Assembly: GCA_017515595.1 (NCBI GenBank)
Contig: JAFWFL010000028.1
Span: 1 to 38,907, forward strand
DNA length: 38,907 nucleotides
DNA from: Coriobacteriales bacterium
GTDB taxonomy: Bacteria > Actinomycetota > Coriobacteriia > Coriobacteriales > UMGS124
Reading direction: 5' to 3'
In this document: positions 1 to 38,907 of the stretch, in pieces
Position numbering within the stretch: position 1 is the first letter of the stretch
How the letters are laid out: the number at the start of each line of letters is the position of its first letter
Translations under genes and position numbers: made by a program
The notes under the pieces: model-generated
What the model saw: only the letters and a program-made list of their open reading frames with translations
Told to the model about the DNA's origin: nothing
Databases searched by the model: none

Positions 1-36
1 CGAATCTTCTCCTATTTTTACATTATTTAACCACCA

Positions 37-59
37 GTCAAACCACCGTCCCCTGTCAT
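37..59. repeat. REP-like hairpin remnant
   Basis: This short sequence has the core ACCGTCCCCTGTCA, preceded by GTCAAACC. It resembles the widespread REP-like hairpin of general form TGACACAAGAACCGTCCCC followed by TGTGTCA, which I know from many anaerobe genomes. Related pieces occur at 2132-2156, 11501-11518 and 38867-38891. The assignment rests on recall and visual similarity. Confidence 0.4.
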
Positions 60-120
60 ACTCGGCCCTCTTCTCACATACTCAAATACGTATCGCAAGA
101 GCCGATCCTCCTGAAACCTT

Positions 121-155
121 CCTTGAGCTACCCAATACATTTGGGCAGCTCAAGG
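121..155. repeat. Inverted repeat, possible terminator or operator
   Basis: CCTTGAGCTACCCAA (121-135) pairs with TTGGGCAGCTCAAGG (141-155) around a 5-base loop, with one mismatch. No T-run follows on either strand, so it is not a classical rho-independent terminator. It could end a gene lying before the window or be a binding site upstream of the reductase. Confidence 0.4.
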
Positions 156-341
156 CCTACTCATAGGAATCCTTGATGCTCTGAGAAAGGATTATTTTAG
201 GTCAATTTGTAAAAATCCGTAGTTTCCACGATAGTATTGTATGACGTTCCGGACGTACCATGTGACTCGTTGTAAGCGCACATGCTTATGGACTGTTTAG
301 GCATAACCTGAACATACTTTTGTCCCTATAAGGAGGAACAC

Positions 342-2120
342 ATGGAACTCAATCGCAGGAGCTTTATTCAAGCCGCAGGCGCAACCATCGCAGCCGGCGC
401 ATTTGCAAGCGTTGCCCTTGCCGATGCCCCCGCAGATCAAGGCGCACCCCAGGGTGCAGGCGGCCCCGGTGGCCCTCAGGGTGGCCCCGGTGGTCCCGGT
501 ATGACAGCAGCTGCCGCGCCAATGCCCGAGGGCTATGACTGGCGTGCCAAGCCTGAAGAGATTACTGACTTTGTAGAAGAAGTCGACTGCGACGTAGTGG
601 TTGTTGGTAAGGGTTTCTCGGGTATTAACGCATTCCGTTATCTCTGCGAGGCCGGATATCAGGCTATTCTTGTTGAGAAGTCTGAGGAAGAATATTGGAT
701 GGCTACAGGCAACGAGTTCGCTTCTATCAACGGTGACGCCGTTCTTGCCTATGGCGCTCCTGAGATTGACCCCGTTGAATATTATCAGAACTGGCAGCGT
801 ATTCATGGTAACTACTGCCATCCCGAGCTTGTTATGAAGTTCTGCCTCAACTCGGCCGAGGCTTCTAACCACTGGCTTGACCAGTTTACCACCGAGGAGC
901 TTGCAGGTATGACCTCATCCTTCCTCCCCAAGACCTCAAATCAGCTTGACGAGCTTGACGGCATCAAGTTTTGGCCAAGTGTTGCTTCTTTCTACGGTTC
1001 ACCCAATGAGACCGAGATTGGCAACCGCAACTGCGCAGCAGCTATCGCAGCCGGCGGCGAGATTCGCTATGGTTACTGGGCAGAGTATGCAATTCAGGAC
1101 GAGACAGGCGCGATCTGCGGTTTTGTTGCCGAGGGTCCTGACGGCTATGTAAAGTTTAACTGCCGTGCTCTTGTGACTGCATGCGGCGGTTTTGGCGGCA
1201 ATTCAGCCATGATGGCCGACATGATTCGCGATATGCAAATGGCTAAGGTTGACGGAGAAACCCTCTCATCCATGAGCGCCAACAACGGCCGCGGTGTTCA
1301 GATGGCCTTCTGGTGCGGTGCCCGCCTTGAGTACAACACCCCCGGTATGAACATGAAGGGTCTCTCGGTTCCCGGCAAGATGAACTGCCTGCCGCAGGCA
1401 ACCTGGATTGAGAGCACAACAGGCAAGCGCTTTGCGAACGAGTTTTACCCGGTAGCCGAGCAGCGCGGTCTCCAGACCGTTTACACCGCCCGCACCAAGA
1501 AGTGGGCTGTATGCGATGACAACTTTACGCAGTATCGCACCTACACCATTCCGCAGCACGCCGGTTTTGAGGCAACCGAGAGCAACATCAACTCGCTGCG
1601 CGAGTCTCTCGACAAGGCATATGCCCAGTTCAAAGGCACCTATGAAGAGCCCGAGAAGCAGGAAGGCATGGGCTTTGGCGGCCCCATGGCCTCAAACAAC
1701 TTTATTGCTGATGACACCCTTGAGGGTCTCGCAGCTCAGATGGGTCTTGATGAAGAAGCAACCGCCAACTTCATCCAGCAGATTGCTGATGTAAACGAGT
1801 ACGCCGCAAACGGCGCCGACCTCCAGTTTGGCCGCAACGCCAAGGTACTCTTCCCGGTTGACACACCTCCGTATTATGCCGTTGAGTTTACCCCCGTACT
1901 GGGCGAGACCATGGTTACCTGCGGCGGTATCATCACCGACGGTGACCAGCGCGCTCTCGACAAGGACTACAACCCCATCCCCGGTCTCTACTGCACCGGT
2001 AACGACACCGCCCGCCGCTTTGGTGTTGAGTATTGCACGCCTACCCCCGGTGTATCTCTGGGTATGGCAATCACCCTCGGCCGTGAGTGTGGCAAGAGCG
2101 TAGCCAAGTTCCTCGGCTAA
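342..2120 (+). CDS. Tat-exported FAD-dependent fumarate-reductase-like flavoprotein (no FMN domain)
   Basis: The 592-residue product belongs to the FAD-binding fumarate reductase/succinate dehydrogenase flavoprotein superfamily, whose anaerobic members reduce enoates, urocanate, steroids and other acceptors. Its substrate cannot be read from sequence. Residues 1-28 are a twin-arginine signal (NRRSFIQ, Arg5-Arg6) ending in an Ala-rich stretch. A Gly/Pro-rich linker (about 29-53) follows, then the FAD dinucleotide motif VVVGKGFSG near residues 86-94. The C-terminal FAD contact GLYCTGND lies near 548-555. There is no CXXCH heme motif and no C-terminal FMN-binding domain, so a separate electron donor is needed. 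The start is set by AAGGAGG six bases or so before ATG. It converges on the LuxR gene at 2197-3735, a plausible regulator. Confidence 0.9.
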   Translation: MELNRRSFIQAAGATIAAGAFASVALADAPADQGAPQGAGGPGGPQGGPGGPGMTAAAAPMPEGYDWRAKPEEITDFVEEVDCDVVVVGKGFSGINAFRYLCEAGYQAILVEKSEEEYWMATGNEFASINGDAVLAYGAPEIDPVEYYQNWQRIHGNYCHPELVMKFCLNSAEASNHWLDQFTTEELAGMTSSFLPKTSNQLDELDGIKFWPSVASFYGSPNETEIGNRNCAAAIAAGGEIRYGYWAEYAIQDETGAICGFVAEGPDGYVKFNCRALVTACGGFGGNSAMMADMIRDMQMAKVDGETLSSMSANNGRGVQMAFWCGARLEYNTPGMNMKGLSVPGKMNCLPQATWIESTTGKRFANEFYPVAEQRGLQTVYTARTKKWAVCDDNFTQYRTYTIPQHAGFEATESNINSLRESLDKAYAQFKGTYEEPEKQEGMGFGGPMASNNFIADDTLEGLAAQMGLDEEATANFIQQIADVNEYAANGADLQFGRNAKVLFPVDTPPYYAVEFTPVLGETMVTCGGIITDGDQRALDKDYNPIPGLYCTGNDTARRFGVEYCTPTPGVSLGMAITLGRECGKSVAKFLG

Positions 2121-2131
2121 ACCATAATTGA

Positions 2132-2156
2132 TGACACAAAACACGACCCTGTGTCA
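2132..2156. repeat. REP-like hairpin between convergent genes
   Basis: TGACACA (2132-2138) and TGTGTCA (2150-2156) form a stem around AAACACGACCC. This is very close to the common REP-like hairpin TGACACA..CCGTCCCC..TGTGTCA. It sits just after the reductase stop, where it may also aid termination or protect the mRNA 3' end. Confidence 0.5.
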
Positions 2157-2184
2157 TCAGGATGAGGTGTAAATATGCCTGAAG

Positions 2185-2213
2185 CCCCTGCTCAGATCAA
2201 TGAGCAGGGGTTT
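2185..2213. terminator. Terminator between convergent reductase and LuxR genes
   Basis: CCCCTGCTCA (2185-2194) pairs perfectly with TGAGCAGGGG (2201-2210) around GATCAA and is followed on the plus strand by TTTCTGTTTG. It fits a rho-independent terminator for the plus-strand reductase. The right arm overlaps the last codons of the LuxR gene, whose stop is at 2197-2199. Confidence 0.7.
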
Positions 2214-3735
2214 CTGTTTGTCTGGGAGTCCCGTTAAAGAGTTGGATGAGTTCTTCTCGGCTTGAGATGCCCATTTTGCGGTATATGTTCCGTACATGGG
2301 TATACACCGTGCTTTCAGATATAAGCAGGGTTTTTGCAACAAATACACTGCTGTGGCCGCGTCCCACGTAGCTTGCGATTTCTTTTTCGCGCGGAGAAAG
2401 ACCGTATTCCTTGGCATATTGCTCTAACAGCATGTCAAACGTTTTTTCCTGGTCAGGTAAAGCAACATCTGCCTCCATAGGTGATGGTTTGATTTCAAGC
2501 GTGCTGTCATTTGTCTGAACGGTAAACTGCCATGATTTATAGCAGTGTTCCAGCAAAAGTGCACTGCAATAAATGCCGGTAAACACCGTAAATAAACTGT
2601 TGAATTCCGTGCTTTGTTCCTGTATGTCTCTGCCAATAAAGATGCCGAGGATACTCATGCCGCAGAATGCACTTATCATTAAAGCAAAAATAAACACCCG
2701 CGGAAACTCGTGTGCATTGGCAATCGCGCAGGCAGAGGCAATTGCCAATACAGTTATCATGGAATAAAACGAATATTGGATGATTAAAACAAAGTCAGTA
2801 TTTTCCCATTGAAACTGTGAAAGACACCCAATCAGAACAATGAACGCTGCGATTGGGAGATAGAGCTGGTAGATAAACGAGAAGAACGGTTTCTTGTCTC
2901 TAAATACAAACAGCGGTATAAGAGCGCATGCACTTACTCCCATAGCAATACTTGACACAGGAACTGTGTTATCAAAAACACTGACAGGGCTGACCCCGGT
3001 TGCAAACGATGCGATAAGCATGCCCAATAAGGGCACGCCCATAACCGACAAAAATGAATGAATATTAACCTTTTCACTTATCTGCTTAGTCTCTTTAGTC
3101 GAATCTTCTGTCACTTCAGCTTCTATTTGGTTTTGCCCAATCTTGTTACCGTTGAGTCCAAAACAAACTATAAAAGGCCATATAGCGCCTGCCAGAACCA
3201 GCGCTATATATAACACAAGATATGCCGGATACGGCATAGCTCCAAGCACGGCATGTATTGCGATACAAAAGAGTGACGATACAATGAGATTGCCTATTAA
3301 AGAGAGGAGTTCGTCATGAGCAAAAGCGCAGGTCCACATGACGCATGTTGGCAGAATGCCTATTGCGGTTATAACAGCAAAAACGGTAACAAACGTGCCG
3401 GCCCACGACGGATCAAACATGAGCATACTCGCATAGCCAAGACAACCCAACACATAACATGCCATCAGAACGCAGGTAACAACTGTCTTTTGCGGGATGG
3501 CTTCTTTGTGGAAATACGAGATGGCTGCTAATATGAGCGCGACTATAAAGGTGATCAATAGTAACGGTTCTGCATACAATCCCGTCAAATAACTCACATT
3601 GCCATTTGCATTAATGGCAACAATATTTGGCGAATAAATAGGCAGAGAAGTCAAAAAAGCAGTAAAGCAAAGAAGCCTTGGCATATCAAAAACAATCCGA
3701 TGCACAGATATTATACCAACATGTTCCTGAGGCAT
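2197..3735 (-). CDS. Membrane-anchored LuxR-family transcriptional regulator
   Basis: The 512-residue protein has a long N-terminal polytopic membrane region (roughly residues 1-400, about ten or more hydrophobic segments). A C-terminal LuxR-type helix-turn-helix follows (about 445-500; GLSPREKEIASYVGRG then VAKTLLISESTVYTHV). This architecture is common in Coriobacteriia, often beside flavin-dependent reductases, and is thought to sense substrate or redox state at the membrane. The start is the ATG at 3735, preceded by GAGGGA with a good spacer; a TTG 36 bases upstream lacks a comparable site. It lies downstream of the reductase at 3879-6155 on the same strand but behind a strong terminator, and converges with the reductase at 342-2120. 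Either or both could be its target. Confidence 0.85.
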   Translation of the reverse strand: MPQEHVGIISVHRIVFDMPRLLCFTAFLTSLPIYSPNIVAINANGNVSYLTGLYAEPLLLITFIVALILAAISYFHKEAIPQKTVVTCVLMACYVLGCLGYASMLMFDPSWAGTFVTVFAVITAIGILPTCVMWTCAFAHDELLSLIGNLIVSSLFCIAIHAVLGAMPYPAYLVLYIALVLAGAIWPFIVCFGLNGNKIGQNQIEAEVTEDSTKETKQISEKVNIHSFLSVMGVPLLGMLIASFATGVSPVSVFDNTVPVSSIAMGVSACALIPLFVFRDKKPFFSFIYQLYLPIAAFIVLIGCLSQFQWENTDFVLIIQYSFYSMITVLAIASACAIANAHEFPRVFIFALMISAFCGMSILGIFIGRDIQEQSTEFNSLFTVFTGIYCSALLLEHCYKSWQFTVQTNDSTLEIKPSPMEADVALPDQEKTFDMLLEQYAKEYGLSPREKEIASYVGRGHSSVFVAKTLLISESTVYTHVRNIYRKMGISSREELIQLFNGTPRQTETPAH

Positions 3736-3808
3736 GCTTCCCTCGCTTTGTATTAGTGTGACAGGGAACAAGCCGTTGCCACACGGTTATTGCCGGAAGC
3801 TATTATAC

Positions 3809-3851
3809 AAGAAAACCTGACAAGAGGACGCACCTTTTGTCAGGTTTTCTT
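3809..3851. terminator. Rho-independent terminator after the second reductase
   Basis: AAGAAAACCTGAC (3809-3821) and GTCAGGTTTTCTT (3839-3851) form a perfect 13-bp stem around a 17-base loop. On the minus strand it follows the reductase stop at 3879 and separates that gene from the LuxR gene downstream. Confidence 0.7.
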
Positions 3852-3878
3852 AGATCAGATCTCTCTGGATTTTATAGG

Positions 3879-6155
3879 TTATGCAGATGCCTGAGCAAGA
3901 ATGTCGGCCATAGCAGTAAAGATTGCCTTGCTTGTTACACTGGCGCCACTAACGCCATTAACACCATCTACACCGTTGGCTTCAACAATGAGCGCGGGGA
4001 GTTGCTCAATAGCCTTAGAACCAATACCCTGGGTTTCTCCGTTTGCGCCTACCTCGACGCTTACAATCTTGCCGCCTTCGATGGTAACGGTAAGCGGTAC
4101 TTTACCGCCAATACCCTTGCCGGTTGCCTCGTAGACGCCGTCCTTGTAGGTTGCACCTGATGCTTCGACCGGAGCAGCCTCGCCTGCAGGAGCGCCACCC
4201 TCAGCGCCGGGACCACCGGCTCCGGGACCGCCTGCACCGGGGCCGCCCGGGCCCATGCCGTTTGCAGACTGCTTGGGAGCGGCATTGTTAAGTCCAAGCG
4301 TGGTGGGAGCATCAATATCTGCGGTTGCAAGGTATTCGCCAAGGCACATTCCGAGCGTGAGGCACATACCAATCGAAACACCGTTCATAATGCCGTTATA
4401 GCCCATGGGGAAGCGGCCGCCCGAAGTATTACCGGTTGCAAAGAGACCCTTAATGGGTTCAAAGCCCTGGCCCTGGACCTGCTGGTTCTCGGTGACGAGA
4501 AGACCTGATGTTGAGACCAGAGAACCGCCGCCTGCGCGCTTGCTTGCGGCAAAACCATAGAACGGGGGAGTAGCGATGGGCCAGATGAGCTTGGGATCAC
4601 GGCCAAACTCTTTGTCGACGCCGCTCTGGGCTGCTTCATTCCAGGCCTGAACCTCGGCGAGAGCGTTTGCTGCGACCTCGGGCTCCATGCCCAGGTATTC
4701 AAAGAGCTCTTCAAGGGTATCGGCGCAGAAGAGGTATTTGCCGCTTGCGTCATAACCCTCAGGACCGCTGCCAATGGCGGCTTCCATGTTCTGGGCAATC
4801 TGCTCAACAGATTCCTCACGCCAATCCTTAAGAATAAGATGACCGGCGATGTGGCTCAGGAGGACTTCCTTCCAGTTAGCGTCCCAAACGGTGTAAATAA
4901 TGGTACCGGGCTGCTTTGCGGTTGCGCAGCCTGAGAGGAGCGGTCCGCCGTAAGCCTCATTGCAGAAGCGCTTGCCGTACTTGTTGAGCCAGATGGTCTC
5001 GGTTGACTCCATGGGAGTCATGAGCATGGCTGCGTGGCTGCCCATGTCGCCGCCGGTTGCAATCTCAACCTTGGCGCCAATGCGCATAGCCATGGCGATG
5101 CCGCTGCCGTCGCGGCCTGAGAATGAACGGCAGTCCGAGTACTCGCCAAGGGCATAGTTCTCGCCGCAAATGGCATTGTACATCTGTGAGTTGCTGCCAA
5201 TGTCACCGCAGGCAAGAACAACCGCCGGGGCATTGAACTGAACATATGAACCGTCTGCACGCTGTGCAATAACACCGGTAACCTCAGTGCCATCCTCATT
5301 GTGGACCAGACGGACAGCGGTAGTCTCGTACTGGAACTCAGCGCCGGCGTCCTTGGCGATTTGCTGGGTGCGGAGCAAAGCCTCGCGCAAACCAACGCTG
5401 CCGCCAAAGTTGGGAGTACCAACGTAGCTCGTGAAGAGCTTACCGTAGTTGTAATCATAACCTTCAGCTGCAGGCCAGTTCAGGCAGACAATACCGGCCT
5501 TCTCGTCATCAGAGAGATTATCAATAAACCAGTCAAACGCTTCGCCCGAGCGGTGCGCAAACTGGCTGATCAAGCCCCACTGCGCACGGCCGGCGCAATA
5601 GATTTGATACTCATTGATAAAGGTAGCCTCATCGTAAACAGGAATACCGTTGATCTCGGTCTGCCACTTGGAATTGAGGTGTCCAATGTCATTACCAAGG
5701 ACACTAAAGGTATCCTCTGCCTGGGGATCAATAACAATTACTTGTGCGCCAAGCTCGGCTGCCTTGCGTGCGCAAGCTGTTCCCGAGTGACCGGCGCCGC
5801 ATACAACAATCTGAGTATCGATGGTCTCGGCAATATCAGTGATTTCGGGCTCTTCGCCAAGCCAGCCTGCACCTAATACCTGGCCCATTGTTTTGCCTGC
5901 ATTACCCTCAAAAGTCATGCCTGCAGCAGGAGCGGCAGCAGCTGTATCTGCTGAGGGAGCATCCGCGCCCATAGGAGCGCCTGCACCCGGAGCGCCGGCA
6001 GGAGCTTCTGAAGCAAACGCGGTGCCTGCAAGCGCTGCGCCGGCAAAAGCCATGCCTGCGCCGGCCATGAATCCGCGACGGGTGCATGTGGCAGGTACCG
6101 GAATTGCACCACGAATGTTTTCGAGACGCGCTTTGATTTCTTGCTGAGTTGCCAT
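3879..6155 (-). CDS. Tat-exported flavoprotein reductase with C-terminal FMN-binding domain
   Basis: The 758-residue, two-flavin product resembles the urocanate/fumarate/acrylate reductase type, in which a covalently held FMN hands electrons to FAD at the active site. The Tat signal is unusual: about 25 residues precede TRRGFMAG (Arg26-Arg27). The FAD motif VVCGAGHSG ends near residue 125. A Gly/Pro/Ala-rich linker of PGAGG repeats joins to the FMN_bind domain (about 668-758), whose VSGASVTS matches the flavinylation motif. There is no heme motif. The start is the ATG at 6155, preceded by AGAAGG; an upstream in-frame start at 6200 would hide the Tat signal further. The same strand carries a LuxR regulator downstream beyond a terminator. 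The substrate is unknown. Confidence 0.9.
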   Translation of the reverse strand: MATQQEIKARLENIRGAIPVPATCTRRGFMAGAGMAFAGAALAGTAFASEAPAGAPGAGAPMGADAPSADTAAAAPAAGMTFEGNAGKTMGQVLGAGWLGEEPEITDIAETIDTQIVVCGAGHSGTACARKAAELGAQVIVIDPQAEDTFSVLGNDIGHLNSKWQTEINGIPVYDEATFINEYQIYCAGRAQWGLISQFAHRSGEAFDWFIDNLSDDEKAGIVCLNWPAAEGYDYNYGKLFTSYVGTPNFGGSVGLREALLRTQQIAKDAGAEFQYETTAVRLVHNEDGTEVTGVIAQRADGSYVQFNAPAVVLACGDIGSNSQMYNAICGENYALGEYSDCRSFSGRDGSGIAMAMRIGAKVEIATGGDMGSHAAMLMTPMESTETIWLNKYGKRFCNEAYGGPLLSGCATAKQPGTIIYTVWDANWKEVLLSHIAGHLILKDWREESVEQIAQNMEAAIGSGPEGYDASGKYLFCADTLEELFEYLGMEPEVAANALAEVQAWNEAAQSGVDKEFGRDPKLIWPIATPPFYGFAASKRAGGGSLVSTSGLLVTENQQVQGQGFEPIKGLFATGNTSGGRFPMGYNGIMNGVSIGMCLTLGMCLGEYLATADIDAPTTLGLNNAAPKQSANGMGPGGPGAGGPGAGGPGAEGGAPAGEAAPVEASGATYKDGVYEATGKGIGGKVPLTVTIEGGKIVSVEVGANGETQGIGSKAIEQLPALIVEANGVDGVNGVSGASVTSKAIFTAMADILAQASA

Positions 6156-6376
6156 GTTGGTCCTTCTTTCTTTTGAAATCAATGGACAAGCCTGCAACAA
6201 AACAGTCTTATATAAAGATCATTTTCACCGGACAAGTTGTTCTGTTGCGTTGTGTTGACACATGACAGACTATAAAAAACAACAAGAGTGATAACAATCG
6301 TGAAACCTTGATTTTGTAATTTCCCTAAGTGCCACGACCCTCAAGGAAACTGATGATTAGGTTTATTAAACTGCAG

Positions 6377-6406
6377 TTGTAATACTTATTTAAAAACGTG
6401 TATCAT
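6377..6406 (+). promoter_or_regulatory. Putative promoter of the DUF1538/PII operon
   Basis: TTGTAA (6377-6382) and TATCAT (6401-6406) are separated by 18 bases and lie about 50 bases before the DUF1538 start. The match to sigma-70-type consensus is moderate. Confidence 0.35.
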
Positions 6407-6455
6407 ACGCATTGATAAATCAGTGTATGCCTGTAAGTAAGCAAAAGGGGTGTCA

Positions 6456-7979
6456 TTGGATAGAAACAGTTTGCGGACAAAACTCATTGAGGCATTGCGT
6501 GCGGTTATCCCCATTGTGTGCATTGTGCTTGCGTTTTGCTTTACCGCAGCGCCGGTCGAAGCTGATTTTATGCTCACGTTTTTGCTGGGCTCGGTTTTAC
6601 TGACGCTTGGGCTTGGGCTGTTTACCTTTGGTGCAGATGCCTCAATGACGCTTATTGGTACGCATATTGGTTCAAAACTTACTGCCTCGCGCAAGCTCGG
6701 CGTTATCTTGGGCATCAGTCTGCTCTTGGGCATTATTATTACGGTGGCCGAACCGGACCTCCAGGTGCTTGCTCAAACGGTACCTCATATTGATACGCTG
6801 GTATTGATACTGATTGTGGCTGTGGGCGTGGGACTGTTCCTCATGCTCGCAATGTTTCGCATTTTAACGGGCATCAAGCTCAAATGGCTCCTTTTGGTGT
6901 CATATACTCTGGTTTTTGTTCTCGCGTTTTTCTCGGACCCTGCTTATTTGGCTATTGCGTTTGACTCGGGCGGAGCAACTACGGGTCCCATGACGGCGCC
7001 GTTTATTATGTCAATGGGTATAGGCGTTGCGGCAATTCGCTCGGACAGCAATGCCGAGGCAGACTCGTTTGGCCTGCTGGCGCTCTGCTCCATTGGGCCT
7101 ATTCTCTCTGTTTTGATCTTGGGATTCTTTTATCCCGGCGATATTCAACAGTATGTTCCCGCGGTGTTTGCAACGTACGAGAATACCCGCGATATCGCAG
7201 CTGCGTATCTGGGAGGTTTGGTTACCTATGCGCTCGAGGTAGCGCTTGCTCTCGCACCAATTGTGATATTCTTCCTCATATTCCAGGTATTCTCTCTTAA
7301 GATGCCGCGCCTCCCGTTTGTGCGCATTCTCATTGGCCTTGTATTTACCTATCTTGGCCTGGTACTCTTTTTGACCGGCGTCAACGTGGGCTTCTCGACA
7401 CTCGGAACCAAGCTTGGCACGCAGCTGGTTTCTGACACCTGGATGCAGCTGCTGGCCATTGCGGGAGCTGCGTGCATGGGATGGTTTGTGGTAGCCGCCG
7501 AGCCTGCGGTTCACGTACTTACCAAACAGGTTGAGGAGATCAGCGCCGGTACCGTGAGCGCACGCGTCATGCAAACAAGCCTTTCTCTCGCCGTTGCGAT
7601 TGCCGCCGGGCTCTCGGTTTGGCGAATCTTTGCCGGCGTCAATATTCTCTGGATATTACTGCCGGGTTACGGAATTGCTTTAGCGCTCTCGTTTGTGGTG
7701 CCGCAGCTTTTTACCGCTATCGCGTTTGACTCGGGCGGCGTTGCCTCAGGTCCCATGACGGCGACGTTTATGCTGCCGTTTGCGATTGGCGTTTGCTCTG
7801 CCTACGGCGGGAACGTCATAACCGACGCCTTTGGACTGGTTGCCATGGTAGCCATGACGCCGCTTATTGTTGTGCAGGTAGTGGGCCTTGTCGCCAGGAT
7901 TCGCGAGCGTGCCGCCATTGCTGACCTGGCCGAGACAAGCGATGATTACCAAGTTATCGAGCTTTGGGAGGTGGAATAA
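6456..7979 (+). CDS. DUF1538 family integral membrane protein
   Basis: The protein of about 507 residues has around a dozen hydrophobic segments in two homologous halves. Each half carries the DUF1538 hallmark: AFDSGGATTGPMTAP near residue 170 and AFDSGGVASGPMTAT near residue 425. The inverted or tandem duplication and Gly/Ser/Thr-rich half-loops look like a secondary transporter, but no substrate is established for the family. AAAGGGG (6444-6450) is correctly spaced from the TTG at 6456 and overlaps the in-frame GTG at 6450, so TTG is the preferred start. The stop overlaps the next start (TAATG), implying translational coupling to the PII-like protein, which probably gates or senses it. Confidence 0.85.
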   Translation: MDRNSLRTKLIEALRAVIPIVCIVLAFCFTAAPVEADFMLTFLLGSVLLTLGLGLFTFGADASMTLIGTHIGSKLTASRKLGVILGISLLLGIIITVAEPDLQVLAQTVPHIDTLVLILIVAVGVGLFLMLAMFRILTGIKLKWLLLVSYTLVFVLAFFSDPAYLAIAFDSGGATTGPMTAPFIMSMGIGVAAIRSDSNAEADSFGLLALCSIGPILSVLILGFFYPGDIQQYVPAVFATYENTRDIAAAYLGGLVTYALEVALALAPIVIFFLIFQVFSLKMPRLPFVRILIGLVFTYLGLVLFLTGVNVGFSTLGTKLGTQLVSDTWMQLLAIAGAACMGWFVVAAEPAVHVLTKQVEEISAGTVSARVMQTSLSLAVAIAAGLSVWRIFAGVNILWILLPGYGIALALSFVVPQLFTAIAFDSGGVASGPMTATFMLPFAIGVCSAYGGNVITDAFGLVAMVAMTPLIVVQVVGLVARIRERAAIADLAETSDDYQVIELWEVE

Positions 7980-8668
7980 TGGAGCTGTATCTTGTGATTA
8001 CCATCGTAAGCAGAAGCCGCCAAAAAGCGCTCGAAAAGATTATGCGCGAGCTTGATGTGCCGCTGAGCCTCTCTTTTGCCGGGCAAGGTACCGCGACCCA
8101 GAGCCAGATAGAGCGTCTGGGCCTCACCGAGAGTCTCAAGTTTGTAAACCTCTGCCTCGCAGATTCTCAAAAGGCCAGGCAGCTCATGCGGTTAAGCCGT
8201 TCAAAACTCTACATTGGTTTTCCTGGCAATGGCCTGGTGATCTCTATTCCTGTTAAAAGTATCGCAGGATCAAAAACGTTTTCATATTTGCTCAACACCG
8301 CCTCGGTTCAAGGAGGTACCCCCGCCATGGATTACTCGCATGAACTCATTATTGCAGTTGCTAACCGCGATTATGTAGACACGGTCATGGATGCTGCGCG
8401 CGCAGCCGGAGCAAGAGGAGGCACGGTAGTCCATGCAAAAGGCACCGGAGCCCATCTCGCCAAAAAATTTCTCAACGTATCGCTTTCTACCGAGAAGGAA
8501 ATCATTCTCATTGTCGCCAGCGCAGACACCAAGTCACAAATCATGGAAGCAATAGTCCGCGACGCAGGCCCCCAAACTGATGCCGGAGCCATAGCATTTT
8601 CCCTCCCGGTCTCAGAAGTCAACGGCCTGCGCGAACCGGACCCCATAGAGCCTGAAGAATCGGAATAA
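7979..8668 (+). CDS. Tandem PII-like signalling protein
   Basis: The product is about 229 residues, twice the length of a usual PII monomer. The C-terminal half (about 110-220) reads like a PII protein: ARGGTVVHAKGTG in the T-loop region, then EKEIILIVAS and AGAIAFSLPVSEVNGL. The N-terminal half has the same strand-helix layout (ELYLVITIV, then LSFAGQGTATQSQIERLGL) but is more divergent, so this looks like a fused duplication. PII and PII-like proteins bind nucleotides or other small molecules and often control a neighbouring transporter. The one-base overlap with the DUF1538 gene makes that protein the obvious partner. The start is the ATG at 7979, with GGGAGGTGG upstream. The ligand is unknown. 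Confidence 0.85.
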   Translation: MELYLVITIVSRSRQKALEKIMRELDVPLSLSFAGQGTATQSQIERLGLTESLKFVNLCLADSQKARQLMRLSRSKLYIGFPGNGLVISIPVKSIAGSKTFSYLLNTASVQGGTPAMDYSHELIIAVANRDYVDTVMDAARAAGARGGTVVHAKGTGAHLAKKFLNVSLSTEKEIILIVASADTKSQIMEAIVRDAGPQTDAGAIAFSLPVSEVNGLREPDPIEPEESE

Positions 8669-8675
8669 GTGCAGT

Positions 8676-8819
8676 GTGGTGGTATAGCCGCAGCGGCTGC
8701 AGTGGACAAGATAAGCGACGTCTTCTGTACAAGTTGCGGTCCGGTTAATGACTTCTCTGCTATCTCAGCAGCGTGAGCGACAAAAGACTCACCAGAGAAA
8801 ACCATTTATGTGTCTTCAT
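8676..8819 (-). pseudogene. Truncated, internally deleted copy of the surface-protein gene 5' end
   Basis: Read on the minus strand, this region matches the start of the surface-protein gene (15352 downward). The copy opens with a strong GGAGGAGG ribosome site and ATG at 8819. It encodes MKTHKWFSLVSLLSLTLLR and then a TAG at 8760-8762. After about 128 bases missing relative to 15174-15301, homology resumes with codons for EVINRTATCTED and the first CxxC zinc-ribbon-like motif. It ends abruptly beside the PII-like gene at about 8676. Only a short peptide could be made. Its importance is that codon 5 is AAA here, where the full-length gene has TAA. Confidence 0.8.
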
Positions 8820-8963
8820 GGCGTGTTCCTCCTCCTTACATAAGATGGTCAGAACTCATGAGATACAAGCGGGTTGATGCGCTGTCTAGTCTATCCAAAA
8901 GCAAATATCGTTATATCTCAATCTGGGAGATATCGGCCAGAAGCTTGAAAGTATCTGCGAACC
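8676..8963. repeat. Duplicated segment, copy 1 (partner 15090-15497)
   Basis: The segment is nearly identical by eye to 15090-15497, apart from the roughly 128-base deletion in this copy. The similarity covers the first codons, the ribosome site and about 140 bases of upstream sequence, then fades near 8963. Both copies have the same orientation, about 6.4 kb apart. Confidence 0.85.
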
Positions 8964-8989
8964 GGGATATGTGGCCAATTACTTGCCCC

Positions 8990-9206
8990 GTGCGCACAAA
9001 ATGAGACCTGTTTTGACCACAAATTTTGAATGTGTGACCAATTTTACGCTCGAGCAGCTTTTCTCCATAGTCATACCATTTCTGCCGAGAAGAACCCGCA
9101 GCTCAGAGAGATACGAACCCCAAGGGTTTCTCGGCAAAGTCTGTTTTAAGCGGTTATTGGTCACACATTCAAAATTTGTGGACAATTTAGGCTTGATTTT
9201 GTGCAC
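8990..9206. mobile_element. MITE-like inverted-repeat element, no ORF
   Basis: Two 26-bp arms at 9017-9042 and 9156-9181 are perfect inverted copies (CCACAAATTTTGAATGTGTG plus ACCAAT). Weaker complementarity extends outward to GCGCACAAAAT (8992-9002) and ATTTTGTGCAC (9196-9206). Patches continue inward, where TGCCGAGAA and TTCTCGGCA arms are still recognisable. The whole could fold into one long hairpin. No protein is encoded and no clear target duplication was found. It may be a non-autonomous transposable element or a large regulatory hairpin. Confidence 0.55.
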
Positions 9207-9490
9207 AAGGAGTAATAAGTTCGAGCTGTGCGATAGGAAGCTCCTCGTGAGTCACTACTCTACACAACCCACCCTTCGCGGTATTCTGACCTCGATTTAT
9301 AGCGTATTACCCAAAATAGGGTAGCGAAATTATACTAAAAACGGTAGAGAGAACTCTTAAATTGGAAATAGCAAATCTGGTTTTGAAGGTGTACACTACC
9401 AGCCATCAACCGCATCGCGCATCTCACGAAGAGATGGCGGTCATTGTAAGTGTTACGTAGAAGTAAGGCATTACGAGAAAGGTTTGTATT

Positions 9491-11476
9491 ATGAACATGT
9501 CACGTCGCTCATTTGTCCAGGGTGCAGGTCTTGTTGTTGCATCAGCAGCTATGGCAACCACCGCAAGCGCTCTTGCCGAGGAAGCCCCCGCTGCCGAGAT
9601 AGCCTGGGACGGCGAAGCTGATATCATTATCTGCGGTCTTGGTGTTGCCGGTCTGGCTGCCGCTATTACCGCAACCGTTGAGGAGCTTGGTACCACTATT
9701 AACCTCGAGGCCGCTCCCAAGCGTGCCCGCGGCGGTAACTCCTGCTGCACCCAGGGTGTTGTGTTCTGCCCCAAGGACAAGGAATCTGCAATTATTTATC
9801 AGACCGTTCTGAATGACCCCTACTACGTCCCCGCTGACATTATTGACGCATGGGCAGAAGAGATTCCTCAAAACATTGATTGGCTTGAGAATGTCTGCGG
9901 TATGCGTTGGCATGAGCCTTCAACCGGCGAGCCTTGCTATTTCTCACCAATTGGCGAGTTCCCCATGATGACCGGTGCAGAGAATTGTCCCTGCTGGAAG
10001 CCTGTTACTCAGGAATTTGGCCAGGGTCAGACTTGGGGTTCCATGGTAGCCAAGTTTGATGCGCTGGGTTGCCCCGTTTATTACGAAGCCCGCGCTATCA
10101 AGCTCATTCAGGATGCCGAGGGCAAGGTTATTGGCGTTGAGTGCGAAGACGGCCGCAAGTTCAAGGGTAACAAGGGTGTTCTTCTTGCTACCGGTGGTTT
10201 TGAAGCCAATCCCGAGATGATGGAGATGTACAACGCAACCGGTCATCCCAATATGATTGGCAAGGGTACCCCTTACAACCGCGGCGACGGCATGAAGATG
10301 GCCCAGCGCCTGGGTGCTGACCTTTGGCATATGAATAACATCTCTGGCTGTATGCTCGGCTTCAATGTTGTTGCCAACAGCGAGTTTGATTATCGCGCTT
10401 CATTCGCACACAAGACCTGCGAGTACATTTATGTCGACAAGAACGGCGAGCGCTGGATCAACGAGAGCGTTGAGGGACTTCAGGGCCTCGCACTTCATGG
10501 TAAGTATTATCACAACGGTTCCTGGATGGATATGCCTCATCCTGATAACTGCTGGTGCATTATGGGCCAGGGTTGCTATGAGGCCGGCGGTTATACGTAT
10601 AATTACAACAACTTCCCGCATCGTAAGGCTGTTGACGGTGTTTGCTGGAATATGGAAGACACCATTGCCGCAGGTATCACGGTTAAGTGCGAGACTATTG
10701 CCGACATCGCAACCGTTACCGGTCTTGACGAGCAGACCCTCACCAATACCATCAACTTCTACAATGATAACGCTGCTCAGAACATTGATCCCATCTTCCA
10801 TCGCGGTGTTGCACTTACCCAAATGGGCGACCAGCTCATCGAGTACGGCCATGAGGACGAGACACCCAAGGTCAAGGCCTTTGACCTTATCCCCATCAGC
10901 GCGCCTTACTATGTAACCGCTCTCAAGGGCTGCATGTACAACACCCAGGGTGGCGTTAAGCGTTCGCCCAACTGCGAAGTTCTCACCATTGATGGCGAGC
11001 CAATCCCCGGTCTTTACGCTGCCGGCGAGAATGGTTGCGAGTATGCATACATCTACAACGTAGGCGGCAACATCTCCGAGAGCATCAGCTCCGGCCGTCG
11101 TGCAGCCCGCGTTATGCTCACCGGTTCTCCTGCAGCCGGCGTCTTTAATCCTGACGCAATGGCTACCAACGCTCTGCCCAAGCCTGAGGCCGTTGTGAGC
11201 GATGCTGTTTACAAGGATGGCACCTACATTGGCAACGGCGTAGGCATTAGCGGCCCGCTCCAGGTAAGCGTTACCATTGAGGGCGGCAAGATCGCTAACG
11301 TTGAGGTTCTTGATCCCAAGGAGACCCGTGGTATTGGCGACGCAATTGTTATGGCTATGCCCGAAGTCATCAAAGCCGCTAACGGCACTGAGGGTGTCGA
11401 GGTCTTCTCCGGCGCTTCAACCACCTCTCACGGCATCCTGGTAGCAGTTGACGAGGCTCTTGCACAAGCCATGTAA
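9491..11476 (+). CDS. Tat-exported flavoprotein reductase with C-terminal FMN-binding domain
   Basis: The 661-residue protein begins with a canonical Tat signal (MSRRSFVQG, Arg5-Arg6) ending near ASALA. The FAD motif IICGLGVAG is at about 46-54, and the C-terminal FAD contact GLYAAGENG is present. A C-terminal FMN_bind domain (about 572-661) contains VFSGASTTSHG, the predicted covalent FMN site. No heme motif is seen. The fold and two-flavin layout fit fumarate/urocanate-type reductases; the acceptor is unknown. The start is ATG 9491 after GAGAAAGG, with a second ATG two codons later. No regulator gene is adjacent, unlike the other reductase clusters. A strong bidirectional terminator follows. 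Confidence 0.9.
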   Translation: MNMSRRSFVQGAGLVVASAAMATTASALAEEAPAAEIAWDGEADIIICGLGVAGLAAAITATVEELGTTINLEAAPKRARGGNSCCTQGVVFCPKDKESAIIYQTVLNDPYYVPADIIDAWAEEIPQNIDWLENVCGMRWHEPSTGEPCYFSPIGEFPMMTGAENCPCWKPVTQEFGQGQTWGSMVAKFDALGCPVYYEARAIKLIQDAEGKVIGVECEDGRKFKGNKGVLLATGGFEANPEMMEMYNATGHPNMIGKGTPYNRGDGMKMAQRLGADLWHMNNISGCMLGFNVVANSEFDYRASFAHKTCEYIYVDKNGERWINESVEGLQGLALHGKYYHNGSWMDMPHPDNCWCIMGQGCYEAGGYTYNYNNFPHRKAVDGVCWNMEDTIAAGITVKCETIADIATVTGLDEQTLTNTINFYNDNAAQNIDPIFHRGVALTQMGDQLIEYGHEDETPKVKAFDLIPISAPYYVTALKGCMYNTQGGVKRSPNCEVLTIDGEPIPGLYAAGENGCEYAYIYNVGGNISESISSGRRAARVMLTGSPAAGVFNPDAMATNALPKPEAVVSDAVYKDGTYIGNGVGISGPLQVSVTIEGGKIANVEVLDPKETRGIGDAIVMAMPEVIKAANGTEGVEVFSGASTTSHGILVAVDEALAQAM

Positions 11477-11500
11477 AAAGCAGTTAGGAAAGGCGGCATA

Positions 11501-11518
11501 AGGACGGTTCTTGTGTCA
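11501..11518. repeat. REP-like remnant
   Basis: AGGACGGTTCTTGTGTCA matches half of the common REP-like hairpin (GGGGACGGTTCTTGTGTCA). The other half of the stem is missing here. It lies just after the reductase stop. Confidence 0.45.
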
Positions 11519-11579
11519 CCTTTCGAGAAACCCTTGTCGGTGTACGCTTAGACAAAGTTAAACCGGCGGGATAAGTGGA

Positions 11580-11634
11580 ATAAAAACAGAGGCGTATCCC
11601 GGTTTGAAGAGCTGGGATACGCCTCTGTTTTTAT
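11580..11634. terminator. Strong bidirectional terminator
   Basis: A perfect 21-bp stem runs from 11580-11600 to 11614-11634 (core AACAGAGGCGTATCCC and its complement), with A-run and T-run flanks and a 13-base loop. It separates the plus-strand reductase from the minus-strand secreted-protein gene and can serve both. Confidence 0.9.
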
Positions 11635-11700
11635 TGATTTAAGAAAAGTACCAAAGCATTGTGAAGCGGGCTTCTACAAATACCACGCCTCTTCAGCGCA

Positions 11701-12549
11701 TTACTTTGCCTGAGTAATGGGGCCGGAGGGGGCTTTGGCCAGGTAGATGATCATCTCACCGGTTGGAGAGGCGAGGGTCATGCGGAGATGGCCGTCTTGC
11801 AGGAGGACGATCTCAATTGAGAGAGAATCAGACACGGTTGCTTTTAGTGCACCTTCCGAGAAGGTGAAGTTAACAAAGACGTCGCCAAAAAGTTCGCCGC
11901 CCATGGCCACGCGCTCGCCGTCAATATAGATGTCAGTTTTTTCGCCCAAAATTGAAGACTCAATGGGAGCGCCGCCGAGGCTTACATATGCGCTCTTCCA
12001 ATAGCCTGCGAAGGATTCGAGAGAAGCGGCCGAGTCAGCTTTTGCGGGAGTGTAAGAGCCCGGCTCCGTACGATAGAAGACTATCTCGGCATCTGTCCAT
12101 ACAAGCAGCTCTGCTTCAGGTGCAGCCGAGAAGGACTCGGTGGCATCAGACAAGGCCGGCTTTGCAGAGTCGGCTTTGGCATCCTCTGCGGAAGCCTGCG
12201 TAGCAGAATCTTCAAGTGCGGGTTTCTCGGCCGTATTACCGAAATATGCCGCGCCGGTGGTTAGGCTCAGCGGAGAGGTTGCGTCGCCATCGAGCAACAC
12301 AAGGCCGTCATGTTGCTCCCAGGTGCCTTCGCTGGATTCATTAGGGAGAGCAGGGGAGGCAAAGGTATATGTGCCGTCTTCAGCAAGGGTCAGCTGCAGA
12401 GGAACGCCGTTCAGATCAGCATACCAGTTGCCCGCGGCGCTTGCAGGCGGTTCGTTAAGCCCGGAAGCTTTGGCTTCCTGTGCCAGTGCAGCAGGCATGG
12501 GGAGCAGCAGCAGGACAAACGCCAGCAGCAGAACAACGTATCTTTTCAT
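11701..12549 (-). CDS. Secreted protein with two lipocalin-like repeats
   Basis: I do not recognise a named family. The 282-residue product has a Sec signal peptide (MKRYVVLLLA, hydrophobic core, cleavage after about Ala23 at AALA) without a lipobox cysteine. Two beta-rich segments follow: GNWYADLNGVPLQLTLAEDG (about 40-100) and GYWKSAYVSLGGAPIESSI (about 180-275). They are joined by an Ala/Ser/Asp/Glu-rich linker, and both start like small lipocalin-type barrels. The start is ATG 12549, set by AAAGGAGAAAC; an in-frame ATG 18 bases earlier lies on top of that site. It follows the large surface-protein gene by about 90 bases on the same strand, so the two are probably co-transcribed. Confidence 0.7.
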   Translation of the reverse strand: MKRYVVLLLAFVLLLLPMPAALAQEAKASGLNEPPASAAGNWYADLNGVPLQLTLAEDGTYTFASPALPNESSEGTWEQHDGLVLLDGDATSPLSLTTGAAYFGNTAEKPALEDSATQASAEDAKADSAKPALSDATESFSAAPEAELLVWTDAEIVFYRTEPGSYTPAKADSAASLESFAGYWKSAYVSLGGAPIESSILGEKTDIYIDGERVAMGGELFGDVFVNFTFSEGALKATVSDSLSIEIVLLQDGHLRMTLASPTGEMIIYLAKAPSGPITQAK

Positions 12550-12640
12550 GACAGTTTCTCCTTTCATTGTTGGGTACGTGGCTGGTAGAGAGATGATGAA
12601 TCATGCACGCTACCAGCTATGTGTCCCGTAATGTGCTCTA

Positions 12641-15325
12641 TTACTTGCCGTAATCCACGTAAGCGGAATCTGTAGTTACCCAGGTTCCTTTGCTGTCGGT
12701 GATAATGCAGAAGTAGGTGCCCGGTTCTGTTGCATAGTAGGTGGATGAGTTCCCATAACTAATGCTGTTGGTTACAACTTGACTGTTTATCTCAGCCACA
12801 ACCCGGGTAATTTGGGATGCAACGTCCTGCTCGACAAGCTCTTCTTGCCGATTCCTTACCATACCGGTATAGATGAACGCTTCTTCCATCTTAGATTTAA
12901 CAGAGGATGCTTGTTTAACGAATTGTTCTGCGATGATAATGGGGCTTATAGTATCCAGACGCTCGAGTGGTTTTATTTTTTGGGATAAAGCCCAGTCTTC
13001 CACGCGACGCCATTCAAAGGTATATGGTGCCACACCGCCTTCTACTTGCGCGGTCAGGACAAGAGCACTACCGGAAGAGCCGTCAGGGAGAAGCCCGTCT
13101 GTTGGATGTTGGGCGACGATGAGTGGTTTGTGCGGCTTGAAGGGCGGTAGATCAGGAGATTCAGGAAGAGTTTTAAATTGCGATTCGGTGACGGTAACCG
13201 TGTTTGAAAGTGCCCGGCGGCCCGAGGATTCCGCTACATAGAAGCAATACTCGCCTGGTTTATCGACGGTTATTTCTGCGTGCAGCGGGTTGGGGTCATC
13301 CTCGGTTTTTTTGGTAGAATCGTATAAGTTACCATCTTTGTCATAAAGATAGTACACCAAAGAATTCGAGTAGGTCATTGTGCTGTTCGCTATAGTGATG
13401 CCGAGCATGTATTTGCCGGTAACCGCAGACAGTGCACCGCCTTTGGGCTGCTCTTCGATGATAAGCGGCTCGTCATCTTCAAACCATGGAAGCGTAACAA
13501 TAACCGCATTGGAATCTGCCCAGCGGCCCGTGGAATCCTCTACATGGAAGTAATACTCACCGGGATGTCTGGCTTCCCATTCGTAATACAACCGATCGGG
13601 GTCATCGCTGCTTTTCTCGGTAGGCCCATAGTATAATTTGCCGTCATAATAGACCCAATACTTCATTGGTCCTGTACCGTCGGCCATAGTGATACTAAGC
13701 TTGTAATAGCCGAGTACTTCGGAAAGCCGGCCGCCCACAGGCTGGACCGCTATGGTAAGGCCGCCGTCCTCATCACTATGTGACCAGCGCGCGGAGTCTT
13801 CTGGATACTCGCTTGAGTTCTGTCCGGTGACAGTAACCGTATTGGAAAGTGCCCGGCGGCCTGTGAACTCCTTTACATAGAAGTAATACTCACCCGGCTG
13901 ATCGACGGTTGTTTCGTAGTGCAGCTTATCAGGATCATCCATGTATTTTTCGTAAGAAGAATATAATTCATCGTCTTTATAAAGACAATACTCCATCGAT
14001 GATATTGTTGCTACATCGTCCGCCATAGTGATACTAAGTGTGTATTTACCGGTATCCTTAGACAGTGCACCGTCTTTGGGTTGTTCTTTGATGATTAGTG
14101 GCTCATCATATGAAACCATAACCGTACCGGTAACAAGGTCGGAATCTGCCCAGCGGCCTGTGGAATCCTCTACATGGAAGTAATACTCACCTTGGTGCCG
14201 GATCTTTATTTCGCAGTACAACCGGTCGGGGTCATCTCCGCTTTTTTCGATAGGCGACCCGTATAATTCGCCGTCTCTGTAGAGCCAATATGTCATTGAT
14301 CCTGTACCGTCAGCCATAGTGATGCTGAGTACGCGATAACCGAGTACATCGGACAGCCGGCCGCCCACAGGCTGGACCGCTATAGTAAGGCCGCCGTTCT
14401 CATTGTTATTTGGCCGCCTGATGCGCAGCTGAGCAAGAAGCCCTGCCGCGCTTTCAAAAGACTGGGATTCGTTTAACGCAAGATCCCCGTTGTCGATAGA
14501 TTCGGCCGCCAGTGTGTCGCCGGCGAGCCACGCCTGAAGTCCCGTCCAGCCAATGCCGGTTGGATCATGGCCTGCAGCTTGCTCAGCAGCTTCTGTCGCA
14601 GCTTGTGTCATTGGTCCAAAAGAACCGTCTGGCTCGCCGCAGTCAAAGCCGTTTTGATTGAGAAGAACCTGGAAGGCTGCTACGGCATCGCCCTGCTCTG
14701 AGGGGAAAAGAGTACCTTCAAGATAGTATTCAGTTTGCTCTGTTGCACCGCAGAGCGCACATACGTGCTCACGGACGCCGGAAGACCAAGGAGTGGCTTC
14801 TGTGAGGATGTTCCACTCACCAAAAGAGTGGGGCGCTAAAGGAGTTTCTTCATCAAGTGTTGTCCCGCAGCGGGAACAGGTATATCTATAGATACCCGGC
14901 TCTGTGCAGGTAGCTTCCTGTATGACTTCTGAGAGAATAAAGTCGTGATCTAACACAGGAAGATATTCTGTCTCCACCTCTCCACAGCGGGAGCATTGCC
15001 GCCCCAGTATGCCGGGCTCTGTACAGGTGGCTTCTTCTATCGTGAACCACTCACTCCAGTCATGGCCCAAAGCAGGTGTGGTAACAAGCGTGGTGGTATA
15101 GCCGCAGCGGCCACAGCGGACAAGATAAGCGGCATCTTCTGTACAAGTTGCGGTCCGGTTAATGACTTCTCTGTCACTCCAGCTGTGAGCACCTCCTGTA
15201 GCAGGACAGTAGTCATCAGTAGCTTCCTCGGCGTCCACCGGGACGCCTCCATAGATGGCTCGTGCCGCAAATGCCGCAGGCGTCACCCCCACCAGAAGTA
15301 CCAGCGTGAGCGACAAAAGACTCAC
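12641..15325 (-). CDS. Large repeat-containing surface protein; native start disrupted by an early stop codon
   Basis: The frame from GTG 15325 gives 894 residues. The order is: residual signal peptide (LLSLTLVLLVGVTPAAFA); four Cys-repeat units with CxxC pairs near 71/74, 111/114, 150/153 and 189/192 and CTEPG motifs; a peptidoglycan-binding_1-like segment (about 201-258); then Ig-like repeats in A-B-A-B order (about 300-720) plus a degenerate fifth. No LPXTG anchor is seen, so retention may be through the peptidoglycan-binding part. The only good ribosome site (GGAGGAGG) precedes ATG 15352, but that reads Met-Lys-Thr-His-stop. The paralogous fragment at 8819 has Lys (AAA) where this gene has TAA. 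Expression would require readthrough or restart at GTG 15325, which has no Shine-Dalgarno and a shortened signal n-region. It may be a recent pseudogene. Confidence 0.75.
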   Translation of the reverse strand: MSLLSLTLVLLVGVTPAAFAARAIYGGVPVDAEEATDDYCPATGGAHSWSDREVINRTATCTEDAAYLVRCGRCGYTTTLVTTPALGHDWSEWFTIEEATCTEPGILGRQCSRCGEVETEYLPVLDHDFILSEVIQEATCTEPGIYRYTCSRCGTTLDEETPLAPHSFGEWNILTEATPWSSGVREHVCALCGATEQTEYYLEGTLFPSEQGDAVAAFQVLLNQNGFDCGEPDGSFGPMTQAATEAAEQAAGHDPTGIGWTGLQAWLAGDTLAAESIDNGDLALNESQSFESAAGLLAQLRIRRPNNNENGGLTIAVQPVGGRLSDVLGYRVLSITMADGTGSMTYWLYRDGELYGSPIEKSGDDPDRLYCEIKIRHQGEYYFHVEDSTGRWADSDLVTGTVMVSYDEPLIIKEQPKDGALSKDTGKYTLSITMADDVATISSMEYCLYKDDELYSSYEKYMDDPDKLHYETTVDQPGEYYFYVKEFTGRRALSNTVTVTGQNSSEYPEDSARWSHSDEDGGLTIAVQPVGGRLSEVLGYYKLSITMADGTGPMKYWVYYDGKLYYGPTEKSSDDPDRLYYEWEARHPGEYYFHVEDSTGRWADSNAVIVTLPWFEDDEPLIIEEQPKGGALSAVTGKYMLGITIANSTMTYSNSLVYYLYDKDGNLYDSTKKTEDDPNPLHAEITVDKPGEYCFYVAESSGRRALSNTVTVTESQFKTLPESPDLPPFKPHKPLIVAQHPTDGLLPDGSSGSALVLTAQVEGGVAPYTFEWRRVEDWALSQKIKPLERLDTISPIIIAEQFVKQASSVKSKMEEAFIYTGMVRNRQEELVEQDVASQITRVVAEINSQVVTNSISYGNSSTYYATEPGTYFCIITDSKGTWVTTDSAYVDYGK
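12960..14420 (-). repeat. Alternating A-B-A-B Ig-like repeat array within the surface protein
   Basis: Unit A begins GGLTIAVQPVGGRLS and ends STGRWADS. Unit B begins EPLIIxEQPKxGALS and ends TGRRALSNTVTVT. The order A1-B1-A2-B2 shows that an A+B pair was duplicated as one block, and the DNA of A1/A2 and of B1/B2 is visibly similar. A worn fifth unit (KPLIVAQHPTDGLLP) follows. Boundaries are approximate. Confidence 0.75.
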
Positions 15326-15497
15326 CAGAGAAAACCATTAATGTGTCTTCATGGCGTGTCCCTCCTCCTTACATAAGATGGTCAGAACTCATGAGATACA
15401 AGCGGGTTGATGCGCTGTCTAGTCTATCCAAAAGCAAATGCTGTTATACCTCCGTCTGGGGGATATCGGCCAGAAGTGCGAACGCATCTGTGAACAG
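15090..15497. repeat. Duplicated segment, copy 2 (partner 8676-8963)
   Basis: This is the parent copy, covering the first codons and upstream region of the surface-protein gene. It contains the 128 bases missing from copy 1. Point differences are few near the ribosome site and increase toward 15497. Confidence 0.85.
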
Positions 15498-15714
15498 GAG
15501 TCAGCCTCCGGTCACATCCATTGGGACCAAACATAATGTCCATAACGCATAACTTTATATTTAAATTATTCAATTAAAGTACTTTATTATTACAAACAAG
15601 AATACTATAATACCGCCCGCCACGTTCTAACGTGGTGCAAAAGAAGCGCGGGGTGAGAAGGGAGACATCCTTCACTTCGAAGTAGTCGTTTGTTGTCTAT
15701 AAAGGAGGAACAGT
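15326..15714. other. Divergent intergenic region between surface protein and fourth reductase
   Basis: The left part (to about 15497) is the duplicated upstream region of the surface-protein gene, including GGAGGAGG and the disrupted start at 15352-15338. The middle (about 15545-15615) is very AT-rich and probably holds the reductase promoter, though no clear -35/-10 pair stands out. The right end carries TATAAAGGAGGAACA, almost the same initiation leader as the reductase at 342. I see no other gene. Confidence 0.6.
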
Positions 15715-17504
15715 ATGTTCAAAAACAACGACACATCCAAGGGTAACCTCGATAGGCGCACTTTTGTCAAGGGGGCAGTGGCAGCAGCTGCAGCCACAGT
15801 CGCCGCTGACGGTGTAGCATTTGCTCAAGAGGCAGCAGAGCCTGCTGAGGAAGAAGATTGGTACGGCAATCCCGGTGTTCCGGGCTATATGTGCTGCGGC
15901 GACTGGCTTGGCCAGGCTCCTGTAATTGACCCGTCTGAGATTGTTGCTACCTATGAAGCTGACATCATTGTCTGCGGCTCCGGCCATGCGGGAACGCAGT
16001 GCGCTCTTGCAGCAGCACAGGGCGGCGCCAGCGTTATGGTTCTTGAGTTGCAGGCTGAGGATAAATATATGGCTCAGGGCGGCGGCGTCTGCACATTTAA
16101 CTCAAAGTGGGCAACCGACCTTGGCCTTGGCGGATACGACATTGGCGAAATCACCGCTGAATACACCCGCCGCGCAGGCCAGACTGCCAATGCTGAACTT
16201 ATCCGCCAGTATATCGCTAACTCCGGCGAGATGCTTGACAACCTCGTTTCCATTACTCCTGAAGAGAGCACCCAGTTTAAAGTTCAAGAAGGCCATGAGG
16301 GAGACCTTATCCAAATAGCTTATGACAAACCCAAGGGCAGCGATTATCCCGTTGAGCTTGGCGGCTTTAAGATGTGGGCTGCGTGCTACTTTGTTCGTAT
16401 GACCGAGCTCGAAACCAACAGCCGCAATGCAGCTAAAGCACTTGGCGCCCAGTGGTTCTTTGAGAGGTACGCCACCGTTCTGGTACAGAACGAGAATGGC
16501 GATGTGACCGGCGTTATCGCCAAGGGTCCCGACGGTTACGAGCAGTTCAACGCTAACAAGGGCGTAGTCATCTCCACCGTGACTTTGCTGACAACGTAGA
16601 GATGATTGTTCAGCTCCTCGACCTCGTCAACGAGCTCGACATGCGTAACAACATGGACCCGCAGATGATGAAGGGCAGGAGCGGCCGCGATGGTTGGGGC
16701 ATCAAGATGGGCTGCTGGGCAGGCGGCTTTATCGAGAGCCATCCGCGTTCCTCCATGGCAACCATCATGGCGCAGCCTGGTCCGTTTGGCACCACGCCGC
16801 TTCTCCATTTGAATGCCCGCGGCAAGCGCTTTATGAACGAGGGTATGGGCCCATACTTCAAGCAGAACATGATTCGTCAGCCCCATGGCAATATTTACTC
16901 CATCACCGACGCCAACTGGTTCGAGAGCATTAAGGTTGCCGGTTGCGACCATGGCGCACCTATCTTTGGTATCTATCCTGGACAGCATGATACCATGATT
17001 GAGAATATGTCACATGTAGTAGAAGCAGGCGAAGAGGGCTATGATGTTCTCAACACCTCCCAGGGCAGAGGCGTAACCGGTAAAGTCTGGGGTGCCGAGA
17101 CACTCGAAGAGCTTATGGATCTCCTTGGTCTCGAGGGTGAGGACAAGGAAACCGCCCTTGCAGAGATCGCTCATTACAATGAGCTCTGCTACGCCGGTGT
17201 TGACTCGGATTATGGCAAGGATGCCTGTGCAATGATCCCCATCGATACCCCGCCGTTCTATGGCTCAAAGAAGGAACACGACGGCACCAGCACCGCAAGT
17301 CTCGTCACCTTCTGCGGTCTTGTCACCGATGACCACATGAACGTTGTAAAGGGCGACTACACACCCATCAAGGGTCTTTATGCCGCCGGTAACTCCCTGG
17401 GCTGCCGCTGGGGTGGCGGATACAGTGCTCCTGTAGCCGGTTCCTCCATTGGTTTCGCTATGACCCACGGACGTGTTCTTGGCAAGTATCTCGCAGCTCT
17501 GTAA
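15715..17504 (+). pseudogene. Frameshifted Tat-exported flavoprotein reductase (no FMN domain)
   Basis: Two adjacent frames encode one reductase. The first (15715-16599) has a Tat signal (LDRRTFVKG, Arg14-Arg15) and the FAD motif IVCGSGHAG (about 85-93), then runs out of frame after KGVVIST. The second (frame through 16602-17504) carries the rest, including GLYAAGNSLG near the end. Restoring one G at about 16578-16580 (ACCGTGAC to ACCGGTGAC) gives continuous ISTGDFADNVEMIVQ, matching the ACGDIGSN stretch of the paralog at 3879-6155. The repaired protein would be about 596 residues. No slippery heptamer or pseudoknot is evident, so this is a real mutation or a sequencing error. The ribosome site AAAGGAGG is intact. 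Confidence 0.85.
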
Positions 17505-17542
17505 AACATTTTAACGGATACCCGGTATCTGTCTAACCTTCT

Positions 17543-17580
17543 GGGGCGCCTTTTCTCAAGATGAGGGAAGGCGCCCCTTT
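17543..17580 (+). terminator. Terminator after the fourth reductase
   Basis: GGGGCGCCTT (17543-17552) pairs with AAGGCGCCCC (17568-17577) and is followed by a short T-run. It lies between the convergent reductase and zinc-ribbon genes. Confidence 0.7.
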
Positions 17581-17628
17581 GCTATAAAATGCGGGTGTAT
17601 ACCGGATGCACTGGGCAAAAAGCAGGTT

Positions 17629-18504
17629 TTATCCCCGTACGATCTTGGCGTTGGGGCAGTGATCGCGGATGAAGTTTAATACGAAGTCGTAGTCTTGGTT
17701 TTCTACGTAGACCTGGTTTTTATTGAGCGCCTCGTTTACTTTGATGGTATGGCCCCTGCGCGATCCTCTGATGCTGTGCACAACGCCAAAGTCGCTCGAA
17801 AGCGAATCTCGGGCAGACAACAGGCCAACACCAATCTCGGTGGGGTTGCCGGTGGCAATACCAAGCAATACGTTCAGTGCACTCACGATCTGAGCCTTTT
17901 TGTATTGCTTAGGGAGCTGCTTATGCTCGACACCATTCACATCCATGGTAAACAGCACACAATACTTACCGCCTTGCATGATGGCGTAAACTAAATATCC
18001 CACAATGGTCAGCGCCAGCATAATTGCGAGAGCAATTCCCGCGCTCTTGAGACCATCCAATACCGTGTCGCCCGAGAAGTCGCCATTGATTATTTCAAAA
18101 ACCAGCATGAGCAAGAAGAGTGCAAGAACAATACCAATAAAAATTTTGAAGATAGTAAAGAAAATTGTTGGATTGGTAAACAGGTTATACTCATATACCC
18201 AGCGATACTTGCCATCAGGATACAGAGTGATCGCGCTCCCCTGTGGAGGCGGCGGCAATTGGCCTGAAGGTACACCGCCCGGTACCTGGTACTGTTCCTG
18301 CTGTGGCATTTGATACCGAGCCGGATCAGCAGACTGCGCCATGTAGACCGGTTCTGCCGGCTGTGCCATTGGCACCTGATTCATGGGGTATACTTGCGGT
18401 GCTTGGTTTGCAACCGGCATGGGCGCAGCAATCTCCTGACCGCAATTACTGCAATAACGAGCAGTTTCAGAAACCTGACTCCCACAGTTCTCACAGAATT
18501 TCAT
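17629..18504 (-). CDS. Zinc-ribbon membrane protein
   Basis: The 291-residue protein starts with a zinc ribbon (Cys4, Cys7, Cys18, Cys21). A Pro/Gln/Met-rich low-complexity linker follows (about 30-85), then two hydrophobic segments (about 110-145 and 160-190). The C-terminal domain is cytoplasmic-looking and ends RDHCPNAKIVRG. Many bacterial proteins share this zinc-ribbon-plus-membrane layout without known function. ATG 18504 is preceded by GGAAAGGA; an upstream in-frame start at 18537 is less likely. The cysteine spacing is the same as in the protein at 20329-21321, on the other side of the MATE gene. I cannot assign a role. Confidence 0.75.
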   Translation of the reverse strand: MKFCENCGSQVSETARYCSNCGQEIAAPMPVANQAPQVYPMNQVPMAQPAEPVYMAQSADPARYQMPQQEQYQVPGGVPSGQLPPPPQGSAITLYPDGKYRWVYEYNLFTNPTIFFTIFKIFIGIVLALFLLMLVFEIINGDFSGDTVLDGLKSAGIALAIMLALTIVGYLVYAIMQGGKYCVLFTMDVNGVEHKQLPKQYKKAQIVSALNVLLGIATGNPTEIGVGLLSARDSLSSDFGVVHSIRGSRRGHTIKVNEALNKNQVYVENQDYDFVLNFIRDHCPNAKIVRG

Positions 18505-18788
18505 GCAAGAATCCTTTCCCTTCAGATAGTGAGTCAAGAGAGCCGTCCTAATGACTCACTCGCAGTAGATGAACAGAATTATATCAACTTTTTGCCTTAT
18601 ACTTAAGGTTGGCTTGCTTCTTTGGTGGATTATCGATCTTGCGGTTACTCTGCTGCACAGTCTGTTTTGGGAGGGTTAGACTTTGCCGAGGCATTAAAGC
18701 AGAGTGAATGTGCGTTAGATTTCTTGGCAGGCAGAAGGCGATTTTTGTGGGGTTGCGGTTTAAGGATGTGTCGGAGCGATCCGGCAGC

Positions 18789-20114
18789 ATGGATATGATG
18801 AACGGCCCGCTTCTGGGGAAGCTGTGCGCATTCGCTTTGCCGCTTGCGGTTTGCAGCGTATTGCAGCAGCTCTTTAACTCGGCCGATGCTGCCGTTGTGG
18901 GGCGCTTTGTGAGCAATGATGCGCTTGCGGCTGTTGGCTCGGTTGGGCCGGTGATCAGCCTTGCGGTGAACCTCTTTGTGGGCCTCTCTATTGGTGCAAA
19001 CGTTGACCTCGCAATTCATATTGGCCATAACCGGCCGGATAAGATTCATGACTCGGTGGGTACCTCAATTTTGTTGTCGCTTGCGAGCGGAGTGTTCCTT
19101 ATCGCAGTTGGCGTTCTGCTTGCGCGTCCCGCGTTGGAAGCGATCTCGGTTCCCAGTGGTGCTATTGATATGGCAACCGACTACCTGCGCATCTATTTTC
19201 TTGGCATGCCGTTTATGATGCTTTATAACTTTGGGTCTGCAATTTTGCGCAGTAAGGGCGACACCATGCGGCCGCTCTTTGCACTTGCCGTGGCCTGCGT
19301 GGTGAACCTGGGACTTAACCTGCTGTTTGTACAATTTGAGTGGGAGGTTGCAGGCGTCGCAGCGGCTACGGTTATCTCAAACGGAGTTTGTGCGGCCATT
19401 ATTGTGTGGTTTCTTGTCCATGAACATGACGCTTTTAAGCTCGAGTTTCGCCACTTGCGCTTGAGACGCGAACCGCTTGTCTCGATCGCGAAGATTGGAA
19501 TTCCAGCGGGCTTGCAGGGCGTAATGTTCTCAATCTCGAATGTCATTATCCAAGCGGCAATTAACGGGTTTGGCGAACAGGTCATGGCCGGCTCGGCAGC
19601 GTCACTTAACTATGAGTGTTACACCTATTACCTGGTTGCAGGTTTCACAAGCGCCGCAGTTACCTTTACCGGCCAAAACTATGCCGCACGCAAATATGAC
19701 CGCTGCAAGCGGGTTTATGCGCTGTGTATGGCGCTGGGCGTTATTACCTCAGGAATTACCGTTGCGATATTCGTGGGGTTCGGAGAGTTTTTCTTGGGTA
19801 TCTTCACACCTGATAAAGTGGCAATAAGCTACGGCATGACGCGCATGTTCATTGTCGAGATGTTCGAGTTTGGCACAAGCTCCTACGAGGTCACCGCAGG
19901 TGTTATGCGAGGTCTTGGCTGGTCAATGCTGCCCGCCGTCATCACCATGGTGGGAACGTGCTTCTTAAGGATCGCCTGGGTGTACCTCGTTTTCCCGCAG
20001 ACACAGAGTTATGAGTCACTTATGGTTGTCTACCCCATTTCTTGGCTCGCAACAGGGACCGCAATGATTGCTGCCTACTTCTGGCTCAGACGCACAGCCT
20101 ATGCAGGGGAATAA
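18789..20114 (+). CDS. MATE-family multidrug/Na+ or H+ antiporter
   Basis: About 441 residues with twelve hydrophobic segments. It opens with MNGPLLGKLCAFALPLAVCSVLQQLFNSADAAV in pieces typical of DinF/NorM-like MATE exporters (GPLLGKL, then QQLFNSADAAVVGRFV near residues 30-45). The second half has QNYAARKYDR, the usual mid-protein MATE motif. Such proteins export drugs or metabolites against Na+ or H+. The start at 18789 is chosen by family alignment; the ribosome site (GGAG) is weak and rather distant. In-frame starts up to 18708 exist but would add a non-family tail. Confidence 0.85.
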   Translation: MDMMNGPLLGKLCAFALPLAVCSVLQQLFNSADAAVVGRFVSNDALAAVGSVGPVISLAVNLFVGLSIGANVDLAIHIGHNRPDKIHDSVGTSILLSLASGVFLIAVGVLLARPALEAISVPSGAIDMATDYLRIYFLGMPFMMLYNFGSAILRSKGDTMRPLFALAVACVVNLGLNLLFVQFEWEVAGVAAATVISNGVCAAIIVWFLVHEHDAFKLEFRHLRLRREPLVSIAKIGIPAGLQGVMFSISNVIIQAAINGFGEQVMAGSAASLNYECYTYYLVAGFTSAAVTFTGQNYAARKYDRCKRVYALCMALGVITSGITVAIFVGFGEFFLGIFTPDKVAISYGMTRMFIVEMFEFGTSSYEVTAGVMRGLGWSMLPAVITMVGTCFLRIAWVYLVFPQTQSYESLMVVYPISWLATGTAMIAAYFWLRRTAYAGE

Positions 20115-20328
20115 ACAGGTACTTAAGTCCACAGTTTGCCTGCCTTGTGATCTCAGTAAAGAACAAAGAGGCTTTCTCCCATTCTTTAATTGTGCTTATG
20201 GTAGAGACAGGCAATAACTTCATAGAGAGAAATTCAGAATTATTATTTGCATTTGTAACATAGTGTCGATATTATTACAAAATAACCAAGTAAAGAATAT
20301 TTTGGTGTCATACGAGGGGGTGGTTTAT

Positions 20329-21321
20329 ATGGCGTATTGTGTTAAGTGCGGAGCCGAACTTGAACCTGACATGCAATTTTGCGCGCGATGCGGTAAGCCG
20401 GTAAAAGAAGCAACCCAACCCATACCGCGAGACACATCAAAAGAAACAACCCCACCCGCACAGCGAGACGCAGCAAAAGAAGCAATTCCAGCTATACAGC
20501 GAGACGTAGTAATACCTCGAATGAAGTTCTTCACTGAGCCGCCCCGGCCGTCTGTATCCAAGCAACAGCCTGTTGTCCAGGATGCTGTAATTACTGTCAA
20601 TTCTGATAACAATACCGCTGCAAATGCTAATGCCGGTACTGATGCCGGTACTGATGCCAATACAGAAGCTGCGCCAATGAACAAGCTTCCGGTTATTCCT
20701 ATTATTCTTGGTGTTGCTCTTGCACTTGTATTAACCGCGTTCTTTGTTGTATACATTTTACCGTTGTTTTCCGGGCGTTACAGTAACCCTGACGTAGCAT
20801 TGAAAAACAAAGCCGTTACGAGTATAGACGCTGCCTCAAACAGAGATGACGCTGAATTTGACCCGCTATTCCGCAAAGAGTTTGTTTGGTATACTGCAAA
20901 CATGTATAACGGTATTGCACCGTCATACATCACCACCCAAACAGGTCTGGAAGATGTTGTGGGCCAATGGAAGGCGTATCTGCTTACTGACCCTACAGGT
21001 CAATTCAACTCAAGGAGTGAACGTTCTTTTGATGTTCTGATAGACGGCGCAACATCAGGAAAGACCAAACTGACCTTTAACTGGGATTATGTATATGTAA
21101 CATCCACCGGCAAAGGCCATCCTGAGAATACTCCTAACTATGTATACAACGGAAACTGGTCAAACGGAACTATTGATGCAAGTGGTTACGGACGTGTGAG
21201 CCTTACGGCGTTCTGGGCTCAGGATAACAAACAATATGCTATAGGTATTATGACCTGGCCTGAAGGTGTTCCTGCCTCAATAGCCCTTGTACGAGATGTG
21301 ATGAGTGGCCAAGTTGAATAA
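20329..21321 (+). CDS. Zinc-ribbon, single-pass membrane protein with extracellular domain
   Basis: The 330-residue product has an N-terminal zinc ribbon (Cys4, Cys7, Cys18, Cys21). A linker with imperfect repeats follows (RDTSKETTP, QRDAAKEAIP), then a patch of Asn/Ala/Asp/Thr-rich residues. One transmembrane helix (about 125-150) leads to a C-terminal domain of about 170 residues likely outside the cell, with YNGNWSNGTIDASGYGRV and AFWAQDNKQYAIGIMTW. Function is unknown. The start is ATG 20329, preceded by GAGGGGG with an 8-base spacer. Its cytoplasmic zinc ribbon has the same cysteine spacing as the protein at 17629-18504. Confidence 0.75.
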   Translation: MAYCVKCGAELEPDMQFCARCGKPVKEATQPIPRDTSKETTPPAQRDAAKEAIPAIQRDVVIPRMKFFTEPPRPSVSKQQPVVQDAVITVNSDNNTAANANAGTDAGTDANTEAAPMNKLPVIPIILGVALALVLTAFFVVYILPLFSGRYSNPDVALKNKAVTSIDAASNRDDAEFDPLFRKEFVWYTANMYNGIAPSYITTQTGLEDVVGQWKAYLLTDPTGQFNSRSERSFDVLIDGATSGKTKLTFNWDYVYVTSTGKGHPENTPNYVYNGNWSNGTIDASGYGRVSLTAFWAQDNKQYAIGIMTWPEGVPASIALVRDVMSGQVE

Positions 21322-21427
21322 ACATGGGTCACAACCCCATGACTCCGTTTTACCATCATATGGTCGAGCAAGCAAGCGCTTACCGCAGCATTATTCTTAT
21401 ATATTTACATAGAAGAGAGGCTATCCC

Positions 21428-23275
21428 ATGAAATCTATCACACGTAAATCATTCATAACTGGTACAGCATTTACCGGTGCAGGTGCATATATGGCTGCAT
21501 CTACTCCGGCATTCGCAGGAGGTTTTATCACATCGCTTTTTGGCACGGGCGATGAACAGGAAGATACTTCTGAAGAGAATTCTGTATTACCTGCACCTGA
21601 TTGGAACGGGTACTCTGCCGAGGAGATCGCAGCGATTGCGGTAGACGCCCTATTTAAGCGCGATTTTGAGACATACCTCTCGCTCTGTGCGGTAGAAGAT
21701 TTTCTCGACAGTATGATTTTGCAGCTTACTCCTATCGTTACGCTCAGAGATGATTCGTATACTGATTGGCAGAGCAAGTGGGAGGCCAACGCGGTAAAGC
21801 CGTCAGGCGCTTTTGGCATGCTCATGGCCGTGAGGCTCCGTGGCTTGTATGCGGCCGATATGATGCGTTTTTTGGCAAGAGTTGCATGTGATGCGGCAGA
21901 AATCGACCTCTCAATGTCCCGCGAAGACCCTGCAGGTAGTATTAATAAGCAGCTTGTTGCTTTGAATTTAGCGCTTGAGTCGCTTGATTTATCGCAATAT
22001 CAACTAATGAGTGTGCGCCGTTGTGATTCAATTGTAGAAGCGTACGAAATGGGCTGGCTTGACCAGTCATGGGGAGACTTTGCCCCAGGCTGTGAAGCAG
22101 CTGCGAGTTTTTACCCCGAGATGGGCTATGATTTCAGCGTTTTCTGCTGCACTGTTGGGCAGGCCGGCCAGGAGATTTTGCGTTTTATTTTGCCGCTCTG
22201 CCGCTACGGAGACACCTGGCGTATCCAGCGTCCCGTGCCGTATGATGTAAACTACTCACTCTATTGGTATACCTTTGATGATTCCCAGCGTTATGGTGAA
22301 GGTGAGTATACTGTTTGCGAACTTCCCCAAGTTAGTTATGAACCGGCTCCTGCGCCGGAAGAGCTGCCGTTTGCCGGTACCGAAGATGCCACGTATGCGC
22401 TTTTGGCCTCCCTTGGCTTCTCAACGAGCAAAAATCCCCAGCCAAAGGTAAGTGCGCAGGCATTTAAGCGTTTATTCTGCAGCGACGCCTATATGTCTTC
22501 GCTTGACGTATCGAACATGTATTCTGACAATACGGCGCTTCTCAGATCACAAACCGACTTTTTGAGGCTGGGCACCATCAGCTCATTCTTTATTTCTATG
22601 GGTTATCTCTTTTTGCCTGTTACCGCAACAGGATTCCGCACGCTTTCTGCCTATATGGTAGCAAACAAGTTTGGAGCGTATCCGCTTATTGTGCAAATCT
22701 ACACGTGTGTACGGCAATTGATGAGAGAAGAAAATGTGTGTTCCGAGAATATGTTCAAGGTGCTCGATGCATTTTCGCCCCAGCCCACAACCATGAAGCC
22801 CATGCTTATGCGCAATATATTTGCGATGAACGGCGGAGAAGAGGCATACGAGAGGTTTATGAAGAGCGAATTCTCGTTTAAAGCCATTCGTATATACCTT
22901 GAGCACCTCAACACCTATCTTGAGCGCTATGGTGCACCGGTTGCTGTCTACACTGCCAGAGACAAAACCGCTCAAGAGACCATGGATTCGCTCTATACTT
23001 ACCTGGGGGGAGAGTCCAAAGAGGAGCAGATGCTCTTTTACCATGAGGATACCGGCGAGTGGCATAACATCAATTTCGCACTTACTGAATGCGAAGATGG
23101 CGTCAGAGTATCTGATATTGCGTCGTTCTCGATTATGACCGGAATACTGTCCGTCATATACGAACCGCACGGTATTTCCGGGCTTGATGACGTTACTCCT
23201 GATCAGCTTAAAGCCATGGCAAAAGAGATTGAAGATTCCGGAGAAGTAGAAGACATTATTCTGCTCGACGAATAA
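21428..23275 (+). CDS. Exported protein of unknown function
   Basis: I do not recognise this 615-residue protein. It starts with a signal peptide with a Tat-like TRKSFITG (Arg-Lys rather than Arg-Arg) and a likely cleavage after AFA near residue 30. The rest is soluble, mixed alpha/beta, with acidic segments and no cysteine clusters or recognisable catalytic motif. AGAAGAGAGG lies ahead of the ATG. It stands alone between the zinc-ribbon protein and the pilus locus. Confidence 0.65.
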   Translation: MKSITRKSFITGTAFTGAGAYMAASTPAFAGGFITSLFGTGDEQEDTSEENSVLPAPDWNGYSAEEIAAIAVDALFKRDFETYLSLCAVEDFLDSMILQLTPIVTLRDDSYTDWQSKWEANAVKPSGAFGMLMAVRLRGLYAADMMRFLARVACDAAEIDLSMSREDPAGSINKQLVALNLALESLDLSQYQLMSVRRCDSIVEAYEMGWLDQSWGDFAPGCEAAASFYPEMGYDFSVFCCTVGQAGQEILRFILPLCRYGDTWRIQRPVPYDVNYSLYWYTFDDSQRYGEGEYTVCELPQVSYEPAPAPEELPFAGTEDATYALLASLGFSTSKNPQPKVSAQAFKRLFCSDAYMSSLDVSNMYSDNTALLRSQTDFLRLGTISSFFISMGYLFLPVTATGFRTLSAYMVANKFGAYPLIVQIYTCVRQLMREENVCSENMFKVLDAFSPQPTTMKPMLMRNIFAMNGGEEAYERFMKSEFSFKAIRIYLEHLNTYLERYGAPVAVYTARDKTAQETMDSLYTYLGGESKEEQMLFYHEDTGEWHNINFALTECEDGVRVSDIASFSIMTGILSVIYEPHGISGLDDVTPDQLKAMAKEIEDSGEVEDIILLDE

Positions 23276-23467
23276 CTGTACAGCAAGGCTACGTTTGTTC
23301 GTTACATGTTATATGCATTTTATGGATATGTGGCATAAATAACGAATTAATAGTCCGTAAATATGTATATGTAAGAAAATTAGAGATTACTAATTTGCAG
23401 CTTGTAACATGGAGATCGCAAAGTATTGGCAAAAGTAACGCAGACAAGGAAGACCAAGGTTTGATGT

Positions 23468-23728
23468 ATGGATGACCCACAGCAGTTAAGAAGGCTCAAA
23501 CGCGCTGAGCTGTTAGAGGTTATAGTTCAGCAGCAGAAAGAGATAGAGCGTTTAAACAAAGAACTCGAGGCCATGCGCTACAACATGTATGCGCGTGAAA
23601 TGCGCATGCAAAAGGTAGGCTCTCTTGCCGAGGCTTCGCTTGCGGTTACGAACATCTTTGAAGAAGCTCAAAGAGCAGCCGATACGTATTTGTTTAATAT
23701 TCAGCAGTTGTACGGCAGGCAGGTGTAG
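23468..23728 (+). CDS. Small coiled-coil protein of the pilus locus
   Basis: The 86-residue product is helical with a heptad-like N-terminal half (LKRAELLEVIVQQQKEIERL) followed by GSLAEASLAVTNIFEEAQRA. Short proteins of this type are frequent next to sortase and signal-peptidase genes in Firmicutes and Actinobacteria and are often labelled 'DNA repair protein' without good reason. A scaffold or assembly role near the membrane is a guess. The next gene begins only 5 bases downstream, indicating co-transcription with the signal peptidase. Confidence 0.7.
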   Translation: MDDPQQLRRLKRAELLEVIVQQQKEIERLNKELEAMRYNMYAREMRMQKVGSLAEASLAVTNIFEEAQRAADTYLFNIQQLYGRQV

Positions 23729-23733
23729 CGCTT

Positions 23734-24324
23734 ATGTCAAAGGGCAAGCATTACATGCTGCCGCAGGCATCGTCGGCGCAGTGGCAACAGGAATTAGAGC
23801 GTGAGCGCTATAGGGTAAACTATAGGCGCACCTTGAGGAACACCATCTATTCTCTGGTGACAGTTGCTGCTGTATCGGTTTTGATTGCTGTTTTGTTGCT
23901 TCCCGTCTTACAAATCTACGGAACATCAATGAGTCCAACCCTTGACGAGGGAGAATTTGTTGTTTCGGTAAAGGGCAGTGATTTCACCACCGGTGATGTT
24001 ATTGCGTTTTACTACAACAATAAGATTCTCGTTAAGCGTGTAATAGCCAGTGCGGGTGACTGGGTAGATATTGATAAAGACGGAACGGTCTATGTGAACA
24101 GTGTTAAGCTTAATGAACCGTATGTTACCGATCTGTCACTTGGCGATTGCAATATCGATTTCCCATACCAAGTCCCCGAGTCGCGCTTCTTTGTTATGGG
24201 AGACCATCGCAACATCTCAATAGATTCACGTAACACAAGTGTAGGTCCGGTTTCCGATGAGCAAATAGTCGGTAAAATCGTTTTCAGAATATGGCCTTTA
24301 GATAAATTGGGGGTGATCAGATAA
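23734..24324 (+). CDS. lepB: Signal peptidase I
   Basis: The 196-residue type I signal peptidase has one N-terminal membrane anchor (about 37-60). The catalytic Ser65 lies in YGTSMSPTL and Lys101 in the LVKRVIA box. The last conserved box reads GDHRNISIDSR, with His where the usual motif has Asn (GDNRxxSxDSR). Placed upstream of the pilins, it probably processes their signal peptides, as SipA-type enzymes do in other pilus islands. It is 5 bases after the coiled-coil gene. About 220 AT-rich bases separate it from the major pilin, so that gene likely has its own promoter. Confidence 0.9.
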   Translation: MSKGKHYMLPQASSAQWQQELERERYRVNYRRTLRNTIYSLVTVAAVSVLIAVLLLPVLQIYGTSMSPTLDEGEFVVSVKGSDFTTGDVIAFYYNNKILVKRVIASAGDWVDIDKDGTVYVNSVKLNEPYVTDLSLGDCNIDFPYQVPESRFFVMGDHRNISIDSRNTSVGPVSDEQIVGKIVFRIWPLDKLGVIR

Positions 24325-24545
24325 AATGCGCACCCCAAATGAAGAGAGAGTATCTCTGCATACTTTGCATCGATATGGCAAATGTATGGACGCTAACTTG
24401 TGCAAAAAGTATAGGTATTGTGTTCTTAGTAGGTTAATTGAATGAATTTTTATAACCCTGGTAATTCAAGGTACTTCAATGCTTATATAAAAGAGTTACA
24501 ATTTCCTTGTATTATGGCAAGTAATAAAACAGAAAGGAATGGTGT

Positions 24546-25973
24546 ATGAAAGTCATAAAAAGAATGTTAGCTATAGTCGCTGCATTGGTAATGATGCTGG
24601 CTATAGCAATTCCGGCAATGGCAGTTGACAGCAGCCAAGGTGGAAGTGCATCCATTACCATCACGCTTCCGACTACTGAGGTAGCTCCGACAACTACAAC
24701 AACTTACAAAATCTATAAGGTGTTTGATGCCACTAGTAATGGTTCTGATGCTATCGCTTATAGACTGGTTGAAGGAAAGACCGCAGCACCTGCTGGGTTT
24801 ACCGTTGATGCGGTAGGAAATGTTACATATTCCGGAACATCTACGACTGGTGAGTTAACGGATGCAGATATTGCTGCAATTGCTGGATACGTGACAAATA
24901 GTGACCTGGTGTATACAGCTGAAGTTGCTGCCGGAACTGCCTCAGTTACAATTGAAAACTTGCAATATGGTTATTACTACATCACTACTACAACTGGTAC
25001 TGCTGTAACAATTGATAGTACAAATCCTGACGCAACTGTTAATGATAAGAACGTGATTCCTCCTGTTGTAAAATCTGCAGGAACACAGTATGATGCAGCA
25101 TCTCTTAAGGCAATCGCTGCAGTTGGAACTTCGCAGCCGTTCACAGCAGTTATTACAAAGACACATGGTGCAACCAATCTGGTATTTACCGATACCATGA
25201 CCGATATGTCTTATAATGGCGATGTCGAAATTACTGTATCTGCCGGTACTGCTCCTACCGCTGCGCAGGCTGTAGTGACTACCACAGCAACAGGATTCAC
25301 CGTAGCATTTGATAATAACTACATTGCGGGTCTCGCAGATGGAACAACGATTACATTAAAATATTCAGGAACGATTTTGTCAGATGCCCTTTCAGTTAAT
25401 CCTGCAAAAAACAAAGCAACCCTTACATCTGGTGAAGGCAATACATCTACAAGTGAAGAAGTAGAAGTATATAATGCTAAGTTTACTGTAACAAAACAAG
25501 ATGATAAGCAGAAACCTCTGGCAGGCGCTGGGTTCGTTATCAAAAACTCTGAGGGTAAATATTACAAACTGAATGCAGCAACCAGCACGGATCCAGCTTC
25601 CATTACATGGTATGAACTTCCTTCAGGAACTAAACTCGCTGATGCTATTACTGCTGGCAACATCACAGAGCACACCTCTGATTCTACAGGCGCAGTTGCA
25701 GCATTCACTGGTCTTGCAGATGGCACCTATACTCTGGTTGAATCCACTACTCCTGCCGGTTACAACACTGCTGCGGATTACGAATTTACGATTGCTGGAA
25801 ATGATTACACTACAACGAATCTCGAGCAGAGCACTACGGTTGTAAATAATACCGGTCAAGAGCTTCCTTCCACCGGTGGCATTGGTACCACGATCTTCTA
25901 CGTAATCGGCGCGATCCTTGTCATCGGAGCAGGCGTTGTCCTCGTAACCCGTCGCAGAATGAATGTTCAGTAA
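24546..25973 (+). CDS. Major pilin, LPXTG-anchored, fimbrial isopeptide type
   Basis: The 475-residue precursor has a Sec signal (cleavage near AMA, residue 26) and a Thr-rich N domain. A D2-type isopeptide domain follows (about 170-310): VNDKNVIPPVVK at its start carries a candidate pilin or isopeptide lysine, and NPAKNKATL a candidate Asn. A Cna-B/SpaA-like D3 domain starts KFTVTKQDDKQKPLAGAGF and has an E-box, YTLVESTTPAGY. The sorting signal LPSTG (440-444), hydrophobic helix and RRR tail complete it. It should be polymerised by the class C sortase downstream. The ribosome site is AGAAAGGAATGG. A terminator immediately follows, so it may be made in excess over the sortases. Confidence 0.9.
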   Translation: MKVIKRMLAIVAALVMMLAIAIPAMAVDSSQGGSASITITLPTTEVAPTTTTTYKIYKVFDATSNGSDAIAYRLVEGKTAAPAGFTVDAVGNVTYSGTSTTGELTDADIAAIAGYVTNSDLVYTAEVAAGTASVTIENLQYGYYYITTTTGTAVTIDSTNPDATVNDKNVIPPVVKSAGTQYDAASLKAIAAVGTSQPFTAVITKTHGATNLVFTDTMTDMSYNGDVEITVSAGTAPTAAQAVVTTTATGFTVAFDNNYIAGLADGTTITLKYSGTILSDALSVNPAKNKATLTSGEGNTSTSEEVEVYNAKFTVTKQDDKQKPLAGAGFVIKNSEGKYYKLNAATSTDPASITWYELPSGTKLADAITAGNITEHTSDSTGAVAAFTGLADGTYTLVESTTPAGYNTAADYEFTIAGNDYTTTNLEQSTTVVNNTGQELPSTGGIGTTIFYVIGAILVIGAGVVLVTRRRMNVQ

Positions 25974-26309
25974 TCACAGCTGTGATTGAAAATTTAATCA
26001 GCAATTAATCTAAAAGAGCTGGTCTTTTTGAAGGCCAGCTCTTTTATAGTAGGTAATTAGTATTGACTAACAACGACAATAAAAGTAACAGTTAATAAAT
26101 CTATATTTATCTTGAGAATCCCCCTCTGTAAAGCGTTGTATCTAGTCAGAGTTGTAGAGATGTGCAAATCTTACGTTCTCATAAAAATCACCAAGACAAG
26201 TGTTAGATTCCTGGTGTATAAGGTTTAAAATAAATTAGTTCTATAAGTGTTAAGGTAATCTTAAATGCTTTTATGCATCGTGTTTTGGTAAATAGGTCTA
26301 GGAGAACGT
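25974..26309. other. 336-bp spacer between major pilin and sortase
   Basis: It contains the pilin terminator (26011-26046) and then about 260 AT-rich bases with no gene. A separate promoter for the sortase/minor-pilin unit is expected here, but I cannot pick one with confidence. Confidence 0.5.
26011..26046. terminator. Terminator after the major pilin
   Basis: TAAAAGAGCTGG (26011-26022) and CCAGCTCTTTTA (26035-26046) form a perfect 12-bp stem with A- and T-rich ends. It probably limits transcription into the sortase genes. Confidence 0.8.
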
Positions 26310-27134
26310 TTGAAGCGGCATTCGTCTACCATAGGGCTGGTATTGATCTTTTTATTTGGATTAATCCTGCTGTTATATCCCTCGTTCAGTGATTGGTGGA
26401 ACCAATTTCATCAATCCCGTGCGGTAGTGAGTTATGCAGAGACAGTTGCCACCATTGATAACCCGGCTTACGAACGTATGTATACAGAAGCTGTGGAATA
26501 TAATGAAAGGCTTAAAGAATCCGAAATTCACTGGATACTGACCCCAGAAGAAATGGATGAGTACAACAACACGTTGTGCGTTACCGAATCGGGAATTATG
26601 TCTTATATTGAGATCCCTGCTATTAACGTTATGTTGCCGGTATATCACGGAACTGAGGGTACAATTTTACAAGTTGCGATTGGACATCTCGCGGGGACAA
26701 GTCTTCCGGTTGGAGGAGAAAGTACCCATTGCGTTCTTTCGGGTCACCGGGGACTTCCAAGTGCAAGATTGTTCACGGATCTTGATAAACTTGTTAAAGG
26801 TGATATATTTTTTATTAGAATACTTGATGAAGTGTTGACATATGAAGTCGATCAAATTAGGATAGTAGAACCAACAGATCTGAGCGATATTGTGATCGTT
26901 GAAGGTCAGGATTATTGCACGTTGGTTACCTGCACACCGTATGGTATTAACACGCACAGATTGTTAGTACGCGGTCATCGTGTCGAGACGGTTACAAATG
27001 CAACGGTGCGTGTAGTAGCAGACGCATTGCAGGTGGGAACTGCGATAGTTGCTCTCTTTATCGCAATTCCGATTCTTTTGGTGTTGATGATTATTGTGTT
27101 GTTGACTTCGGGAAGAAGTAAAAAGCGCGCGTAG
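26310..27134 (+). CDS. srtC: Class C (pilus-polymerising) sortase
   Basis: The 274-residue transpeptidase has an N-terminal membrane segment (about 8-25), a pre-catalytic lid region with DNPAYERMY, and the triad His146 (SGHRGLP), Cys208 (TLVTCTPYG) and Arg217 (HRLLVRGHR). A C-terminal hydrophobic helix and basic tail are typical of class C. It cleaves LPXTG pilins and links them through a pilin lysine. The start codon is TTG at 26310 with a clear TAGGAGAACG ribosome site. It precedes the minor pilin by 11 bases. Confidence 0.9.
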   Translation: MKRHSSTIGLVLIFLFGLILLLYPSFSDWWNQFHQSRAVVSYAETVATIDNPAYERMYTEAVEYNERLKESEIHWILTPEEMDEYNNTLCVTESGIMSYIEIPAINVMLPVYHGTEGTILQVAIGHLAGTSLPVGGESTHCVLSGHRGLPSARLFTDLDKLVKGDIFFIRILDEVLTYEVDQIRIVEPTDLSDIVIVEGQDYCTLVTCTPYGINTHRLLVRGHRVETVTNATVRVVADALQVGTAIVALFIAIPILLVLMIIVLLTSGRSKKRA

Positions 27135-27145
27135 AGTAGGCTGCC

Positions 27146-27835
27146 ATGGAACGTATACGTAGGTTAGTTATTGGAATAATCATCATGGCTATTATGACGA
27201 TAGCATGCTGCTCATCTGCATTTGCAAGTGAGCATGCGAATCATGTGCCAGATTATTCAAGATTAGGATCAGTGTCTGTACAGATTCTCACATCCGATGG
27301 CACACAGGTACCTGGCGGTGAGCTGACGGCTTATTTTGTCGCCCAGGCAGAAGACCATGACGGCAATGCCGAACTTGTATTTACGTCAGAATTCGCAGCA
27401 TGCGGTCTTGATCTCTCTGTAATTAGTTCAGAGAAGCCCGGTGCTCCCGAGCTCGCAAAGAGTCTTGCCGATTATGCTACTTCCAATGGTCTGACCGGTA
27501 CGGTAGTAACAATAGACAATTCGGGAAAAGGATTGTTTACCAATCTTAAGCTTGGTCTTTATTTAATTGTGCAGAATAAGCCTGCAGAAGGTTACAACGC
27601 AATTAACCCGTTTGTGATTACCGTTCCTCTTTGGGATGGCAATGAGTATTTGTACGATGTTGATGCAAATCCAAAACCAGAAACAGCTACAAAGATTACA
27701 CCTCCTCCCGATCCTCCCACTCCTCCGGATGTGCCTCAAACAGGTCAGCTTTGGTGGCCGGTGCCTGTTCTTCTGGCTGTAGGTATTGGAATCTTTGCTC
27801 TTGGCGTTGTAATGCGTCGCAGGACTACTAAGTAA
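27146..27835 (+). CDS. Minor/basal pilin with VPQTG sorting signal
   Basis: The 229-residue precursor has a Sec signal (cleavage near AFA) and a beta-rich body. LGLYLIVQNKPAEGY and NPFVITVPLWDGNEYLYDV are typical of SpaA-like pilins, ending in DANPKPE, a pilin-motif-like lysine context. A Pro-rich stretch precedes VPQTGQLWWPVP, a sorting-signal variant with Val for Leu and the WPxP extension common to a subclass of pilus subunits. It is probably a base or ancillary subunit. The stop overlaps the next sortase start (TAATG), so this pair is likely matched as substrate and enzyme. The ribosome site is weak. Confidence 0.85.
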   Translation: MERIRRLVIGIIIMAIMTIACCSSAFASEHANHVPDYSRLGSVSVQILTSDGTQVPGGELTAYFVAQAEDHDGNAELVFTSEFAACGLDLSVISSEKPGAPELAKSLADYATSNGLTGTVVTIDNSGKGLFTNLKLGLYLIVQNKPAEGYNAINPFVITVPLWDGNEYLYDVDANPKPETATKITPPPDPPTPPDVPQTGQLWWPVPVLLAVGIGIFALGVVMRRRTTK

Positions 27836-28446
27836 TGAAGCGAGCTTTTTCCGTTATCTTCATGCTCGTGGGCGTGCTTTGTGTTGTCGCAGCGTTTTGG
27901 CTTGTGAAATATAACCAAGACGAATCAGAAGCTGCCGGTAAAGATTCAGCGCGAGTGTTGGATAGCTTACAAGTAACAATATCTGACAATATAGGAGAGC
28001 CCTCAACGGTCTCTCCTTATGAGGCTTTGTCTGATAATCCGCAAATGTCGGTAGAGTTTATTGAAGGCTATAACTATATAGGCGTGCTGGAGATTCCGTC
28101 AGTCAAGATTCTCTTGCCGGTAATGGATACCTGTGATTATGAGCGTCTAAGTATTGCTCCCTGCAGATTTACCGGTACGTATTATACGAATGATCTTGTT
28201 ATATGCGGACACAACTACTCAACGCACTTTTGGCCGTTACTTGATGTGAACATCGGAGCGGATGTATATCTTACTACAACCGACGGGAACGTTTATAAAT
28301 ACATTGTTGTTAACCGCGAGGATGTGGCACCGACTGCCGTAGATACTATTATAAATAATAATAATGGAGAGTGGGATTTAACCCTATTTACCTGTGACTT
28401 TAGCGGCCAGAACCGTTGCTGTGTACGATGTGTGCTTAAGAAATAG
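27835..28446 (+). CDS. Second sortase, coupled to the minor pilin
   Basis: The 203-residue sortase has an N-terminal membrane anchor and the triad His126 (ICGHNYSTHF), Cys187 (TLFTCDFSG) and Arg194 (QNRCCVRC). It lacks a C-terminal membrane helix, unlike the class C enzyme upstream, and looks closer to class B/D-like sortases. The one-base overlap with the VPQTG pilin suggests it attaches that protein, and with it the pilus, to the wall or to another subunit. The cysteines flanking Arg194 are unusual. A strong terminator follows. Confidence 0.8.
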   Translation: MKRAFSVIFMLVGVLCVVAAFWLVKYNQDESEAAGKDSARVLDSLQVTISDNIGEPSTVSPYEALSDNPQMSVEFIEGYNYIGVLEIPSVKILLPVMDTCDYERLSIAPCRFTGTYYTNDLVICGHNYSTHFWPLLDVNIGADVYLTTTDGNVYKYIVVNREDVAPTAVDTIINNNNGEWDLTLFTCDFSGQNRCCVRCVLKK

Positions 28447-28457
28447 CGTGAGTAGCT

Positions 28458-28492
28458 AAAAGGCCGAGTGTGCAAAACACTCGGCCTTTTTC
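28458..28492. terminator. Bidirectional terminator between pilus locus and peptide transporter
   Basis: AAAAGGCCGAGTGT (28458-28471) and ACACTCGGCCTTTT (28477-28490) form a perfect 14-bp stem with a 5-base loop and T/A-rich flanks on both strands. It lies between convergent operons. Confidence 0.9.
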
Positions 28493-28549
28493 TTAGTACG
28501 AAGTTGTTCTTTGGCTTCCCCTTGAGGGGAAGGCAAAAAATGCTGGAAT

Positions 28550-29593
28550 TTATTGATAGAGGCGGCAGGCACACCAGTGGTTGGGTTTGATTTCTACTAA
28601 GTCCGGTGTGGTGGTGTCGCAACCTTCGATCTTTTTGTAGCAGCGGGCGGCAAAACGGCAGCCCGGGGGTGGGTCAATGGGGCTTGGAACATCGCCTTCG
28701 AGGATAATACGCTTGCGGCGCTGCTTGGGGTCAATTGATGGGATGGCCGAGAACAAAGCCTGTGTGTAGGGGCAGAGAGGATCATGGTAGAGATCGGTTT
28801 TCTCGGCAACCTCCATAAGCTTGCCTACGTACATTACGCCTACGCGGTCAGATACGTGTTTTACCACGTTTAAGCCATGAGCAATAAAGAGATACGTAAG
28901 CCCAAGACGTTCCTTGAGGTCGGCGAGCAGGCTGAGCACCTGTGCCTGGATAGAAACGTCGAGCGCCGAGACCGGCTCGTCACAGACAATGAGCTTGGGC
29001 TCCAGTGCGAGCGCTCGCGCAATGCCTACGCGCTGGCGCTGGCCTCCGCTGAACTCATGCGGATAGCGGTTCTTCATATACGGGGCAAGACCTACGAGCT
29101 CAAGAAGCTCATCCACACGGTCTGAAACCTTGTTGGCCGGCAAGAGTTTGTTGGTCTGAATAGGCTCGGCTACAATCTGTCCAATGGTCATACGGGGGTT
29201 AAGACTCGCATAGGGATCCTGGAAGATGAGCTGAATATCGCAGCAAAGTTTGCGGCGCTCGCTCTCCGAGAGAGCGGTGATGTCACGGCCTTTATAGAAG
29301 ATTTGTCCGCTCGAGGGCGTCAGTAAGCCTACGATCATCTTACCGATGGTAGTCTTGCCGCATCCCGACTCGCCAACAAGGCCAAATGCTTCACCGCGAC
29401 GGATAAAGAACGACACGTCGTCTACAGCGCGCACATATGATGTCGGCTTGCCAAAGAAGTTTGTAGCGGCAACAAAATTCTTTGTGAGATTGCGCACCTC
29501 AAGAAGGGCTTCTCCGGTTGGTACTTCTGCTGTGGGAGATACAGAGCCAAGCTCCTCGGGTTTCTCGGCATTCTTGGTTAAATCGGCTGTCAT
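28550..29593 (-). CDS. oppF: Peptide ABC transporter ATP-binding protein (OppF/DppF-like)
   Basis: The 347-residue ATPase has Walker A GESGCGKT (about 74-81), the signature [14 protein letters not shown], Walker B LIVCDEP, and the C-terminal oligopeptide-transporter extension with [14 protein letters not shown]. It energises di/oligopeptide uptake with the OppD-like partner. The start is ATG 29593 after GGAGG. It overlaps the stop of the preceding gene (ATGA), so translation is coupled. It is the last gene of the transporter operon. Confidence 0.92.
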
Positions 29594-30570
29594 TGTGCAC
29601 CTCCTTCTGCAAACAGATGACATCTTACACGCCTGCCGGGCTTATTTGGCATATCCATAAGCGCGGGGCATAACTGCGTGCAAATATCCATCTTGCGGTC
29701 GCAGCGGTCTGAGAACGGGCAGCCCGGCGGCATATGGAGCGGGTTGGGTACTGTACCCTCAATTACATAGAGCCGCTCTGATGAGTCATCCTCAATGCGG
29801 GGGATTGACCTCAAAAGGCCAAGCGTATAGGGATGCTGCGGGTCCTCAAAGAGCTCTTCCTTTTTGGCTTCTTCTACAACCTGCCCGCAGTACATAACAA
29901 CTACGCGGTCTGCAACTTCGCTCACAACGCCCAGGTCATGGGTAATGAGGAGTACGGCCATGTTGAACTCGCCACGAAGCTTGTAGATAAGGTCGAGAAT
30001 CTGAGCCTGGATGGTAACGTCAAGCGCTGTAGTAGGCTCATCTGCGATGAGAAGACTCGGGTTGCAGGCGAGTGCCATGGCAATCATCACGCGCTGGCGC
30101 ATGCCGCCGCTCATCTGGTGCGGGTAATCATTTACACGTTCCTCGGGGCTTGGGATACCCACAACACGAAGCATCTCAACAGCCCGCACATGGGCTTCCT
30201 TCTTGCTGAGGTTCGTATGAATGCGAATGGCTTCAACAATCTGGTCTCCCACGCGGTATACGGGGTTCAGGCTCGTCATGGGCTCCTGGAAGATCATCGA
30301 TATCTTGGCGCCTCGCACACCTTCCATCTCGCGCTCGCTCAGTCCCAGCAGGTCGCGGCCTTCAAAAACAATCGATCCGGCCGCTACGTGCCCGGGTTCC
30401 TGCAAAAGACGCATGATAGAAAGTGATGTTACGCTCTTTCCCGAGCCTGATTCTCCTACAATGGCGAGAATTTCTCCGGTATCGATGGTAAATGACACGC
30501 CGTCAACGGCTCGCACAACGCCTTTGCGGGTGGGGAACTCGGTTACGAGGTCTTTTACTTCAAGCAGCAT
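29590..30570 (-). CDS. oppD: Peptide ABC transporter ATP-binding protein (OppD/DppD-like)
   Basis: The 326-residue ATPase has Walker A GESGSGKS (about 39-46), signature [14 protein letters not shown], Walker B LLIADEP, and a C-terminal Opp extension ([14 protein letters not shown]). ATG 30570 is preceded by AGAGGTGA; a much longer open frame upstream is only an overlap with the permease gene. It starts a few bases after the permease stop and its own stop overlaps the OppF start. Confidence 0.92.
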
Positions 30571-30574
30571 ACAC

Positions 30575-31492
30575 TCACCTCTTCCGGGCTTTGGGGTCGA
30601 GTGCGTCGCGAATACCGTCTCCCAGCAGGTTAAACGCCAGCACGGTAATGGTAATCGCGAGGCCCGGGAACAGCATTGCATATGGCGCCGAGAATATGTA
30701 GTTTCGCCCGCGTCCGAGCATATCGCCCCATTCTGCCTCGGGTGGCTGTACGCCAAGGCCCAAAAAGCCCAGAGCCGCAGCGTCGAGAATAGCGCTGCTG
30801 ATACCGAGCGTTGCACGTACAATAATTGAGGGCAACACATTGGGCAGAATATGCCTGAAGATAATCCGTAAATTCCCGTCGCCAATTACCCGCGCAGCCG
30901 CTACGTAGTCGTTCGCCTTAACGGCAAGCACCTGGCTGCGCACAATACGCGCATACTCGGGGATCGAGACGAGGCCAATCGCGATGATTGCCTTATCGAT
31001 ACCGCGTCCCAGAGCCGCCATAAACGCAATGGCAAGAAGGATCGAAGGCACCGAGAGCATAATGTCCATGCAGCGCATAATAATGGTGTCAAACTTACCG
31101 CCCTTATAACCGGCAATTGCGCCAAGCGTTACGCCTACCGACAAACTGATTGCAACTGCCGAGAAGCCCACGGTAAGCGAGATGCGGGTACCAATAAGTA
31201 CACGGCTAAACAAGTCACGGCCCTGCTGGTCTGTGCCAAACCAGTGCTCGGCACTTGGCGGTTGGAATGACTGTGGCATATTTTGCTTATAGGGGTTATA
31301 GGGCAATACCTCAGGCCAAATGGTTGTAACGATAGCAATAATGGCAAGGAGGCAAATGACGCCAAGACTTATCATGGCAGGCCTGTTCTGCCTCAGGGCA
31401 TACCACATGTCAGACCAAAGGCTCTCTGATTTCTTGGCTACCTGCTGCTCTTTGTTGTTCGAGGTAATGGTTGCATCTGTAGTGTTGGCCAT
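30575..31492 (-). CDS. oppC: Peptide ABC transporter permease (OppC/DppC-like)
   Basis: The 305-residue inner-membrane permease has the OppC N-terminal segment ([19 protein letters not shown]), a periplasmic-type loop with [16 protein letters not shown], and the ATPase-contact EAA loop ([19 protein letters not shown]). Six hydrophobic segments are visible. The start is taken as ATG 31492 with GAGGGG at correct spacing; an in-frame GTG at 31501 overlaps the OppB stop and is the alternative. Confidence 0.9.
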
Positions 31493-31497
31493 GCGTA

Positions 31498-32514
31498 TCA
31501 CCCCTCTTCCTTTGAGTACTTGATACGTGGGTCAAGCCAGACGTAAATAAGGTCAACTATCAGGTTAATTGTCACAAAGATAACGCCAATCAAAAGCACG
31601 GCGCCTTGCACCACCGGGAAGTCGCTCTTGAGAATACACTCGACTATATATTTGCCGATTCCCGGCCAGGCAAAGACTGTCTCGGTAAGCATAGCGCCAC
31701 CCAAAAGACTGCCGAGTTGCAGGCCAATAACGGTGCTCACGGGCAGCATGGCGTTTCTCAGCGCATGATGCGTTGTAACAACACGTTTGCGGAGGCCTTT
31801 TGCGCGAGCGGTGCGCACGTAGTCCTCGTTCAGGGTGTCGAGCATGCTTGAACGCGTCATGCGGGTGATAATGGCCATAGAGTACATAGACAACGCAGCC
31901 GCAGGCAGTATGATGTGACGCAGAGCGTCAACAAACGCCTTGGTATCACCCTTCGCAAGGGTGTCGATGAGGAACAATCCCGTCCCTCCGCGCGGTTGCA
32001 TGAGAGGGTCAATGCGCCCGCCTGAGGGCAGCACATGGAGGATGCCCGCAAACAGGATGATGAGCAAAACGCCAAGCCAGAAGATGGGCATAGAAACACC
32101 AATAAGAGAGAGCACCATCGACACACCGTCAATTGCTGTGTTTTTGTTCACGGCCGCAAAGACACCAAGCGTGATGCCCACAAGCGACGCAATGGTAATC
32201 GCGACAAGCGCCAGTTCAACGGTTGCCGGGAAACGCGCCATGAGTTCATCAGTTACAGACGCATGGGTATAGTATGATTCTCCGAGGTTACCCTGAAGAG
32301 CTCCCCATAAGAAGTCAATGTACTGCTTCCATATAGGGTCATTGAGCCCATAGGCATCGCGCCATGCGTCCATAGCCTCGCGCGTGGCATGTTCGCCAAG
32401 CACAACCGGCGCAGGGTCTGCCGAGAAGACACGCATGAGCAAAAATACAACAATTGAGAGGCCAATCAAAACGGGAATTGCCTGCAGCAACCGTTTGACA
32501 ACATACTTGAGCAT
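31498..32514 (-). CDS. oppB: Peptide ABC transporter permease (OppB/DppB-like)
   Basis: The 338-residue permease begins MLKYVVKRLLQAIPVLIGLS, the typical OppB/DppB opening. It has YGLNDPIWKQY, six hydrophobic segments and the EAA loop LNEDYVRTARAKGL. It forms the membrane channel with the OppC-like protein. The gene follows the binding-protein gene but is separated from it by a terminator, so it is likely expressed at a lower level. The ribosome site is GGGAGGG before ATG 32514. Confidence 0.92.
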   Translation of the reverse strand: MLKYVVKRLLQAIPVLIGLSIVVFLLMRVFSADPAPVVLGEHATREAMDAWRDAYGLNDPIWKQYIDFLWGALQGNLGESYYTHASVTDELMARFPATVELALVAITIASLVGITLGVFAAVNKNTAIDGVSMVLSLIGVSMPIFWLGVLLIILFAGILHVLPSGGRIDPLMQPRGGTGLFLIDTLAKGDTKAFVDALRHIILPAAALSMYSMAIITRMTRSSMLDTLNEDYVRTARAKGLRKRVVTTHHALRNAMLPVSTVIGLQLGSLLGGAMLTETVFAWPGIGKYIVECILKSDFPVVQGAVLLIGVIFVTINLIVDLIYVWLDPRIKYSKEEG

Positions 32515-32534
32515 CGGCCCTCCCTTCTTTAACT

Positions 32535-32572
32535 AAAAAAGGCGGGGAAGCGCGGCGTGGCGCTCCCCCGCC
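32535..32572 (-). terminator. Intra-operon terminator between binding protein and permeases
   Basis: On the minus strand GGCGGGGGAGCGC pairs with GCGCTTCCCCGCC (arms 32560-32572 and 32541-32553, one mismatch) and is followed by TTTTTT. Partial readthrough here would give more binding protein than membrane components, a common arrangement in ABC importers. Confidence 0.75.
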
Positions 32573-32600
32573 TGTTACATCGTGCTATAAAACCGCGCGA

Positions 32601-34244
32601 TTAGACGGTCTTCACGCAGTTGTACAGGAATGTTACAGCGGTGGGATGGAAGTTGAAGCCGCTGACCTCGGGACGGTAACCAAGCAGGTTGACCGAGTGG
32701 CTGATGGGCAGCCATACCTGGCGCTCTGCTACATACTCTTCGCACTGACGATAAATCTCGTCACGCTCTTCGCCGGCAGGAGTCTGGAGACCCTTGCGGA
32801 TAAGTGCCTTGTAGTCGTCATCGCTAAAGCGGGCAACGTTCATGGAGACGTTGGGATCAGCAAACAGGTTCATGAAGTTGTCGGGGTCGCCGTTGTCGCC
32901 GTTCCAGCCATAGAAGCACATATCATAGGCCTCGGTCTCTACCTTGGTGCGGTAGGTGGTCCAGTCATAAGAATCGATCTTGAGGTCTACGCCAACCTCT
33001 GACAGATAACCCTGGATAGCCTCAGCGAGAGCTTGGCCGCCCTTGCCGTTGTAAGGACGCGGGTTGGTGTAGGTAATGCACTTGAGTTCCTTAATGCCAA
33101 GATCCGCAAGCTCCTTCTTGGCAGCCTCGGGGTCAAACTCGGTCTGCTTGATATCCTTGCAGTAAGGAGCCATCCAGAGCGGCATGACGGAGTTGGCGTA
33201 CTCGGCATACTCGCCATAGAGTGAAGAAACAAGCTCGGGAACATTGATTGCCTTGGCAACGGCCTTACGGGCAGCAACGTCCTTGAAGTTCTCAGATGTG
33301 GTGTTGAATGCCATGTAGTTAATGTTCATACCGGCCATTTGGAAGAGCTTGCAGCCGCCGTCGGTAACGGTGTTAACTACAGCCTCGTCAATGCCGTTGA
33401 TGATGTCGACTTCGCCGTTGGTAAGAGCGGTAACGCGTGGTGCAGCCTCAGCGATGAAGCGGAAGACGATATTCTTGCTCTTGCCGGCCTTCTCGGGATT
33501 CCAGTAATCCTCGTTGCGCTCAAGAATGATGTTGTCAGACTTGGTCCAGCTCACAAACTTGTACTGGCCGGTGCCCACGGGCTTCTCCATAGCGCTGTCA
33601 AAGGCGCTCGGAGCAACAATGGGTGAGGCCATGCACATAGCAACGTTGGCAAGGAAGGCGGTAGAAGCGGCGCGGAGCTTGATGATGAGGGTGGTTGCGT
33701 CGGGAGCCTCAATGGACTCAATACCGTCACCGGTCTCCTCTGAACCCCAGGTAAAGCTTGCATAAGCCATGTCCTCGGTGCGGTTGGGCTCAAGCTGACG
33801 CTCAATGTGGGCCTTGGCGGCCTCGGCGTTAAAGTCAGTGCCGTCATGGAACTTGATGCCTTCCTTTACCTTGAAGGTGTAGGTGAGGCCGTCATCGCTG
33901 ATCTCGGGGATGTCGCAAAGGCCGGGAACAACGTTGCATGACTCGTCGTCATACTGGAGGAGGTTCTCATAAATCTGAACCATAACCTGGGCTGATTCGC
34001 CGTCGTCTACATATGCTGGGTCAAGGCCGCGGGGCTCGGCGCCCTGAGCAAAGGTAATGGTCTCAGCAATAGCGGGCTCTGTTTCAGGCTCGTTTTCTGT
34101 AGGCTGGGTGTCTTCTTTGGGTTCAGGCTCCTTCTTCTCGGGCTCGGTGGTGCAGCCTGCGAGTGCAAAGATTGAAGCTGCGCTGGCAATGCCCATAGCC
34201 TTGATGAAGTTTCTCCTTGAGATTTGAGCCTTGATGCTTTCCAT
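32601..34244 (-). CDS. Peptide ABC transporter substrate-binding lipoprotein (Tat-type signal)
   Basis: The 547-residue family-5 solute-binding protein (OppA/DppA-like) has a twin-arginine signal (SRRNFIK, Arg10-Arg11) and a lipobox LAGC (Cys31), so it is probably a Tat-exported lipoprotein. A Pro/Glu/Thr-rich spacer follows. The conserved start of the fold is TITFAQGAEPRGLDPAYVDD, and the C-terminal part has FYGWNGDNGDPDNFMNLF, typical of peptide binders. It captures peptides for the permease/ATPase genes downstream. The start is ATG 34244 with AGGAGG; the in-frame frame upstream to 34325 has no signal-like sequence. Confidence 0.92.
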   Translation of the reverse strand: MESIKAQISRRNFIKAMGIASAASIFALAGCTTEPEKKEPEPKEDTQPTENEPETEPAIAETITFAQGAEPRGLDPAYVDDGESAQVMVQIYENLLQYDDESCNVVPGLCDIPEISDDGLTYTFKVKEGIKFHDGTDFNAEAAKAHIERQLEPNRTEDMAYASFTWGSEETGDGIESIEAPDATTLIIKLRAASTAFLANVAMCMASPIVAPSAFDSAMEKPVGTGQYKFVSWTKSDNIILERNEDYWNPEKAGKSKNIVFRFIAEAAPRVTALTNGEVDIINGIDEAVVNTVTDGGCKLFQMAGMNINYMAFNTTSENFKDVAARKAVAKAINVPELVSSLYGEYAEYANSVMPLWMAPYCKDIKQTEFDPEAAKKELADLGIKELKCITYTNPRPYNGKGGQALAEAIQGYLSEVGVDLKIDSYDWTTYRTKVETEAYDMCFYGWNGDNGDPDNFMNLFADPNVSMNVARFSDDDYKALIRKGLQTPAGEERDEIYRQCEEYVAERQVWLPISHSVNLLGYRPEVSGFNFHPTAVTFLYNCVKTV

Positions 34245-34402
34245 AAATAACCTCCTGAATAGGTGTGTGGCAGCTCTATGCCGCCCGGAAGCCCCGTTAC
34301 CGGCAGCGCCGGAAAGGGTACGCACGCATTATAAAAAACCGGAGCGCCCTATGTGTGCTTAAATTAATGATTTATGCAGGAAATGCCATAGTTTACACAG
34401 AA

Positions 34403-34430
34403 CAGCCGGCACCTTGAGGGGTACCGGCTG
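34403..34430. terminator. Hairpin downstream of the fifth reductase
   Basis: CAGCCGGCACC (34403-34413) pairs with GGTACCGGCTG (34420-34430) with one wobble. The T-run is poor (TTCTGTG on the minus strand), so it is a weak terminator or a 3'-end stabiliser for the reductase mRNA. Confidence 0.5.
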
Positions 34431-34494
34431 CTGGATTACATACTATTCAGTTGTGGAAGGCCCCTTCTTCCGAGAAGAACGGGCGAATTAAGTA

Positions 34495-36192
34495 CTAGGA
34501 GATCCTCAGGAGGTCAAGCTCGGGAAGAGGCTTGGTGCTTTCCATGTTAGCAAAGTCAGGAAGCGGGCCGGTGAACTCTTCTGGACCGAACCAATCCTCG
34601 GCAGGCTCAATGCCAAGCTCGTTCTTAACAATGCTCAAGCCACCAATGCAGCCGCTCCACAGGCCAACGTGCTGAGCAGTGCCCATAGTATACATACTGG
34701 TATTGAAGCCGCTTACAGCGATGCCACCGGCATAGAGACCCTTAACAGGTACGTAATAGGGGTCAACAACCTGGCAGTCGGTGTTAATACGGATGCCGTT
34801 ATTGGTCTGCATCAAGAGTGAGGAGAGCTCGCATGCATAGTAAGGAGGCTCGCCAAACGGTACCATGAATGACGGATCCTTGCCAAACTTGGAGTCGCCG
34901 GTGCCAGCCTTGGCCTCTTCATCATAGAGCTCCATGTCGGCTACGAACGGCTCTACCGGAACACCAATCTTCTCGGCAAGCTCAGCGAAGCTGTCAGCCT
35001 TGACAACGCTCGGATACTTGTCGATCTCGGCAAGTTCTGCAGAAAGATCAGTGGGGACGTTGTAATAATAGAATGCCCTCGCGTCAGAGCCCATCTCCTG
35101 GAAGCGGTCAATAAGGCCCTGGCCTACGATTGACCAAACCTTGCCCTGTTGCATGAAGCTATGGTCAACATGGACAAATGAGCCGGCATAGTTCTCATTA
35201 TGGAACCTGGTGCCGTACTGGTTTACAAAAACGCCGGCATTTTGCATAGCAAGGCAGCAGTTGAGCGGTGACTCAAGCGACATGCCCTTGACCAAAGCCC
35301 ACATGGGGGTGGGGTCAACGGCCTTGGCCCTGCCGTGTGCGGTGTATTCAGCCATGAGGTGACCGTCGCCATCCTGGCCAAAGCCATACGGGGTGGTCTT
35401 CTCGATAACGTCTTCACCGGTGTAGTACTCGAGGAGCTCAGTATTGGTGCCCATACCACCGGTAGCAAGCATAACAGCCTTTGCGTTGATGTTTATATAT
35501 TCGCCGGTATCAACATCCTTTACCTGAATACCGGTTACTGTGTGCTCATCTTCCTTAAGAAGGGCAATGCCTTGGCAGTTGAGACGGATCTCAACATTTG
35601 CGAACTCGGGCAGAGTGGCGCACTGCTCAACGAGATGCTGAATTGCTGAAGCGCCGGTGTGTCCCTTATAATAGAAATGGTCGGGCGACTGCTCAACGCC
35701 ACGCTTGGTAAAGTACCATGCGCTGACTTTGCCGTTATCTGCATAATAATGTGCAAACAAGAACGGGTCGGTAAGCTCATACTGGCCATAAACTTTTTCC
35801 ATTGCCTTGGCAAGAGCCTCTTCCCAGCTCATTCCCAAGCCGCCCTCGTTAATCTCGGCGAAGTTAGTGTTACCGCCGGCTACCGGCATTTTATCAATAA
35901 GAAGAATCTTGGCATCAGGAGCCTGCTCAGCAGCGACCATGCCGCAACACATACCGCAAACACCGGTACCAACAACTACGATGTCAAAGTCCTCTACCTT
36001 GTCGGTGTCATGGACAGTACCAATCTCATCGGGGTTTGGATACTTAAGATACCGGGTGCCAATTCCCTCTGCGGGAATATAAAGCGGATCCTCAGCAATT
36101 GCTGATGATGCGCCTAAAACACCGCCTGCAAGTGCTGCCGCGGCTGCTCCGGTCAAAAAGTTCCTTCTTGTCATAGTGTCAAACTTAGCCAT
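34495..36192 (-). CDS. Tat-exported FAD-dependent fumarate-reductase-like flavoprotein (no FMN domain)
   Basis: The 565-residue flavoprotein has a Tat signal (MTRRNFLTG, Arg9-Arg10; Ala-rich core; ends near SAIA). Its FAD motif VVVGTGVCGMCCG (about 72-84) carries three cysteines, and PVAGGNTNFAE lies just after. The C-terminal FAD contact GLYAGGIAVSG is followed by NTSMYTMGTAQHVGLWSG. It lacks heme and FMN-binding motifs. The sequence is clearly different from the other four reductases in the window, suggesting a different acceptor. GGAAGGAG precedes ATG 36192. It is divergent from a membrane LuxR regulator gene across a 298-base control region, the clearest regulator-target pair here. Confidence 0.9.
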   Translation of the reverse strand: MAKFDTMTRRNFLTGAAAAALAGGVLGASSAIAEDPLYIPAEGIGTRYLKYPNPDEIGTVHDTDKVEDFDIVVVGTGVCGMCCGMVAAEQAPDAKILLIDKMPVAGGNTNFAEINEGGLGMSWEEALAKAMEKVYGQYELTDPFLFAHYYADNGKVSAWYFTKRGVEQSPDHFYYKGHTGASAIQHLVEQCATLPEFANVEIRLNCQGIALLKEDEHTVTGIQVKDVDTGEYININAKAVMLATGGMGTNTELLEYYTGEDVIEKTTPYGFGQDGDGHLMAEYTAHGRAKAVDPTPMWALVKGMSLESPLNCCLAMQNAGVFVNQYGTRFHNENYAGSFVHVDHSFMQQGKVWSIVGQGLIDRFQEMGSDARAFYYYNVPTDLSAELAEIDKYPSVVKADSFAELAEKIGVPVEPFVADMELYDEEAKAGTGDSKFGKDPSFMVPFGEPPYYACELSSLLMQTNNGIRINTDCQVVDPYYVPVKGLYAGGIAVSGFNTSMYTMGTAQHVGLWSGCIGGLSIVKNELGIEPAEDWFGPEEFTGPLPDFANMESTKPLPELDLLRIS

Positions 36193-36250
36193 GAGAATCT
36201 CCTTCCACGTACTTGTGTCGAGAAAACGTTTAAAAACGCGTCTCCTTGGC

Positions 36251-36274
36251 AGCAGCTTAAGTTCTTGTGCTGCT
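36251..36274. promoter_or_regulatory. Candidate operator dyad between reductase and LuxR genes
   Basis: AGCAGC (36251-36256) and GCTGCT (36269-36274) form a dyad centred between the divergent genes, about 60-80 bases upstream of the reductase start. The dyad is short and could be chance. Confidence 0.25.
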
Positions 36275-36421
36275 CGATAATAAGTCTATGATCTTTATAA
36301 TTTGATGCATCACTCGTGGGGTATGAATGGAGGAATTTTGGCAAAAATAGTCCGCACCGTATGATATGTCGGTTCAAATAGACAGAACGTGCCACAAACG
36401 GTAGTGGGTGAGGTTTTTGAG

Positions 36422-36450
36422 TTGGCATACATTAGATTTCGTTGTAGAAT
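36422..36450 (+). promoter_or_regulatory. Putative promoter of the second LuxR gene
   Basis: TTGGCA (36422-36427) and TAGAAT (36445-36450) have an ideal 17-base spacer and lie about 40 bases before the GTG start. Confidence 0.55.
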
Positions 36451-36490
36451 AACATTCCGTATGTATTAAACCACTGAGAGGATCATTGCC

Positions 36491-37960
36491 GTGCACGATG
36501 AATCTTACAATTCACTTCCCATGGCACTGGGTATTGGTTTTGGCCTCCTGTGGATGATGATGGGTGCTTTCAGCCACCAGATTGCGCATACGAATGCAAT
36601 CGAGTTTTCCGGGTGGATTGTAACAGTCACCTCGGCCGGGGTAACGTTTTTGTGTCTGAGTTTTGTGTATAAGCGCTATCCCAAAGCACTCTCGCTCAGG
36701 ATGCTTGTGATTCTTGCCGCGCTTTTTGGGTTTGTTGGGGTACTGTGCGTTTCTCTGGGCATCAATGTTTTTGGTAAGCTGCGCCCGCTTATAACCGCAG
36801 GTGATATTACCTCAGGGTGCGGCATTGCGCTCTCGTTTGCGCTCATTCACAGTATTCTTTTGCATGTCAACAACCAATACAGCCAGGAGCAGATATGTGT
36901 AGCTGCGCTTATTATGGCGGTGCTTTTGTATTTGCTGCTGTTGAATGTTGATATCAGGCTTTTGGCGGCTGTTTGTATAGCTGCGCCGGTTGTCTCGGCA
37001 GCATTATTATTGTACTCGGTAGGCGGACAAACAGATACGGTACAGCAGGTCACAGCCCTTGAGCAGCCCTATTTGGCCGAGAAGTACCTACATATCGAGA
37101 ATAACGACTTCAGGACCAAACTTCTTTTGCTGACAGCGCCTATTGTGCTGCTCTCGATGCTGGATGGCCTCTATTTGGCGGGAAGATCAGGCAATACCTA
37201 CATTACCATTGATTCATCTGTTGTTGCGAGTGCGGTGCTGGCAACAATCTTTATTGCGCTTGCGCTCGCAGGGCTTCTTATCAGGCCTCATATTGGCATT
37301 CGGTTTGGCTCAGCGCTCTTGATTTTGGCTATACTCACTGCTGTTGTGCACCTTTTGTGTGAGGGGCACCTGCATTGGGTAACGGTGACCATGAGGTTTT
37401 TGCTCAACTTTATTTATTTGCTATATCTTTTGATTGAGATTAACTCGCTTCCTGTAACCAAACGGCTGTTATGCCTGGTAAGCTGCTGTGTTATTTTAGG
37501 ACTGCTGGCAGGGCTTATCCTGGCGGCTTGGCCTGATTATTTGGTTGGCTTAAAGATCATTCTTCTTGTTGCCGTAGCTATTTTGGCGGTGCTTGGAATT
37601 CGAATTAAGCCTGATGATCTGTCGCGATTTGCTGCATATGATAATTACCAGGCCGAGATTGTCCAAACAAGCAAAAAGCCTGCTGTGGTACAGCAGAGTG
37701 TTGCGCATGATACTGCGGGCGAAGATGCGTATTTCCAGGGGATTGAGGCTCGCTGTGAGACGGCGGCCGGTATGTGGAATCTCTCCAGGCGTGAGTCAGA
37801 AGTTCTCAACATGTTGGTACGCGGACGCAGCGCCAACTCTATTGCCGAGGAAATGAGCATTTCTTATAACACGGTAAAAAGCCATATTGCTCATATTTAT
37901 ACCAAGTCAGATACGCATACCCACGAGGAGCTTATGCGCCTCTTTGAAGAACTTGAATAG
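36491..37960 (+). CDS. Membrane-anchored LuxR-family transcriptional regulator
   Basis: The 489-residue regulator has about ten to twelve hydrophobic segments (roughly residues 10-370) and a C-terminal LuxR helix-turn-helix (about 425-487: LSRRESEVLNMLVRGRS then IAEEMSISYNTVKSHI). Its N-terminal region resembles the one at 2197-3735 in layout only. The start is GTG 36491, with GAGAGGATC upstream. It is divergent from the reductase at 34495-36192, which it probably controls, and is followed after 13 bases by the SIMPL-domain gene, so those two may be co-transcribed. Confidence 0.88.
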   Translation: MHDESYNSLPMALGIGFGLLWMMMGAFSHQIAHTNAIEFSGWIVTVTSAGVTFLCLSFVYKRYPKALSLRMLVILAALFGFVGVLCVSLGINVFGKLRPLITAGDITSGCGIALSFALIHSILLHVNNQYSQEQICVAALIMAVLLYLLLLNVDIRLLAAVCIAAPVVSAALLLYSVGGQTDTVQQVTALEQPYLAEKYLHIENNDFRTKLLLLTAPIVLLSMLDGLYLAGRSGNTYITIDSSVVASAVLATIFIALALAGLLIRPHIGIRFGSALLILAILTAVVHLLCEGHLHWVTVTMRFLLNFIYLLYLLIEINSLPVTKRLLCLVSCCVILGLLAGLILAAWPDYLVGLKIILLVAVAILAVLGIRIKPDDLSRFAAYDNYQAEIVQTSKKPAVVQQSVAHDTAGEDAYFQGIEARCETAAGMWNLSRRESEVLNMLVRGRSANSIAEEMSISYNTVKSHIAHIYTKSDTHTHEELMRLFEELE

Positions 37961-37973
37961 AAAGGAACACATT

Positions 37974-38765
37974 ATGTCACAAAGTACCACACAAGCAATT
38001 TCTCGCAGGAGCTTTGCCGGACTCGCAGCTGCAGCAGCGCTTTCTTTGGGAGCGATTGTTACTCCGGCACTCGCATCAGATGATGAAGAGAGGCGTTTCT
38101 CGGTTGATGCGTCATATTCGCTCCAAACCATCCCTGATGTCGCTGACGTCTCTATGCGCGTTGAGGTTATTGAGGAAACCGCAGATAAAGCACAAACTTC
38201 TGTTGCACTGATTGTAGACGATGCAACCGCAGCTATTGTTGACGCTACCGGCATTGACGCTGAGAGAGTTAATGTTTCGAACATGAACATTTGGCCGAGC
38301 TATACCTATAAGAAAAACATCTTGGGCACCGGGAGCACGCCGGTTATTACCGGATATAATGCGAGCGTTAATATGTCGGTCAAAGGTATAGGCGTTGACA
38401 AGATTGGCGACATTATTGCAGCCGCAACCAAATGCGGCGTTAACCGCATTACGGGTGTCACATATACCTGCTCCAACTATGATGAAATCTATGACCAGGC
38501 GCTCACCGAGGCCTGCAAGCGCGCAGCCCACAAAGCTGAGGTAGCAGCCGCAGCTCTTAACTACCAAATTGTAGGCGTTCAGGACGTTAATATTAATTAC
38601 GAGCGCAGCACCTACCGCGTCACCAACAGCTATGATGATTACGATATATATGAAGAAGCAGAATCCGCAGCCGCAGACAGCTATACACCCAGCATCTCAT
38701 TCAACCCATCAGCAGTAGAGATTAGCGCCAGCGTAGACATCGACTTCCTCGCCAAGCACCTGTAG
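37974..38765 (+). CDS. Exported SIMPL-domain (DUF541) protein
   Basis: The 263-residue protein has a Tat-like signal (ISRRSFAGL, Arg11-Arg12; likely cleavage near PALA, residue 34) and a SIMPL/DUF541 domain over most of the rest. VITGYNASVNMSVKGIGVDKIGD is cut here into its parts: TGYNASVNMSV, then a conserved VDKIGDIIAAATKCGVNRI and a C-terminal ALTEACKRAAHKAEVAAAAL. Family members are periplasmic or surface proteins of poorly known function, some linked to oxidative stress. The start is ATG 37974 after GAAAGGAACAC. The gene lies 13 bases after the LuxR gene. Confidence 0.85.
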   Translation: MSQSTTQAISRRSFAGLAAAAALSLGAIVTPALASDDEERRFSVDASYSLQTIPDVADVSMRVEVIEETADKAQTSVALIVDDATAAIVDATGIDAERVNVSNMNIWPSYTYKKNILGTGSTPVITGYNASVNMSVKGIGVDKIGDIIAAATKCGVNRITGVTYTCSNYDEIYDQALTEACKRAAHKAEVAAAALNYQIVGVQDVNINYERSTYRVTNSYDDYDIYEEAESAAADSYTPSISFNPSAVEISASVDIDFLAKHL

Positions 38766-38783
38766 TACCCCATCTGCCGCGTC

Positions 38784-38826
38784 AACGGAGGGCTTACGTA
38801 GCGTTTAGTACGCTACGCCCTCCGTT
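38784..38826 (+). terminator. Hairpin after the SIMPL-domain gene
   Basis: AACGGAGGG..CGTAGCG (38784-38803) pairs with CGCTACGCCCTCCGTT (38811-38826) with a four-base bulge and a 7-base loop. The following T-run is short (TTTCCTTG), giving a likely but imperfect terminator. Confidence 0.65.
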
Positions 38827-38866
38827 TCCTTGCATCTGGGGCACTACAGGCGCTTGGTTTAGTGAG

Positions 38867-38891
38867 GACAACGGGGACGGGTGTTATTGTC
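38867..38891. repeat. REP-like hairpin remnant at window end
   Basis: GACAACGGGGACGGGTGTTATTGTC has GACAA/TTGTC arms and a GGGGACGG core. It is a worn relative of the hairpins at 37-59, 2132-2156 and 11501-11518. Confidence 0.45.
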
Positions 38892-38907
38892 CGCGGAATG
38901 AGACAAC

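Follow-up and report, generated by a model that had tools for sequence, protein, structure and literature searches.

The window, i.e., the whole stretch of DNA that was analyzed (38,907 nucleotides of a Coriobacteriales contig), carries a two-gene operon on its forward strand. The first gene (6456–7979) starts with TTG at 6456, ends with TAA at 7977–7979, and encodes a DUF1538 membrane protein of 507 residues. The TTG codon is preceded by GGGG at 6447–6450, and an in-frame GTG lies at 6450. The second gene (7979–8668) starts with ATG at 7979 and encodes a tandem PII-like protein of 229 residues, as indicated by a PF00543 match in its C-terminal half and by the AF2 model. A one-base overlap at position 7979 joins the stop codon of the DUF1538 gene and the ATG of the PII gene. 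Re-reading of the sequence, together with two matches of PF07556, bore out the gene coordinates, the coupling through the one-base overlap, and the repeated motifs reported in the preliminary description of this locus.

The operon is flanked by two genes for reductases with FAD_binding_2 and FMN_bind domains, at 3879–6200 on the reverse strand and at 9491–11476 on the forward strand, and a gene for a LuxR-type regulator (2197–3771) lies beside one of them. Just behind the PII gene, at 8983–9215, there is a dispersed MITE/REP-like element of ~233 bp, whose 60-nt terminal inverted repeats are 82% complementary. The genome that carries it gave 52 matches to this element, and 13 of these matches reach 190 bp or more. 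A microRNA match in the window was discarded as spurious because it is explained by this inverted-repeat element. The G+C content was 41%–45% at 24000–28500 and mostly 48%–56% elsewhere in the window, so this may be an acquired stretch.

PF07556 (DUF1538) matched the membrane protein twice, with an overall E-value of 3.9e-131 and single-domain E-values of 6.1e-67 and 6.6e-66. Hydropathy peaks and the family alignment predict 14 transmembrane (TM) segments, seven in each half, and the AF2 model had a pLDDT of 93.3 and a pTM of 0.91. The first copy of the domain (half A) spans 6513–7130 and the second copy (half B) 7260–7892, both on the forward strand. In half A, the motif FDSGGATTGPMT (6960–6995) lies where the predicted helix of residues 162–174 breaks off before the next one (180–192). 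Its counterpart in half B, FDSGGVASGPMT (7725–7760), was located from the sequence and the AF2 model. The C-terminal tail YQVIELWEVE (7947–7976) is predicted to be cytoplasmic and is a candidate docking peptide for PII.

Comparison of the DUF1538 model with known transporter folds by Foldseek gave no match at E ≤ 0.001 (best, 1.5e-2). With VIA-align, the best Z was 5.2, which is under the noise level stated for the tool, so no known fold was assigned, although a new fold does not follow from this lack of matches. The sodium/calcium exchanger rows in VIA-align also lay below this noise level (Z 4.2–4.7, rmsd 5.2–6.8). The window protein missed the NCBIfam cut-offs for both UmpA (145.1 vs 490 bits) and UmpB (133.6 vs 500 bits), and an Alphaproteobacterial pair (L160) was likewise under these cut-offs. 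The NCBIfam models gave no clean placement of half A as UmpA and half B as UmpB.

In the tandem PII-like protein, PF00543 (P-II) matched residues 123–219 (E = 1.5e-11; 44.9 bits vs a gathering score of 25), and the N-terminal half alone had no Pfam match. That this half is not PII was nevertheless ruled out by profile comparison, PDB profile matches, and the fold; it is Pfam alone that misses it. The profiles of the N and C halves from 10 homologues aligned with each other collinearly (97 columns; E = 6.5e-11, probability 97.1%), and the N-terminal part of a 79-row profile matched solved PII chains (9p1x, E = 4.8e-8). The C-terminal half gave a PDB profile match in addition to that of Pfam, and in one relative (L079), two P-II stretches were reported by Pfam itself. 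Residues 1–110 of the AF2 model (mean pLDDT 86.4, pTM 0.82) aligned to SbtB/PII chains with Z up to 8.6 (rmsd 2.4, 84 aligned residues), with SbtB among the tied top rows. Structure prediction thus places a PII fold in the N-terminal half, and the double-length PII protein with two unlike halves that had been proposed earlier stands, its N half being a diverged but true PII. The N-terminal domain (7979–8302) is the diverged first copy, as supported by profile comparison, fold, and tree. The C-terminal domain (8339–8629) is the conserved second copy, and its type is also that of the lone PII in relatives with split or single DUF1538 genes. The preliminary description also pictured one asymmetric ring of mixed halves. 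This geometry would be compatible with the explanation preferred below, but it appears rather doubtful. Each chain does have two unlike halves, and the pTM of the two-domain model may suggest a defined mutual placement, but two domains alone cannot close a three-membered ring, and three tandem chains could equally assemble into separate homotrimeric rings of N and of C domains.

The linkage between DUF1538 and PII is near-obligate and was seen in three phyla. In the phylum of an Oscillospiraceae genome (G246), 101 of 299 genomes contained DUF1538 and 102 matched the tandem-PII profile: 100 genomes had both, one had DUF1538 alone, two had the PII type alone, and 196 had neither (Fisher p = 1.9e-76). 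The profile was built from DUF1538-linked proteins, so these counts show dedication for this PII type and do not extend to PII proteins in general. Among the 150 domain matches listed (82 of the 101 genomes), a PII match lay directly downstream on the same strand at 92 of 95 DUF1538 loci. The three exceptions are a locus near a contig end (G337), a short-contig locus preceded by a PII fragment (G407), and G472, whose tandem PII gene is on a contig other than that of its fused DUF1538 gene. We also scanned 117 PII loci, one further locus, and the window with our own profiles for DUF1538 (D) and PII (P). The D-to-P junctions were on the same strand in 121/121 cases, a count that takes in the window and a duplicate locus, and no gap exceeded 117 bp.

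Within the class to which the window belongs, DUF1538 was found in 3 of 246 genomes; the window's own genome and G156 have the PII type, and G006 is without it. Among 296 Actinomycetota genomes, 19 had DUF1538 (18 above the family cut-off), and a complete unit of one or two D followed by P was present at 15 of the 17 loci examined. The remaining two are cut on the D side with P kept (L169) or end with the contig before any P (L174). On two Alphaproteobacterial plasmids, D, D, and P are consecutive. A plasmid search with PII alone returned six records, all of which were among the nine DUF1538 records, with PII directly after DUF1538. Chance adjacency of the two families is ruled out by the genome co-occurrence and by the junction and downstream counts. 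The survey of genomic linkage that had been suggested as a check thus came out clearly, with 100 genomes against 1 + 2 among the 299.

According to the PII profile, the PII type was absent from the whole genome in G252 and G006 despite the presence of a fused DUF1538 protein. Therefore, PII is not needed by every DUF1538 member. The PII-less gene in G006 (L008) adjoins, by eye, a gene for a putative P-type cation ATPase on the same strand and with overlapping ends. In the G156 locus (L009, ~6184–7723), the frame of the DUF1538 gene is broken near its FDAGG motif and the tandem PII gene is intact; the break reflects either a pseudogene or a sequencing error. In two Actinomycetota loci (L167 and L168), a D+D+P operon is immediately followed by a second D+P unit, i.e., a paired and a singleton system lie side by side.

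The complete operons differed in the fusion state of both partners. Fused D-D was accompanied by tandem PP in 51 operons and by two separate P in one; split D+D was accompanied by one P in 23, by P+P in six, and by PP in 14; and a single D with P was found in 11. These counts exclude the window, one duplicate, loci cut by contig ends, DUF1538 fragments alone, PII-only loci (L073, L094, L046, L032, L077, L117, and L139), DD loci without PII (L008, L018, and L148), broken frames (L009, L014, L020, and L107), and loci with N runs (L109 and L132). An apparent covalent DUF1538–PII fusion (L132) and an apparent three-domain DUF1538 protein (L109) were both dismissed as artefacts of the N runs.

On a tree of 108 operons, built by a quick method, D-D fusion required one change, PP fusion eight, and PII module number three. 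Because the transporter fused in a single event, with only one independent pair for the comparison with PII fusion, no correlation between the two fusions can be claimed. In the PII-domain tree (208 domains), which is built on few columns and contains numerous weak forks, first and second copies were separated by one change, and second copies grouped with the single PII. As read from these sequences, a single duplication of PII came before several PII fusions, the first copy (N half) diverged after this duplication, and the transporter fused once. The window DUF1538 protein was nested among sequences from Lachnospiraceae, Oscillospiraceae, and other Clostridia (a starred set of seven, 99%), which suggests transfer into the lineage of the window.

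More telling than the features listed in the preliminary description is the inverted-repeat architecture of the membrane protein. Seven hydropathy peaks were found in the alignment of DUF1538 halves, and the UmpAB subunits were predicted likewise (PMC5484666). With this odd number of passes, the second half would be inverted relative to the first. For each half, the K+R bias was calculated as the difference in loop Lys+Arg counts between the two faces, with the loop borders taken from the AF2 helices and the inside face assigned by the positive-inside rule. The bias of the ANTIPARALLEL halves was opposite between A and B without exception, in 120 fused as well as 106 split halves. For A halves, it averaged +6.93 (60 fused) and +4.38 (53 split) and was above 0 in 113/113; for B halves, it averaged −6.65 (60 fused) and −4.92 (53 split) and was below 0 in 113/113. 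In the window, the bias was +9 for half A, whose N terminus is predicted inside, and −6 for half B, which would lie upside down relative to half A. The inner loops alone gave the same pattern (A 5.07 and 2.75, B −4.55 and −2.36, singles −0.06), and the Asp+Glu counts showed no reversal between A and B halves.

The single-gene DUF1538 relatives (n = 18) had a mean K+R bias of +0.39, ranging from −2 to 3, and such a near-zero bias is a mark of dual topology. In 14 of these 18 cases, the genome had one DUF1538 match only, so the singleton there must act together with itself. The same criterion has been applied to Fluc and, by Rapp et al., in their survey, according to PMC3755343 and PMC3962082. 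Fused A halves, fused B halves, and singles each formed one side of a starred branch in the tree, with A vs B as one change. The opposite bias points to an antiparallel arrangement of the two DUF1538 halves, and their architecture as inverted repeats is strongly supported at the sequence level. By the same kind of evidence, the family keeps single, paired, and fused stages, with PII beside each.

To characterize the PII partner, 77 first, 77 second, and 54 single PII copies were aligned to the canonical PII of the host genome. We considered positions Q39, K90, R101, and R103, which we take, in numbering and role, to be the ATP/2-oxoglutarate residues of classical PII. In the DUF1538-linked copies, the K90 position was Ile in 85%–92% and the R101 position was Gly in 68%–100%, R103 had no aligned residue, and the Q39 position was mostly His or Ser/Asn. 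By these residues, the DUF1538-linked PII proteins fall outside the canonical GlnB/GlnK type. In the second and single copies, the T-loop still opens with an R-G-T-G-x-H-E-like block and the B-loop GxG is conserved; the R-G-T-G-x-H-E-like block is largely gone from the first copies. With the block and GxG kept and K90, R101, and R103 gone, nucleotide-type binding by the C half of the tandem PII is plausible, and classical ATP/2-oxoglutarate sensing is not. As the classical residues are absent, the signal is probably another one; our guess is that it may be an adenine-type or cyclic nucleotide.

A possible contact site was found in one clade of fused DUF1538 proteins (28 rows, 97%), where the C-terminal tail ends in a D-x-IIxL-type motif (VIELWE in the window). 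The tail pattern was found in 24 of 60 fused proteins, all of which are within this clade. The tail of L013 (VIELWDI) lies outside the pattern and was counted by eye, and L055 is without the motif. The tail was thus present in 25 of the 26 PII-linked proteins of the clade and in neither of its two PII-less members. The latter, L008 and L018, come from genomes without a PII profile match, and L018 is the sister of the window protein (97%). In the second clade of fused proteins (31 rows, with PII next to 30 of them), the tail motif is absent, and therefore the tail is not a general docking site.

A total of 119 loci (100 + 19 more) were scanned with Rfam. A c-di-AMP riboswitch lay directly before the operon in L072 (~50 bases) and in L106 (~19 bases before the first possible start). 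In L042, the c-di-AMP riboswitch sits behind the operon, ahead of the next gene, and the Rfam scan of the window revealed no c-di-AMP riboswitch near the operon. The riboswitch as a general regulator was rejected, as c-di-AMP leaders occurred in only 2 of the 119 loci. A riboswitch of this class has been described as controlling a potassium transporter operon (PMC6488665).

The measured relative of the window protein is UmpAB of Halomonas zhaodongensis, a two-component Na(Li,K)/H antiporter that needs both subunits (PMC5484666). As in the window, DUF1538 makes up both subunits or halves (NF041627/NF041628), with seven TM segments each by the prediction of its authors. The hetero-dimeric make-up of UmpAB is a further parallel, but its subunits are encoded by separate genes, whereas the two halves are fused in the window protein. 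The main text of that paper does not mention PII, P-II, topology, or antiparallel. In view of UmpAB, the earlier statement that neither substrate nor ligand is known was too strong for the substrate, but it holds for the ligand.

We consider it probable (roughly 0.72) that the two genes form an operon for a PII-regulated cation antiporter, composed of a fused UmpA/UmpB-like protein and a dedicated PII sensor. The two seven-helix halves would be inserted in opposite orientations, and the conserved acidic AEP and FDSGG motifs of both halves would meet as a pseudo-symmetric cation/proton site. By analogy with the antiport by UmpAB, the window protein would most likely exchange protons and a monovalent cation, either Na or K. 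Because it scores far below the UmpA cut-off (145 vs 490 bits), the cation could differ. The tandem PII would dock on the cytoplasmic face, in the clade of the window probably at the IIELWE-type tail, and may open or block the antiporter depending on the bound small molecule, as in GlnK-AmtB and SbtB-SbtA. In these two systems, a small cytosolic PII is encoded with one membrane transporter and acts on it. GlnK and SbtB are single-domain homotrimers, whereas the window protein is a tandem of two unlike PII domains in which the ATP/2-oxoglutarate residues are missing, and AmtB and SbtA belong to other transporter families than DUF1538. The pairing of a transporter with a private PII partner, as originally proposed, is supported by the near-obligate linkage in three phyla and by the PII nature of the N half; from these, we infer regulation.

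The best-known PII targets are nutrient transporters, and the DUF1538 protein might instead carry something else, such as bicarbonate, ammonium, or another nutrient ion, with PII gating uptake as for SbtA or AmtB. Its distant UmpA score and the presence of SbtB among the tied closest folds to the N half would fit such a role. We nevertheless regard it as unlikely, because Na(Li,K)/H antiport is the only measured DUF1538 activity found (PMC5484666), the c-di-AMP riboswitch leaders of two operons suggest control by potassium or osmotic state, and DUF1538 was listed among pH-adaptation features in a machine-learning study (PMC13255231). It is very improbable that PII does not touch the transporter and is a co-transcribed general sensor with other targets or an assembly factor: the separate contigs in G472 indicate that adjacency is not strictly required, but the two families co-occur across whole genomes as tightly as they adjoin, this PII type turned up only next to DUF1538 when plasmids were searched in reverse, and the tail motif and PII are jointly absent in two members of one clade.

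The antiporter explanation can be set beside the known dual-topology families. For DUF606, SMR (EmrE), and Fluc, unbiased singletons, opposite-bias pairs, and fused antiparallel proteins have been described, with all three stages reported for DUF606 (PMC3962082 and PMC3755343). The proteins tabulated there have three to six TM segments, compared with seven in the DUF1538 halves. Their descriptions in these sources include no PII partner, whereas the partner gene of DUF1538 duplicates and fuses as well. In the open full-text literature, outside which most subscription papers lie, we found no published DUF1538–PII pairing, no antiparallel DUF1538, and nothing relevant on PII-like proteins with antiporters; umpA and umpB were traced to the 2017 UmpAB paper only. 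Taken jointly, and with somewhat less assurance than for the antiporter itself, we favor DUF1538 as a new dual-topology transporter family, larger in its seven TM segments than those tabulated, which would comprise all three stages, with a PII regulator, inherited alongside and itself duplicated and fused, in control of each and a nucleotide signal linked to potassium or osmotic state.

If this joint reading is true, a 3-fold soluble ring controls a 2-fold antiparallel membrane unit while touching only one of its two faces. A regulator is thereby attached to a DUF-named family with one measured activity, and PII gating would extend from nutrient uptake to ion/proton exchange. The family would also offer a living series from single to pair to fusion for the rise of inverted-repeat transporters, with every stage open to assay for a single function (cation/proton exchange) and a single partner (PII). 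The old question of whether fused transporters descend from dual-topology singletons would thus become directly testable.

Follow-up and report, generated by a model that had tools for sequence, protein, structure and literature searches.

The window, by which we mean the whole stretch of 38,907 nucleotides, carries on its minus strand a long surface-protein gene (C55_1) with a stop codon directly after its start, and a short duplicate of the 5' end of that gene (C55_2). The features considered below are listed by position, with the basis on which each was recognized.

8672..8965, minus strand: remnant duplicate C55_2, comprising the upstream region, the first 17 codons, an internal deletion and a short out-of-frame tail (sequence comparison)
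11701..12567, minus strand: downstream partner gene for a small exported protein, intact, 288 aa (67% identity to the gene 3' of C66a, a further copy described below)
12641..15337, minus strand: remainder of the C55_1 frame, with signal peptide core, Cys-x2-Cys repeats, peptidoglycan-binding domain and repeats (translation)
14552..14695, minus strand: PG_binding_1 domain of C55_1 (Pfam PF01471, E 9.8e-07)
15323..15325, minus strand: GTG, the sole nearby in-frame restart codon from which most of the signal peptide would still be made (sequence)
15338..15352, minus strand: C55_1 start and derived codon-5 stop, ATG AAG ACA CAT TAA, with ATG at 15352-15350 and TAA at 15340-15338 (sequence)
15361..15368, minus strand: Shine-Dalgarno (SD) site GGAGGAGG of C55_1, 8 bases 5' of the ATG (sequence)
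15715..17504, plus strand: neighboring FAD_binding_2 gene with a frameshift near 16580 (two ORFs in different frames cover the first and second parts of one Pfam domain)

The original prediction placed a nonsense codon at position 5 of C55_1 (ATG to TAA, 15352-15338), behind a strong SD site, and on re-reading of the sequence both the coordinates and the codons were correct. The translation runs MKTH*WFSLVSLLSLTLVLLVGVTPAAFA..., and after the TAA the next stop is met only at the end of the frame, at 12641. The claim that about 890 further codons follow, with a signal peptide, was likewise borne out, as the frame is open for 898 codons past the TAA, or 894 counted from the GTG at 15325. Chance is out of the question for this start, since the SD site, the start codon and the signal peptide are common to homologous copies. 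The predicted protein has Cys-x2-Cys repeats after its signal peptide, then the PG_binding_1 domain and further repeats, and the natural reading of these domains is that members of the family are exported and probably wall-associated. A homologue of the partner gene likewise sits 3' of C66a, and it is therefore evidently a two-gene unit, surface gene plus small exported protein, that was duplicated.

The assembled genome (3.30 Mb in 134 contigs; 97.7% complete, 0.58% contamination) holds five copies of the family, namely C55_1, C55_2, two on contig C66 and one on contig C108. The three copies outside the window are as follows.

C66a, start at C66:28155: codon 5 AAA; frameshift around codon 450 (C66 near 26800), which splits it into ORFs of 452 and 482 aa
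C66b, start at C66:23359: codon 5 AAA; open, 1171 aa; the sole intact copy found
C108, start at C108:2482, near the contig end: codon 5 AAA; TAA at C108:1993-1991 and a frameshift further on

The TAA in C108 occupies a position that is Gln in its relatives, and the second half of this locus may lie at the start of contig C49, where later repeats occur together with a partner-like gene. Ig-like domains were recognized by Pfam in C66b. C55_1 and C66a share 73% identity over 434 aa. An SD site and an ATG are present at C55_1, C55_2, C66a and C66b, and in the latter three the SD site is an AGGAGG-like run 5' of the ATG. Damage affects four of the five copies and differs from one to the next: C55_1 has a nonsense codon, C66a a frameshift, C108 one of each and C55_2 a deletion.

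Codon 5 is AAA (Lys) in all four of the other copies in this genome (C55_2, C66a, C66b and C108). For that reason the TAA of C55_1 is, by comparison among the copies, the derived state and Lys the ancestral one, and a single substitution would have made the stop. That the ancestral codon was Lys had been proposed from the duplicate in the window, and with AAA in three additional copies elsewhere in the genome the proposal is firmer than when it was made. The comparison is between paralogues within one assembled genome of the species, since searches of 60 relatives and of 397 genomes of the order found no orthologues outside the species, similarity being limited to shared Cys-repeat or peptidoglycan-binding domains. 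A scan of contigs for orthologues gave a single match, 34% over 58 residues, within the Cys-repeat/peptidoglycan-binding part, and an exact-pattern scan of viral contigs with the start region gave no match.

The duplicate at 8819 had been read as beginning ATG AAG ACA CAT AAA TGG and as continuing from there. The reading holds (start at 8819-8805, with AAA at 8807-8805), but the continuation as a gene does not. Between -86 and +50, C55_2 shares 135 of 137 bases with C55_1, and with C66a and C66b as outgroups both differences arose on the C55_1 lineage: the T in codon 5, and the base directly after the SD site, which is G in C55_1 and A in the other copies. After codon 17, C55_2 lacks about 119-120 bp and resumes at gene position 180 (39 of 39 bases match). 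Past the deletion the frame is shifted and reads MKTHKWFSLVSLLSLTLLR and then a stop, at codon 20. Homology ends near 8672, adjoining the 3' end of an opposite-strand P-II-domain gene. C55_2 is thus no second working gene; what remains of it, some 300 bp, is a fragment of a pseudogene.

To place the codon-5 stop in time, we compared C55_1 with its best paralogue, C66a, over 449 codons. The dN was 0.188 and the dS 0.781 (dN/dS about 0.24), and because of this difference we read the C55_1 frame as bearing past purifying selection; the two lineages appear to have been mostly under such selection. In simulations of a neutral ORF of the length of C55_1, the probability that no further stop had arisen was ∼34% at 30 substitutions, 13% at 60 and ∼5% at 100 (3.7%). 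The stop appears recent because the frame still bears that selection and because a second stop is absent despite these odds. The loss, if it is a loss, would thus date to the last few per cent of the divergence.

Broken genes also occur elsewhere in this genome. Its 3.3 Mb contain more than 110 FAD_binding_2 (fumarate-reductase-like) genes. This very large flavin-reductase expansion has members in the window at 342-2120, 3879-6200, 9491-11476, 15715-17504 and 34495-36192. About 6 of 118 were disrupted, the count being approximate because it includes split matches and matches truncated at the end of a contig. Four of these are listed with an in-frame stop, which we read in the sequence for three (C82, C3 and C58), and two are frameshifted (C88, and the neighbor of C55_1 at 15715-17504, where the frameshift sits inside a conserved Gly-Asp stretch). 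Single in-frame stops or frameshifts in otherwise intact genes of this class were seen at C88, C82, C3, C58 and C105:26116. A hexamer coding-potential scan of 457 kb for stops in otherwise coding frames, which is blind to a codon-5 stop and serves as background only, returned 15 matches; by eye many resemble antisense shadows and about four or five are plausible, an internal nonsense background of roughly one per 100 kb. The rate of broken genes is thus an estimate from the FAD_binding_2 genes and sampled stretches. Genes broken by a single lesion are nothing special in this genome, but they are overrepresented in the surface family (4 of 5, versus about 6 of 118 FAD_binding_2 genes; Fisher p about 1e-4).

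Of the three fates that had been offered for C55_1, namely that it is dead, phase-varied by conversion, or rescued by a restart, the first fits best. We consider that C55_1 (15352-12641) is probably a recent nonsense null, a young pseudogene in a redundant and partly decayed surface family, and we favor this because lesions unrelated to one another have broken four of the five family members in the genome. Ribosomes that load at the conserved SD site and ATG would stop at the TAA after Met-Lys-Thr-His, and little or no full-length protein would be made. Redundancy may have relaxed selection on the family, and the TAA, seen in one assembled genome, would be fixed or common in the strain and the protein absent. 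The gene seems to be a spare one in ordinary, recent decay, with no new mechanism at work. A disabling change relative to homologues is present (TAA versus AAA), as is a related intact copy (C66b). In the same way, duplicated (unprocessed) bacterial pseudogenes are disabled by a premature stop while intact paralogues exist and the start and most of the sequence are kept (PMC11078800). C55_1 differs from them in that its stop is unusually early, at codon 5, and its frame almost wholly open, so that expression is formally possible.

That open frame is evidence against a null, as a C55_1 undamaged apart from codon 5 would also fit an allele maintained by restarting. Ribosomes ending at the TAA might reinitiate at the GTG at 15325 and make a slightly shorter exported protein, and this codon is indeed in frame, 12 bases 3' of the TAA, with the strong hydrophobic core of the signal peptide kept. 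Reinitiation near stop codons is documented in bacteria (PMC6728339) and lends the idea support, since in C55_1 too a possible start for the remaining frame follows soon after the stop. C55_1 departs from those cases in that its restart codon is a GTG without an SD site 5' of it, 12 bases off and unconserved as a start; the position codes for Ile in C108 and for Val in the other three copies. Moreover, a signal peptide begun there would have no Lys or Arg in its n-region, the positive charges being lost, and the overlapping ATG at the stop (TAATG) belongs to another frame. The rescue proposed in the original prediction is thus possible by frame and distance and weak in its signals, and we regard it as unlikely. 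Much the same doubt attaches to the idea that base 15340 is wrong, through sequencing or assembly, or is a minority variant in a mixed sample. The sequence comes from a single draft assembly that contains other genes broken by single lesions, and near-identical DNA lies 6.5 kb away, yet a mix-up of copies could not create the TAA, because no other copy has one. The lesions are also of varied kinds (TAA, TAG and TGA substitutions, short indels and one deletion), unlike one type of error, they are concentrated in the surface family, and the completeness and contamination values given above speak for the quality of the assembly. Reassignment of TAA to an amino acid was ruled out, since TAA is the terminator of most major ORFs in the window.

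Switching by gene conversion had been suggested as well. Under this explanation the copies swap 5' ends, the TAA is an off-state that can be corrected by the AAA of another copy, and damaged copies act as a reservoir. Identity tracts at the 5' ends do stand out against the 20-30% divergence of the copies elsewhere: C55_1 and C66a are identical at 57 of 58 bases (+38 to +95), the figure for C66a and C66b is 114 of 122 (-14 to +107), and both are above all 500 shuffles. Such tracts suggest past conversion or strong constraint. C55_2, moreover, holds AAA inside the 137 bp that are near-identical to C55_1, which makes conversion physically possible, and that part of the suggestion stands. However, the tract shared by C55_1 and C66a has no bearing on the stop, because it begins past codon 5, and constraint on the translation start and signal peptide may explain the low 5' divergence. 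There is no inverted (invertible) repeat and no tandem or copy-number tract at the stop of C55_1, and lesion positions differ among the copies. The family resembles silent-copy antigenic variation systems (Borrelia vmp/vls and the functional pseudogenes of Anaplasma msp2; PMC4534519, PMC2789410) in having several damaged surface-protein paralogues with possible signs of 5' exchange. It differs in that the copies keep their own starts and that neither an expression site nor a cassette structure nor any switching was seen; C66a and C66b have their own SD site and ATG, unlike promoterless silent cassettes, and the same signals are present at C55_1 and C55_2. We therefore think it highly unlikely that the codon-5 stop is switched in this way. 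It is similarly very improbable that the family as a whole, five exported peptidoglycan-binding repeat proteins, exchanges 5' ends such that its lesions serve as reversible off-states and its broken members as a store of sequence. A family that did switch would be a variation system open to testing, in a lineage that is poorly sampled, but no observation here demands switching.

As a probable null, C55_1 would offer a clean and well-polarized case of the loss of a gene by a single change directly after initiation. A gene finder is likely to call its frame from the GTG at 15325 as a working surface protein, and that call may well be wrong.

Searches of the window with Rfam found no RNA elements, and a promoter scan gave a result no better than that of shuffled sequences. 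A 20-pair hairpin with T-rich ends lies at 11584-11630 between convergent genes and is probably a two-way terminator. Further along the window, an LPXTG pilin-like protein (SpaA fold) and two sortase genes (24546-25973, 26310-27134 and 27835-28446) lie together with a signal peptidase gene at 23734-24324, a cluster that is likely a pilus locus.
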